48,420 bases of DNA from Candidatus Fermentibacteraceae bacterium (GCA_016744855.1 JADGDO010000018.1:1-48420); one strand, 5' to 3'; positions 1-48,420 are shown, numbered from the stretch's first letter. Numbers and translations: made by a program. The notes: generated by a model not told the origin, from the letters alone.

Positions 1-270
1 GTTGTAGAAGAGACCACCGGTGCTCCGGCTTCAGACCTGAGCGCGATCTTCGGTGGAAGCACACCTGAACCTGAGCCCGAACCGGTTCCTGTAGTAGAGG
101 AGATAGCGGTAGCTCCTCCGACCCCGGAGGAGATAGCGGTAGCTCCTACGACCCTGGAGGAGAAGGCAATTGCTACTGAACCAGAGCCTGCTCCAGTTGT
201 AGAAGAGACCACCGGTGCTCCGGCTTCAGACCTGAGCGCGATCTTCGGTGGAAGCACACCTGAACCTGAG
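1..270 (+). repeat. 75-bp direct repeat inside coding sequence (copies at 1-75 and 196-270)
   Basis: Bases 1-75 recur without a mismatch at 196-270, a period of 195 bp or 65 codons. Between them, a ~27-base unit encoding EEIAVAP occurs twice (near 97-123 and 127-153). The period is a multiple of three, so both copies are read in the same frame. Identity at the DNA level suggests recent duplication or gene conversion. The first copy begins at the window edge, so the array may continue upstream. Confidence 0.9.
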
Positions 271-966
271 TCAGAGCCAGTACCTGATCCGGTGGAAGAG
301 GAAAAGGCCACAGTACCTGAAATCCCTGCTCCGGAAGCAGCTACATCGCCTGCAGAAGAGTTAACCGAATCTCCAGCTGAGATAAAAGTTGTTGTGCCTA
401 TAGTACCCGAAGACGAGACTATTACAGAAGCAGCAGTTGAACAGGAACCAGTGCCAGAAGCATCTAAGGATGTATCGGTTCCTTCTTCTTATACTTTGCT
501 CCCAGGAGATGATAGTGCATTGTGTGTACTGAGTCTTGAGCAAGGTGAAGTTAGAATTATCAGTTCCCTCGTTGCTGCTTTAAGTGGGTCATTATCCCTA
601 GAAGGAAATATTCTCAGTGGTAGTGGAATGGCTTGGATTGGCCAGGGAAGTCTTACTCCTGTTGTTGTTGAGTACAAAGATGGTATGACTGTCCGAATAG
701 ACAGGCTTACTGCAAGACCCACTCATATTTCCCACGAGGCCAGTCATATTGGTTCTATTCCATCCTTATGTAGGTTGAATGGTGATGGTAATGGCAACAG
801 TATTCTTATGTTTGTTACAGGCAGACTAAAGAAGCTGACAGTAACACCCGGCTTGAGAGTTCGTGAGGGAAGTGTTCTTGCGGCTGACCCTGAGGTTGTT
901 CTTACTGAAGGTGGAGAAGGTTTTCTCTCTGTATCCGGAAAAGGTAAGTTGATAATCACAGGTTAA
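1..966 (+). CDS. Pro/Glu-rich repeat protein with possible AIM24-like C-terminal domain (5' end outside window)
   Basis: The frame is open from base 1 to the stop at 964-966, so the true start lies upstream of the window. The visible first ~160 residues are low-complexity and rich in Pro, Glu, Val and Ala. They contain two copies of a unit with the segment DLSAIFGG, separated by 65 codons, and a short EEIAVAP repeat. The last ~160 residues form a compact, glycine-rich, all-beta-looking domain with several G-x-G turns and a final GKGKLIITG strand. This resembles the AIM24 / TIGR00266 fold, in which a beta-sandwich ends in a GxGxV-type strand; I call this from general pattern only. A disordered acidic linker plus a C-terminal globular domain is what the sequence shows directly. 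It is followed by tRNA-Ala, and no operon partner is visible upstream. Confidence 0.6.
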   Translation, partial: VVEETTGAPASDLSAIFGGSTPEPEPEPVPVVEEIAVAPPTPEEIAVAPTTLEEKAIATEPEPAPVVEETTGAPASDLSAIFGGSTPEPESEPVPDPVEEEKATVPEIPAPEAATSPAEELTESPAEIKVVVPIVPEDETITEAAVEQEPVPEASKDVSVPSSYTLLPGDDSALCVLSLEQGEVRIISSLVAALSGSLSLEGNILSGSGMAWIGQGSLTPVVVEYKDGMTVRIDRLTARPTHISHEASHIGSIPSLCRLNGDGNGNSILMFVTGRLKKLTVTPGLRVREGSVLAADPEVVLTEGGEGFLSVSGKGKLIITG

Positions 967-969
967 TAT

Positions 970-999
970 TTGCAATAGGAACATAGATTGTTCTATTAT
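970..999 (+). promoter_or_regulatory. Promoter for tRNA-Ala
   Basis: TTGCAA at 970-975 and TATTAT at 994-999 are separated by 18 bases, predicting a start near 1006, just before the tRNA. The spacer holds an inverted repeat GAACA-N5-TGTTC (979-993) that touches the -10 element. Confidence 0.6.
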
Positions 1000-1011
1000 C
1001 GGAGCTCGAGT

Positions 1012-1087
1012 GGGGATGTAGCTCAGTTGGAAGAGCGCTGCCTTCGCAAGGCAGAGGCCAGCGGTTCGATCCCGCTCATCTCCACCA
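1012..1087 (+). tRNA. tRNA-Ala (anticodon CGC)
   Basis: This is a 76-nt cloverleaf with acceptor arms GGGGATG / CATCTCC, a D arm with GCTC and GAGC, and anticodon stem CTGCC / GGCAG around the loop TTCGCAA. The anticodon is CGC, which reads the alanine codon GCG. The T arm contains GGTTCGATCCC. The 3' CCA is encoded (1085-1087). Confidence 0.96.
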
Positions 1088-1100
1088 ATACTCTTAAGAA

Positions 1101-2603
1101 ATGGTGCAAAGAATGAAACGGCAATCAAGCGATCAGTCTAGAGTTGACTGCGCTGTAGCATGGCATCTTCAGAGTGGTCGCAGCAGGATCCAGCGAGCAA
1201 TTGCTGCGGATGGATTCAAGGGCGACTACCCATATGCCGGAGTTACTGTTGTAGCAGAGAATCGGAATCCTGAAGATGATCCTTCTGCATCAATTGCAGT
1301 TGAGACTGTTCGAGATGTATTTGCCGAGGGTGTAGCCTTCGGAGTTGAAGATGCATTACGGGATTCATTTCTTGAAGCTGCCGAGATCATTAGTGGCAAA
1401 AAACTATCCGGGTGCAGCGCAGCAGCTATAGCTTTTAGCGGTACTCATATCTGGTATGCACTTGTAGGGAACTGCAGGATTTATAAGATAGATTCTGACG
1501 GTGTAGAGTGTATAGTCCATGATCAGACGTTTGCTGAAGAAGTACATATGTCCCAGGATCATCCTGATTATCATAAAAAAACCAGAGATCTGAAGTGGTG
1601 GCTTGGAAGCTCTACTCCGGGTAAACCGGTTTGTGGACATGCCCGAATAAAATTTGATACAACTTATGTAATTTTCACTGCAGGTGGATGGACTCAATTT
1701 GAGAGTACCAGTACTCTGGTTCACAGAAAGGGTATTAAGAAAACTCTTAGTGGATGGATCTCCTCTCTTTCAAGAGAACTGAAACTTGCATATCGGCGAC
1801 AGGGTGGGGCAATTGGTGCAGTTTCCGGTGTTAAAAGCAGAACTTCTGAAAGAGTTTCCTGGAAGTCCTGGGCCTACCTTGCTGGTTTCCTTGTACTGAT
1901 CTGGTTTTTGGTGTTTGCCAATCCTTTTTCCAATAGTTCTGAGACCGATACCAAGACTGATTTATTTTCTGCGACAACACCTGAAGAAATTGTTCAACCG
2001 ATTCAGGCTGACACTGTGGCATCTGAAGCCCTTACAGAAGATTCAGGAATGCTGCACATGCTGACAGACAGCATGTACCACATTGCGGACGAGACAGAGG
2101 AGATCACTGTTCCTGATATATCTTCCGAACTTCCTATTCAAATAGTTCAGCTTACTGGAACAATGCCTGCTCTCAATCCAGACACATTCGCTGTGAATAT
2201 TAATTCTGAACCCGATCTTCAATGGGAGAATTATTCACCCGGGATTTATTCAATCAGGGGAGATACAGCTTCCATAGTACTTGCTGAAGTAATCAGTGAA
2301 ACGTATCCCGGGCTTGAAATAGTAGAGCTCGATCGTATCATTACTGTAAGAGAGAACGGAGTTACCGAGTCTGCAAGATGGCTTTCAAACCTTTCACCGG
2401 AGACCGCATCCCGAACCGGTGTTGTTGTGGAAACAAGAAGCAGTGTGGCTGGTGGAGCCGACTGGATAAGAAATTATCCTGTTTTCACAAATGGCAACAG
2501 AGCAGATCGTTCTGATGAAGCTGGTGGTTTCATAGGTGACTCCCTCCCTGGGCTTCCCGTGCTCAGAAATTCACGTTGCTACAGGCTGGTTATCGTTCTT
2601 TGA
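1101..2603 (+). CDS. Membrane-anchored PP2C-like pseudophosphatase
   Basis: Residues ~10-240 follow the layout of PPM/PP2C Ser/Thr phosphatases, but each motif carrying a metal-binding aspartate is altered. The position of VADGMGG reads VAEN (51-54), GDSR reads GNCR (123-126), and the SDG segment reads TAGGW (193-197). One hydrophobic helix (about 254-274) follows, then ~225 residues that would lie outside the cytoplasm; they are acidic and match no family I recognise. The fold assignment rests on strand order and motif spacing. Loss of the aspartates suggests a binding or sensing role rather than catalysis. The start is uncertain: ATG at 1101 or 1113, neither with a good ribosome binding site. 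The gene lies between tRNA-Ala and the SRP RNA and has no obvious partner, although the upstream Pro/Glu-rich gene is in the same orientation. Confidence 0.65.
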   Translation: MVQRMKRQSSDQSRVDCAVAWHLQSGRSRIQRAIAADGFKGDYPYAGVTVVAENRNPEDDPSASIAVETVRDVFAEGVAFGVEDALRDSFLEAAEIISGKKLSGCSAAAIAFSGTHIWYALVGNCRIYKIDSDGVECIVHDQTFAEEVHMSQDHPDYHKKTRDLKWWLGSSTPGKPVCGHARIKFDTTYVIFTAGGWTQFESTSTLVHRKGIKKTLSGWISSLSRELKLAYRRQGGAIGAVSGVKSRTSERVSWKSWAYLAGFLVLIWFLVFANPFSNSSETDTKTDLFSATTPEEIVQPIQADTVASEALTEDSGMLHMLTDSMYHIADETEEITVPDISSELPIQIVQLTGTMPALNPDTFAVNINSEPDLQWENYSPGIYSIRGDTASIVLAEVISETYPGLEIVELDRIITVRENGVTESARWLSNLSPETASRTGVVVETRSSVAGGADWIRNYPVFTNGNRADRSDEAGGFIGDSLPGLPVLRNSRCYRLVIVL

Positions 2604-2613
2604 TGTAGCGGAC

Positions 2614-2642
2614 TTGAAAAAATTCCATATTTTATCTATCTT
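2614..2642 (+). promoter_or_regulatory. Promoter for SRP RNA
   Basis: TTGAAA (2614-2619) and TATCTT (2637-2642) are separated by 17 bases. A start about seven bases downstream falls at the proposed 5' end of the SRP RNA (2649). Confidence 0.6.
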
Positions 2643-2648
2643 TGCGTG

Positions 2649-2918
2649 CCGGTCACTCTAGGTGGGGAGCCAGCGGTGCCCTGTACTCGCAATCCGCTTT
2701 AGCGGGGCTGAACACCTGGCGCGGCGTTGTCCCATAGAGTTAGTTTTGAATACTGGTTTAACAAACAGAACCTGCGCGGCGCAACCCCGCGAACCCGGTC
2801 AGGGTCGGAAGGCAGCAGCCGTAAGTGGATTGTTGCGGGTGATGCAGATCATTTTGTTTGTGCCTTTATTTGATTCACTTTGTCGGATTCGTCAATCCAG
2901 GTTGAGTGATCGGTTTTT
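2649..2918 (+). ncRNA. ffs: Signal recognition particle RNA, large bacterial form with Alu domain
   Basis: The apical helix-8 signature is present at about 2791-2820 (GGTCAGG..CGGAAGG.AGCAGCC). The 5' part (about 2659-2720) closely matches the Alu domain of the Bacillus-type ~270-nt scRNA, including GGTGGGGAG, GCGGTGCCCTGTAC and CGCAATCCGC. The terminal helix closes with CCGGTCACTC (2649-2658) against GAGTGATCGG (2904-2913), with one G-U pair. A T run at 2914-2918 follows and probably ends transcription. Distal helices such as ACAAAC / GTTTGT also pair. The RNA binds Ffh in co-translational targeting. It differs from the short 4.5S form of enterobacteria. dnaX begins 23 bases after its end, the common ffs-dnaX order. 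Confidence 0.93.
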
Positions 2919-2941
2919 CCAAACGCAGACAGGGGGGTATT

Positions 2942-4387
2942 TTGAGTTATCTTGTGTTTGCACGAAAGTGGAGACCTCAGACATTTAGTGATGTTATTGC
3001 CCAGGAGCATGTAACGCAGACCTTGCGCAATGCAATAAAGACCGATCGAATAGGCCATGCCTATCTTTTCACCGGTCCTCGCGGAGTTGGTAAAACAACT
3101 ACTGCCAGAATTCTAGCCAAAGCATTAAATTGTGAAACCGGACCAACCCCTGATCCCTGCATGGTTTGTGAAGCATGCAAGAGGATAACAGCAGGAGGTC
3201 ATTTTGATGTGCTGGAAATTGATGGTGCAAGCAACAGAGGAATAGACGAGATCAGAGATCTTCGCGAAAAAGCCCGATATACCGCAGCCGAGGGTGGCTA
3301 CAAGATCTATATAATCGATGAGGTTCACATGCTCACAAGAGAAGCGTTTAACGCTCTTCTCAAGATTCTGGAGGAACCGCCGGACAAGGTTATTTTCGTA
3401 TTTGCCACAACTGAACCACGCAAGGTACCAGCAACGATTCTCAGCCGCTGTCAGAGATTTGATTTCAGAAGAATCCCATCCTCTGTAATGGGAACCTATA
3501 TAAGCGATGAAGCTTCAAAAGAGGGTATATCAATAAATTCAGATGCATTGACTCTTGTTTGCCGGGCATCCGGTGGAAGTATGAGAGATGCACTATCGGT
3601 AATGGATCAGCTTGTTAGTTTTTCAGGTAAAGATATTAATGGTGAGTCCGTTTCAAGGCTTCTTGGCCTCGTTGAAGCGGATCTTTTGGCTGACATATCG
3701 GTTGCTGTTTTACGCTCACAAGGGGCCATCGCTCTTGATCTTGTTGAAGATGCTCTAGTGCGTGGATACAGCATTGAAGAACTTATTGATGCTCTTGTCG
3801 GTTTCTTAAGAAACCTGCTTCTTGCGGCTTCCGGTGCAGAGAAGGGCATAACAGATCTTTCCGATAGTGAGATTGCATTGGTACGGCAGACTGTTGCCGG
3901 TGTCTCCGATATCCATGTACTAAATGTTTTGAGGCTTTTAAGCGGGGCCACTGATCAGATAAGAACGGGAGCTTCACCCCGGATATCTCTTGAGTCGGCT
4001 TTGATTACGGCATCCAAACTCGGTATAGCTTTTGGATTTGAAGATCTCCCTCCTGTTGTTGAAAGAGTCGCTGTTGTGGCAGTGAAAGCAATCACTAAGT
4101 CAGAAGCGACTGAAGTTGATCAAGAACTGCCAACGGAGCAAACTGAAAAAACAGAGAGAGATTCTGATTCTTCTTCTGATAAAACAGCGAAATCAGAGGG
4201 CATCAAGCTTGAAGAGAGTGTGGTTTCTCCTGCTCCACCTCAGCCTGTTTCTGTCGACACTCCTGAGCCTGAAGATGAGAAAAAAGAAGTAAAAAACCAG
4301 AAGGATAACAACAACGAAAGAGAAAAGGAAAATTCCGTTGTAAGGAAGGTTTCCGGCCTCTTTGACATGATCCCTGAAAACAGATAG
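2942..4387 (+). CDS. dnaX: DNA polymerase III subunit gamma/tau
   Basis: DnaX is the clamp-loader ATPase of the replicative polymerase. Walker A GPRGVGKT lies at residues 45-52, the zinc-binding cysteines at 64, 73, 76 and 79, the Walker B segment reads DEVHML, and sensor 1 is the SRC motif. I place the start at TTG 2942 because the family begins MSYLVFARKWRP and AGGGGGG (2931-2937) lies just upstream. An in-frame ATG at 2906 would sit inside the SRP RNA. At 481 residues it is gamma-sized rather than full tau; after the three AAA+ domains only a charged Glu/Lys/Pro-rich tail remains. An A6G run (4280-4286) lies in that tail but is not in an obvious frameshift context. It heads dnaX-ybaB-recR-pgsA-pgpA-cinA. 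Confidence 0.97.
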   Translation: MSYLVFARKWRPQTFSDVIAQEHVTQTLRNAIKTDRIGHAYLFTGPRGVGKTTTARILAKALNCETGPTPDPCMVCEACKRITAGGHFDVLEIDGASNRGIDEIRDLREKARYTAAEGGYKIYIIDEVHMLTREAFNALLKILEEPPDKVIFVFATTEPRKVPATILSRCQRFDFRRIPSSVMGTYISDEASKEGISINSDALTLVCRASGGSMRDALSVMDQLVSFSGKDINGESVSRLLGLVEADLLADISVAVLRSQGAIALDLVEDALVRGYSIEELIDALVGFLRNLLLAASGAEKGITDLSDSEIALVRQTVAGVSDIHVLNVLRLLSGATDQIRTGASPRISLESALITASKLGIAFGFEDLPPVVERVAVVAVKAITKSEATEVDQELPTEQTEKTERDSDSSSDKTAKSEGIKLEESVVSPAPPQPVSVDTPEPEDEKKEVKNQKDNNNEREKENSVVRKVSGLFDMIPENR

Positions 4388-4400
4388 AGACGGGTGGAAA

Positions 4401-4715
4401 ATGAATCGTCAAATGAAGAAAATGATGGCCCAGGCACAGAAGATGCAGCAGGGTATGATGAAGGCTCAGGAAGAACTGGCCGAAGAGAGAATTGAAGGCT
4501 CTTCAGGCGGGGGTATTGTAAAAGTAACTGTTACGGGTAAATCAGATGTTGTGGGCGTTAAAATCTCCCCCGAAGCTGTAGATCCGGAAGATGTAGAGAT
4601 GCTTGAGGACCTTGTTCTTGCTGCTATCCATGATGCAGTTGAGAAGAGTAAGGAACTCGCCGAGAAAAAAATGGGCGGCCTGGGAGTGCCGGGAGGGCTT
4701 GGGGGATTGATGTGA
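4401..4715 (+). CDS. ybaB: YbaB/EbfC family nucleoid-associated protein
   Basis: The protein has 104 residues, the usual length. A Met/Gln-rich N-terminal helix is followed by the family core with SSGGGIVKVTVTGK and a central ISPEAVDPEDVEMLEDLV segment, and the tail is rich in Gly and Met. Family members are dimers that bind DNA and affect nucleoid structure. The gene lies 13 bases after dnaX and overlaps recR by four bases. The conserved dnaX-ybaB-recR order strongly supports the call. Confidence 0.96.
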   Translation: MNRQMKKMMAQAQKMQQGMMKAQEELAEERIEGSSGGGIVKVTVTGKSDVVGVKISPEAVDPEDVEMLEDLVLAAIHDAVEKSKELAEKKMGGLGVPGGLGGLM

Positions 4716-5299
4716 AAGAGTCCCTAGTTGACTCTCTCGCTCAGACCCTCGGTAAACTTCCCGGAATAGGGAAGAAAACTGCTCTTAGACTTGCCTTTTC
4801 TCTTGTTGATAATCGTGAGCTTGCTTCCGATCTCTCAGCGATACTCTCAGAAACCGTTACTGGTGTTCGCGAGTGCAGTTTGTGCAGGAATCTGACTGCT
4901 GACGAGGTTTGTGAAACCTGTCTTGATTTATCCCGTAGTAATACAATCTGTGTAGTTCACACTCCTGCTGACCAGAGGTCAATGGAGGATACAGGGCTTT
5001 ACAGGGGCTTTTACTTTGTACTTCATGGTAGCCTTGCCCCCCTAGATGGTACGGGACCTTCCGACCTTGGGATATCACAGCTTGTTGAAAGAGCTGTCAG
5101 TATAAATGTTTCTGAGGTTATTCTTGCTCTTGATTCAACTACTGAAGGTGAGGCAACCTGCGCATATATAGCTAATCAGCTTGAGTCAGAGCAGATCAAA
5201 GTAACTCAGCTCGCAAGAGGACTACCTCCTGGGGCTCTTGTGGAATTTGCTGACTCGATGACATTGTCACAGGCACTCAAGGGCCGTAGAGGTTACTAA
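4712..5299 (+). CDS. recR: Recombination mediator protein RecR
   Basis: RecR acts with RecO (and RecF) to load RecA on gapped DNA. The 195-residue protein has an N-terminal helix-hairpin-helix segment (LGKLPGIGKKTALRLAF), a four-cysteine zinc finger (CSLC...CETC) and a Toprim domain with VVHTPADQRSMEDTG and LALDSTTEGEAT. The start is GTG at 4712, inside the ybaB stop (GTGA overlap), which implies translational coupling. The stop overlaps the pgsA ATG by one base. Confidence 0.97.
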   Translation: MKESLVDSLAQTLGKLPGIGKKTALRLAFSLVDNRELASDLSAILSETVTGVRECSLCRNLTADEVCETCLDLSRSNTICVVHTPADQRSMEDTGLYRGFYFVLHGSLAPLDGTGPSDLGISQLVERAVSINVSEVILALDSTTEGEATCAYIANQLESEQIKVTQLARGLPPGALVEFADSMTLSQALKGRRGY

Positions 5300-5862
5300 T
5301 GCACTTAAACTGGCCAAACAGACTCACCATTGCAAGAATTATCATGGCCCCTATTGTGATGGTTCTCCTCCAGGTAGGAACTCTTGAAGCCAGGTGGATT
5401 GCTCTGATTGTATTCGTTGTGGCCTCCTTGACTGATCTTGTTGATGGCTACCTTGCCAGAAAATACGGCTGGATCTCCAATCTGGGGAAATTTCTTGATC
5501 CTCTTGCAGACAAACTGCTTGTATGCCTTGCATGGATCGGCCTAACTGAGCTGGGTCTTATGCCTCAATGGACTGTTTACGTCATTGTTGGAAGAGAATT
5601 GCTTGTTTCCGGTCTAAGATCAATTGCCGCGTATGCAGGAGTTCTTATCCTTCCTTCCAGACTAGGTAAATGGAAAGCCGCCCTGCAGATGTCTGTTGTT
5701 TCATACTACATGTTATTTTCTGTTCTTGAAATGCATAGTTATCACCCGATAGCTCTTCTCATCGGAAAAGTTTCTACCTGGATTGCAGTTATACTAACTA
5801 TGATTTCTGCATTTCACTACTTCTGGAGAAGCAGAAGTGTTCTGCAAAGGTTGGGAATGTGA
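5299..5862 (+). CDS. pgsA: CDP-diacylglycerol--glycerol-3-phosphate 3-phosphatidyltransferase
   Basis: PgsA makes phosphatidylglycerophosphate from CDP-diacylglycerol and glycerol 3-phosphate at the inner membrane. The CDP-alcohol phosphotransferase motif DG-x2-AR-x8-G-x3-D-x3-D is intact in DGYLARKYGWISNLGKFLDP and the LAD that follows. The protein has 187 residues and several hydrophobic helices, typical of the family. It starts at the ATG that overlaps the recR stop. pgpA, the next enzyme of the pathway, overlaps it by four bases, so this operon carries two consecutive steps of phosphatidylglycerol synthesis; cdsA, which makes the substrate, is at 16800. Confidence 0.95.
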   Translation: MHLNWPNRLTIARIIMAPIVMVLLQVGTLEARWIALIVFVVASLTDLVDGYLARKYGWISNLGKFLDPLADKLLVCLAWIGLTELGLMPQWTVYVIVGRELLVSGLRSIAAYAGVLILPSRLGKWKAALQMSVVSYYMLFSVLEMHSYHPIALLIGKVSTWIAVILTMISAFHYFWRSRSVLQRLGM

Positions 5863-6308
5863 AAATACTGCGCTTTCTCGGAGGGGCTCTTGCTACAACG
5901 CTGGGTACCGGTTTTTTCCCCTGGGGACCCGGCACAGTTGGAAGCATCATAGCCGCTGTTTTGTTTTATTATTCTCCAATGAATCCGTATCATCTGCTTC
6001 CTTTAGTTCTTCTGCTCGGGTGGATCGGTTGTGAAGCCGGAAGAAAAATATGGGGAGAAGATCCTTCCATCGTAACAATTGATGAGGTCGCCGGAACTTG
6101 GATTGCCTGCCTTGCAGCCTCACCTGCCTGGGGCATTTGGGGAATACTCGCTGCACTTCTTCTTTTCCGGGTTTTCGATATTGCAAAGCCATGGCCGGTT
6201 AACAAACTTGATGAAATGAAAAATGGAATAGGCATTCTTCTTGATGATGTCGCAGCTGGTTTAATGGCCGCCGGCGTTCTGATTATTGCTAACCTGTTCT
6301 TCTTCTAG
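5859..6308 (+). CDS. pgpA: Phosphatidylglycerophosphatase A
   Basis: PgpA dephosphorylates phosphatidylglycerophosphate to phosphatidylglycerol. The family signatures are all present: GTGFFPWGPGTVGS near the N terminus, the acidic DPSIVTIDEVAGTW segment and FRVFDIAKPWPV in the centre, and a late LDDVAAG segment. The protein has 149 residues with about four hydrophobic helices. The start is GTG at 5859, overlapping the pgsA stop by four bases. Confidence 0.95.
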   Translation: MKILRFLGGALATTLGTGFFPWGPGTVGSIIAAVLFYYSPMNPYHLLPLVLLLGWIGCEAGRKIWGEDPSIVTIDEVAGTWIACLAASPAWGIWGILAALLLFRVFDIAKPWPVNKLDEMKNGIGILLDDVAAGLMAAGVLIIANLFFF

Positions 6309-6321
6309 CTGGAGGAAATCC

Positions 6322-7527
6322 ATGGTTACTGAAATTGCTCTTGTTCTTGTAGGAGATGAACTCCTAAGCGGTAGAACAAGAGATGTGAACCTTCAGCGTT
6401 TTTCAAGAGTTCTTGCAGACTGGGGATTACCAGTTACTTCAGCCAGTGTTGTTCGGGACATCCCACTGGAAATCTCAATATCAATCAGGAATTCATTATC
6501 AAAAAACACAGCTGTTATTGTTACCGGGGGAATGGGCCCTACCGAAGATGATTTAACTGTAGCAGCCCTTGCCACTGCCTTTAATCTCGACCTCATTCGT
6601 TCAAGCCTCGCAGAAGATATGATCAGGACAAAACAGCATGAGTATGGTCTCGGGCTTCCTGAATCTGCATTGAAACAGGCTGATATTCCCGAAGGCGCTT
6701 TGCCTGTTATGAATCCCGTTGGAATTGCCCCCGGTATTGTGCTTCCAGTTTCTGGCAGTTTTGTTATCTGCATGCCGGGAGTTCCTTCTGAATCAGCAGC
6801 TCTTTTGGAGCCCTGTTTAAGGGTTGCCGGGATAGAACCGATGCAGGGAAAGCAGATTCGATTTGTAAGAACATGGGGTTTGAAGGAGAACAATCTTTTT
6901 GATAGTTTGAAGAGCCTTTCACTGAAGAATAAGGTTATTCCTGCATTTCTCCCGTCTCCTGGCAGAGTTGATATCAAAGTCTCCGGTGCCGGGGCAAACG
7001 GTTTCAGTCATGATGTAATTGAAAAACTGGGCAATCGGGTTTATACGACAGAGCGTGACGAGACACTCGAAGAGGTCATCGGTAAAAAGCTGATTGAATC
7101 GGGGCTTTCTCTTGCAACAGCTGAATCTTGCACGGGCGGCTCTATCAGCCGGGGTATTACGGCAGTTCCCGGAGCTTCCCGCTGGTTTGTTGGAGGTGTC
7201 GTTTCCTACTCTAATGAGATTAAGATGCAGATACTCGGTGTGAAGAAGCAGACTCTTGAGGAGTACGGAGCAGTCAGTGAGCAGACCGCGCTTGAAATGG
7301 CCAGGGGAGTTCGCAGAATAACCGGTGCAGACTTTTCTCTAGCTGTGACCGGGATTGCCGGACCGGACGGTGGTACGGAAGAAAAACCGGTAGGCACAGT
7401 TTGGACAGCAGTTTGCAGCGACAAAGTTGAGAAGGCTCATCTTTGGAGACTTGGTGGAGACCGGGAATCAATTCGTGACGGAGCATCTGCCCGAGCTCTT
7501 GGAACTCTCTTCGAATTGCTTCAGTAA
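6322..7527 (+). CDS. cinA: CinA: competence/damage-inducible protein, nicotinamide-nucleotide amidase
   Basis: CinA proteins join an N-terminal MoaB/MogA-like domain, associated with ADP-ribose pyrophosphatase activity, to a C-terminal PncC domain that deamidates NMN in pyridine nucleotide recycling. The N-terminal half shows LVGDELLSGRTRDVN and TGGMGPTEDD. The C-terminal half shows TAESCTGGSISRGITAVPG, VVSYSNEIK and TGIAGPDGGTEEKPVGTVW, all intact. I start at ATG 6322 because GGAGG lies at 6311-6315; the longer frame upstream would overlap pgpA. Length is 401 residues. It closes the dnaX operon and points toward the convergent serine dehydratase. In some bacteria cinA sits beside recA; here two genes separate them. 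Confidence 0.96.
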   Translation: MVTEIALVLVGDELLSGRTRDVNLQRFSRVLADWGLPVTSASVVRDIPLEISISIRNSLSKNTAVIVTGGMGPTEDDLTVAALATAFNLDLIRSSLAEDMIRTKQHEYGLGLPESALKQADIPEGALPVMNPVGIAPGIVLPVSGSFVICMPGVPSESAALLEPCLRVAGIEPMQGKQIRFVRTWGLKENNLFDSLKSLSLKNKVIPAFLPSPGRVDIKVSGAGANGFSHDVIEKLGNRVYTTERDETLEEVIGKKLIESGLSLATAESCTGGSISRGITAVPGASRWFVGGVVSYSNEIKMQILGVKKQTLEEYGAVSEQTALEMARGVRRITGADFSLAVTGIAGPDGGTEEKPVGTVWTAVCSDKVEKAHLWRLGGDRESIRDGASARALGTLFELLQ

Positions 7528-7590
7528 GGCTTCTTATTTCTCTTTAACACACCCATTCATCTCCAGTAGAATTCAGAACGGGCAGCTGTT

Positions 7591-8781
7591 TTAATCCAAC
7601 GCCAATCCACCCGTTGAGGTCTCTCTGTACAGGGCCGGAAGATCATGACCGGTTTTCAGCATTGTTCTAACCACCTTATCAAAGCTTATCCTGTGGGTTC
7701 CATCAGATAGAATGGCGTAAGCATCAGCATCGAGAGCTCTCGACGCTGCAAAAGCGTTTCTTTCAATACAGGGAACCTGAACAAGTCCCGCTACCGGGTC
7801 ACAGGTGAGGCCGAGGTGATGTTCAAGCCCCATTTCAGCGGCATACTCTATCTGAGCAGGCGATCCACCAAACAACTGAACAGTTGCTCCTGAGGCCATT
7901 GCACAAGCTGTTCCAATTTCCCCCTGACAGCCCACTTCCGCTCCAGAAATTGATGCGTTCTGCTTCACTATTGCACCGATGATTCCAGCAGTTTCGAGTG
8001 CTCTGATTATTCGCTTTCTATTGAAGCCGTGGTACTGTTTCAGATAATAGAGTACTGCAGGCAATACTCCGCATGAACCGCACGTCGGGGCTGTTACAAT
8101 TTTACCTCCTGCGGCGTTTTCTTCAGCGACAGCAAGGGCATACGAGAACAACTGGGTTCGTTTTTTTACTGAATCTGTATAACCAAGAGATTTTACGTAG
8201 TAGGAGGGAGCCTTTCTGGGTATTCCAAGCCCTCCCGGGAGAACCCCCTCTTCCTCCAATCCACGAAGCAGGGCTTCCTGCATTACTTTCCAGACTTCTT
8301 CGAGGTAATCCATTATAGCAGATCCTTCTGTTTCTTCAACAAGCTCCCACATGTGCCTGCCCTTGTCCCGGCACCAGTCAAGAAGCTGATTCATGTCCGC
8401 GAGGTCGTAGACAGGCAAGGGAATGCCCATTACTCCGGATTCATCTGCAAGAGAACCTCCTCCAATGCTGTAGACTATCCAGGGGTCAAACTCTTCACCA
8501 CCAGTGAGAAGAGATGAAAATCTCATGGCATTGGGATGTCTCGGTAGACATAATTCCGGTTTCCAGACAAAATCTACCTTTGCAGGAAGCAAAGAATTCA
8601 GAATTGCAGTATCGGTAAGATGGCCCTTTCCGGTAGCCGCAAGACTACCGAAAAGTTCAACTTTGAAATGATCGCAATCCGGATGCTTACCCTTGTAAAT
8701 TTCAGCTGCACGCGAGGGACCCATCGTGTGGCTACTTGATGGCCCGTTCCCTATTTTGAAGATTGTTGTAACGGACTGCAT
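7591..8781 (-). CDS. sdaA: L-serine dehydratase (iron-sulfur type, single chain)
   Basis: The enzyme deaminates L-serine to pyruvate with a [4Fe-4S] cluster. The N-terminal beta-domain signature GNGPSSSHTMGP is present near residue 11. The alpha domain has APTCGSCGVLP and GCQGEIGTACAMA, whose cysteines supply the cluster, and a late cysteine (PCIERNAF). At 396 residues it is somewhat shorter than enterobacterial enzymes but has both domains in one chain. The ATG at 8781 has a GAGAGGA element just upstream. It is transcribed alone and divergently from a lipoprotein gene. It could feed pyruvate metabolism from serine made by the SerA homologue at 32544, but that link is inference. Confidence 0.93.
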   Translation of the reverse strand: MQSVTTIFKIGNGPSSSHTMGPSRAAEIYKGKHPDCDHFKVELFGSLAATGKGHLTDTAILNSLLPAKVDFVWKPELCLPRHPNAMRFSSLLTGGEEFDPWIVYSIGGGSLADESGVMGIPLPVYDLADMNQLLDWCRDKGRHMWELVEETEGSAIMDYLEEVWKVMQEALLRGLEEEGVLPGGLGIPRKAPSYYVKSLGYTDSVKKRTQLFSYALAVAEENAAGGKIVTAPTCGSCGVLPAVLYYLKQYHGFNRKRIIRALETAGIIGAIVKQNASISGAEVGCQGEIGTACAMASGATVQLFGGSPAQIEYAAEMGLEHHLGLTCDPVAGLVQVPCIERNAFAASRALDADAYAILSDGTHRISFDKVVRTMLKTGHDLPALYRETSTGGLALD

Positions 8782-8820
8782 GGTAATCCTCTCTTATCGG
8801 GTATAGGAAACGCTCTATCA

Positions 8821-8873
8821 TTTTTTGCGTTTTTTTGCGTTTTTTGCATTTTCCGGCAAGGTTAGTCTATACT
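8821..8873 (+). promoter_or_regulatory. Phased T-tract region and promoter of the propeller lipoprotein gene
   Basis: Three T tracts of six to seven bases recur every 10 bases (8821-8845), separated by GCG. The last runs into a -35 element TTGCAT (8844-8849). TATACT (8868-8873) follows after 18 bases, predicting a start near 8880. Tracts phased to the helical repeat usually bend DNA. The region lies between two divergent genes and could affect both. I found no convincing promoter for the minus-strand gene beyond a TATACC near 8800. Confidence 0.6.
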
Positions 8874-8916
8874 CGTGAAACATGGTTCCTGTTTTTTCTG
8901 CAATGAGGGGATAATA

Positions 8917-10044
8917 ATGAAACAGATCAGTTTTTGTCTATTTTTCTTTCTTCTTTTTTCCGCCTGTGGTTCAAGTGAGCAGTCAGTATCTTCGGAAGTT
9001 GCTGATACTGCTGATGAAGTAACGGTGAGGAGTATCGTAGTTACAGATTCAATCGGTATCGAACTTGGAGATTCCGATTACGTTTTCGGCTCAATTGAAG
9101 CTGTTGATCACACTTCCTCCGGGAATATTCTTGCTCTCGACAGAGCAGCCTGCAGCGTTGTCGAGTATACGCCAGAAGGTGAATTTGTTCAGCGCATGGG
9201 GCGTGCTGGATCAGGACCCGGTGAGTTTCTCAATCCACTCTCTATGACGCGGCTCAGCGATGAAAGAGTAGTCATCATGGACATAAACAATGGTGGCATA
9301 TTCACATACTTACCGGAAGGTGTTTATGAGGGGAAAACCCCTGTACAGTACAATGAGCCAATATTGTTCATCTCTCCTTCAATAGAGAATACATTCATAG
9401 GTACAATCAATTCCTGGGATCTTGTTGACGAAGAACTTGTAGTAACAGCAAGCGTGGCCCGTTTTGATCTTCTTTCTGAAGAACCGCTTACTGTTTATTG
9501 GGAAAATGCTTTCTCCTGGGACTTTCAGGACATAAGCATTTTGCTTAAAGAGTCATACTTTGCACAAACCTGGATATCCGACAGAAGAGGAAATGTGTTC
9601 GTTGCGCCCCGCTCTCCAGATGAGTACATAATAAACGGTTTCACTGCTGAAGGAGAACCCACCATTACCATAGAGCTTGATATAGATCCAGTTGAAAAAA
9701 CAGCCGATGAAATTGCTGAAGAAGCCTATTTTTGGAATAGAAGAGCAGAGAGCATGGGTTCAAACGGGCCGTTTAATTACCAGCCGGATGAGAATCGCTG
9801 GATGGTTCATTCCATGGGCATTGACTCTGAGGAGAGACTGTGGGTTCGCAGGGGTACAGAGGAGACTCCCACATTTGATGTTTTTTCACTTGAGGGCGAG
9901 TATCTGTTTAAAGCGGAACTTGAAGGCGTCGGTGGTCCAAGAGGTCTTTTCTGGGAGATTCGAGTTGATGAGTTCGGAATTCTTGCTTATTCTCTTGATC
10001 CTGAAGACGGTTATCAGAAGCTCTATACTCTAGAACTCGAATAG
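8917..10044 (+). CDS. Six-bladed beta-propeller lipoprotein
   Basis: The 375-residue protein begins with a lipoprotein signal (MKQISFCLFFFLLFSAC; lipobox around LFSAC, cysteine 17). The body shows the repeat style of the six-bladed propeller (6-bladed / NHL-like) family, with GEFVQRMGRAGSGPGEFLNP followed by a strand-rich segment and further blades with D-x-x-G-x-hydrophobic turns such as DSEERLWVRR. It is probably anchored to a membrane facing the periplasm; ligand and role are unknown. The start is ATG 8917 with GAGGGG at 8905-8910; an upstream in-frame ATG at 8881 lacks a site. A second lipoprotein of the same type is at 19932. recA begins 99 bases after the stop behind its own promoter. 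Confidence 0.8.
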   Translation: MKQISFCLFFFLLFSACGSSEQSVSSEVADTADEVTVRSIVVTDSIGIELGDSDYVFGSIEAVDHTSSGNILALDRAACSVVEYTPEGEFVQRMGRAGSGPGEFLNPLSMTRLSDERVVIMDINNGGIFTYLPEGVYEGKTPVQYNEPILFISPSIENTFIGTINSWDLVDEELVVTASVARFDLLSEEPLTVYWENAFSWDFQDISILLKESYFAQTWISDRRGNVFVAPRSPDEYIINGFTAEGEPTITIELDIDPVEKTADEIAEEAYFWNRRAESMGSNGPFNYQPDENRWMVHSMGIDSEERLWVRRGTEETPTFDVFSLEGEYLFKAELEGVGGPRGLFWEIRVDEFGILAYSLDPEDGYQKLYTLELE

Positions 10045-10046
10045 AC

Positions 10047-10075
10047 TTTACAGGGGAACAAGTGTTTACTATATT
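10047..10075 (+). promoter_or_regulatory. recA promoter with possible LexA-type operator
   Basis: TTTACA (10047-10052) and TATATT (10070-10075) are separated by 17 bases. Between them lies GAAC-N4-GTTT (10056-10067), one base from the GAAC-N4-GTTC box that LexA binds in Gram-positive bacteria. A repressor there would occlude the promoter. No lexA gene is in the window, so the operator call is inference. Confidence 0.5.
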
Positions 10076-10143
10076 TGTTCTGGTTGGCAGGAGAAGGTCC
10101 CCTCATTAGGGTCACATCAGAATATTTGCTGAAAGGTGTTGCC

Positions 10144-11193
10144 ATGGCAGACAAAAAACATACTGAGACAGGTAAAAAGAAGGCCCTCGATGCGGCCTTC
10201 ATGCAGATCCAGAAAAAATTCGGGCAGGGCGCCATAATGAAAATGGGCGAGGCTCCCGACATGCAGGTAGAGTTCTTCCCTACAGGGTCAATATCTCTTG
10301 ATATCGCTCTTGGAATAGGTGGAGTACCCAGGGGAAGAGTTATTGAGATCTATGGCCCTGAAAGCAGCGGTAAAACAACGCTTGCTCTCCATATGCTTGC
10401 AAGTGCTCAGGCGGTCGGTGGAGAAGTAGCGTTTATAGATGCTGAGCATGCTCTTGATCCTTCCTATGCAGAGAAACTGGGTTTGAATATCGACAATCTT
10501 ATGGTCTCTCAGCCTAGTAATGGAGAGCAGGCCCTCGAAATCACAGAAACACTTGTTAGGTCGAATGCTGTTGATGCAATTGTAGTTGATTCGGTCGCTG
10601 CACTGGTCCCCAGAGCTGAAATCGAAGGTGAAATGGGTGACAGTCATGTTGGTCTTCAGGCAAGGCTGATGAGCCAGGCTTTGAGAAAACTTACAGGTGC
10701 TGTAGCTCGTTCAAATTGCACGGTTATTTTCATTAATCAGATACGAATGAAGATCGGTGTAATGTTTGGTAATCCAGAGACAACCACAGGAGGAAGAGCC
10801 CTGAAGTTTTATGCCAGCCAAAGACTGGATGTCAGGCGTATCGCTTCCATCAAAGATGGCGAAGATGTCGTTGGAAGCAGAACCCGAGTAAAGGTTGTTA
10901 AAAACAAGATTGCACCTCCCTTCAAGAAATGCGAGTTCGACATTATGCATGGCGAAGGCATATCGACATCAGGAGAGCTTATCGATCTGGGTCTTGAAAA
11001 AGACATTGTAACCAGAAGAGGTACATGGTACTCCATTGAGGGTACACAGATCGGCCAAGGCAGGGAGAACGCTAAAAAGTACCTCACAGCTAATCCAGAA
11101 GCAGCAGCTAGTCTGGACCTGAAGCTCAGGAAAGCCTACGGTCTTATAAGTGCTGATGTGGAAGAAAAAACTGCGAAGGAAGCAAAATCATAG
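10144..11193 (+). CDS. recA: Recombinase RecA
   Basis: RecA forms filaments on single-stranded DNA, catalyses strand exchange and triggers LexA cleavage. Walker [10 protein letters not shown] lies at residues 71-79. The MAW motif region, [22 protein letters not shown], and loop L2 with [21 protein letters not shown] are intact. The start is ATG 10144 with AAAGGTG upstream; longer in-frame extensions would run into the promoter. At 349 residues it is the normal length, with a short acidic/lysine tail. recX follows after 11 bases, a common pairing. Confidence 0.98.
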
Positions 11194-11204
11194 AACCGGT
11201 ATTG

Positions 11205-11759
11205 ATGGTTGAGAAGATCAGAAGAGGCAGGGTGTCCATCACTCTGCCTTCCGGTAAATATATTGTGCCTTCATCTGGAGCTCCGAAATCAGGAACGGAT
11301 GTTGATCCTGCAAATATCATTCAACTTCAGAATGATTGTGCCAGGAACGATGTTCAGCGTTTTCTGAGTTTTTCAGAACGCTCTTCCGGTCAGTTGAGGA
11401 AAAAAGTAGTTGCCCTCGGGTATTCAAATACAGTCGCTGAAATTACAGTGGATTGGGCAATCGAGTACAATCTTGTTAATGACACCCGCTTTTGCAGCAT
11501 TTTTGTTTCCTCAAGAACAATCGGAAAGATAAGGCTGAAAAAGGAACTGATAAAGAGAGGCATTCCTCTGGAAATAGTAGAGGAGGCCGTCAACTCACTT
11601 TCGGAGAAAGACAGTACAGAAGAACTTGTTAAACAGGTTTCCCGCAAGTACGGCCATATAGAAGATTACGATACTGCTAGAAGACGTGCTGCCGGTTGGC
11701 TTTCAAGGCGGGGTTTTTCGAGCGAAGTTGCTTACAAAGTTCTGAAGGAGGCTTTGTGA
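11205..11759 (+). CDS. recX: Regulatory protein RecX
   Basis: RecX proteins bind RecA filaments and limit their activity. The 184-residue protein has three-helix repeats with the family features: a LRKKVVALGYS segment, a DTRFCSIFVSSRTI motif, RLKKELIKRGIP, and a final AAGWLSRRGFSSEVAYKVLKE. The N-terminal ~45 residues are an extra basic/Pro-rich piece not typical of short RecX. I choose ATG 11205; TTG at 11202 is also possible. Neither has a strong binding site, so translation may be coupled to recA. The stop overlaps the next gene. Confidence 0.9.
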   Translation: MVEKIRRGRVSITLPSGKYIVPSSGAPKSGTDVDPANIIQLQNDCARNDVQRFLSFSERSSGQLRKKVVALGYSNTVAEITVDWAIEYNLVNDTRFCSIFVSSRTIGKIRLKKELIKRGIPLEIVEEAVNSLSEKDSTEELVKQVSRKYGHIEDYDTARRRAAGWLSRRGFSSEVAYKVLKEAL

Positions 11760-12271
11760 AAAGTCAAAAAAACAGACTATTCTGGACCGCTCTTGGATCC
11801 CGACTTCTCGGTGAACAGGAAGACTTTGACACTTCGGAATTGCCCGCTGAGATGCAGAAAGCCCTTGATTCTTTAATACAGATTCCCATTTCCAGTTTAA
11901 TTTTATGTGGAGAGGGTCTTGAAGGTAAGCGAAACAGACACATCTACATGTACAGCTGGAAAATTCTAAGAAACATGTCATTCAGTCGACCATTCCGCTG
12001 CGAGGTGTTTCCTTCTGTACAACTCTTTGTTCCCTTTTACAGGGATAAAATTGTTGTACTACCTCAAGGGCTTACCCGAAGGATACCACTGAAGCTGAGA
12101 GCTCATGCTCTTGTCGGAAAAAACGCTGCTCTTAGGACCATCGGCTATCATCTTGTTATTGTTGCAGCAGTTTACGAGAAAGCTACCTGGGATATTTTAG
12201 AAAAGGGTGGTTGTCTGGTCTGTACGCCCGATAAATTGGAGCAACTTATCGAAGCACTTGACTTATCGTAA
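11756..12271 (+). CDS. Hypothetical protein downstream of recX
   Basis: I do not recognise this 171-residue protein. It starts at GTG 11756, overlapping the recX stop by four bases, and AAGGAGG lies directly upstream, so the start is well supported. There is no signal peptide or membrane helix. The N-terminal half is polar, and a central FPSVQLFVPFYRDKIVVLPQG stretch and a hydrophobic GYHLVIVAAVYEKATWDILEKGG segment suggest an alpha/beta domain. Tight coupling to recA-recX suggests joint expression, but nothing in the residues points to a DNA repair activity. Confidence 0.75.
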   Translation: MKSQKNRLFWTALGSRLLGEQEDFDTSELPAEMQKALDSLIQIPISSLILCGEGLEGKRNRHIYMYSWKILRNMSFSRPFRCEVFPSVQLFVPFYRDKIVVLPQGLTRRIPLKLRAHALVGKNAALRTIGYHLVIVAAVYEKATWDILEKGGCLVCTPDKLEQLIEALDLS

Positions 12272-12289
12272 GGAATGAAGCAGATTTGA

Positions 12290-12408
12290 GACCCCTTGGC
12301 ATCCATATGCTTGAAGGGAAGGGCTAAGATACACCCGGTGAAAACCGGAGCCCCCGAGCGCTGATTAGAAGTGAGATAAAAATAAAGAACCCCATCCTTT
12401 TTCGGAGG
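12290..12408 (+). promoter_or_regulatory. Structured leader upstream of rplM-rpsI
   Basis: The 145 bases between the previous stop and rplM can fold into two hairpins. The first pairs CCCTT with AAGGG around an inner GCAT / ATGC (about 12294-12320). The second nests CCGGT-GAAA-ACCGG (12335-12348) inside GGGCT (12321-12325) and AGCCC (12349-12353). A GNRA loop and a one-sided internal loop make this look like a protein- or ligand-binding RNA. The ribosome binding site GGAGG (12404-12408) lies about 50 bases further on. An L13 autoregulatory leader is the natural guess, but I do not recognise a named family. Confidence 0.5.
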
Positions 12409-12416
12409 CTTGGATA

Positions 12417-12848
12417 GTGAAGACCTACTCTGCGAAAGCCGGAGAAATCAAGAGGGACTGGTGGCTGGTTGATGCCACTGACCAGACCCTTGGAAGACTC
12501 TCGGCCAAGCTTGCCATGATACTGCAGGGCAAGAACAAACCAGTGTACACACCACATATGGACACTGGAGATTTTATTGTAGTTATTAATGTAGAGAAAA
12601 TGCGTGTTACCGGGCGCAAGCTCGATCAGAAGATTTACTACCGCCACACTGGTTACGCCGGTGGTCAGAGATCTACCCTGATGCGCGACATGATGAATGA
12701 CCATCCAGAGAGAGTACTTACTCATGCTGTTAAAGGGATGCTTCCCAAGAACAGACTTAGTAGTGCTCAGCTGAAAAAACTCAAGATATTTTCCGGTCCC
12801 GAGCATACCCATGCTGCCCAGCAGCCCAGGGTACTTGAGATCAAGTAG
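12417..12848 (+). CDS. rplM: 50S ribosomal protein L13
   Basis: L13 is an early-assembling large-subunit protein. The 143-residue sequence shows the family landmarks: WWLVDATDQTLGRLSAKLA near the N terminus, DTGDFIVVINVEKMRVTGRK, the YRHTGYAGG loop and KGMLPKNRL. The start is GTG 12417 with GGAGG at 12404-12408. rpsI follows after 12 bases, the universal rplM-rpsI pair. Confidence 0.98.
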   Translation: MKTYSAKAGEIKRDWWLVDATDQTLGRLSAKLAMILQGKNKPVYTPHMDTGDFIVVINVEKMRVTGRKLDQKIYYRHTGYAGGQRSTLMRDMMNDHPERVLTHAVKGMLPKNRLSSAQLKKLKIFSGPEHTHAAQQPRVLEIK

Positions 12849-12860
12849 TCAGGGGGCAGT

Positions 12861-13247
12861 ATGGAACAGTACATAGGAATCGGTAGAAGGAAATCTTCCA
12901 CAGCCAGGTGCTATCTGAGACCTGGTTCCGGAAAAGTAGTTATCAATCACAAGACTCCAAGTGAGTATTTCCCTGTCCTCAGACAGAAAGAACATGCACT
13001 TGAGCCTATGCAGACTATCAAAGTCTCAGCCTCATTTGATCTTGTTGTTAATGTTAAAGGCGGAGGAATTACCGGTCAAGCCGGAGCAGTTAGAATGGGC
13101 CTTGCAAGAGCTCTTGTAGAGGCTAACGGAGAATACAGACACCCACTGAAGGCAGCGGGTATGCTTCGTCGTGATCCAAGAGTTGTAGAGAGAAAGAAAT
13201 ATGGCCAGCCTAAAGCGAGAAAGCGTTTCCAGTTCTCCAAGCGTTAA
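12861..13247 (+). CDS. rpsI: 30S ribosomal protein S9
   Basis: S9 contacts the P-site tRNA through its C-terminal tail, and that tail ends here with the conserved KARKRFQFSKR. Other family features are GIGRRKSSTARCYLRPGSGK at the N terminus, GGGITGQAGAVRMGLARAL in the middle and LRRDPRVVERKKYG. Length is 128 residues, as expected. The start ATG 12861 has AGGGGGC upstream. Confidence 0.98.
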   Translation: MEQYIGIGRRKSSTARCYLRPGSGKVVINHKTPSEYFPVLRQKEHALEPMQTIKVSASFDLVVNVKGGGITGQAGAVRMGLARALVEANGEYRHPLKAAGMLRRDPRVVERKKYGQPKARKRFQFSKR

Positions 13248-13311
13248 AACTTGGTTTATCTGTAGCTTAACCGTAGGCAAACTGTATTATTAAAACACAC
13301 GGTGGTATTTT

Positions 13312-13346
13312 GCGGGTGTTCGGTGTCCCATTGGGATGACACCCGC
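13312..13346 (+). promoter_or_regulatory. Hairpin leader upstream of rpsB-tsf
   Basis: GCGGGTGT (13312-13319) pairs perfectly with ACACCCGC (13339-13346), enclosing an inner TCCC / GGGA stem-loop. There is no T run after it, so it is unlikely to be a terminator. It sits 35 bases before the rpsB start, where many bacteria carry an S2-binding leader. A ligand assignment is inference. Confidence 0.5.
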
Positions 13347-13381
13347 TTCCATCGGAGGCAGAACCGAAAGGAATAATCTAA

Positions 13382-14209
13382 ATGCAGATCCCTTCAATTC
13401 AGGACCTGCTGGAGGCCGGTGTACACTTCGGCCATCAGGAGAAAAGATGGAACCCTCGCATGAAGAATTACATCTTCATGGCTAGAAACGGTATCCATAT
13501 CATCGATCTCAAGAAAACACAGAAAAATCTTGAAGATGCTATCAACCTTGTAAGTCGCATTGTTGCCGGTGGCAAGGATGTACTCTTTGTTGCTACAAAG
13601 AAGCAGGGTAGAGAAAGCGTTAGAGAACACGCCGAACGCTCCGGTATGTTCTTCATGACCGAGCGCTGGCTCGGTGGAACACTGACCAACTACAACACCA
13701 TTTACAAGAGCATTCTTCGTCTTCAGGAACTTGAAGACATGGAGAAAAAAGGTTGGCCACAGGGTTTCAAGAAGCGTGAGATTCTTCAGAAGACACGCGA
13801 AATGGAGCGAATCAACAAATATCTCATGGGTATTCGCCATATGAAGGGTATTCCAGGAGCAGTTGTTGTTGTTGATATCAAGAAAGAGTCTATCGCAGTT
13901 AAAGAAGCAAAGAAGCTTGGAATTCCATGCATTGCTCTAGTAGACACAAACTGTGATCCTACAGAAGTCGATTACCCAATTCCGGCAAATGATGATGCAA
14001 TCAAAGCAATCGATTTGATCGTGGGCTCTCTTGCTGATGCTGCTATTCTTGGCGCAGAGGGAAGAAAACGTCGCGATGTGGAACCACCAGCAGGCAAAGA
14101 TAGGCCAAGACCTGCCAAAGAAAAAAAAGTAGCTCCTGTGAAGCCAGCTAAAGCACCAGTTGCTCCAAAAACTGAAGAAGCTGCACCTTCCGCGGGCAAG
14201 GAGGAATAA
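13382..14209 (+). CDS. rpsB: 30S ribosomal protein S2
   Basis: S2 is a late-assembling small-subunit protein. The sequence opens with [27 protein letters not shown] and carries [27 protein letters not shown] and [22 protein letters not shown], all signature segments. The body ends near residue 225; a ~45-residue Lys/Pro/Ala-rich tail follows, longer than in most S2 proteins and probably disordered. Start ATG 13382 has AAAGGAA upstream. tsf starts one base after the stop. Confidence 0.98.
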
Positions 14210-14210
14210 A

Positions 14211-14807
14211 ATGGCTGTTGATGCAAAAACAGTAAAAGATCTAAGAAAAGTATCAGGTGCTGGCATGATGGAGTGCAAAAAAGCTCTCGACGCCAGCGGC
14301 GGTGATCTCGAAGCAGCTCTCAAGTTTCTTCGTGAACAGGGTATAAAAGTTGCTGCAAAAAGAGCTTCAAGACAGGCTAATGAAGGTCTTGTTTTCCCAT
14401 ACATCCATGGAGTTGGTAAACTCGGTGTTCTTGTAGAGGTAAACTGTGAGACTGATTTTGTAGCAAGAACTGAAGCATTTCAGGAGTTCTGCAAGCAGGT
14501 TGCGATGCACATCGCTGCTGCTGCCCCTGACTTTGTTTCAAGAGACGAAGTACCTGCAGAAAAAGTTGCAGAGGAAAAAGCTTTTCTTCTTAAGCAGCTT
14601 GCAGAATCGAACAAGCCTGAGAATATTAAGGAAAAGATTGTTGAAGGCCGCATGGATAAGTACTTCAGCGAGATTTGCCTGCTTGATCAGGAATGGATAC
14701 ACGATTCCGAGATCGGTAAGGTTTCAGATGCAGTTACTGCACTTATAGCAAAAATAGGAGAGAACACTGTTATTAACAGGTTCGTTCGATACCAGATAGG
14801 CGGTTAA
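14211..14807 (+). CDS. tsf: Elongation factor Ts
   Basis: EF-Ts recycles EF-Tu by exchanging GDP for GTP. The N-terminal UBA-like region has VKDLRKVSGAGMMECKKAL, and the core has VNCETDFVAR, the main EF-Tu contact. At 198 residues this is the short form with a single core subdomain, as in Thermus and many other phyla. I start at ATG 14211 because AAGGAGG lies just before it; longer frames would overlap rpsB. Confidence 0.97.
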   Translation: MAVDAKTVKDLRKVSGAGMMECKKALDASGGDLEAALKFLREQGIKVAAKRASRQANEGLVFPYIHGVGKLGVLVEVNCETDFVARTEAFQEFCKQVAMHIAAAAPDFVSRDEVPAEKVAEEKAFLLKQLAESNKPENIKEKIVEGRMDKYFSEICLLDQEWIHDSEIGKVSDAVTALIAKIGENTVINRFVRYQIGG

Positions 14808-14808
14808 C

Positions 14809-15531
14809 ATGGATGACGGATCCGGTAAAGCTCCCAGGGTTCTACTTAAACTCAGCGGAGAGATTCTGGCAGGTCCTGCTGGAAGTGGCTTTCACCGGGA
14901 TACCGTCTACAGAGTTGCCGAAGTTCTTGTAGAAGTTGCCTCTGCCGGTTATCAGCTTGGAGTTGTTACCGGCGGAGGAAATTTTGCCCGGGGAAGAGAG
15001 CTTTCAGCTTTCACCAGAACAAGAGCTGATTACATAGGGATGCTCGCCACAGTCATGAACTGTCTGGCAGTATCTGATTCAGTAGAGAAGCACGGAGGCA
15101 AAGCCGCCGTGCTTTCTGCTATTCCTGTGCCTGAAGCTGGAGCCAGACTTTTTGCACCATCACTGGCTGAAGACTTGTTTCAACAGGGTCGAATTGTTTT
15201 CTTTGCTGGTGGAACCGGTAACCCACTTTTATCAACAGACACCGCCGCCGCGCTCCGAGCAGCTCAAACACAGTGCAAAATTCTTTACAAGGGAACAAAA
15301 GTTGACGGGGTTTATGATTCAGACCCAATGAAAAATCCCGAAGCTTTACGTTTTGAGACATTGAGTTACAATGAAGTTCTACGGCGAGATCTTAAGGTAA
15401 TGGACGCGGCAGCAGTCGCTGTTGCTAGGGAAAACCTGCTGCCAATAGTTGTATTTGATATTACAGACCCGTACAATTTTGTGAAAGTTCTTAAGAACCA
15501 CAAACTTGGTACGGTTGTAAAAGGGGAATGA
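14809..15531 (+). CDS. pyrH: Uridylate kinase (UMP kinase)
   Basis: PyrH phosphorylates UMP to UDP in pyrimidine synthesis. The amino-acid-kinase fold is marked by LLKLSGEILAG near the N terminus, VTGGGNFARGRE, FFAGGTGNPLLSTDTAAALRA, and GTKVDGVYDSDPMKNP. Length is 240 residues, standard. ATG 14809 follows the tsf stop by one base with AGGCGG upstream. It sits in the conserved rpsB-tsf-pyrH-frr order. Confidence 0.97.
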   Translation: MDDGSGKAPRVLLKLSGEILAGPAGSGFHRDTVYRVAEVLVEVASAGYQLGVVTGGGNFARGRELSAFTRTRADYIGMLATVMNCLAVSDSVEKHGGKAAVLSAIPVPEAGARLFAPSLAEDLFQQGRIVFFAGGTGNPLLSTDTAAALRAAQTQCKILYKGTKVDGVYDSDPMKNPEALRFETLSYNEVLRRDLKVMDAAAVAVARENLLPIVVFDITDPYNFVKVLKNHKLGTVVKGE

Positions 15532-15532
15532 A

Positions 15533-16090
15533 ATGTTTGAAGAGATACTTCTAGATCTTGAAGACCGTGCAGAGAAAACACAACAGAATACTGCCAAGGA
15601 AATGTCATCAGTCAGAACAGGAAAGGCTACGCCTGCTCTTCTTGATAACATTCGCGTAGAAGTTTGGGGAGATAACCTGCCTTTAAAACAGGTTGCAGGA
15701 ATTAGTGCACCCGAACCAAGACTTCTTGTAATTCAGCCTTGGGACGCATCAACCGCACCGGCAATAGCAAAGGCTATTGAATCCAGTGATTTGGGCCTGC
15801 GTGCAAACATAGACGGACCGGTTATTAGAATTCCTATTCCTAAGCTCAGTGATCAGCGCCGCAAAGATCTCATCAAGCATGTTAAGAAGCTTGCTGAAGT
15901 TGGCAAAACAGCTATTAGAAACATCCGCCGCGATGCTAATGATTCTCTCAAAAAAGCATCCAAGAGCGGTAGTATTACGGAAGATCAGGAGAAAAAATCT
16001 CTCACTGATGTTCAGGTTATTGTCGACAAAGCAGTTAAGGAAATTGACAGACTTTTGAAGCTTAAAGAAGCAGACATACTTGAAGTCTGA
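15533..16090 (+). CDS. frr: Ribosome recycling factor
   Basis: RRF, with EF-G, splits post-termination ribosomes. The 185-residue chain has the two-domain pattern: SVRTGKATPALLDNIRVEVWG at the start of the beta domain, PWDASTAPAIAKAIESSDLG, and the arginine/lysine-rich helix of domain I with DQRRKDLIKHVKKLAEVGKTA. Start ATG 15533 lies one base after the pyrH stop; the 3' end overlaps uppS by 11 bases. Confidence 0.97.
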   Translation: MFEEILLDLEDRAEKTQQNTAKEMSSVRTGKATPALLDNIRVEVWGDNLPLKQVAGISAPEPRLLVIQPWDASTAPAIAKAIESSDLGLRANIDGPVIRIPIPKLSDQRRKDLIKHVKKLAEVGKTAIRNIRRDANDSLKKASKSGSITEDQEKKSLTDVQVIVDKAVKEIDRLLKLKEADILEV

Positions 16091-16796
16091 TCCCACTCAG
16101 AGCTTGAAACATATTGCCATTATTATGGATGGGAATGGCAGGTGGGCCCGTAAACGGGGATTGCCCCGCATTAAGGGACACAATGCAGCCGAGAAATCCA
16201 TACATGATGCAGTAGAAGTTTGTGGACAAATTGGTGTTGAATATCTCACACTATATGCGTTTTCAACTGAGAACTGGTCTCGCCCCAAAACAGAGGTCAG
16301 CTTCATCATGAAACTTCTCAGTCGGTTCATCAAGGGCAATATCGAAGAACTCGACCGGAAGAATGTTAAGATCAGAACAACGGGACGGCTTTTAGATCTT
16401 CCCGATGGTCCGAGAAACGATCTTGAAGCAGCAATCAAGCAAACTGCTTCCAACACAGGCCTGCATTTAATCCTTGCTTTAAGCTACGGAGGCAAGGCAG
16501 AGCTTCTCGATGCATTTGTTCAGATAGCATCCTCTGTTTCAGATGGACATCTTACCCCCGGCGATATTACCGAGGAGATGATCTCCTCCAACTTATACAA
16601 TCCTGATGTTCCTGATCCTGAACTTGTAATTAGAACCAGTGGGGAACAGAGACTCTCTAATTTTCTTATATGGCAATCCGCTTACAGCGAGCTTGTATTT
16701 ACTCCTGTTCTGTGGCCGGATTTTCACGCAGAGCAACTGAATGAAGCTATAGCCGAATTCAGGTCCAGGAAGAGACGATTTGGAGGGCTAGAGTAA
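16080..16796 (+). CDS. uppS: Undecaprenyl diphosphate synthase (cis-prenyltransferase)
   Basis: UppS extends farnesyl diphosphate to the C55 lipid carrier used for peptidoglycan and O-antigen. The signature MDGNGRWARKRG with its catalytic Asp (residue 17) is followed by GHNAAEKS, TLYAFSTENWSRP and the C-terminal ELVIRTSGEQRLSNFLIWQSAYSE. Length is 238 residues. The only suitable start before the signature is TTG 16080, inside frr, which suggests coupled translation. Confidence 0.95.
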   Translation: MKSDPTQSLKHIAIIMDGNGRWARKRGLPRIKGHNAAEKSIHDAVEVCGQIGVEYLTLYAFSTENWSRPKTEVSFIMKLLSRFIKGNIEELDRKNVKIRTTGRLLDLPDGPRNDLEAAIKQTASNTGLHLILALSYGGKAELLDAFVQIASSVSDGHLTPGDITEEMISSNLYNPDVPDPELVIRTSGEQRLSNFLIWQSAYSELVFTPVLWPDFHAEQLNEAIAEFRSRKRRFGGLE

Positions 16797-16799
16797 CTG

Positions 16800-17606
16800 A
16801 TGACTTTCCCAAAACTTTCAGGTCGTCTGTTGATTGCGATTCCAGGTATTACTTTGTTCCTTATTGTGCTCTTCAAACTGCCTGTTATTTATGGTCTTTT
16901 CCTCTTTTCAACTCTTTCACTGCTTGCCGGCTTTGAGTCTGTTGAGATGTGTACCCCCAGAGGACTGAATTCATTTTCAAAAATTCTGATATCCTTTTTC
17001 TGCGGTGTTAGCAGCTATTTCATTGCCGTAGATCATATTCTCCAGATTCCTGCTCTTATTCTCCCCGGAGCTGCTGTGGCAATCACAGTTCTTCACACCT
17101 CCGGCCTGGAAAACTCTAGGCGGCGGTTGGCGGGAACTGCTGGCTTAGCTTCTCTTTATGCAATGGGCTTCGGACTAATGGGAAGGCTTTTTCTCGACAT
17201 GGGTCCCTGGGTTCTGCTTGTCATTCTTGCAATATGCTGGGTTGGCGACAGTGCTGCTTATTTCGTTGGTGTTTCCTGTGGAAAGCACAAGTTGATGCCA
17301 CGAGTAAGCCCGAAGAAATCCTGGGAGGGTTTTTATGGAGGCCTGGTCGGCTCGATTCTGGGTGCTCTTTCTGTCGGTTATTTCACTGACATTCCTCTTC
17401 TTCCTCTGATTGTTTTAGGCTTAACTGGTGGGGTTGCCGGTGTATACGGAGATCTTTTCGAGTCAGCCCTAAAAAGAGACGCAGGCATCAAGGACTCAAG
17501 CAACATTCTTCTTGGACATGGAGGAATTCTTGACAGATTCGACAGTGCTGTGGTGGTTGCACCTGTTGCCATTGTTGTACTTCATCTGTTCGGAATCATC
17601 ACCTGA
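16800..17606 (+). CDS. cdsA: Phosphatidate cytidylyltransferase
   Basis: CdsA makes CDP-diacylglycerol, the precursor that PgsA (5299) uses. The 268-residue protein is rich in membrane helices. It has the signature SPKKSWEG, then the C-terminal DLFESALKRDAGIKDSSNILLGHGGILDRFDS with the conserved acidic and lysine residues. The start ATG 16800 lies four bases after the uppS stop, and the stop overlaps the dxr ATG by one base. Confidence 0.95.
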   Translation: MTFPKLSGRLLIAIPGITLFLIVLFKLPVIYGLFLFSTLSLLAGFESVEMCTPRGLNSFSKILISFFCGVSSYFIAVDHILQIPALILPGAAVAITVLHTSGLENSRRRLAGTAGLASLYAMGFGLMGRLFLDMGPWVLLVILAICWVGDSAAYFVGVSCGKHKLMPRVSPKKSWEGFYGGLVGSILGALSVGYFTDIPLLPLIVLGLTGGVAGVYGDLFESALKRDAGIKDSSNILLGHGGILDRFDSAVVVAPVAIVVLHLFGIIT

Positions 17607-18697
17607 TGAGCAGAAGGGTCGCAGTACTTGGATCAACTGGTTCGATCGGCACTCAGGCTCTAGAGGTTATCGAAGAGAGTCCAGAGCTTATTCTCCATTC
17701 GATCGTCTGTGGATCATCAACCGAAAAACTAAAAAAACAATCCGACAGGTATTCACCACTTTTTGCAGCCTGTGCAAGGTCGGGAAATAAGAAAGATATT
17801 CTCGCTAGAGCTTTGGATGGAGCGGACACAGTATTGAACGCCATTGTTGGAAGTGCCGGACTTGAAGCCAGTCTTCTTGCTCAGGAAATGCAACTTCCAC
17901 TAGCCTTGGCTAACAAGGAAAGCCTCGTAGTCGGTAGTCATTTGCTGCAAAGCCATTTAACTTCAGGTAAGGTAATTCCTGTAGATAGTGAGCACAGCAC
18001 CATATACAGATGCATTCAGGGTGAAGCCAGGAAAATCAATGGAATTACTTTAACAGCATCGGGTGGATCGCTCAGAGATACACCAGTTAATGAGATCTAT
18101 AATGCTTTACCGGAAAAAGTTCTTGCTCACCCAACATGGGAAATGGGCGGAAGAATTACCGTTGATTCTGCCACTATGGTGAACAAGGCATTTGAAGTTC
18201 TTGAAGCGAGAGCACTATTTCCGGAAGTTCCCATTGATGTTGTTATTCACAGAAGCAGTATCGTACATTCCTTCATTGAGTCGGCAGATGGTGCCTGGAA
18301 AGCTCTAATGGGCCTTCCTGACATGAAAGTACCGATAGCTTGGGCTCTTCTTTTTCCTGACCTGCCCACTCTCAGTATTGCATCAGAAAATCCCCTCGAT
18401 TGGGGTAATCTTTCTTTTCAACGGATGGAGAAAGAGCGTTATCCTGCATTCTATTCAGTACTTTCTGCTGGAGACACCGGGGGTACTGCCCCTGCTGCTG
18501 CAAATGCAGCTGACGAGATTGCGATTCAGGCATTTCTGGAGAGGAAAATTCCTTTCGGTGCGATTGCAACAATTATTGAAAAAGTTCTTAGTATTACAAA
18601 GTCAGAACCGGTTGAAGATTTTTCTCATATACTTCATGTCGATTCAGAAGCACGGGTAAATGCCCGAAAGGCGGTTGAGCTTATATGCTCCCAGTAA
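17606..18697 (+). CDS. dxr: 1-deoxy-D-xylulose 5-phosphate reductoisomerase
   Basis: Dxr carries out the first committed step of the MEP isoprenoid pathway with NADPH. The Rossmann motif GSTGSIGTQ lies near residue 9, followed by NAIVGSAGLEASL, LANKESLVVGS and the metal/substrate segment PVDSEHSTIYRCI. Further on are TASGGSLRDTP and HPTWEMGGRITVDSATMVNKAFEVLEA. Length is 363 residues. It links to uppS, which uses the isoprenoid product. The 3' end overlaps rseP by 13 bases. Confidence 0.97.
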   Translation: MSRRVAVLGSTGSIGTQALEVIEESPELILHSIVCGSSTEKLKKQSDRYSPLFAACARSGNKKDILARALDGADTVLNAIVGSAGLEASLLAQEMQLPLALANKESLVVGSHLLQSHLTSGKVIPVDSEHSTIYRCIQGEARKINGITLTASGGSLRDTPVNEIYNALPEKVLAHPTWEMGGRITVDSATMVNKAFEVLEARALFPEVPIDVVIHRSSIVHSFIESADGAWKALMGLPDMKVPIAWALLFPDLPTLSIASENPLDWGNLSFQRMEKERYPAFYSVLSAGDTGGTAPAAANAADEIAIQAFLERKIPFGAIATIIEKVLSITKSEPVEDFSHILHVDSEARVNARKAVELICSQ

Positions 18698-19920
18698 TAG
18701 CAGTACTAGTTGGTCTCGGTATGATAGTTTTTTTTCACGAGCTTGGTCACTTCCTTGTTTCAAAGGCAGTAGGTCTTCCTGTGGAAAGATTCAGCATTGG
18801 TTTTCCGCCATTTATTTTCAGGAAAAAAGCCGGAGCTACTGAGTACTGTATCGGTTCAATACCTCTTGGTGGTTATGTGAAAGTTGACCTTGGTGTTGGA
18901 ACTGAAAATGTTTCTCCGATTGCCTGGTGGAAGCGAGCACTTGTTGTGCTTGCCGGACCTGCTATGAATCTTGTTCTAGCTGCAGTTCTTATGTTCCTTG
19001 TTCTTGGAGTAGTCGGCACGGAAGTGCCCCTCATTAACACCGTTGTAGGAACTACACACATGGATGGTCTTCAAACAGGAGATGTAATTCTCGAGGTCTC
19101 AGGCACTCCTGTAGATAACTATACAGATTTGTACCAGCTTGTTGAAGAAAATGGCAATGGAGAGTTCCTTATTCAGCGGGGAGCAGAGACGATCAGTCTC
19201 TCTTTTGATCTGCCGACAGACAGTTTCCCCGGGTTTATTCCGCTCTTGCCTACAATCGTAGAGTCTTCTGTTGGGATGCCTGCTTACGAGGCAGGTATCA
19301 GATCGGGAGACAGTATTGTTTCTGTTAACTCTATACCGGTTCTTGATTTTTCCGAATTACAGCATGAAGTATCGGAATTTGACGGTCAGTTTCTTGAACT
19401 CGTTTATTCAAGGAACGGTTCATTGGATACCGCCTGGGTTGAACCAATGGACTACCAGGGCCGTAAAATTGTTGGAGTTACATCTCTTGGAGAAACCAGA
19501 AAAATCATTCTTCCTCTCGGTCGAGCAATCCTTGTCAGCGCACAGGCCGCTGTTGATGGTGCTGCAACTTTCTTTACAAATCTGATACAGATGGCAGCAA
19601 AACCCGCAGAGCTCATTGAAATGTCAGGTGGACCTGTTTTTGTTGCTGAAACACTAGGTCAGCAGGCTGCATTCGGTCTTTCAAGATTTCTAGAGACAAT
19701 AGCCTATTTCTCTCTTGCTATTATGGGCTTCAATTTGCTTCCTTTGCCGATACTGGATGGGGGACAGTTTCTGTTCATACTTTTTGAAGGTATTCGCGGG
19801 AAACCAGCATCTCCTAAAGTAATACAAGTTGCACAGCAGATTGGTATACTTCTCCTGCTGCTGCTCTTTGCCGCAGTCATATTTAAAGACATCAACAGGG
19901 TTGTTACCCGGGTTCGCTAG
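18685..19920 (+). CDS. rseP: Site-2 intramembrane metalloprotease RseP
   Basis: RseP-type proteases cut membrane-spanning anti-sigma factors and signal peptide remnants. The zinc motif HELGH is at residues 18-22 in the first membrane helix, and LLPLPILDGGQF near residue 355 supplies the third ligand. Two PDZ-like segments lie between them (GLQTGDVILEVSGTPV and GIRSGDSIVSVNSIPV). Length is 411 residues, typical. The start is inside the dxr 3' end. Genome order dxr-rseP is common. No anti-sigma factor gene is in the window. Confidence 0.96.
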   Translation: MLPVIAVLVGLGMIVFFHELGHFLVSKAVGLPVERFSIGFPPFIFRKKAGATEYCIGSIPLGGYVKVDLGVGTENVSPIAWWKRALVVLAGPAMNLVLAAVLMFLVLGVVGTEVPLINTVVGTTHMDGLQTGDVILEVSGTPVDNYTDLYQLVEENGNGEFLIQRGAETISLSFDLPTDSFPGFIPLLPTIVESSVGMPAYEAGIRSGDSIVSVNSIPVLDFSELQHEVSEFDGQFLELVYSRNGSLDTAWVEPMDYQGRKIVGVTSLGETRKIILPLGRAILVSAQAAVDGAATFFTNLIQMAAKPAELIEMSGGPVFVAETLGQQAAFGLSRFLETIAYFSLAIMGFNLLPLPILDGGQFLFILFEGIRGKPASPKVIQVAQQIGILLLLLLFAAVIFKDINRVVTRVR

Positions 19921-19931
19921 AAGCAACTGAA

Positions 19932-20972
19932 ATGCCTGTTTTCAGACCCTCTACAGTCTTGTGGACGGTGTTTGCATTTTGCTTGCTTTCTCTTTTTGCC
20001 TGCAGTAACAAAGACACTACAGGGGAGATTATTTCTCTGAACAGCGTAATGGTTATCGATGGTGGTTCTGCCGCAGATAATTACTTCACTCCTATGAATA
20101 TTGTAATAGACAATGAAGGCAGAATTTACATATTTGATCCAATCTGCATGAAGATAGTGGCGTATGACAGGAGCGGAAATTATCTGTTTGAATTTGGAAG
20201 ACCTGGGGAGGCACCGGGAGAATTCAGTTTTCTTTTCTATAACTGCGATATAGATGCAGCCAATAATATCTACACTATAAACAGCCCTTCCTGGATAGAG
20301 ATATTTGCAAATGACGGAACATACATAAGGAGAATTACCCCCTTCGTGGATTCCATATTCGATATTGCAGTATACGATTCAAGTACAATCTATATCAACG
20401 CTGTTTCAATTACCGGTTCACAAGAATACAGCTGCATTATGCAAATTGATGGAAATGGTGAAACTGTAATGGAATTCGGTTCTGTTGATGTGGATATGGA
20501 TAACATGCCCGGATTCATGAAACACTCAGTTAAGTCATGCGTGATTGATGTTGATGATGAAGGTAATGTTTACTATACAAGTGTTATCGATTACAAGATA
20601 TTCAAGTACGATCCAGACGGTATTCTTCTCTACTCAATTGAAGGGCAAACCCCATTCGAAGCAACTTGGGAACCCCAGCCACCCTACGGGCAACGGACAA
20701 TGATACCTGTCGTTTGGGACCTTTGTGTGGATCAGGATAAAATATATGTTTTGTGGGCACAGGACGGTTTAGATAGAGGGTACCGAGTGGATGTTTTTGA
20801 TAAAAATACAGGAGATCTTCTCGGCTTCTTCTACTCCATGGTTCCTTCAGTAACAAGAAACACGTTTATCAAAATTGTGGATGGATCATTTTTCTACACA
20901 GCATCGCATGACGACGGGATTCTCTACAAGTTTGAAATGGTTTACTTAGAAGCTACCAATAACAGGGAGTGA
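19932..20972 (+). CDS. Six-bladed beta-propeller lipoprotein
   Basis: The 346-residue protein has a signal peptide ending in a lipobox (LLSLFAC near residue 25) and a propeller body. Typical blades are NYLFEFGRPGEAPGEFSF, IDAANNIYTIN and DVDDEGNVYYTSV. The style matches the lipoprotein at 8917, although by eye the two share motif spacing rather than close sequence. It follows rseP by 11 bases and may be expressed at the end of that operon. Function is unknown. Confidence 0.78.
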   Translation: MPVFRPSTVLWTVFAFCLLSLFACSNKDTTGEIISLNSVMVIDGGSAADNYFTPMNIVIDNEGRIYIFDPICMKIVAYDRSGNYLFEFGRPGEAPGEFSFLFYNCDIDAANNIYTINSPSWIEIFANDGTYIRRITPFVDSIFDIAVYDSSTIYINAVSITGSQEYSCIMQIDGNGETVMEFGSVDVDMDNMPGFMKHSVKSCVIDVDDEGNVYYTSVIDYKIFKYDPDGILLYSIEGQTPFEATWEPQPPYGQRTMIPVVWDLCVDQDKIYVLWAQDGLDRGYRVDVFDKNTGDLLGFFYSMVPSVTRNTFIKIVDGSFFYTASHDDGILYKFEMVYLEATNNRE

Positions 20973-21014
20973 ACAACTTCATTCAGAAAACTTCTTAGTT
21001 TTTTTTAGCGCTGG

Positions 21015-21338
21015 CTACAACAATTCAGACTGTATTGCTTCCCGCTGTGCTTCTATCTCAATCTGATCGAGTTTCATTGCAGTGTCAGCCGCAGCTCTGA
21101 AGAATATTGGCCAAACCTCAATGTTCTCCTCTGCCATCAGTTCCAGTTCAGATAAGAAGAGTTCGTCAGGTGGTTCTGTCCAATTGGAATCGGTGGGAAG
21201 ATAAGCAAGGTTTCGTGCAAGCAGGCCTGCTCCAGAGTTGATTCTGCTCAATTGCTCCGGGGTTAGTTGAGAATCTGAATTCTCACCACACGCCAGCAAG
21301 AGCATCGCTGATACGAGTAAAATTGTTGCTTTTTTCAT
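21015..21338 (-). CDS. Small lipoprotein of unknown function
   Basis: This 107-residue protein starts with MKKATILLVSAMLLLAC, a clear lipoprotein signal with cysteine 17. The mature part is acidic and predicted helical, with PEQLSRINSGAGLLARNLAYLP and a C-terminal DQIEIEAQREAIQSEL. I do not recognise a family. The start is chosen for the signal peptide; the nearby AGGGG is only about one base from the ATG, so the site is poor and an upstream ATG at 21374 cannot be excluded. It is convergent with the propeller lipoprotein at 19932 and divergent from the gene at 21435. Confidence 0.7.
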   Translation of the reverse strand: MKKATILLVSAMLLLACGENSDSQLTPEQLSRINSGAGLLARNLAYLPTDSNWTEPPDELFLSELELMAEENIEVWPIFFRAAADTAMKLDQIEIEAQREAIQSELL

Positions 21339-21387
21339 GCCCCTAATATGTAAAGGTTGTGACTTCGGGCACATTCCTTGATTACAT

Positions 21388-21396
21388 TGCTATAAT
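21388..21396 (+). promoter_or_regulatory. Extended -10 promoter
   Basis: TGC-TATAAT (21388-21396) fits an extended -10 element. No good -35 is visible at the right distance. The predicted start near 21403 leaves a leader of about 30 bases before the gene at 21435. Confidence 0.5.
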
Positions 21397-21434
21397 ACAG
21401 AGAATAGGGCGTATTTTCTGCTGAAGGGAGAATC

Positions 21435-24266
21435 TTGAAATATTTCATTCTTGTACCTCTTTTACTTTCTGTAACGGTGTTTGCTACTGAGTACGGAAGA
21501 ACAAAAATTACTGGAACTGATGATGAATGGTGGGTAATTCATTCAACCCATTTTGATGTGTATTATGAAACCGGTACCGAAAGTGTTGCGGAAAGCACTG
21601 TTGTTATTGCTGAGCGAGAAATACGTCTTCTGGGTGATACATTCGATTACCTGCCCTCAGACCCTGTATCGGTAATTGTCTACCGTTCTCCTGCAAGATT
21701 CAGGCAGACAACTCTTCTTCCCGGTGATATGGGAGAGGGAGTTGGAGGATTTACTGAGTTCTACAAAGGAAGAATAGCAGTTCCTTACACAGGTGTATGG
21801 AGTGAGTACAGGCATGTTCTTGCTCATGAACTTAACCATGCCTATGTCTTTGACATGCTCTTTAGTAGAGACCTCTCTGACATTGTGAAGAGCAGAGCTC
21901 CATTGTGGGTAATGGAGGGCTTAGCAGAATACACTTCTCTTGGCTGGGATACAGCAAGTGAGATTGAATTCAGAGATATGGTTATCAACAACGGGATTGT
22001 TGGCGTCTCAGAGCTTAGCTACCGAGGCGACTACATCGTTTACAGAGAAGGACAGGCCGTCTATCATTTTATGAATGAGCGGTACGGGCAGGAAAGATAC
22101 CATGACTTCGTAAGGCACATGAAAGACCGCGACGGTATAGAAGGGGCAATGCAGGAGGCCTTCGGTATGACTGTTAATCAGTTCAGTGAAAGATTTATAG
22201 AGTGGGCCAGGGAAACCTATTGGGCAGAGGTATCAGAGGGAGAAAGTCCTTCTGACATAGGCACACCTGTTATGCAGGGAGAAGGAAGAAGGGCATCGAG
22301 AGTTGTTCTCGCAGGACCTGTTATTTCACCCGACGGTTCAAAAATCGCCGGATGTGAATACTACCATGCCAGATTTTCAGGAGTGGTTCGCTCCGCTGTC
22401 GATGGAGAGGAAATCTTCAGACCGGTTAGCGGTGGAGGTATTATGGAAGAATCAGTTTCTCCCATGTACCGAACAATGGCATTCTCTCCACGATCAGATT
22501 CTGTTGTTGTTGTTTTTCACCAGATTACAGATGACGGTATCAAAATTTCAGAGATTGGCGGGGATCCAGTCAATCTTCCTCTTGGCTTTGAGATGATACG
22601 TGATCCAGTGTGGAATCCTGCTGGTGGCCAGATAGCTTTCAGCGCTCTTCAGGATGGTTCACTTGATATATGGCTGTATGACGTTTCCTCAGAAAATATA
22701 TCCAGAATTAGCGATAACGATCAGGGAGAATATGATCTCTGGTGGGGCCGGAGTGGCATTTGGTGTGTCTCGGAAAACCCGGTCGCAAGTGAGAGAAACA
22801 TACAGTGTTGGCAGACTGATGGATCAAGCGAGATTGTTCACACATGTAGTGAAGACCTTTCATCACCCGTGGAAACTCCGGAGGGTGTGATCTTTATTTC
22901 ATCTGAACATGGAGAACCCAACTTTTACCTTCTTCAGGGTGATTCTCTGCCAATCATAAGGCTTACAGATCTTTACACTACCCCCGAATCTCCTTCCTGG
23001 GCAGATTCTTCAGGGATTGCCCTCTTTCAGTCAAGCGACTGGTTTGGTTCGGGTTTGTTTGTTGCGCGCGATTTGGATATGAGAAGAATTGATGAGCCAT
23101 TTTCTGTGCATGAATGTGGAGACAGGGAAACGCCCGAAGAAAACTCCTACAGCACAGGCAATTGGAGAATATCTCCATATCAACCTGAATTTTCACTCGA
23201 TCAGGTCTCTGCAAATGCAGGTTTTGATTCTTACTCCGGTCTTACCGGTAATTCTTACTTCATTTTCAGTGACATTCTTGCGAGGCACAAGGTGGGTATA
23301 CTGGCTAATTTCAGTGGCCAGATCAGCGATATGGATCTTGCGATTATGTACAGCAACATGGAAAACAGATTCCAGACAGGTGGAAGTGTTTACCGTTTTG
23401 TATCCAGGTATGTTTTTGAAGACTCTCTCGATTACGGAGATTATGTACGGGATGTAAATTTGGGAGGCATGCTTGAGGTCGATTATCCTTTTACAAAAGC
23501 AGTTAGAGCAGGTCTTGCTGGCAACTACAGAAGAGTTTCCAGAGAGGGCCTCTGGTCCAATGATATGCTTTTCAGGGAAAACATTTTTTCAGTACGAGGC
23601 AATCTTGTCTACGACAATGCACTATGGGGAGCTGTAGGCCCCCGAGTTGGCAGCAGGATGAGTGTTGATTTTGATTACGCACCCGGTTTATGGGATAATG
23701 CCGAGTATTTTACTGCGATGTTCGATGTTCGTGAGTATACATGGGTCTCGTCTGAGGTAACACTCGCCACGAGGCTGGCTGGTGGAATCAGCTTCGGAGA
23801 GAACAAGCAGACATTTTTCCTCGGGGGAACGCTTCCCCACAGAAGGAGCACCGGAGATGTTGAGAGTGTAAGTGATGTCTATCAGTTCTACACAAGTTAT
23901 GCTGACCTTCTCAGAGGCTGGGATTATTTTTCGTTGAACGGTACCAGGTATGGCGTTGGATCATTAGAGCTCAGATTTCCAGTTCTCAACTATTTGAGTA
24001 TCGCTGCTCCTCTTCCGATGACTTTTACAAGAGGTAGAGGTGTTATCTTCACAGATCTGGGGTTTGTTTCCAATGACCTAAGCAGATTCAAGGGAGCCGA
24101 TACTGATGGTGGTTTCCATTTGCAGGATCTGAAATTGTCTTTCGGAACCGGGTTCCGGTTGAATGTAGGTTATTTTGTTTTAAGATCAGATATAGCATGG
24201 AGGACAAATCTGGCTGAAGTTAGTCAGAAACCTGAGTATTACTTTACGATGTCCACTGAATTTTAA
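21435..24266 (+). CDS. Secreted gluzincin-like / beta-propeller / outer-membrane barrel fusion
   Basis: The 943-residue protein starts with a signal peptide (about 1-17). Residues ~25-250 look like a gluzincin metallopeptidase, with HELNH at 131-135 and a downstream WVMEGLAEY whose Glu161 fits the third zinc ligand. Residues ~270-560 have TolB/WD40-like propeller repeats (VISPDGSKIAG, WNPAGGQIAFSA). Residues ~600-943 alternate short beta strands and Gly-rich turns and end in FTMSTEF with a terminal phenylalanine, typical of outer-membrane barrels of the BamA/surface-antigen type. It could be a protease or a substrate-binding outer-membrane protein. The start is TTG 21435 with AAGGGAG at 21424-21430. 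It leads an envelope-related run ending at deoC. Confidence 0.72.
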   Translation: MKYFILVPLLLSVTVFATEYGRTKITGTDDEWWVIHSTHFDVYYETGTESVAESTVVIAEREIRLLGDTFDYLPSDPVSVIVYRSPARFRQTTLLPGDMGEGVGGFTEFYKGRIAVPYTGVWSEYRHVLAHELNHAYVFDMLFSRDLSDIVKSRAPLWVMEGLAEYTSLGWDTASEIEFRDMVINNGIVGVSELSYRGDYIVYREGQAVYHFMNERYGQERYHDFVRHMKDRDGIEGAMQEAFGMTVNQFSERFIEWARETYWAEVSEGESPSDIGTPVMQGEGRRASRVVLAGPVISPDGSKIAGCEYYHARFSGVVRSAVDGEEIFRPVSGGGIMEESVSPMYRTMAFSPRSDSVVVVFHQITDDGIKISEIGGDPVNLPLGFEMIRDPVWNPAGGQIAFSALQDGSLDIWLYDVSSENISRISDNDQGEYDLWWGRSGIWCVSENPVASERNIQCWQTDGSSEIVHTCSEDLSSPVETPEGVIFISSEHGEPNFYLLQGDSLPIIRLTDLYTTPESPSWADSSGIALFQSSDWFGSGLFVARDLDMRRIDEPFSVHECGDRETPEENSYSTGNWRISPYQPEFSLDQVSANAGFDSYSGLTGNSYFIFSDILARHKVGILANFSGQISDMDLAIMYSNMENRFQTGGSVYRFVSRYVFEDSLDYGDYVRDVNLGGMLEVDYPFTKAVRAGLAGNYRRVSREGLWSNDMLFRENIFSVRGNLVYDNALWGAVGPRVGSRMSVDFDYAPGLWDNAEYFTAMFDVREYTWVSSEVTLATRLAGGISFGENKQTFFLGGTLPHRRSTGDVESVSDVYQFYTSYADLLRGWDYFSLNGTRYGVGSLELRFPVLNYLSIAAPLPMTFTRGRGVIFTDLGFVSNDLSRFKGADTDGGFHLQDLKLSFGTGFRLNVGYFVLRSDIAWRTNLAEVSQKPEYYFTMSTEF

Positions 24267-24286
24267 CAAGGAGGTAGTTTGCACTT

Positions 24287-25081
24287 ATGAGATTGGCCCT
24301 TCCTTTATTGGTTTTTCTCACTGTAGCGGCATTTGCTTGGCAATGCCCAGCTTGCGGTCTTGAAAATGAAGGATACTTTTGTGTCGATTGTCACCTGCCC
24401 CAGACCCCGGAAGGAATGATTTATGTTCCGGCCACTACTGTGGAAGTTGATGGGGTAATGGTGGAGGTTTTACCTTTCTTCCTTGATCAGCAACCTGTTT
24501 CATACAGAGACTTCATTCCTTGGCTGAATGAGTCCGGTTTCGGTATCGAGGAGATAGGAATCATTATTACCGGCGGGGGAGATCAGACAATGCAATTCCT
24601 TGCATTTACCCCTTTTATCGGAGATCCGAACGGGGGCATTACAGTTCCCTCACAGTGTCTTGAGACTCCGGTAGCCTCAATCACCTGGAGCGGAGCTCAA
24701 TCTTACCTCGCAGACACCGGCAAGCGTTTACCTACCCTTGCTGAAATCAATGCTGCTGCCTCCCTGGGGCTGATTGATGTCTGGGATTCATACGAAGCCA
24801 TGCAGATCTTTTCCGGCGAAATGCGCTCTTCTATGGGTGATATGATGGGCACATTAAGCGCACAGGCAATGTTTGCAGGATACAGCTCTACTAATGAGAG
24901 AATAATGTGGGAACTTACCGGAACAGTTTTTGGCAATAATCCTGCTGCCACTGCGGTTTCAGTAGATGCTCTTTACATCACTCTTTTCAAGGCTCTGAGC
25001 GAGCCCGTTATTTCATCTACAAGCAGAGATATGGGTTATTTTAATGTAATTTTCAGAGGAGCCATTGAGGTTCCTCAATAA
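24287..25081 (+). CDS. Secreted zinc-ribbon protein with formylglycine-generating-enzyme-like domain
   Basis: The 264-residue protein has a signal peptide (about 1-17). It continues with two CxxC pairs (C20, C23, C32, C35) resembling a zinc ribbon, and then an FGE-sulfatase (SUMF1/C-lectin-type) domain. The FGE style shows in MIYVPATTVEVDG, FFLDQQPVSYRDFIPWLN, and VASITWSGAQSYLADTGKRLPTLAE. The catalytic cysteine region of true FGE enzymes, near the C terminus, is not visible, so a structural or binding role is more likely than formylglycine formation. GGAGG lies about 20 bases upstream of the ATG, with AGTTTGCACTT between. It follows the barrel fusion by 20 bases. Confidence 0.7.
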   Translation: MRLALPLLVFLTVAAFAWQCPACGLENEGYFCVDCHLPQTPEGMIYVPATTVEVDGVMVEVLPFFLDQQPVSYRDFIPWLNESGFGIEEIGIIITGGGDQTMQFLAFTPFIGDPNGGITVPSQCLETPVASITWSGAQSYLADTGKRLPTLAEINAAASLGLIDVWDSYEAMQIFSGEMRSSMGDMMGTLSAQAMFAGYSSTNERIMWELTGTVFGNNPAATAVSVDALYITLFKALSEPVISSTSRDMGYFNVIFRGAIEVPQ

Positions 25082-25099
25082 TTGTCGAAAGGAGTTAGA

Positions 25100-25693
25100 A
25101 TGAAAGCATTTTTCATTACGGTTGTTTTTGCTCTTCTAGTTGTAACCGCATGCGGTGGCAGAGAGGTTACGAGAACCGAAACAGACACAGTTACCGACCT
25201 GAGCGGATACTGGAACGATACAGATGCACGTATTGTTGCCGATTCGATTGTTGACCAGGTTCTTGACAGTCGTATTCAGGGTCTGGGTGAGAGAGTTTCA
25301 GGAGACAGATCCGAGTCTTACCCGGTTATTGTTGTCGGCGGCGTTCGCAACCAGAGTATCGAGCACATAAATGTAGACGTGTTTATGTCTGAGATTGAAA
25401 GATCTCTCCTGAACTCAGGCCGATACCAGATTGCTGCCGGAGGACGCGAGCGCGATGAAGTTCGCGGCGAGAGAAGAGACCAGTCCATTTTTGCTTCCCC
25501 AGCAACTGCAGCAGAATTCGGACGTGAAATCGGTGCAGATTATGTGATGACAGGAACTGTAAACTCGATTGAAGACGAAGCTGATGGAACAAGAGCAGTT
25601 TTCTATCAGGTCAATATCGAGCTTATCGATGTTGAAACGGCCCTAAAAGTGTGGATGGGCTCTACTGAAATTAAAAAGATCATAGAGAGATAA
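25100..25693 (+). CDS. lpoB: LpoB-like penicillin-binding protein activator lipoprotein
   Basis: The 197-residue lipoprotein (MKAFFITVVFALLVVTAC) resembles LpoB, the outer-membrane lipoprotein that activates a bifunctional peptidoglycan synthase. It has DLSGYWNDTDARIVADSIVDQ directly after the linker, PVIVVGGVRNQSIEHI, SLLNSGRYQI and a C-terminal GADYVMTGTVNSI with ALKVWMGSTEIKK. The ATG 25100 has AAAGGAG at 25088-25094. No PBP1b gene is in the window, so the partner is not shown. The next gene is a COG3014-like protein, which accompanies LpoB in some proteobacteria. Confidence 0.78.
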   Translation: MKAFFITVVFALLVVTACGGREVTRTETDTVTDLSGYWNDTDARIVADSIVDQVLDSRIQGLGERVSGDRSESYPVIVVGGVRNQSIEHINVDVFMSEIERSLLNSGRYQIAAGGRERDEVRGERRDQSIFASPATAAEFGREIGADYVMTGTVNSIEDEADGTRAVFYQVNIELIDVETALKVWMGSTEIKKIIER

Positions 25694-25694
25694 T

Positions 25695-27002
25695 ATGAAA
25701 ACCATCCATGTCCACATTCTTACCGGGTTTCTTCTTGTTATGTCTTGTGCTGTCGCGTATACGAGCACCATGGGACCGGTACTTAAGGAAATGGATCAGG
25801 GTAGTAATACACAGGCCATAGTGAGATTGAAGGATGTTTTCCCTGACAGCACCGGCAGAGACCGTTTGCTTTATCTGATGGAGCTGGGGAATCTCTCGAG
25901 ATATGCCGGTCAACAGAGTATTGCCCAGGCAGTTCTTCTGAGGGCTGACAGACTCAGCGATGATCAGTGGGGAACAGACATAGGACAGCAGGCACAGTCC
26001 ATGGTTACCAGCGATCTTGCGCTTGATTTCAGGGGATCGGATTATGAGAAGGTTCTCATCAATTACACCCTGGCAATGAGCTATGCCTTAGCCGGTGATC
26101 TGGAGTCTGCTGTTGTAGAGGCCAGAAGAGTTAACGAGAAGCTGAAAGCCTTCAATACCCGTTACGGAGATAATCCGAACAGATATTCCGATGATGCCTT
26201 TGTTCGCTACTTCATGGGAGTGCTCTATGAAATGGATGGAGACTATGATGACGCTCTGATTAGCTATCGTCTAGCCCTCTCTGCATACGACTCTATTTAT
26301 GCCGATCAGTTCAACTTGTCGGCTCCCCGTCAGTTGCAGGCAGATGCCATGCGACTCGCTCACTTCAATGGTTTTACCAGCCTTTTCTCAACTTTTGAGA
26401 GTCAGTGGCCGGGATTGAACTGGCAGGTATCAGGTCCGAGTGCAGATATGGGTGAAATAGTAGCGGTGGTTGAATTGGGAAATATTGCAGCACGAAGAGC
26501 TTCCGACTTCAATGTATATTCAAATGACAGAGTCTACAGCATAGCTCTTCCCACAATACCTGACTTTCCCCGAAGAAGGGTAAGTGGAGTAATTTCCGTT
26601 GCGGGAAGAACGGCAGACCTCTTTCTGGTTGAAGACCTGAACAGTATTGCTCGGGAAAACCTTGAAGATGAAGCTGGGCGAAACACTATCCGTGCTGCTG
26701 CAAGGCTTGTTATTAAAGCCGGACTTGCAGATCTTGGAGAAAGTGCTGCCGAGCAGCTTACTGACAATGAAAATGTCAGTAGCGGAGTTGGTCTGATTCT
26801 TAGCATCATTGGAGCAGCCACAGAACAGGCCGATCTGAGAGCGTGGCTTACTCTTCCTGCCCAGATACAGATGGTACGTATGCAGGTTCCAGCGGGAAGC
26901 TGGCCCGTAAGTTTCACTGTTAACGGTAGGAATTACACTCATGATCCGGTTTCTGTCGAAGCTGGCGAGATTACTCTGGTATTTATGAGGGAGGAATTCT
27001 GA
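25695..27002 (+). CDS. COG3014-like exported protein with TPR-type helices
   Basis: The 435-residue protein has a signal peptide (about 1-21; the cysteine at 18 could be a lipobox). Residues ~45-215 form helical hairpins of TPR style (YEKVLINYTLAMSYALAGDLESAVVEARR and FVRYFMGVLYEMDGDYDDALISYRLAL, both seen in pieces). A globular region with GEIVAVVELGN follows, and a strand-rich C terminus ends in FMREEF. Layout and the neighbouring LpoB gene point to COG3014, a family of unknown function. It starts one base after the LpoB stop and shares its last base with the deoC ATG. Confidence 0.65.
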   Translation: MKTIHVHILTGFLLVMSCAVAYTSTMGPVLKEMDQGSNTQAIVRLKDVFPDSTGRDRLLYLMELGNLSRYAGQQSIAQAVLLRADRLSDDQWGTDIGQQAQSMVTSDLALDFRGSDYEKVLINYTLAMSYALAGDLESAVVEARRVNEKLKAFNTRYGDNPNRYSDDAFVRYFMGVLYEMDGDYDDALISYRLALSAYDSIYADQFNLSAPRQLQADAMRLAHFNGFTSLFSTFESQWPGLNWQVSGPSADMGEIVAVVELGNIAARRASDFNVYSNDRVYSIALPTIPDFPRRRVSGVISVAGRTADLFLVEDLNSIARENLEDEAGRNTIRAAARLVIKAGLADLGESAAEQLTDNENVSSGVGLILSIIGAATEQADLRAWLTLPAQIQMVRMQVPAGSWPVSFTVNGRNYTHDPVSVEAGEITLVFMREEF

Positions 27003-27643
27003 TGAATCTAGCCTCATTCATAGATCACACTCTGCTCAAGCCTGATGCGACATCTGGATTGATAGAAACTCTTTGCGCTGAAGCCGTAGAGTATGATTTT
27101 TATTCAGTATGTGTTAATCCGATATGGGTTCCTTTTGCAAGAGATCTGCTTGAAGGAGAATCTCCACTTGTTTGCTCTGTTGTAGGATTCCCTCTTGGAG
27201 CTACTCCACTGGTTGCTGCAGAAGCAGAGTGGGCAGTTGCAAGCGGAGCCGGAGAAGTTGATATGGTTATTCCTGTGGGTTTACTCAAGCAGGGAGACAC
27301 AGCTTCTGTTCGCAGAGTGATTCATGAGGTGGTTAGCGCTGTCCCGGAAACACCTGTCAAGGTGATTCTGGAAACATGTCTTCTTACTGAAGAAGAAAAG
27401 ATCACTGCCTGTTCCATCGCATTGGACTCGGGAGCAGCTTTTGTAAAAACCAGTACTGGTTTTTCAAAAGCAGGTGCAACTTTGTCAGATGTGAGGTTGA
27501 TGCGTAATACTGTGGGCTCTGCCATTGGAGTGAAAGCCTCCGGTGGAGTTCGTAATTATGATACTGCAATAGCCATGGTTGAAGCTGGGGCCTCTAGGAT
27601 TGGCACTAGCAGCGGTATAGCTATAGTAAAAGGTAATAAATAG
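27002..27643 (+). CDS. deoC: Deoxyribose-phosphate aldolase
   Basis: DeoC cleaves 2-deoxyribose 5-phosphate to acetaldehyde and glyceraldehyde 3-phosphate. The class I aldolase landmarks are IDHTLLKPDA at the N terminus, VGFPLGATP, VDMVIPVG, KVILETCLLT, FVKTSTGF with Schiff-base Lys149, and GVKASGGVR with the second lysine. Length is 213 residues. The product enters the same triose pool as the transaldolase/transketolase genes at 30097-32449. It is translationally coupled to the upstream gene. Confidence 0.96.
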   Translation: MNLASFIDHTLLKPDATSGLIETLCAEAVEYDFYSVCVNPIWVPFARDLLEGESPLVCSVVGFPLGATPLVAAEAEWAVASGAGEVDMVIPVGLLKQGDTASVRRVIHEVVSAVPETPVKVILETCLLTEEEKITACSIALDSGAAFVKTSTGFSKAGATLSDVRLMRNTVGSAIGVKASGGVRNYDTAIAMVEAGASRIGTSSGIAIVKGNK

Positions 27644-27652
27644 AACTGATGT

Positions 27653-27695
27653 AGAAAAGAAAGTGGGCAATTGGAGGGGTTAACCAATTGCCCAC
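27653..27695 (-). terminator. Rho-independent terminator for the minus-strand small gene
   Basis: Reading the minus strand, GTGGGCAATTGG (27695-27684) pairs over 12 bp with CCAATTGCCCAC (27674-27663) around a nine-base loop, and TTTCTTTTC follows. On the plus strand no T run follows the hairpin, so the signal is directional. It ends transcription just past the deoC 3' end. Confidence 0.75.
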
Positions 27696-27755
27696 CTGAG
27701 AACCCGGATTAGTTGGGTAAAACTTTTATCCTTGTCGACTGATCTGGGAGGGGGT

Positions 27756-27845
27756 TCAGATCGGCCATGCTATTAGGATAAAGACTGGCAGTGCAGCGAT
27801 TGCTACCGTTAACATCAGCCAGCTCTTGAATCCGGGTTTGTACAT
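27756..27845 (-). CDS. 29-residue single-span membrane peptide
   Basis: The peptide begins MYKPGFKSWL, continues as one hydrophobic helix with Leu, Val, Ile and Ala (residues ~10-26), and ends IAWPI. The basic N terminus predicts a cytoplasmic N end. GAGAGG (27858-27853 on the minus strand) lies seven bases before the ATG. A terminator 60 bases past the stop completes a full gene structure. It is divergent from pcrA. I know no named family. Short length and no homologue comparison limit confidence; the spacing of ribosome site, frame, helix and terminator is the argument. Confidence 0.6.
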   Translation of the reverse strand: MYKPGFKSWLMLTVAIAALPVFILIAWPI

Positions 27846-27903
27846 CTTGTATCCTCTCTTTCGTAAATACTTTTTTCGAACACAAACATAGGAAGCAAGA
27901 ACC

Positions 27904-30078
27904 GTGCCACAAAAAAATGACATTACACTGAATATTGATCAACAGCAAGCGGTAGAACATAATAGCAGTCACCTTCTTGTTCTTGCTGGAGCAGGAAGTG
28001 GTAAAACAAGAGTGCTTACCGCAAAAATTGCACAAATTATTGACACTGGTCTTGCAAAGCCTTGGCAGATTCTGGCTATGACTTTCACCAACAAGGCTGC
28101 AGGTGAGATGCGTGAGCGGATATATGCTCAGTTAAATGATGGAAGCATGAGGCTGCGTATGGGCACCTTCCACAGTGTTTGTGCCTGGATTCTGCGAAGA
28201 GAGGCCCGATCTCTGGGATTCCCAGAGAACTTCTCGATTTACGATGGTGATGATCAGAAAACACTTTTGAGAAGAATTCTTAAAACTGCAGAGCTTCCAA
28301 TGAAAGTAACCCCGGGTGCTGTCAGAGGGTACATATCCAACTCAAAGAATGACCTTATAACCGTAGAGGAAGCTCTATCCGGAGCAGCTACACCCTACCA
28401 GGAATCTCTTGCCATTGTATACCGCGACTACGACAAAGAGCTGCAGAAGTGTGGTGCTTTTGATTTTGACGATTTATTGACACAAGTTCTTCTCGCGTTA
28501 CGTCAAAATAATGACACTGGTAAATATTACAAAAATATGTTTACCAGGATTCTTGTCGATGAGTATCAGGATACCAACAAGGTTCAAAATGAGATACTAA
28601 AAGAGCTTTGTGGAACTGATACTGTGGTGACAGTTGTAGGTGATGACGATCAATCTATTTACGGTTGGCGTGGTGCCAGGGTTGAAAACATTCTTGAGTT
28701 CCCTCAGAATTACCCGGATGTGAAAACAATAAGACTTGAGACTAATTACAGATCGACTGGGAATATTCTTCTTGCATCTTCGGCTCTGGTTAAGCACAAT
28801 CGAAACAGACACGGCAAGACTCTCAGACCAGTTCTAGGTGCCGGAGAAAAAGTTCAAGTACGGCAAACAGTGACTCCCGATGATGAGGCACATTTCATTC
28901 TGTCCGCTGCCAGAGACTTAAACAGTGATGGTATTCCATGGAATGAAATTGCAGTTCTCTTCCGGACAAATGCTCAGTCACGTCCTCTCGAGACAATGTG
29001 TAGAAGACTGAGAATCCCATATGAAGTAGTTGGAACTGTTCGATTCTTTGAAAGAACAGAGATTAAAGACATTGTTTCCTACTTAAGAATAATTATTAAC
29101 CCAATGGATACTGGCAGCTTTAGAAGAGTGCTGAACAAACCGACCAGAGGAGTTGGTGCAAAAGGGCAGAGTAGTTTCTTTGCATGGGCTTCAGAGCATG
29201 GAACTGATTCAGTAACTGCTCTGGAGAAAAGCAGTTCAATTCCCGGGCTCACAAAAAAAGCTCAGGTTACTCTTGAGACCCTGGGAAGAAACCTTAGGTC
29301 TTGCATGGATGGTGTGGTTGCTGGAGATACAGCGAGCGATATTGTAGACAGAGTCCTTGATTTCACTGGTATTCTTGACCTTTATGGTACCGGTGAAGTT
29401 GCCGATGAAACCCGCTTGGAGAATATCAGGGAACTAAGAAGTTACGCTGCAGAATATGATAGCAGAAGCCCTGAGGGGGGTCTACCCGGTTTTCTTGCAG
29501 AGCAGAGTCTTCTTTCCAGCTCAGATTCTTATTCGGGAGACGAAAAACTTGTTCTGATGACTCTTCACAGTGCCAAAGGGTTGGAATTCGATTGCGTCTT
29601 TGTCTCTGGGCTTGAAGAGGGAATGCTTCCCTATATCAGGCCACAGGAATATTCTCCAAAGGATCTTGAGGAGGAAAGAAGACTGCTTTATGTGGGTATG
29701 ACACGCGCACGGAAAAGGCTTTTTTTGACCTGGTGTACCAACAGACCCCGTCCAGGCAGTTTCCCCATAGGCCCAAGCAGATTCCTCTCTGAGATTGCCG
29801 ATAATGATGATCATGATAACCATCTTCCGAGATCACAGTTTAAAAAACCGACTCCCAGCGCTGTTGATTCTCCGGCACAATCTGCTTCTTCATACAGCAG
29901 GGGGAATCTTGTAAAGCACCCCAGGTACGGTAAGGGAGTTGTTGTATCAGCTAAAAGACGTGGAAGCGAGTGGGAGCTGAAAATTAATTTCGGTTTCGAT
30001 GAACCCAAAACACTGCTTACCGGTTATGTTCCTGTACCAGTTTTGAAAGAAAAAGCTCAAAGATCAGATCTAGACTAA
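27904..30078 (+). CDS. pcrA: UvrD/PcrA-type superfamily 1 DNA helicase
   Basis: The 724-residue 3'-5' helicase acts in repair and in clearing proteins from DNA. Motif I AGAGSGKT, motif II VDEYQDTN, motif III GDDDQSIYGWRGA, motif V LMTLHSAKGLEFD and motif VI LYVGMTRARKRL are intact. The C terminus carries the PcrA Tudor-like segment (VKHPRYGKGVVVSAKR), which contacts RNA polymerase in Bacillus PcrA. The start GTG 27904 has AGGAAG eight bases before it. The gene is divergent from the 29-residue peptide gene and followed 18 bases later by transaldolase. Confidence 0.95.
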   Translation: MPQKNDITLNIDQQQAVEHNSSHLLVLAGAGSGKTRVLTAKIAQIIDTGLAKPWQILAMTFTNKAAGEMRERIYAQLNDGSMRLRMGTFHSVCAWILRREARSLGFPENFSIYDGDDQKTLLRRILKTAELPMKVTPGAVRGYISNSKNDLITVEEALSGAATPYQESLAIVYRDYDKELQKCGAFDFDDLLTQVLLALRQNNDTGKYYKNMFTRILVDEYQDTNKVQNEILKELCGTDTVVTVVGDDDQSIYGWRGARVENILEFPQNYPDVKTIRLETNYRSTGNILLASSALVKHNRNRHGKTLRPVLGAGEKVQVRQTVTPDDEAHFILSAARDLNSDGIPWNEIAVLFRTNAQSRPLETMCRRLRIPYEVVGTVRFFERTEIKDIVSYLRIIINPMDTGSFRRVLNKPTRGVGAKGQSSFFAWASEHGTDSVTALEKSSSIPGLTKKAQVTLETLGRNLRSCMDGVVAGDTASDIVDRVLDFTGILDLYGTGEVADETRLENIRELRSYAAEYDSRSPEGGLPGFLAEQSLLSSSDSYSGDEKLVLMTLHSAKGLEFDCVFVSGLEEGMLPYIRPQEYSPKDLEEERRLLYVGMTRARKRLFLTWCTNRPRPGSFPIGPSRFLSEIADNDDHDNHLPRSQFKKPTPSAVDSPAQSASSYSRGNLVKHPRYGKGVVVSAKRRGSEWELKINFGFDEPKTLLTGYVPVPVLKEKAQRSDLD

Positions 30079-30096
30079 CTCAAAAGGAGACAATTC

Positions 30097-30741
30097 ATGG
30101 AACTCTATATAGACACCGCTAATGTAGACGAGATAAGAGAAATCGCAGAATGGGGAGTCCTCTCGGGAGTTACCACCAACCCCACACTTATTGCCCGCGA
30201 GGGCAGAGACTTCCTGGAAGTAATTCGTGAGATATGCGAGCTGGTTGACGGTCCCGTCAGCGCAGAGGTTTTAAGCGAAGACATGGAAGGCATGATCAGA
30301 GAGGGTAGAGAAAAGAAGGACTGGCATGAGAGTGTTGTGATTAAGCTTCCATGTACCCCAGCCGGTATCGGTGCCTGCTCTGTTCTTGAAGATGAGGGCA
30401 TTGCGTGCAATGTTACCCTGGTTTTCAGTGCTGGACAGGGATTTCTTGCTGCAAGTGCCGGAGCTACTTTTGTGAGCCCGTTTGTTGGAAGACTTGATGA
30501 CGCTGGAACGAATGGTATGCAGGTTGTAGAAGATCTGGCTGAGATGTTCGAGATGCACGGATTCCGTACAAGAATTATCGCAGCTTCAATCAGAACTCCT
30601 AACCATCTGACCGAAGCAGCCCTTGCAGGAGCTCATATTGCTACAGTTCCCTTTAGTGTCATAAAAAAATCAATTCTTCATCCACTTACCGATAAAGGGC
30701 TTGCTTCTTTCAGAAAAGACTGGGAAGCTGCACAGAAATAA
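30097..30741 (+). CDS. tal: Transaldolase / fructose-6-phosphate aldolase family protein
   Basis: The 214-residue protein belongs to the short TalC/FSA group. It opens MELYIDTANVDEIREI, has GVTTNPTLI, catalytic Lys83 in VVIKLPCTPAG, and SPFVGRLDDAG. The short group includes true transaldolases (TalC) and fructose-6-phosphate aldolases; the split transketolase directly downstream favours transaldolase in the pentose phosphate route. AAAGGAG precedes the ATG. The stop overlaps the next ATG by one base. Confidence 0.94.
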   Translation: MELYIDTANVDEIREIAEWGVLSGVTTNPTLIAREGRDFLEVIREICELVDGPVSAEVLSEDMEGMIREGREKKDWHESVVIKLPCTPAGIGACSVLEDEGIACNVTLVFSAGQGFLAASAGATFVSPFVGRLDDAGTNGMQVVEDLAEMFEMHGFRTRIIAASIRTPNHLTEAALAGAHIATVPFSVIKKSILHPLTDKGLASFRKDWEAAQK

Positions 30742-31523
30742 TGATTTCTTCAAGGATAATCCGGGAAGATATTCTGAAAATGATCCACCGGGCTGGCAGC
30801 GGTCATCCCGGTGGTAGCCTTTCCTTAGTAGAGGTTCTCATACATCTCTATTGGAAGGAAATGAGAATTGACCCGTCTAATCCGAACTGGGAAGATCGTG
30901 ATCGTTTGATTCTTTCCAAGGGCCACGGAGCTCCGGCTCTATACTCAATTCTAGCAAGACGAGGATTCTTTCCGCCGGCTTCTCTTGATTCTCTCCGGAA
31001 ATTTGGCTCCGATCTTCAGGGGCATCCGCACATGCAGAGCCTTCCAGGTCTGGACTGCTCGACCGGAAGTTTAGGGCAGGGACTCGGGATAGCTGCTGGC
31101 CTCGCTCTTGGGCTTTCTTTAAAAAAGAGTGATGCAAGGGTATTTTGCATACTGGGTGATGGAGAGCTTCAGGAGGGTAGTATCTGGGAGTCTGCAATGT
31201 CTATTCCAAATTTAGAGCAGAAAAACATAGTAGCTGTTATAGACAGGAACCGTGTGCAACTTGATGACTCTGTTAAGAATATCATGCCTGTTGAACCACT
31301 TGCAGAGAAGTGGAGGGCATTCGGGTGGACTGTTGCTAATTGTAATGGTCATGATTCCCAGGAAATTGAACGGGCATTTGCAACGCCGACAGATAGACCT
31401 CTCGTCATTATTGCAGACACTATTAAGGGCAAAGGAGTTTCTTTCATGGAAGATCTTGCTTTGTGGCACGGTAAAGCCCCCGACAGGGATCAGCTTCATG
31501 AAGCTCTTAAGGAATTGAAATGA
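30741..31523 (+). CDS. tktA: Transketolase, N-terminal subunit
   Basis: This is the thiamine-diphosphate half of a split transketolase. It shows RIIREDILKMIHRAGSGHPGGSLS, SKGHGAPALY, TGSLGQGLGIAAGLALG and the TPP motif GDGELQEGSIWESAM ending in VIDRNRVQLDD. Length is 260 residues, matching the N-terminal half of full-length enzymes. It is followed by the C-terminal half with a four-base overlap, so the two are probably made in equal amounts and assemble into an alpha2beta2 enzyme. Confidence 0.95.
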   Translation: MISSRIIREDILKMIHRAGSGHPGGSLSLVEVLIHLYWKEMRIDPSNPNWEDRDRLILSKGHGAPALYSILARRGFFPPASLDSLRKFGSDLQGHPHMQSLPGLDCSTGSLGQGLGIAAGLALGLSLKKSDARVFCILGDGELQEGSIWESAMSIPNLEQKNIVAVIDRNRVQLDDSVKNIMPVEPLAEKWRAFGWTVANCNGHDSQEIERAFATPTDRPLVIIADTIKGKGVSFMEDLALWHGKAPDRDQLHEALKELK

Positions 31524-32449
31524 AAGCTACAAGAGTAGGTTATGTAGAGGGTCTTCTTGATGCGGGAGAGAGAGACAGCAGAGTTATTGTTATCGATGGC
31601 GATGTTAGCCGTTCCACAGGAACAGTAGCATTCCAGGATAGGTTTCCCGGAAGATTTTTCAACTTGGGTATTGCAGAACAGAATATGGCTGAGTACTCTG
31701 CCGGCCTGGCTCTCGCCGGTTTTATACCTTTCTACAGTACCTATGCTGTTTTCGCAACAGGAAGAGCATGGGACCAGATTCGCACTTCTATCTGCAACAT
31801 GAATCTGAACGTTCGTATTGGTGGCGCCCACTCAGGAACAAGCGTTGGTCCGGATGGAGCTACCCATCAGGCTTTGGAAGATATAGCAGTTACCAGAGTT
31901 CTTCCAAACATGACTGTTCTTGTCCCCGCCGACTCTAATCAGACCAGACAAGCAGTTCTTTCTTCTCTTGAAATTGATGGCCCTGTTTACATAAGATATG
32001 GAAGAAATCCTGTCCCTCAGATTTATGAGAGAAACACCCCCGTAGTTCCCGGCCGAGGCAGGTTGCTTCGCGAAGGGAAACACGCTTCCATTATTGCTGC
32101 AGGAGCAATGGTTTCAATTGCTCTTCAAGCAGCTGAAATGCTGAAAAAACAGGGAATAAGTGTTTCTGTGGCTGATATGATAAGTATTAAACCACTGGAT
32201 ACCGAGTTGATTCTACATATGGCAAAAACATCTGAAGTTATTGTTACAGCAGAAGATCATCAGGTTACAGGAGGTTTGTATGGAGCGGTGGTAGAATTCC
32301 TCGCGGAACATTCACCTCACAGAGTAATCCCTGTAGGAGTTAACAACAGATTCGGATGCAGCGGCACTCCGGAAGAAGTTTTGAAGCACTGCGGACTCAC
32401 CGCTGAGATCATTTCAGGGTGTGTAGAAAAAGCTCTCAAAAAGTGGTAA
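31520..32449 (+). CDS. tktB: Transketolase, C-terminal subunit
   Basis: This 309-residue half carries the pyrimidine-binding and C-terminal domains. It shows VIDGDVSRSTG, FFNLGIAEQNMAEYSAGLALAG with the glutamate that activates TPP, GTSVGPDGATHQALEDIA, and the C-terminal TAEDHQVTGGLYGAVVEFL. It is an exact complement of the preceding gene. Closely related 1-deoxyxylulose 5-phosphate synthase is the alternative, but pairing with transaldolase and the GPDGATHQ form favour transketolase. It ends the pcrA-tal-tkt run. Confidence 0.95.
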   Translation: MKATRVGYVEGLLDAGERDSRVIVIDGDVSRSTGTVAFQDRFPGRFFNLGIAEQNMAEYSAGLALAGFIPFYSTYAVFATGRAWDQIRTSICNMNLNVRIGGAHSGTSVGPDGATHQALEDIAVTRVLPNMTVLVPADSNQTRQAVLSSLEIDGPVYIRYGRNPVPQIYERNTPVVPGRGRLLREGKHASIIAAGAMVSIALQAAEMLKKQGISVSVADMISIKPLDTELILHMAKTSEVIVTAEDHQVTGGLYGAVVEFLAEHSPHRVIPVGVNNRFGCSGTPEEVLKHCGLTAEIISGCVEKALKKW

Positions 32450-32454
32450 TTCCA

Positions 32455-32483
32455 TTGACTTCCGATGATTAGTTCGATAGCTT
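32455..32483 (+). promoter_or_regulatory. Possible promoter of the serA-module operon
   Basis: TTGACT (32455-32460) is followed after 17 bases by TAGCTT (32478-32483), a weak -10. The leader to the serA start would be about 55 bases. Confidence 0.4.
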
Positions 32484-32543
32484 TCATGAGTTGGGGATTC
32501 TGATTTTACTACTATCAAATTAACCGCAAAGTGGAGGATTAAA

Positions 32544-33461
32544 TTGGCTAAAGTTCTTATATGTGACGCCGTTGCTGATTCTGCTCTTGATATGCTCAGA
32601 GATGCTGGGCATGAAGTAACAGTAAAAACCGGCATGGACCAAGATGGTCTACTTGAAACTGTCCCAGCTTACGATGCTATGGTTGTCAGGAGCGCTACCA
32701 AGGTCAGAGTTCCTGTACTCGAACACTGCAAGAATACGCTCAAGCTTGTTGTTCGCGGCGGAGTCGGCCTCGATAACATCGATGTAAAAGATGCAGAAGA
32801 ACGCGGTATTGCTGTAAGAAACACTCCCAGCGCCAGCTCTGTTGCTGTTGCTGAACTAGCACTTGGTCACATGCTTGCATGCTGTCGCTACATTCCCATC
32901 GCAGACAGAACTATGAAGCAGGGCGAGTGGAACAAAAAACAGTACGGTAAAGGTCTCGAGTTGTGGCACGGAACACTCGGTCTTATAGGATTCGGCCGCA
33001 TTGCAAAAGAAGTTGCAAAGCGTGCAAAAGCATTTGATATGGATGTAGTTTTCTACGATCCATTTATTCAGGACGAAATGATCGATGGAGCAAAGAAAGT
33101 GGACCTCGAAACACTTTGCAAAGAGGCTACAGTTATCAGCCTTCACATCCCCCACAATGATGCTACTCATTACATTCTTGACAAGCCTCAGTTCGATATG
33201 ATGAAAGACAATGTGATAATTGTTAACTGCGCCCGTGGCGGTACAATTAATGAAGTTGCTCTTGTTGATGCACTCGACTCCGGCAAGGTTTTTGCCGCTG
33301 GTGTTGATGTCTATGAAAAAGAGCCTTCCACATCAGAGAATTGCCCTCTGATTGCTCACCCTAAAGCAGTTGCAACTCCTCACATCGGAGCAGGCAGCAA
33401 AGGTGCTTCCGGAAGAGTCGGGTCAGAGGTAGCAAGCATAATTATTGATTTTTTCAAATAG
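32544..33461 (+). CDS. serA: D-3-phosphoglycerate dehydrogenase-like 2-hydroxyacid dehydrogenase
   Basis: The enzyme family oxidises D-2-hydroxyacids with NAD; SerA starts serine synthesis from 3-phosphoglycerate. The sequence has VVRGGVGLDNID, the cofactor motif LGLIGFGRIAKEVA, VNCARGGTINE, the catalytic glutamate in DVYEKEPS and the catalytic histidine in ATPHIGAGS. At 305 residues it lacks the regulatory ACT domain, as in the short SerA types. The start is TTG 32544 with GGAGG upstream. Module gene A starts 33 bases after its stop with no visible terminator between, so they may be co-transcribed. Confidence 0.9.
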   Translation: MAKVLICDAVADSALDMLRDAGHEVTVKTGMDQDGLLETVPAYDAMVVRSATKVRVPVLEHCKNTLKLVVRGGVGLDNIDVKDAEERGIAVRNTPSASSVAVAELALGHMLACCRYIPIADRTMKQGEWNKKQYGKGLELWHGTLGLIGFGRIAKEVAKRAKAFDMDVVFYDPFIQDEMIDGAKKVDLETLCKEATVISLHIPHNDATHYILDKPQFDMMKDNVIIVNCARGGTINEVALVDALDSGKVFAAGVDVYEKEPSTSENCPLIAHPKAVATPHIGAGSKGASGRVGSEVASIIIDFFK

Positions 33462-33494
33462 AAGAATATTTATCTCAAACTGAAAGGTAGAAAC

Positions 33495-34805
33495 ATGCAG
33501 AGAAAGGTACCGGCGCTGCTTTTAGCAATGCTGCTGGCAACCGGACTTGCCTGGGCTCAGGCGGAGGAAGCCCCTCTTGCCGACCCTGTAGAGGCTACAG
33601 AATCCGCTGAAGAAGCAGTGATCGAAGGGGTGGAAGTCGAAGCTGATGCTCCCATAACGTCAGCCCCAATCGGTGACGGCATGGTCCCTCCCAGTGGTAT
33701 TGTTGCCTCTGACTGGCCTAATGATGCGGGCGACGCTCTTTTAGTCTCATGGGAGCCAGGCAGTGAAACCGGAAACGAGACTTTTATCGGCTATTCTGTT
33801 TACCGCAGAATTCAGGGTGAAGAGGAACTGGCACTTGTTGCTGTTCTGGAACTCGATGATGGCACATCTTTTATAGATGGCTATGACCCCGACTACTGGG
33901 TTGAACCCGGTGTTCAATACGAATACAGTGTTGCAGCCATGTATATGAACGGGGGCGAGGTAGCAAGTGAAATTACTGCTGCTCAGGAAACCGCAGCAAA
34001 TCAGTTTTACCACACCGGTAAAACCAGAGTTCTTTTTGGCTGCGTATTATTCCTTGGTTTAATCCTCTTCTACTTCCACGCTGCACAGCGCGGATTGGAA
34101 ATGTATCTTCGTCCGATCGCCGGTATCGAAGCTATCGATGAGGCCATCGGTCGTGCTACAGAGATGGGTAAACCAATTCTATACGTACCGGGTCTTTCAA
34201 CGATCAGTGATGTTGCCACAATAGCAAGTATCACTATTCTCGGTCGTGTTGCCAAAAAGGTAGCCGAATACGGTACACCTCTTCTTGTGCCCAACAGAGA
34301 CCCTATCGTTTATACCATCGCTGAGGAGACAGTAAAACAGGCCTACATGGAAGCAGGAAGACCTGATGCCTTCGACAAGGACAGTGTTTTCTTCCTTACC
34401 CAGAGCCAGTTTGCCTTTGTTGCCGGTGTTAACGGTATCATGATGCGTGAGAAACCTGCAACGAACTTCTACCTTGGTATGTTCTGGGCAGAATCTCTTA
34501 TTCTTGCTGAAACCGGTTCACTGAGCGGTGCCATACAGATCGCCGGAACCGATGCTGTTACCCAGCTTCCTTTCTTTATTACTACCTGTGATTACACCCT
34601 TATCGGTGAAGAGCTTTATGCTGCCAGCGCATACCTTGGCCGTGAGCCCAAACAGCTGGGATCAATCAAAGGGCAGGATGCATGCAAGGGAATAATCATG
34701 GCTGTTATTACTTTGGGAATACTGTTATCACTCACCGACCTTATTGCCGGTACAGAAACACTGAACTGGCTTAAAAATCTCATCACCATGCCTATAGTGG
34801 ACTAA
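33495..34805 (+). CDS. Membrane module protein A (DUF6754-like): signal peptide, FN3-like domain, conserved core
   Basis: The 436-residue protein has a signal peptide (1-21), a Glu/Ala-rich linker, an FN3-like beta domain (~66-165), a membrane helix (180-197), a core (~207-400) and a C-terminal helix (~401-420). The core holds GIEAIDEAIGRATEMGKPIL, PGLSTISDVATIASITILG, YGTPLLVP, the acidic DKDSVFFLTQSQ, AETGSLSGAIQIAGTDAV and YLGREPKQLGSIKGQDA. I recall this core as the uncharacterised family DUF6754, with moderate confidence. It probably faces the cytoplasm, with the FN3 domain outside. It is the first of four genes A-B-C-D, and a paralogue is at 46294. Function is unknown. GAAAGG lies upstream of the ATG. 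Confidence 0.8.
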   Translation: MQRKVPALLLAMLLATGLAWAQAEEAPLADPVEATESAEEAVIEGVEVEADAPITSAPIGDGMVPPSGIVASDWPNDAGDALLVSWEPGSETGNETFIGYSVYRRIQGEEELALVAVLELDDGTSFIDGYDPDYWVEPGVQYEYSVAAMYMNGGEVASEITAAQETAANQFYHTGKTRVLFGCVLFLGLILFYFHAAQRGLEMYLRPIAGIEAIDEAIGRATEMGKPILYVPGLSTISDVATIASITILGRVAKKVAEYGTPLLVPNRDPIVYTIAEETVKQAYMEAGRPDAFDKDSVFFLTQSQFAFVAGVNGIMMREKPATNFYLGMFWAESLILAETGSLSGAIQIAGTDAVTQLPFFITTCDYTLIGEELYAASAYLGREPKQLGSIKGQDACKGIIMAVITLGILLSLTDLIAGTETLNWLKNLITMPIVD

Positions 34806-34827
34806 CCCACCGAAAGGAGAGGATTTA

Positions 34828-35496
34828 ATGAAAAGATCTGTTCCTCTTGCGATAGTCATGGTGGGCGGAATACTGTTCATGATACAGTATTTCATTCCCC
34901 ACCAGCATTCGCAGACACTTTTTGAATATTATACAGAGTGGGCCCCTATCGTTGGAGCATTCGCTTTGGTACTCGGCGTTGGTAGTCTTACAAGACTTCA
35001 TTCCCACAAGATAAAGAGGAAAGCAAAGAACTGGCAGTACAGTTATGCCGTTCTTATTCCCCTCTATTCCATTCCTTTCTTCGCACTTGTTATGCCTCAG
35101 AGCCTCGGTGGAGGTATGATGCAGACTATGGGTGGAGATAGACTGACAATGGGTGTTTTTGACTTTGCATACATGAATATTCAGGTGCCCATTCAGGCAA
35201 CAATGTTCAGCCTCCTTGCTTTCTATATTGCAAGTGCAGCTTTCCGCGCATTCAGAGCAAAATCAGCTCTTGCTACGGTTCTGCTTCTTTCTGCAGTAAT
35301 AGTAATGCTGGGTCAGGTTCCAATTGGCGAGCTTCTCGGTAAATGGTTCCCCAAGGTTGGTCTTTGGATTCTCAGGTATCCCAACCTCGGTGCAAAGCGT
35401 GCTATTAGTCTTGGTGTTGGTTTTGGTGTCCTTGCAACACAGTTAAAAATAATCTTCGGCGTCGAGCGTAACTGGCTCGGCGGAGCCGGCGAATAG
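34828..35496 (+). CDS. Membrane module protein B: six-helix membrane protein
   Basis: The 222-residue protein has about six hydrophobic helices (roughly 5-23, 38-57, 73-90, 120-140, 150-168, 196-214). Loops include a basic HSHKIKRKAKNW segment and a Met/Gly-rich PQSLGGGMMQTMGGDRLTMG loop. I do not recognise a family. GAAAGGAGAGG precedes the ATG, and it follows gene A by 22 bases. It is always read here in the company of A, C and D, so it is probably a subunit of one membrane complex. Confidence 0.75.
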   Translation: MKRSVPLAIVMVGGILFMIQYFIPHQHSQTLFEYYTEWAPIVGAFALVLGVGSLTRLHSHKIKRKAKNWQYSYAVLIPLYSIPFFALVMPQSLGGGMMQTMGGDRLTMGVFDFAYMNIQVPIQATMFSLLAFYIASAAFRAFRAKSALATVLLLSAVIVMLGQVPIGELLGKWFPKVGLWILRYPNLGAKRAISLGVGFGVLATQLKIIFGVERNWLGGAGE

Positions 35497-35506
35497 GGAG
35501 GTGAAT

Positions 35507-36499
35507 ATGAGCATCTGGGAAAAAATGTTAAATGTAGACAGGCGCTGGATATTCCTTCTCATAGGAATTGCATGCGTTGTTCCGTTCTTTACTCCTCTCG
35601 GGCTGCCTATTCTTCCCTCTCAGGAAGTTATCAGCATCTACGATTACATAGAGGATCTTTCTACCGATAATGCAATGTTTGTTGGGTTCGATTTCGATCC
35701 GGGAACAGCTGCAGAAAACATGCCCATGGGTGTTGCAGTTCTCAGGCATGCCTTTGCCAGGAATGTTCCTGTTTTTATCACTGCTTACACTCCGCTCGGT
35801 CAGGGTATGGCAGGTATGGCTATCGATGAACTTACAAACCCGGCAACAGGTGACTATTTCGAGTATGTCAACTGGGACGCGTGGGCAGAAATCCGCGACC
35901 AGGGGTTTACAGAAAGAGCTGATATTGAGGAAGCCTGGCTCGCTGCAGGAAACACACTTCCGGAAAATGCTCGTGGTTGGATCTTTGAGGGTAGAGATAT
36001 TGCTTTCCTCGGATACCTTCCATATTTCCACTTGGTAATTCTCGGCATGAGCAGCTCTATTGTGTCTCAGTTCCCAACTGATGTTGGTGGAACTCCTCTC
36101 GAAGAAATGCCCATGTATCAGGATCACAAGAGCTTGAGAGATATTGATCTTGCAGTTACAACTGCCGGTTCGAGTGCTTGCGTAGCCTGGATTACCTACG
36201 GCCGCGAGAAGATCGGTCTTCCGATTGCTTTCGGTGTTACAGCGGTTATGGCAACAGATTACTACATCTATATCCAGTCCGGCCAGATCATAGGTCAGAT
36301 GGGTGGCCTCCGAGGTGCAGCCGAGTATGAGACTCTTCTTCTGGATAATGATTACTGCAAGAACCCCGGTAAGGCATATATTGGAATGGATGTTCAAAAC
36401 ATAGCGCATCTACTAATAATATTCCTTGTTGTTCTCGGTAACATTGCCTTCTTTGCCGGAGGATTTAACAAAAAGACTAAACTGAAAGGAAGGAGGTAG
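35507..36499 (+). CDS. Membrane module protein C: N- and C-terminal helices with large central domain
   Basis: The 330-residue protein has a membrane helix at ~14-36, a central domain and a C-terminal helix before a basic tail (NKKTKLKGRR). Central landmarks are FVGFDFDPGTAAENMPMG, NVPVFITAYTPLGQG, WIFEGRDIAFLGYLP, LAVTTAGSSACVAWITYG and IIGQMGGLRGAAEYE. The layout and small-residue motifs recall the core of protein A, for instance GSSACVAWITYG against GSLSGAIQIAG. I start at ATG 35507 because GGAGG at 35497-35501 fits it; GTG 35501 would lie inside that site. Gene D begins three bases after its stop. Function unknown. Confidence 0.75.
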   Translation: MSIWEKMLNVDRRWIFLLIGIACVVPFFTPLGLPILPSQEVISIYDYIEDLSTDNAMFVGFDFDPGTAAENMPMGVAVLRHAFARNVPVFITAYTPLGQGMAGMAIDELTNPATGDYFEYVNWDAWAEIRDQGFTERADIEEAWLAAGNTLPENARGWIFEGRDIAFLGYLPYFHLVILGMSSSIVSQFPTDVGGTPLEEMPMYQDHKSLRDIDLAVTTAGSSACVAWITYGREKIGLPIAFGVTAVMATDYYIYIQSGQIIGQMGGLRGAAEYETLLLDNDYCKNPGKAYIGMDVQNIAHLLIIFLVVLGNIAFFAGGFNKKTKLKGRR

Positions 36500-36502
36500 A
36501 TC

Positions 36503-37138
36503 ATGACTGAAACCATTGGACTCTGGGTTGGAGCTATCTTCACCATTGGTATCTACTCTTTCCTCTATAAGGAGAATCCTCTCTACCGTCTTGCTGAGCA
36601 CCTTGTTGTTGGAATTTCAACAGGTTTTGGAATTGCAATTACCTACACACAGGTTCTCAGACCCAAGCTTATTGAGCCACTCGCCAATGGAGAGCAGGGA
36701 GCTTGGCTTCTTCTGATCCCGGCGATTCTCGGCCTTCTCTACATAACCAGGTTCTTCCCTAGTGTAGGATGGTTGTCACGCTATCCAATGGCTTTCCTGA
36801 TGGGTGCCGGAATGGGTGTCGGTTTTCCGCTCTCCATGAAGTCACTTGTTCTTCGTCAGCTTGAGGCTTCCCTTACACCTCTATACGAAACAGGAATGGC
36901 TTGGGATATTGTTCTGGGTAACATAGTTCTGGTTCTCGGTACTCTTGCTGCTCTTATCTACTTCTTCTTCAGCAAGCCGCATAAGGGACCATTCTTTGGA
37001 ACAGGTTCAAAGATCGGTATCTGGGTTATTATGGTTGGTTTCGGAGCTACCTTCGGATTCACCGTAATGGGTCGTATCAGCCTTCTGATCGGCCGTATTC
37101 AGTTCCTTCTCGGAGACTGGCTTCATATCATAAAGTAG
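36503..37138 (+). CDS. Membrane module protein D: six-helix membrane protein
   Basis: The 211-residue protein has about six membrane helices and short loops. Gly-rich helices (LVVGISTGFGIAITYT, FLMGAGMGVGFPLSMKS, VGFGATFGFTVMG) suggest close packing, as in transporters or channels. No family is recognised. AGGAGG lies before the ATG and overlaps the gene C stop region, so the two are coupled. A strong terminator 22 bases after the stop closes the operon. Confidence 0.75.
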   Translation: MTETIGLWVGAIFTIGIYSFLYKENPLYRLAEHLVVGISTGFGIAITYTQVLRPKLIEPLANGEQGAWLLLIPAILGLLYITRFFPSVGWLSRYPMAFLMGAGMGVGFPLSMKSLVLRQLEASLTPLYETGMAWDIVLGNIVLVLGTLAALIYFFFSKPHKGPFFGTGSKIGIWVIMVGFGATFGFTVMGRISLLIGRIQFLLGDWLHIIK

Positions 37139-37160
37139 ACTTTCACAGATAGTTTACAAA

Positions 37161-37196
37161 GAGAATCCCCCGGCTGATGCCGGGGGATTCTCTGTT
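37161..37196 (+). terminator. Rho-independent terminator after module gene D
   Basis: GAGAATCCCCCGGC (37161-37174) pairs over 14 bp with GCCGGGGGATTCTC (37179-37192) around TGAT, and TGTTT follows. The T run is short but the stem is very strong. Confidence 0.85.
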
Positions 37197-37347
37197 TATC
37201 GGTACTTGTTCCTGGGAAAGAAAACAGTATTATTATTGAATGGGCTAAGATCTTTAGAACGGGAGGCTTAAGATCTCTTCATCTGATAAATATAGAAATA
37301 ATACTGAAACTCATCGTGTTCCAACCTTCGAGGATATTCACTCGCTG

Positions 37348-40300
37348 ATGGAAGATCTTTCAGTGGGTATTGTTGTTCATTCCAGCGACACCTCAATTCT
37401 GACATGTAATCGTGCGGCTGCCGATATCCTAGGGTTGACAATCGAACAAGTTATCGGGAAAAAGGCAGCTGATCCTTCGTGGGAATTTATTCATGAGGAC
37501 ATGTCCACAATGAGTATTGAGGATTACCCTGTCAGCAAAGTAATATCATCAGGCAAACCACTAAAAAACTATTTGGCTGGAATAGAAAAACCTGACCAGA
37601 ATTCCCTTGCCTGGATAACCGCAAATGCTATTCCTCTGTTTGGCGAATCAGGCAACCTGGACAAAGTTATTGTGCACTTTACTGATATTACTAAGCACAA
37701 AAAAGCGGAGCAAGAGCTAAAGGCCAGTACGGAAAAATTCCAAGTTATGTATGATAATGCCCCGTTGTGCTATCAATCTCTTGACATCAATGGTTGTTTT
37801 CTTGATGTCAATCCCACCTGGCTGACTGTCCTTGGATATACAGGGGAAGAAGTTTTAGGGAATAGTTTCATCGACTTTCTGCATCCGGATTGGAAGCAGA
37901 ATTTTAAAATCAATTTCCCGGCATTTAAGAAATGCGGATTTGTTAATGATGTGCAATTTAAAATCAGACACAAAAACGGGAGTTATCTGCATATAAGTTT
38001 TGCAGGGCGTGTAGCTACTAATTCTGATGGAGCTTTCAAACAGACACACTGCGTTTTTAAGGACATTACTGATAAGAAGAAGGCGGAGGATGATCTGAGA
38101 GAATCTGAAGAAAGGTTCTCTGCAGCAATAGAATCCATTAGTGATTGCATACTGATCTGGGATCAAGACTACAACTACCTCTATGCCAATCAGTCTGCAA
38201 TTGATCATGTTGGCTCTACCCGAGAGCAGGTAATAGGTAAGAATATTCGCGATGGATTGGGGCATATGCCGGACTTTATGCATCTCTGGATGCAGCGTAT
38301 TGATTCAGTTTTCGCAACAGGTGAAATCCTTAAGGTTTCAGATACAACTGAAATGAGAGGAAAGCTGATTCACACCAGCTCTGTTCTTTCTCCTGTAATG
38401 AATGCTCAGAATAAGGTTGAAGCTGTTTGTGTGGTATACCGTGACATCACCTATCTTAAGACATCGGAAGAAGCATTGCGCGAAAGCGAAATTTTCATAA
38501 GGAATATTTCAGAAAACAGTACCAACCTCTTCTATGCGCACACTCCGGATCATATTCTTACCTATGTCAGCCCCCAGGTTGAAAAAATACTAGGCTATAC
38601 CATCGAAGAGGCAATGAAGTGCTGGACTGAGTTCGTTTCTGATAATCCACTAAACGAGATTGGCTTTGCCTGCACAATGAAGGCGATTGAAACTGGTGAA
38701 CGGCAACCGCCTTACGAATTGGAATTTGTAAGGAAAGATGGGAAAAAGGTATGGGCTGATGTAAGGGAGTTTCCTCAGGTCGAGAATGGGAAGACTATAG
38801 CTATAATGGGATCCTTAGCTGAAATCACAGAAAAGAAGCTTTCGGAAAAAATGCTTATAGAAAGTGAAGAACGATTCAGACTTATCTACGAAAATTCCCC
38901 GGATATGTATGCTTCTGTTTCTCCTGTTGACGCTACTATTCTCAATTGCAATAAAACAATGCTAAGAAATACAGGTTATTCACGAAATGAAATCGTTGGT
39001 TCACCAGTTTTTCTTCTTTACCACCCTGATTCCCTTGAGGATGCTGAAGATACCTTCAAACAGTTTGTACGAACCGGAAGTGTACAGGACAGGAAGCTTG
39101 TACTGAAGAGGAAGGATGGCAGCAAACTGCATACCAGCCTGAATCTTAATGCAGTTAGAGATAGCGCAGGGAGAATTCTTTATTCCATATCATCATGGAG
39201 AGACATTTCTCAGTGGTTGGATGCAGAGAAGGCAGTTCGAGCGAGTGAAAATAAATTCAGAACAGTTTTTGAGAACAGAGGAACTGCAACAGGTCTTTTT
39301 GATGAAAATGGAGTTATTAAGGATTGCAATAGTGTATTTGTTGAAATGAGTGGATATTCAAGGGAAGAGATTGTTGATAAAATCAAGTGGTCTGATTTAG
39401 TTTATAAAGAGGATCTTCCGAGATTATGGAAGTACCATACCGAAAGAGGAGCATCAGACTCATCTGCTCCAGCACAATACGAGTGCAGAGTTTGCAGTAA
39501 ACAGGGTAAACTAATGGATGCCATTCTTAATGTAGCTATGGTCGGTGATATCCGAATAGTATCATTGATTGATATTAGTGAGCACAAAAAAGCAGATGCG
39601 GAAATCAGACGAATGCAGAAGCTCGAGGGGCTGGGCACAGTCGCCGGAGGAATTGCACACGACTTTAACAATCTTCTTACAGGTGTTTTCGGTAATCTGG
39701 AAATGGCAAGACTCGACCTTCCTGAAACATCTCCTTCCTGGCAGTATCTTCAGGAAGCTCATCACGCGATACAGAGTGCACGCAGGCTGACCGGTCAACT
39801 TCTTACCTTTGCTAAGGGAGGTACGCCTGTTTTCAAGAGTGTAGAAACTGCTTCACTCCTGAAGGAAACTGTGGAGTTTAATCTTCACGGCTGCAATGTG
39901 ATATCACAGATTGAACTTGCAGATGATCTGTGGCCAGTCAAAGCAGACAGAGGGCAGATCGAACAGGTAATTGCCAACTTAACAATCAATTCCAAGCAGG
40001 CTATGCCCGGCGGTGGAGTGTTGCACATAGAGGCTGAAAACAGTCCTTTTTCCAGCAGCTCCGGTGAATTCGACTTAAAATGTGATTCAGTTGTAATAAC
40101 TATAAGAGACGAAGGTATCGGAATTCCAAGCAAAATAATAGATAACATCTTTGATCCGTATTTCACCACAAAGGATCAGGGCCACGGTCTGGGGCTTGCA
40201 ATAGTACACAGCATAATCACTCAGCACTCAGGGCTTATTAAGGCAAATTCAACAGCTGACGAGGGTGCAACCTTTACCATCACTCTTCCTGCTGTTCCGC

Positions 40301-40752
40301 CGGCTGAATCGAGTGATACGGCAGAGTGTATTCAGGCCGGAAAAACAACCTCTGCTGATTCAAATCTTCATATCTTGATAATGGACGATGAGCAGATGGT
40401 AAGAAGCATTGCAGAGCAGCTCTTGCAACGAATGGGACATACTACTGATACCGCAGTCGATGGTGACGAGGCTATCATGAAGTACACCGGAGCTTTTGAA
40501 AGCAACAATCCATTTGACCTTATAATGATGGATCTTACTATTCGCGGTGGTAAGGGTGGTAAAGAAACCATTAAAGAACTGCTTCAGATTTATCCTGATG
40601 CAAAGGTAATTGTTTCCAGTGGCTATGCTTCGGGGCCAATAATGGCTGACTACTCAGCCTACGGTTTTGCAGGCAAACTAGCCAAGCCATATACTGTTGC
40701 TGATCTGCGAGATGAAATTATCAGAGTATCATCCTCAATACCTGGAGACTAA
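37348..40752 (+). CDS. Hybrid sensor histidine kinase with six PAS domains and a receiver
   Basis: The 1134-residue protein (from ATG 37348) has no signal peptide or membrane helix, so it is probably cytoplasmic. Six PAS/PAC units follow one another (about 1-120, 125-240, 250-370, 375-495, 505-625, 635-755), several separated by KKAE-LRESEERF linkers. Then come the H box GGIAHDFNNLL with His771, an HATPase domain (NLTINSKQA, DEGIGIP, HGLGLAIVHSI) and a receiver whose phospho-acceptor is Asp1062 in MMDLTIRGG. The family phosphorylates itself and relays to the receiver. No separate response regulator or output gene is adjacent. The start is doubtful: the frame is open back to 37258, the sequence TFEDIHSLMEDLS forms the usual first PAS helix, and GGGAGG lies at 37261-37266, followed at the right distance by ATC rather than ATG. 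Confidence 0.92.
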   Translation: MEDLSVGIVVHSSDTSILTCNRAAADILGLTIEQVIGKKAADPSWEFIHEDMSTMSIEDYPVSKVISSGKPLKNYLAGIEKPDQNSLAWITANAIPLFGESGNLDKVIVHFTDITKHKKAEQELKASTEKFQVMYDNAPLCYQSLDINGCFLDVNPTWLTVLGYTGEEVLGNSFIDFLHPDWKQNFKINFPAFKKCGFVNDVQFKIRHKNGSYLHISFAGRVATNSDGAFKQTHCVFKDITDKKKAEDDLRESEERFSAAIESISDCILIWDQDYNYLYANQSAIDHVGSTREQVIGKNIRDGLGHMPDFMHLWMQRIDSVFATGEILKVSDTTEMRGKLIHTSSVLSPVMNAQNKVEAVCVVYRDITYLKTSEEALRESEIFIRNISENSTNLFYAHTPDHILTYVSPQVEKILGYTIEEAMKCWTEFVSDNPLNEIGFACTMKAIETGERQPPYELEFVRKDGKKVWADVREFPQVENGKTIAIMGSLAEITEKKLSEKMLIESEERFRLIYENSPDMYASVSPVDATILNCNKTMLRNTGYSRNEIVGSPVFLLYHPDSLEDAEDTFKQFVRTGSVQDRKLVLKRKDGSKLHTSLNLNAVRDSAGRILYSISSWRDISQWLDAEKAVRASENKFRTVFENRGTATGLFDENGVIKDCNSVFVEMSGYSREEIVDKIKWSDLVYKEDLPRLWKYHTERGASDSSAPAQYECRVCSKQGKLMDAILNVAMVGDIRIVSLIDISEHKKADAEIRRMQKLEGLGTVAGGIAHDFNNLLTGVFGNLEMARLDLPETSPSWQYLQEAHHAIQSARRLTGQLLTFAKGGTPVFKSVETASLLKETVEFNLHGCNVISQIELADDLWPVKADRGQIEQVIANLTINSKQAMPGGGVLHIEAENSPFSSSSGEFDLKCDSVVITIRDEGIGIPSKIIDNIFDPYFTTKDQGHGLGLAIVHSIITQHSGLIKANSTADEGATFTITLPAVPPAESSDTAECIQAGKTTSADSNLHILIMDDEQMVRSIAEQLLQRMGHTTDTAVDGDEAIMKYTGAFESNNPFDLIMMDLTIRGGKGGKETIKELLQIYPDAKVIVSSGYASGPIMADYSAYGFAGKLAKPYTVADLRDEIIRVSSSIPGD

Positions 40753-40762
40753 CAGCTTTCTA

Positions 40763-40781
40763 ACAGAACAGACTGTTCTGT
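40763..40781. repeat. Short inverted repeat in the 40753-40997 gap
   Basis: ACAGAACA-GAC-TGTTCTGT is a perfect 8-bp inverted repeat 11 bases after the kinase stop. No T run follows, so it is a poor terminator and could be an operator. The rest of the 245-base gap shows no gene or structured RNA that I can support. Confidence 0.5.
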
Positions 40782-40997
40782 ATCATTGCATGCTCCTCAA
40801 CCTGAACTTGAACTGGCTTCGGGCATCTCGCATGACGAGAGTAAGAGCATTGCAACTGAAGTCACCAATAAGATATTCAACTTAATTTTATTCATTTTAC
40901 TCCTTCGATGTAGATACACGAAAGCTAGTGGTTTGTTCCAGCCGTCTATTGCCTGTTTTCTGCTATTTCGTCATCTTCTGTCATAAGGAGAATTAAT

Positions 40998-41411
40998 ATG
41001 CGTTTTCTGTTGATCTTTGTTCTGTTGTTTATGCTTGCCTGCAGAGGAGATTACTATCAGAGCTATTTCGAGAGAGCTGCATCTATTGAACTACCAACCG
41101 GTCTATCAAATGTTCAACACTTCACTGAATCTGACATTGCTTTTACATCCCATTACACAATTCCTACGGAATCAGCTCTGATTTTTGCATCCGAATTGGA
41201 ATTCCAGAGGGAAGCTCCTGAGGAGTGGATGTCAATTTTATTTATCGAGGAACTCTCTGAACCGTGGAATGACATACCTGATGATGGAATAATGTTGTAT
41301 TGTATGGGATCTAACAACTGGAATAGGTGGGACATTCTTATGCATCCGGAGTCCGGCAGTATTTGGCTAACAATGTACTACACTGATGCTGCAGGGGATT
41401 CGCCGTTTTAA
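40998..41411 (+). CDS. Hypothetical lipoprotein
   Basis: The 137-residue protein begins MRFLLIFVLLFMLAC, a lipoprotein signal with cysteine 15. The mature region is acidic and aromatic-rich (YYQSYFERA, EPWNDIPDDGIMLYCMGSNNWNRWD, GSIWLTMYY), suggesting a small beta domain on the membrane surface. I recognise no family. AAGGAG lies ten bases before the ATG. The gene is flanked by the hybrid kinase and the MutL-like gene, both in the same orientation, but the gaps and lack of coupling suggest independent expression. Confidence 0.72.
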   Translation: MRFLLIFVLLFMLACRGDYYQSYFERAASIELPTGLSNVQHFTESDIAFTSHYTIPTESALIFASELEFQREAPEEWMSILFIEELSEPWNDIPDDGIMLYCMGSNNWNRWDILMHPESGSIWLTMYYTDAAGDSPF

Positions 41412-41486
41412 TACTAGTAAAAGGTCGAAAAAAACGGAAGAGACAAATGCCTGATAAGTGCCGATGAACATAAATTGGAGGACAAA

Positions 41487-44237
41487 ATGGCTGAACGTCT
41501 GCTTGTGAGTGATGTGGGAAGTACAACAACAAAGCTTCTCTTGATTGAGCTTGATGTAGATGGATTCAAATCTCTCGGATCTGTCGCTGTCAGTACAACT
41601 GTGGAAAAGCCTTTTGAAGACGTTTGTATCGGTTTTTACCGGGGTATTGAAGAACTATCTGAGAAGTCAGGGCTGACCCTTCTCGATGAAAATGGTACTC
41701 TGAATGTGCCTTTCCACACAACCAGTTCTGCCGGTGGGGGCCTTCAGATACTTGTTATCGCACTTGCCTCTTCAGACAGTGGTAGAATGGCAAAAGCGGT
41801 TTCCTACAGTGCCGGTGGTGTTGTTCTTGACTCTTTTGCTATTGATGACGACATGCCCCGTGTAGAGAAGATCAGGCGGATGAGACACCTTTCTCCCGAT
41901 CTTGTTTTAATGGCCGGAGGATACGATGGGGGAGCTATTGCCAGTGTTGTGAATATGGCTCAGTTACTGGCCTTTTCTCATCCCACTCCCAAATTTGGGA
42001 AGGGGAAACTTCCTCTTGTTTTCTGTGGAAATCCCGAGGTACGTCCCTACATTAAAGGTATGCTTGGCAAATTCTTCTCGCTTTCCTTCACTGACAACAT
42101 TCGCCCGGATGGATTACACTTCAACCTGAAACCGGCTATCGAAGAGGTGCACCGACTGTTCATGGATCATGTGATGCAGATGGCTCCGGGATACTCCAGA
42201 CTTGCTGCGCTTACCACAGCGCCGATTATTCCAACCCCTGCAGGTGTGGAAAGAGTCCTGGAATGTTATGCTACAGAGCTTAAGGGTAATGTCGTTTTAG
42301 CAGACATGGGAGGGGCTACAACCGATATCTTTAGTAACATCCGGGGTGCTTTCCAGAGAACAGTTGCCGCTAACACAGGCATGAGCTACAGTCTTTCCAA
42401 CATCATCCGTGAAGCGGGTCCCGATAAAGTATTTGCTCACATCCCGACTATTGACGAGAGCATCAGTAGAAACTGGATACTCAGCAAAACTCTTTTCCCC
42501 ACAATAGTTCCTGCAGACGAAACAGCAGAAGCTGTAGAATGCGCTGCTGCTACTGAGGGAATACGGCTCGCCTGGAAACACCACCTGGCGATTAGTTATA
42601 TGAGAAGTAAAGTGGGCTTTACTGAAAGAATGAGACAGCTCGGGAAATGCAAGTTTGACGAAGCTTTCAAAACCCAGCAAGGTGATCCATTTAAAATATC
42701 GGATATTTCTGTGATAATCGGTGCCGGTGGTGTTATGGCCCATGCCACACCAAGATGTGCCTCATGGATTCTGGCATCCAGCTTCCGCCCCAAGGGTCTT
42801 ACAGAGCTTATGGTCGACAGGCATTTTCAGAGTCCCCACATGGGATTGCTCGCCAGGCAGTACCCGGAAAAGAGTCTCAAGTATTACAAAGAAAATTGTC
42901 TCCAGACAATCTGCAGGGTCTACTCACCTTTGAAGAAAGTAAAGAAATTAAAGGTCTCTTGTGGTGGGAAGCAGTTAGTTGTTCAATCGGGCAGTTGCAG
43001 GTATCTGGAAGATAGTCTGAATGTAAAGATTCAAGGAGTCGATCTGCCCCAGGACAATGTTCCACTGCTTGTTGATTGCCGATTTGGAGACGAAAAAATT
43101 CCTATGAATTTTCTGGAGACTCCGGAAGTTTATCCCGATCTTCCTGTTCTTCCTTCCATGACCGTTCCTGCTTTAAAAGAAGAAGAGATAAACAAGGAAT
43201 TCGACCTTGCATTTGAGGGGGAGATTAAGGTCAATGAGGGGGATTCTGTTGCCCCTGGAGATATCCTGGGGCTTAACAAACTGGTCCCTCCAAGGGTCTA
43301 TTTTGTGGATGTAAGACGCTATGTGGGCTATGGTCGTGATGAAATATCTGACCAGATGATTGTAGATAACATACAGGTGAAGAAGGGCGACAAAGTTCGT
43401 ACCGGTGATACTGTTTTTGCAATTTCTCACGGCAAGGGCCTTCAGAAATACAGAACCTCAATGGGAAGCCCCGTTCGGGGACTCGTACACGAAGTCGTTT
43501 TTCCAGGAATGATAATCCTTAGGGAAATACAGGACTATGACGGAAAACCTCACCATGTGAATGTTGCTAAATTGCTTGATTTGAACCCCAGAAGAGTAAC
43601 TGCCAATATGAAGGTGCATGTTGGTGATTTTGTTGAGCGTACTCAGGCTATCACCGTGGGAGGACAGCTTCCCAATGTTAAATCTCCTGCTACCGGTACA
43701 GTTACAGAGATTAACAAAAAAACGGGCATTGTAACAATTCAGTACAACCTGACTCCTGTAAACATCTACTCCCCGATGAAGGGTGTTGTCTCAGCTATTG
43801 ATCCTCTTATGTCAGCTACTGTTAAGTCACGCGGACTATTTATTCCTGGGGTTGTAGGGTTCGGAAAAATACGCTGGGGTAAGCTTTCGGTCGGAGCTAT
43901 GAGGAAAGATTCTGTTGTTCTACTCGACTGTAAACTGACACCGGCCCTTATCGAAGAGGCAACCAGAGAATCTGTTGCAGGGATAATTGCTCCATCCATG
44001 GAGGGAATTGATCTTGTCGGTTTCCTGGAAGAGGAACCGGGAGTTATTCTTACCGGAACAGAGAATCTTCCCTTTTCACTTATCCTGCTTCAAGGCATGG
44101 GCGATCTTAAGATGGAACAGAATTCTTTTGAGTCTCTGTCGAGTAATAGCGGCAGGAATTGTGTATTGTTTACAACCACAAGGCTAAGAGCCGGTGTTGA
44201 AAGACCTTTTGTGTTGTTGCAGACTGAGGAGCAGTAA
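41487..44237 (+). CDS. MutL/GlmL-like ASKHA protein with C-terminal lipoyl-like extension
   Basis: The N-terminal ~450 residues match the MutL/GlmL family associated with glutamate mutase: phosphate motif DVGSTTTK (9-16), VVLADMGGATTDIFS, and the adenosine motif VIIGAGGVMAHATPR. GlmL proteins are about 460 residues; this one has 916. The extra half contains repeated G-D-x-V turns (VNEGDSVAPGD, VKKGDKVRTGD, VHVGDFVERTQ) and SPATGTVTEI / SPMKGVVSAI, which resemble biotinyl/lipoyl or KOW-like hairpins, although no MKM lysine is seen. No mutase genes are in the window. I start at ATG 41487 because GGAGG (41477-41481) fits it. The stop overlaps the rubredoxin start by one base. Confidence 0.78.
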   Translation: MAERLLVSDVGSTTTKLLLIELDVDGFKSLGSVAVSTTVEKPFEDVCIGFYRGIEELSEKSGLTLLDENGTLNVPFHTTSSAGGGLQILVIALASSDSGRMAKAVSYSAGGVVLDSFAIDDDMPRVEKIRRMRHLSPDLVLMAGGYDGGAIASVVNMAQLLAFSHPTPKFGKGKLPLVFCGNPEVRPYIKGMLGKFFSLSFTDNIRPDGLHFNLKPAIEEVHRLFMDHVMQMAPGYSRLAALTTAPIIPTPAGVERVLECYATELKGNVVLADMGGATTDIFSNIRGAFQRTVAANTGMSYSLSNIIREAGPDKVFAHIPTIDESISRNWILSKTLFPTIVPADETAEAVECAAATEGIRLAWKHHLAISYMRSKVGFTERMRQLGKCKFDEAFKTQQGDPFKISDISVIIGAGGVMAHATPRCASWILASSFRPKGLTELMVDRHFQSPHMGLLARQYPEKSLKYYKENCLQTICRVYSPLKKVKKLKVSCGGKQLVVQSGSCRYLEDSLNVKIQGVDLPQDNVPLLVDCRFGDEKIPMNFLETPEVYPDLPVLPSMTVPALKEEEINKEFDLAFEGEIKVNEGDSVAPGDILGLNKLVPPRVYFVDVRRYVGYGRDEISDQMIVDNIQVKKGDKVRTGDTVFAISHGKGLQKYRTSMGSPVRGLVHEVVFPGMIILREIQDYDGKPHHVNVAKLLDLNPRRVTANMKVHVGDFVERTQAITVGGQLPNVKSPATGTVTEINKKTGIVTIQYNLTPVNIYSPMKGVVSAIDPLMSATVKSRGLFIPGVVGFGKIRWGKLSVGAMRKDSVVLLDCKLTPALIEEATRESVAGIIAPSMEGIDLVGFLEEEPGVILTGTENLPFSLILLQGMGDLKMEQNSFESLSSNSGRNCVLFTTTRLRAGVERPFVLLQTEEQ

Positions 44238-44413
44238 TGGTATACGAGTGCCAGGCATGTGGTTATGTGTATAATTTCGGTCATGAAGAGCCAGCGACAG
44301 CAAAACAAAGGATGGAGTTCTCCCTCGAAGATATTCCTGCGAATTGGGCCTGCCCTGTGTGTGGTGTCGGACCTGAGTTTCTCGAAGAGGTATCTGGCAG
44401 AACGGCTAATTAA
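44237..44413 (+). CDS. Rubredoxin
   Basis: This 58-residue protein has the two CxxC iron-binding pairs: C5/C8 in ECQACGYVY and C39/C42 in WACPVCG. The usual IPANWACPVCG segment is intact. Rubredoxins carry one electron on a single iron in the cytoplasm. The loop after the first pair (NFGHEEPATAKQRM) is one I would not expect in a typical rubredoxin, which has a YDP-type turn there. ATG 44237 overlaps the MutL-like stop and has GAGGAG upstream. A functional link to that neighbour is possible but unshown. Confidence 0.9.
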   Translation: MVYECQACGYVYNFGHEEPATAKQRMEFSLEDIPANWACPVCGVGPEFLEEVSGRTAN

Positions 44414-44442
44414 TTGCTGTGTATTTGCTTCTGGTTCAGGGG

Positions 44443-44471
44443 TTGACTGATGACGAAAAACCGTTTAAATT
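44443..44471 (+). promoter_or_regulatory. Promoter for tRNA-Phe
   Basis: TTGACT (44443-44448) and TAAATT (44466-44471) are separated by 17 bases, with a predicted start near 44478, six bases before the tRNA. Confidence 0.6.
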
Positions 44472-44483
44472 ACTGCCTCCGGT

Positions 44484-44559
<76 letters not shown>

Positions 44560-44571
44560 GACACATGTTAA

Positions 44572-44976
44572 TTATCTGGAGGAGCTTTCTTTTTGAAGCT
44601 CCTCCATTATTTTTTCTATCTTTCTAATTCTTGCGGCTGTACTATTCATCTGAAATTCAATGGTGTTCAGTATCCAGAATTGAAAGTGTTCAACTTTCTG
44701 TTGTCTGTGCATCATCCAGATTATTTTCATTGAAACAAGCAGTACTGCTATCTCAACGCTAAACATCTCTGGAATGAAGTCTACTGAAAGATGCAGGGCA
44801 TGACGCATCAGATCAAATGAGAAAAGTAAGCCTACAAAAATAGCGAAAGAGATGTTGATGATCCTCTCCTTCTTGGCATTACCCGCTCCACCAATCTGTC
44901 CCAGCATTTTTCTTATCGATTCTTTCTCCCGCTTGTACTGATCGATCTCATCCTGCAGCGCTTTCTGGTCTGGCAT
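44572..44976 (-). CDS. Two-helix membrane protein with flanking coiled coils
   Basis: The 134-residue protein starts with a charged helix (ALQDEIDQYKREKESIRKM), has two membrane helices (about 41-60 and 71-88) and ends in a second charged helix (RIRKIEKIMEELQKE). Both ends look coiled-coil and would sit on the same side, probably in the cytoplasm. No family is recognised. Its last codons, read in the opposite direction, form the stem of the terminator that follows tRNA-Phe. It is divergent from the glycosyltransferase gene. Confidence 0.72.
   Translation of the reverse strand: MPDQKALQDEIDQYKREKESIRKMLGQIGGAGNAKKERIINISFAIFVGLLFSFDLMRHALHLSVDFIPEMFSVEIAVLLVSMKIIWMMHRQQKVEHFQFWILNTIEFQMNSTAARIRKIEKIMEELQKESSSR
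44578..44616 (+). terminator. Rho-independent terminator after tRNA-Phe, inside the convergent gene
   Basis: GGAGGAGCTT (44578-44587) pairs with AAGCTCCTCC (44596-44605), followed by a T run ending at 44616. It lies entirely inside the final codons of the minus-strand gene at 44572-44976. Confidence 0.8.
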
Positions 44977-45001
44977 ATTTTCCCTTTCCTTATGGTCTCA
45001 A

Positions 45002-45031
45002 TTGTATATTCAAACAATACATGACTATAAT
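45002..45031 (+). promoter_or_regulatory. Promoter for the glycosyltransferase gene
   Basis: TTGTAT (45002-45007) and TATAAT (45026-45031) are separated by 18 bases, predicting a start near 45038 and a leader of about 34 bases. Confidence 0.6.
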
Positions 45032-45071
45032 CATTTAGTTAAAACTTGGTAATCAACGACTAAAGGGGAAT

Positions 45072-46130
45072 ATGAAAAGAACTCTTCTTCTGAACTGGCT
45101 TCCATTTGAGAATGTCAGTACAGGAGCTGCCAAAAGAGCCATCGAATTACATCAGAGGCTCTCAGGGCAGTTTGATATCACAGCTGCTGTGACGAAGGAT
45201 TTTCCGGTGAACGCAGCTCCTCTGGTAAAAACGAAGGTAGTTGCCGCGAAAAGGAGTCTTAAGATCCGTCTCGCAGAAGGCTCCCCCGTATTCTGGACGA
45301 AAACAGGGAAACCCGATGTTTGGGTAACAGATACTCTCCCAGTTCCAAGATTTACGAGTGATATCAAAACTGTTCTAACAGTTCATGATTTAAGATTCCT
45401 GGTGAACCGCCGGTATCTCACTATCCAGAGGTATCTTCTTTTGAAAATGAGAATGAAAGCAAGCCTCAGAAGAGTTGATGCTGTTGTTACAGTTTCTGAG
45501 TGGATCAGAAAACAGATTATAGATGAATACGATATTCCTTCCGGTAAACTTCACCTTATTCCAAATGCTGCTGCTACTCTTCCCACAGCAACCTCGGGAA
45601 GGGAAGAAGGTAAGAAATTCATTCTTTCTGTCGGTCATCTGGAGCCTAGGAAAGACCACGAAACACTTATTCGAGCATTCGCGCGGATATCTTCAGATTG
45701 GGATGGGGATCTTGTTATTGTCGGCAGAGGCCCCCTTCTTGAGGACCTGAAATCACTTGCTTGTCAACAAGGCGTGGAGTCCCGAGTGAAATTCTCGGTA
45801 GGAGTTACAGACGGTGAATTGTCAGACCTCTACTCGAGCTGTTCCTGTTTAGTTTGTCCTTCTGTATACGAGGGCTTTGGTATGACGATTCTAGAAGGGC
45901 TTGCTGCCGGTTCCCCGGTAATTGCATCCGCTATTCACCCTCACAGGGAAGTTGCAGGTGATGCCGCATTGTGGTTCATCCCGGGCAGAGAAAATGACCT
46001 TGCTGCCGTTCTGGCAGAATTCCTGCAAGGTAATCGCAAAATTTCACAGGAAACGGGAATGGTAAGAGCGGGAATGTTTAACTGGGATGACTCCGCTGTG
46101 AAACTTTCTTCTCTCTACAGCAGAATCTGA
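45072..46130 (+). CDS. Family 4 (GT-B) glycosyltransferase
   Basis: The 352-residue protein has the GT-B two-domain layout. The N-terminal half contains TVHDLRFLVNRRYL and a VVTVSEWIRKQI segment. The C-terminal half has the family motifs FILSVGHLEPRKDHETLIRAF, VIVGRGPLLEDLK and the donor-binding PSVYEGFGMTILEGLAAGSPVIAS. Enzymes of this group transfer a sugar from a nucleotide donor, often mannose, to a lipid or polysaccharide; the donor here is not determined. AAAGGGG precedes the ATG. It stands alone between a divergent membrane gene and the module paralogue. Confidence 0.92.
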   Translation: MKRTLLLNWLPFENVSTGAAKRAIELHQRLSGQFDITAAVTKDFPVNAAPLVKTKVVAAKRSLKIRLAEGSPVFWTKTGKPDVWVTDTLPVPRFTSDIKTVLTVHDLRFLVNRRYLTIQRYLLLKMRMKASLRRVDAVVTVSEWIRKQIIDEYDIPSGKLHLIPNAAATLPTATSGREEGKKFILSVGHLEPRKDHETLIRAFARISSDWDGDLVIVGRGPLLEDLKSLACQQGVESRVKFSVGVTDGELSDLYSSCSCLVCPSVYEGFGMTILEGLAAGSPVIASAIHPHREVAGDAALWFIPGRENDLAAVLAEFLQGNRKISQETGMVRAGMFNWDDSAVKLSSLYSRI

Positions 46131-46293
46131 GTTCACATACCTCTGTGAAGAGGTTAGTGGAGGAGATCGAGATCATCGATAATCACTCCGCTTCTCAGTA
46201 TACAGTCAATTCTAATCAACCCTTCAGTTCTGCTCTGTACCGCTGGTCTTTTTAGTTGCATAATCGGGGATCATTAATATTTGGAGGTTTACC

Positions 46294-47445
46294 TTGATCA
46301 CTGCTTTTATGGTATGCGTAGCACTATTCTCAACGGCCAACATAGTTTCTGTCACCAATGTTCCCGAAGACGACGGTTCTCTTCTTCAAGTCGAATTTGA
46401 CGAGGCGATGGAAGTTGCAGATAACCATGTCGGATTACTCATACAGCGAAGCGAAACTGGTTCTGACGAGGCAATCTGGAGCACAGTTTTTGTAGAAGCT
46501 CTTCCCCTCGAAAGCACAGTACTTATTGATGGCTATGATCCCGATTTTCCAATCTACCCGATGACATCATATCATTATAGAACGATTGTTCTTACGCTTG
46601 AAGGAGATTCTCTCACAAGTACAGTTTTTACAGGTGCAGAGCTTCCCGTTGGTGAATGGTTCAGTACGAGTGAAACATCCACACTTATTGGTTGCCTTCT
46701 CTTCCTCAGTATGATTTTCTTCTACTTTCATAAAGCAAAGAAAGGGTCAGACTTTTACCTCCGACCTATTGCCGGTATCGAAGCAATAGACGAGGCAATA
46801 GGAAGAGCAACAGAAATGGGTAAACCCATTCTTTATGTACCGGGGCTTTCCACCATTGGTGATGTCGCTACAATTGCGAGTATCACGATACTCGGCAGAG
46901 TAGCTAAGAAAGTAGCCGAGTATGGAACTCCTCTTCTTGTTCCAAACTGCGATCCCATTGTATTCACGGTTTGTGAAGAAACAGTAAAACAAGGATATCT
47001 TGAGGCCGGAAGACCGGACGCATATGACCAGGACAGTGTATTCTTTCTTACCCAGAGCCAGTTTGCATACGTGGCGGGTGTGAATGGAATCATGATGAGA
47101 GATAAACCTGCGACCAACTTCTATCTGGGAATGTTCTGGGCTGAATCTTTGATTCTTGCCGAGACCGGTTCACTATCCGGTGCCATTCAGATTGCAGGAA
47201 CCGATGCTGTTACACAGCTTCCTTTCTTTATAACAACTTGCGATTACACTCTCATCGGTGAAGAACTCTATGCTGCCAGTGCTTACCTTGGGAGAGAACC
47301 CAAACAGCTCGGTTCAATCAAGGGGCAGGATGCCTGCAAGGCCATCATGATGACCTTTATCACACTGGGTGTAGTCCTAAGCATCATTTATGCCATCACG
47401 GGAAACGAGTCAGTGATGTTTCTCGGGCGCTTTTTGAACCTGTAG
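46294..47445 (+). CDS. Membrane module protein A paralogue (A')
   Basis: The 383-residue protein has a short hydrophobic N terminus, a beta-rich domain (~20-115), one membrane helix (129-146), a core (~157-350) and a C-terminal helix. Over the ~190-residue core I count about eleven differences by eye from protein A at 33495, while the N-terminal domains share little beyond the DGYDPD segment. B, C and D homologues are not present beside it. The start is TTG 46294; GGAGG at 46282-46286 fits. Two GNAT genes follow, the first one base after its stop. Function unknown. Confidence 0.82.
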   Translation: MITAFMVCVALFSTANIVSVTNVPEDDGSLLQVEFDEAMEVADNHVGLLIQRSETGSDEAIWSTVFVEALPLESTVLIDGYDPDFPIYPMTSYHYRTIVLTLEGDSLTSTVFTGAELPVGEWFSTSETSTLIGCLLFLSMIFFYFHKAKKGSDFYLRPIAGIEAIDEAIGRATEMGKPILYVPGLSTIGDVATIASITILGRVAKKVAEYGTPLLVPNCDPIVFTVCEETVKQGYLEAGRPDAYDQDSVFFLTQSQFAYVAGVNGIMMRDKPATNFYLGMFWAESLILAETGSLSGAIQIAGTDAVTQLPFFITTCDYTLIGEELYAASAYLGREPKQLGSIKGQDACKAIMMTFITLGVVLSIIYAITGNESVMFLGRFLNL

Positions 47446-47446
47446 A

Positions 47447-47905
47447 ATGCCTGATCTTCTTGTCCCTCTCTACAAGCTGCCGGGCAAGTTTGCCTGCAGC
47501 GGGTTCACTGTCAGAAAACCAATGGCTTTTGAAAGTGCCACTATCCAGAAATGGATAGCTGGCACTTTCTCGGAGTCATGGGCTTCTGAAGTACTTCCCG
47601 CCCTCTGCAGAACTCCTTCAACTATGCTGATCGCTGTAGAGGAATCGTCCGGGAAACTGGCAGGATTTTGTGCCTGGGACTGTACAGCCCTCGGTTTTCT
47701 GGGCCCGGTTGGGGTATCAGAGGAATTCAGAGGAACAGGCCTGGGGAGAACCGTTACACTTGAGGTTTTGTACTCCATGAGGGAACAGGGTTATGGCTAC
47801 TCGGTCGTAGGAGCAGCTGGTCCTGTTGAGTTCTTTACAAAGATATGCAATGCATCAGCTATTCCCGGAAGTACTCCTGGGATCTATCCCAAACCTGTTT
47901 TATGA
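47447..47905 (+). CDS. GNAT family N-acetyltransferase
   Basis: The 152-residue protein has the GNAT acetyl-CoA motif VSEEFRGTGLGRTVTLEVLYSMREQGY (motif A), preceded by LAGFCAWDCTALGFLGPVGV. Acetyl-CoA-dependent acylation of an amine is the family activity; the substrate is unknown. The C terminus (GSTPGIYPKPVL) is short. It begins one base after A' and overlaps the next GNAT gene by four bases (ATGA), so all three are probably expressed together. Confidence 0.85.
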   Translation: MPDLLVPLYKLPGKFACSGFTVRKPMAFESATIQKWIAGTFSESWASEVLPALCRTPSTMLIAVEESSGKLAGFCAWDCTALGFLGPVGVSEEFRGTGLGRTVTLEVLYSMREQGYGYSVVGAAGPVEFFTKICNASAIPGSTPGIYPKPVL

Positions 47906-48345
47906 CAATCAATCTCATGAAGCTCGATCACTACCCGGCTCTTGTAGAGTTGTGGAGCAGTTTCCCTGGTAATATCATGACAGGAGCAGATTCTGCAGAA
48001 GGTTTTGCTCTCTTTCTTGAACGAAACGGAGCCTACTGTTTTACTGCCGTTGAGAACGGTGAGTTTGTTGGATCTGTTATGGCCGGGGAGGATTCAAGAC
48101 GCGGTTACATCTATCATCTCTCTGTGAAGAAAAGCCTTCATTTGTCGGGTATCGGCAAAGCACTGATGGCAAGAGTAGAAGAGGCCCTCTATAATGCAGG
48201 AATTGAAAAAATACATCTCTTTATCTTTTCGGATAACCCGGCAATCAGTTTCTATGAGAAAACCGGATGGCATTTGAGATCAGACATAGAGGTGATGAGT
48301 AAAGTTCTGCATGGGGATGAATACACTGGAACTAGAAGAAATTAG
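47902..48345 (+). CDS. GNAT family N-acetyltransferase (RimI-like)
   Basis: The 147-residue protein shows IYHLSVKKSLHLSGIGKALMARVEEAL (motif A) and DNPAISFYEKTGWHLR (motif B), typical of RimI/YpeA-type GNATs. I choose ATG 47902, which overlaps the previous stop by four bases; an earlier ATG at 47845 would overlap that gene by 60 bases. The substrate is unknown. Its end overlaps the convergent stop of the minus-strand gene by four bases. Confidence 0.85.
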   Translation: MTINLMKLDHYPALVELWSSFPGNIMTGADSAEGFALFLERNGAYCFTAVENGEFVGSVMAGEDSRRGYIYHLSVKKSLHLSGIGKALMARVEEALYNAGIEKIHLFIFSDNPAISFYEKTGWHLRSDIEVMSKVLHGDEYTGTRRN

Positions 48346-48420
48346 TTCGAAAAGAAAAGCTTCAGTGTCATTCCGATAAGAGCGGTTCCAAGCACTAATT
48401 TGATCCATTTCGGGTTTACT
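48342..48420 (-). CDS. C-terminal fragment of a membrane protein, possibly TauE/SafE-type (5' end outside window)
   Basis: Only the last ~25 codons are visible. On the minus strand they read NPKWIKLVLGTALIGMTLKLFFSN before the TAA at 48344-48342. This resembles the final helix of TSUP (TauE/SafE) permeases, in which a short basic segment precedes a Leu/Gly-rich last helix. The fragment is too short for certainty. Confidence 0.35.
   Translation of the reverse strand, partial: VNPKWIKLVLGTALIGMTLKLFFSN

Follow-up and report, generated by a model that had tools for sequence, protein, structure and literature searches.

What is the function of four adjacent genes for membrane proteins that resemble no described system, and do their products act alone? 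The initial annotation of our window (the whole stretch of DNA analysed, 48,420 nucleotides) had read the genes at 33495-37138, here called A, B, C and D, as encoding a single membrane complex of several subunits, with an undescribed function; the test it set was that the four genes keep their order across phyla and that their products show confident interfaces. That reading covered A-D only; the proteins M1, M2, N1 and N2, the tandem quartets, and the fused M1-M2 and lone A farther along the window, all described below, lay beyond its view.

Results

The quartet in the window

Open reading frames are present for all four of the adjacent, tightly spaced, same-strand genes that had been called (Table 1), with intergenic gaps of 22, 4 and 3 nt at A/B, B/C and C/D. 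Translation of C probably starts at the ATG at 35507 rather than the GTG at 35501, because the latter falls within the Shine-Dalgarno sequence GGGAGGTG. Relative to a close relative (locus L049), codon position 3 is changed in 0.41-0.48 of the codons of A-D and positions 1 and 2 in only 0.03-0.12, and synonymous changed codons are two to three times as numerous as nonsynonymous ones. These patterns establish that all four are real genes under protein-level selection. The expression signals had been described as strong throughout. Ribosome sites are indeed strong 5' of B, C and D, but the one 5' of A is weaker; the hairpin 3' of D has a perfect stem and a folding energy of -34.6 kcal/mol (z -4.7), yet it has only a weak T tract and is absent from the calls of the terminator scanner. 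It is probably a terminator with a weak T tract.

Table 1. Positions of the genes, domains and RNA element discussed, counted from the first nucleotide of the window
Feature	Positions	Strand	Details and basis
serA-like D-3-phosphoglycerate dehydrogenase	32544..33461	+	sequence; not a core part; conserved Fermentibacterota neighbour
A	33495-34805	+	436 aa
A, FN3 domain	about 33681-34001	+	AlphaFold2 model and VIA
A, TM1	about 34014-34088	+	topology by charge bias
A, DUF6754 core, predicted cytosolic	about 34089-34646	+	Pfam PF20539; side by charge bias
A, TM2	about 34647-34748	+	topology by charge bias
B	34828-35496	+	222 aa
C	ORF 35501-36499, likely 35507..36499	+	
C, outward domain (predicted), Rossmann-like alpha/beta order	about 35618-36355	+	AlphaFold2 model
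D	36503-37138	+	211 aa
RNA hairpin 3' of D, perfect 15-bp stem	37160..37193	+	folding energy
M1-M2 fusion	41475..44237	+	920 aa; matches to stand-alone M1 and M2
A', lone second A paralogue	46294..47445	+	without B, C, D

Domain content of the four proteins

A comprises a signal peptide, an FN3 domain, a TM segment, a DUF6754 core and a second TM segment, which bears out its earlier description as a secreted FN3-like domain joined to an inner DUF6754 core. Residues 168-417 form a full-length member of PF20539 (E 6.9e-116; 386 bits against a cut-off of 27; positions 2-251 of 257 covered), which Pfam enters as a single domain of unknown function; no paper naming the domain was found in the literature searched. 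In the AlphaFold2 model of A (mean pLDDT 89), the outer domain is a predicted beta-sandwich of the FN3 type (VIA Z 12.8, rmsd 1.9 over 96 residues), and the Pfam fn3 match lies under its cut-off. Charge bias places the core in the cytosol and the FN3 domain outside, which remains a prediction. The two parts differ sharply in conservation: mean pairwise identity is 64% in the core versus 29% in the FN3 domain. The core, in which 67 of 186 columns reach 90% identity or more, is the most conserved stretch among the A-D membrane proteins. The outer part varies widely in length across relatives: at one extreme it is all but missing, and at the other it reaches about 700 aa and has FN3-like stretches.

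The other three subunits also match their first description, in which B and D had about six helices each and C two terminal helices around a large domain. B has six TM segments, with both termini predicted to be cytosolic, D has six to seven, and C has a large alpha/beta domain (model pLDDT 94.6) that is flanked by one TM segment on either side and predicted from charge bias to face outward. All three are kept across relatives, with conserved alignments for B and for D. None of them matched a Pfam or NCBIfam family, and a PDB profile search gave no significant sequence relative for any of the three. Structural comparison with known complexes by Foldseek, suggested at the outset, was only partly informative: the model of C had no match below E 0.001, and the match lists for A were filled by its FN3 domain, hence we make no claim on the fold of the core. 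The best structural row for the outward domain of C was the CODH/ACS epsilon subunit (9c0t_C; VIA Z 8.9, rmsd 3.2, 145 residues), a score near noise, with rows from other families following at 8.8 to 8.0. That subunit has no sequence match to C, whose domain differs in being membrane-anchored and outward. Inspection by eye had suggested that the A core and C domain, and likewise B and D, might be duplicated pairs, an idea to which profiles gave no support.

Distribution and inheritance of the quartet

At least 577 relatives of A were found in the scan, and 80 loci were kept. The order A-B-C-D is present in dozens of lineages, mostly uncultured, from at least 12 candidate phyla, and the carriers among the matches listed were WOR-3 and Stahlbacteria, Zixiibacteriota, Latescibacterota, Fermentibacteria, Cloacimonadota, Poribacteria, Edwardsbacteria, Coatesbacteria, Eisenbacteria, Mcinerneyibacteriota, CSSED10-310 and TA06. 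These names are taken from MAG titles, the carriers being mostly metagenome-assembled. Since the closest relatives among the matches listed are Candidatus Sabulitectum, the genome of the window appears Fermentibacterota-like. Altogether, 132 quartets in this order lie at 102 loci, some of which have two or three in tandem. On a stricter count, B, C and D follow A in 110 of the 126 A genes with room downstream; several of the exceptions are overlapping ORF-call artefacts and others are lone A genes.

Within tandem arrays, B, C and D chose the quartet partner of A in 47/50, 47/50 and 44/50 cases, respectively, and these same-quartet preferences indicate that the quartet is inherited as a unit. 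Mirror-tree correlations over whole pairs are low for A (0.15-0.29) and reach 0.65-0.70 among B, C and D; for within-locus pairs they are higher (0.56-0.90). The predicted conservation of order across phyla is borne out, and it supports the interpretation of A-D as one multi-subunit membrane complex, whose physical existence is inferred.

Partner proteins

Upstream of A, two further proteins recur together: M1 (about 600 aa), an ASKHA protein of the MutL/GlmL type, and, directly upstream of A, M2 (about 375 aa), which has barrel-sandwich repeats. N1 (about 125 aa) lies upstream of M1, as often does N2 (about 145 aa, with hydrophobic segments), and a common order is N2-N1-M1-M2-A-B-C-D. M1 spans the whole PF13941 profile above its gathering score (439 bits for a stand-alone M1) and carries the ASKHA phosphate motifs. 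Its nearest named families in NCBIfam are GlmL and the ornithine Or-4 protein, and it remains below the cut-off of the GlmL equivalog (155 bits against 475). N1 and N2 belong to no named family, and the PDB profile search returned no significant relative of M1 and only weak RraA and NqrA rows for M2.

Profile seeds for B, C, D, M1, M2 and N came from operon neighbours, and the genome-wide searches were not neighbour-restricted; N2 was left out of the genome-wide co-occurrence count. Among 151 genomes from other families, A was found in 36, D in 38, M1 in 32, M2 in 33 and N1 in 35, and all five occurred together in 31 (pairwise Fisher p below 1e-25). Neither M1 (at E 1e-100), N1 nor a strong M2 was detected in any of the 151 genomes lacking both A and D. 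This co-occurrence also holds where the parts sit on different contigs and therefore reflects more than operon hitchhiking. In three genomes (G099, G118 and G071), A and D are present but no strong M1 and M2 were recognised, so that M1-M2 may be dispensable for the membrane part, or may have been replaced or have diverged there. Genomes carry several quartets and few M2 genes, for example six A and one M2 in G143 and G175, and such copy numbers suggest that one cytosolic module is common to several membrane modules.

The window has M1 and M2 as a single fused protein. The N-terminal part of the fusion is a MutL/GlmL-type ASKHA domain (PF13941, E 9.3e-79, 265.7 bits) with the phosphate motifs VSDVGSTTTK and DMGGATTD; the C-terminal M2 region has a barrel-sandwich and an RraA-like stretch and lacks the conserved tail of stand-alone M2. 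Farther downstream lies the lone paralogue A', 66% identical to A over residues 71-430. A lone downstream A also occurs at L043, L047, L052, L054 and L056, and the layout is partly common to the same-family relatives L043, L049, L052, L054 and L056. Another contig of the same genome bears the canonical set (gcv genes-N2-N1-M1-M2), with a second A-B-C-D about 7 kb away.

Genomic neighbours

The possible link to serA that had been proposed is real but has a limited reach. A gap of 33 nt separates A from the serA-like gene upstream, which has the same orientation and is kept at seven Fermentibacterota loci (L049-L052 and L054-L056), but elsewhere the neighbours are glycine-cleavage or lipoate-ligase genes, or neither. 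We found gcvP near the set in 13 loci, mostly beside N2 or N1, and gcvH and lplA in five each. Because gcvP is present in 161/192 genomes, its co-occurrence is uninformative and only adjacency counts, and most lineages lack that adjacency. At most, this adjacency offers a lead towards glycine, serine or lipoate metabolism, and it does not establish such a tie.

Discussion

That a conserved functional unit exists is close to certain, and the conserved gene set, the co-occurrence, the coherence of the quartet and the domain content are all well supported. The gene set and co-occurrence, together with the fold of M1, lend support to a membrane module that works with a putative cytosolic module using ATP.

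We propose that A, B, C and D would be subunits of one inner-membrane complex, in which B and D build the membrane part, the DUF6754 core of A lies on the cytosolic side, and the FN3 domain of A and the domain of C lie on the outer side. The complex would work with cytosolic M1 (ASKHA ATPase fold), M2 (a barrel-sandwich adaptor), N1 and often N2. M1 might use ATP, via M2, to cycle the core of A between conformations; through B/D, this cycling could power transport or a comparable vectorial step, while C and the FN3 domain would deal with the outer side. One M1-M2 set would serve one to several quartets, and the quartets may therefore differ in substrate. The conserved core and variable FN3 domain of A fit one inner partner throughout and outer targets that differ, the pattern expected if the cytosolic face meets a shared partner and the outer face varies. 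In this scheme topology and folds are predicted only, and the physical complex, ATP coupling, transport output and substrate are inferred. Taken whole, with its mechanism, the proposal is tentative, and we would not be surprised to see it fail.

A working analogy, no more than a lead, is provided by group II ECF transporters, in which one shared energising module, with ABC ATPases, serves several membrane modules. The present module has an ASKHA fold instead of ABC, and no homology was found. We know of no ASKHA protein that drives transport. The bolder form of our proposal, that an ASKHA-fold ATPase powers a four-subunit transport machine, one energiser serving several membrane modules of different specificity, is rather doubtful at present. 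Several observations count against the transport reading: no transporter family was recognised in B or D, the case for ATPase activity of M1 rests on motifs, the adjacency to glycine-cleavage genes could indicate an enzymatic role, and in three genomes A and D stand without a recognised strong M1-M2.

Alternatively, M1, M2 and N1 might be assembly or reactivation factors for A-B-C-D, itself an enzyme or ion-handling complex, with one set for all quartets. The nearness of M1 to GlmL, a mutase accessory protein, and to Or-4 would suit this role, as would a single M1-M2 per several quartets, the genomes that have A and D without recognised M1-M2, and the metabolic setting implied by gcvP and lplA. 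M1 and M2 nevertheless co-occur with the complex almost without exception, and the barrel-sandwich domain of M2 is like those of docking subunits of membrane complexes; we consider this explanation unlikely, though it must be kept in mind.

It is also conceivable that the set forms an envelope structure, secretion or attachment complex, with M1 as an actin-fold scaffold and the variable outer region of A attaching to a surface polymer. PilM and GspL are actin-fold scaffolds and would be the model for M1. The length variation of the outer part of A, the several paralogous quartets per genome and the actin fold of the cytosolic partner are all compatible with such a structure. Yet genes for pili, secretins or secretion ATPases are not among the recurrent neighbours of the set, which is often found downstream of central-metabolism genes, and we judge this function improbable. 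A search of nine module proteins with PADLOC gave no match to known anti-phage defence at E 0.01.

A distant relationship to Rnf/Nqr is suggested by the barrel-sandwich of M2 and the two six-TM proteins; in such a scheme M2 would take the place of the NqrA/RnfC-like subunit, B and D that of the six-TM pair and C that of an outward subunit. In the window fusion, the M2 region matches PF05896 (NQRA_N) above its cut-off (E 3.3e-6, 27.7 bits, cut-off 25) and RnfC_N weakly; stand-alone M2 proteins score under the NQRA_N cut-off. Membership of A-D nonetheless fails on cysteines and family matches. The best cysteine column reaches 0.21 in B, 0.51 in C and 0.30 in D, so that no conserved cysteine, and therefore no shared iron-sulfur site, is present in B, C and D. 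No Rnf/Nqr family of Pfam or NCBIfam matches A-D, the PDB profile search found nothing for B, C or D, and an ATPase-fold partner is foreign to both Rnf and Nqr, which leaves the relationship very improbable. That M1 is an ordinary glutamate-mutase reactivase, linked to A-B-C-D only incidentally, is scarcely credible despite its similarity to the GlmL/MutL family (PF13941), of which it spans the profile with its phosphate motifs, since glutamate mutase E above cut-off is missing from 36 of the 37 module genomes and M1, which stays below the NCBIfam cut-offs, tracks A, D, M2 and N1 and is tied to a membrane gene set.

In the literature searched, leaving the wider literature aside, we found no description of an A-B-C-D complex, and nothing on MutL together with a membrane complex or on the unknown genes of the host phylum. 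Of the proteins in the set, only A and M1 can be placed in a named family. Divergent forms turn up in genomes with planctomycete- and Chloroflexota-like genes around them, and a cultured host may therefore exist.

A gene set of six to eight genes found in at least 12 phyla likely has a basic role in its carriers, where the ATPase part is mostly single-copy and the membrane part is duplicated. If M1 powers the membrane part, this would be a use of the ASKHA fold for which we know of no example. If the transport reading is true, about a quarter of the family-level bacterial lineages sampled would carry an energy-coupled membrane complex of a new kind.

Genomic surroundings of the module

Directly upstream of serA, the D-3-phosphoglycerate dehydrogenase-like gene preceding the quartet of membrane-protein genes (A-B-C-D), a transaldolase gene is followed by two neighbouring ORFs that each encode part of a transketolase, an order that matches several Fermentibacterota relatives. 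A large multi-PAS hybrid histidine kinase separates the quartet from the fused gene for M1 (MutL/GlmL-type ATPase fold) and M2 (barrel-sandwich protein). The window also carries three RNA genes. At locus L034, the second A-B-C-D set of the genome lies directly downstream of a gene for a DUF255 thioredoxin-domain protein.

Coordinates of neighbouring and dispersed features
Feature	Locus	Position
tRNA genes (Ala, Phe)	window	1012-1087, 44484-44559
Large bacterial SRP RNA	window	2653-2909
Transaldolase, split transketolase	window	30097-32449
Histidine kinase (1134 aa)	window	37348-40752
DUF255 protein	L034	10815-12944
M1-D-C cluster	L151	4212-9199
Separate M2	L150	6209-7354
Lone A with M2	L154	6692-9033
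M1-M2 fusions (919, 910 aa)	G000:C13 (L130, L131)	about 79800-82600, 93500-96200

Divergent, dispersed and duplicated parts

One genome, in which the adjoining genes appear Chloroflexota-like, holds a divergent M1-D-C cluster whose C protein (706 aa) contains repeated DWLRG-type stretches; its M2 is encoded separately. In a 6.4-Mb genome that forms a single contig, a lone A with planctomycete-like neighbours adjoins M2; the genes for D and M1 occupy other sites on that chromosome. Two further M1-M2 fusion genes occur on one contig; since A-B-C-D was not found in the flanking sequence analysed, we infer that the fused form was duplicated separately from the membrane part.
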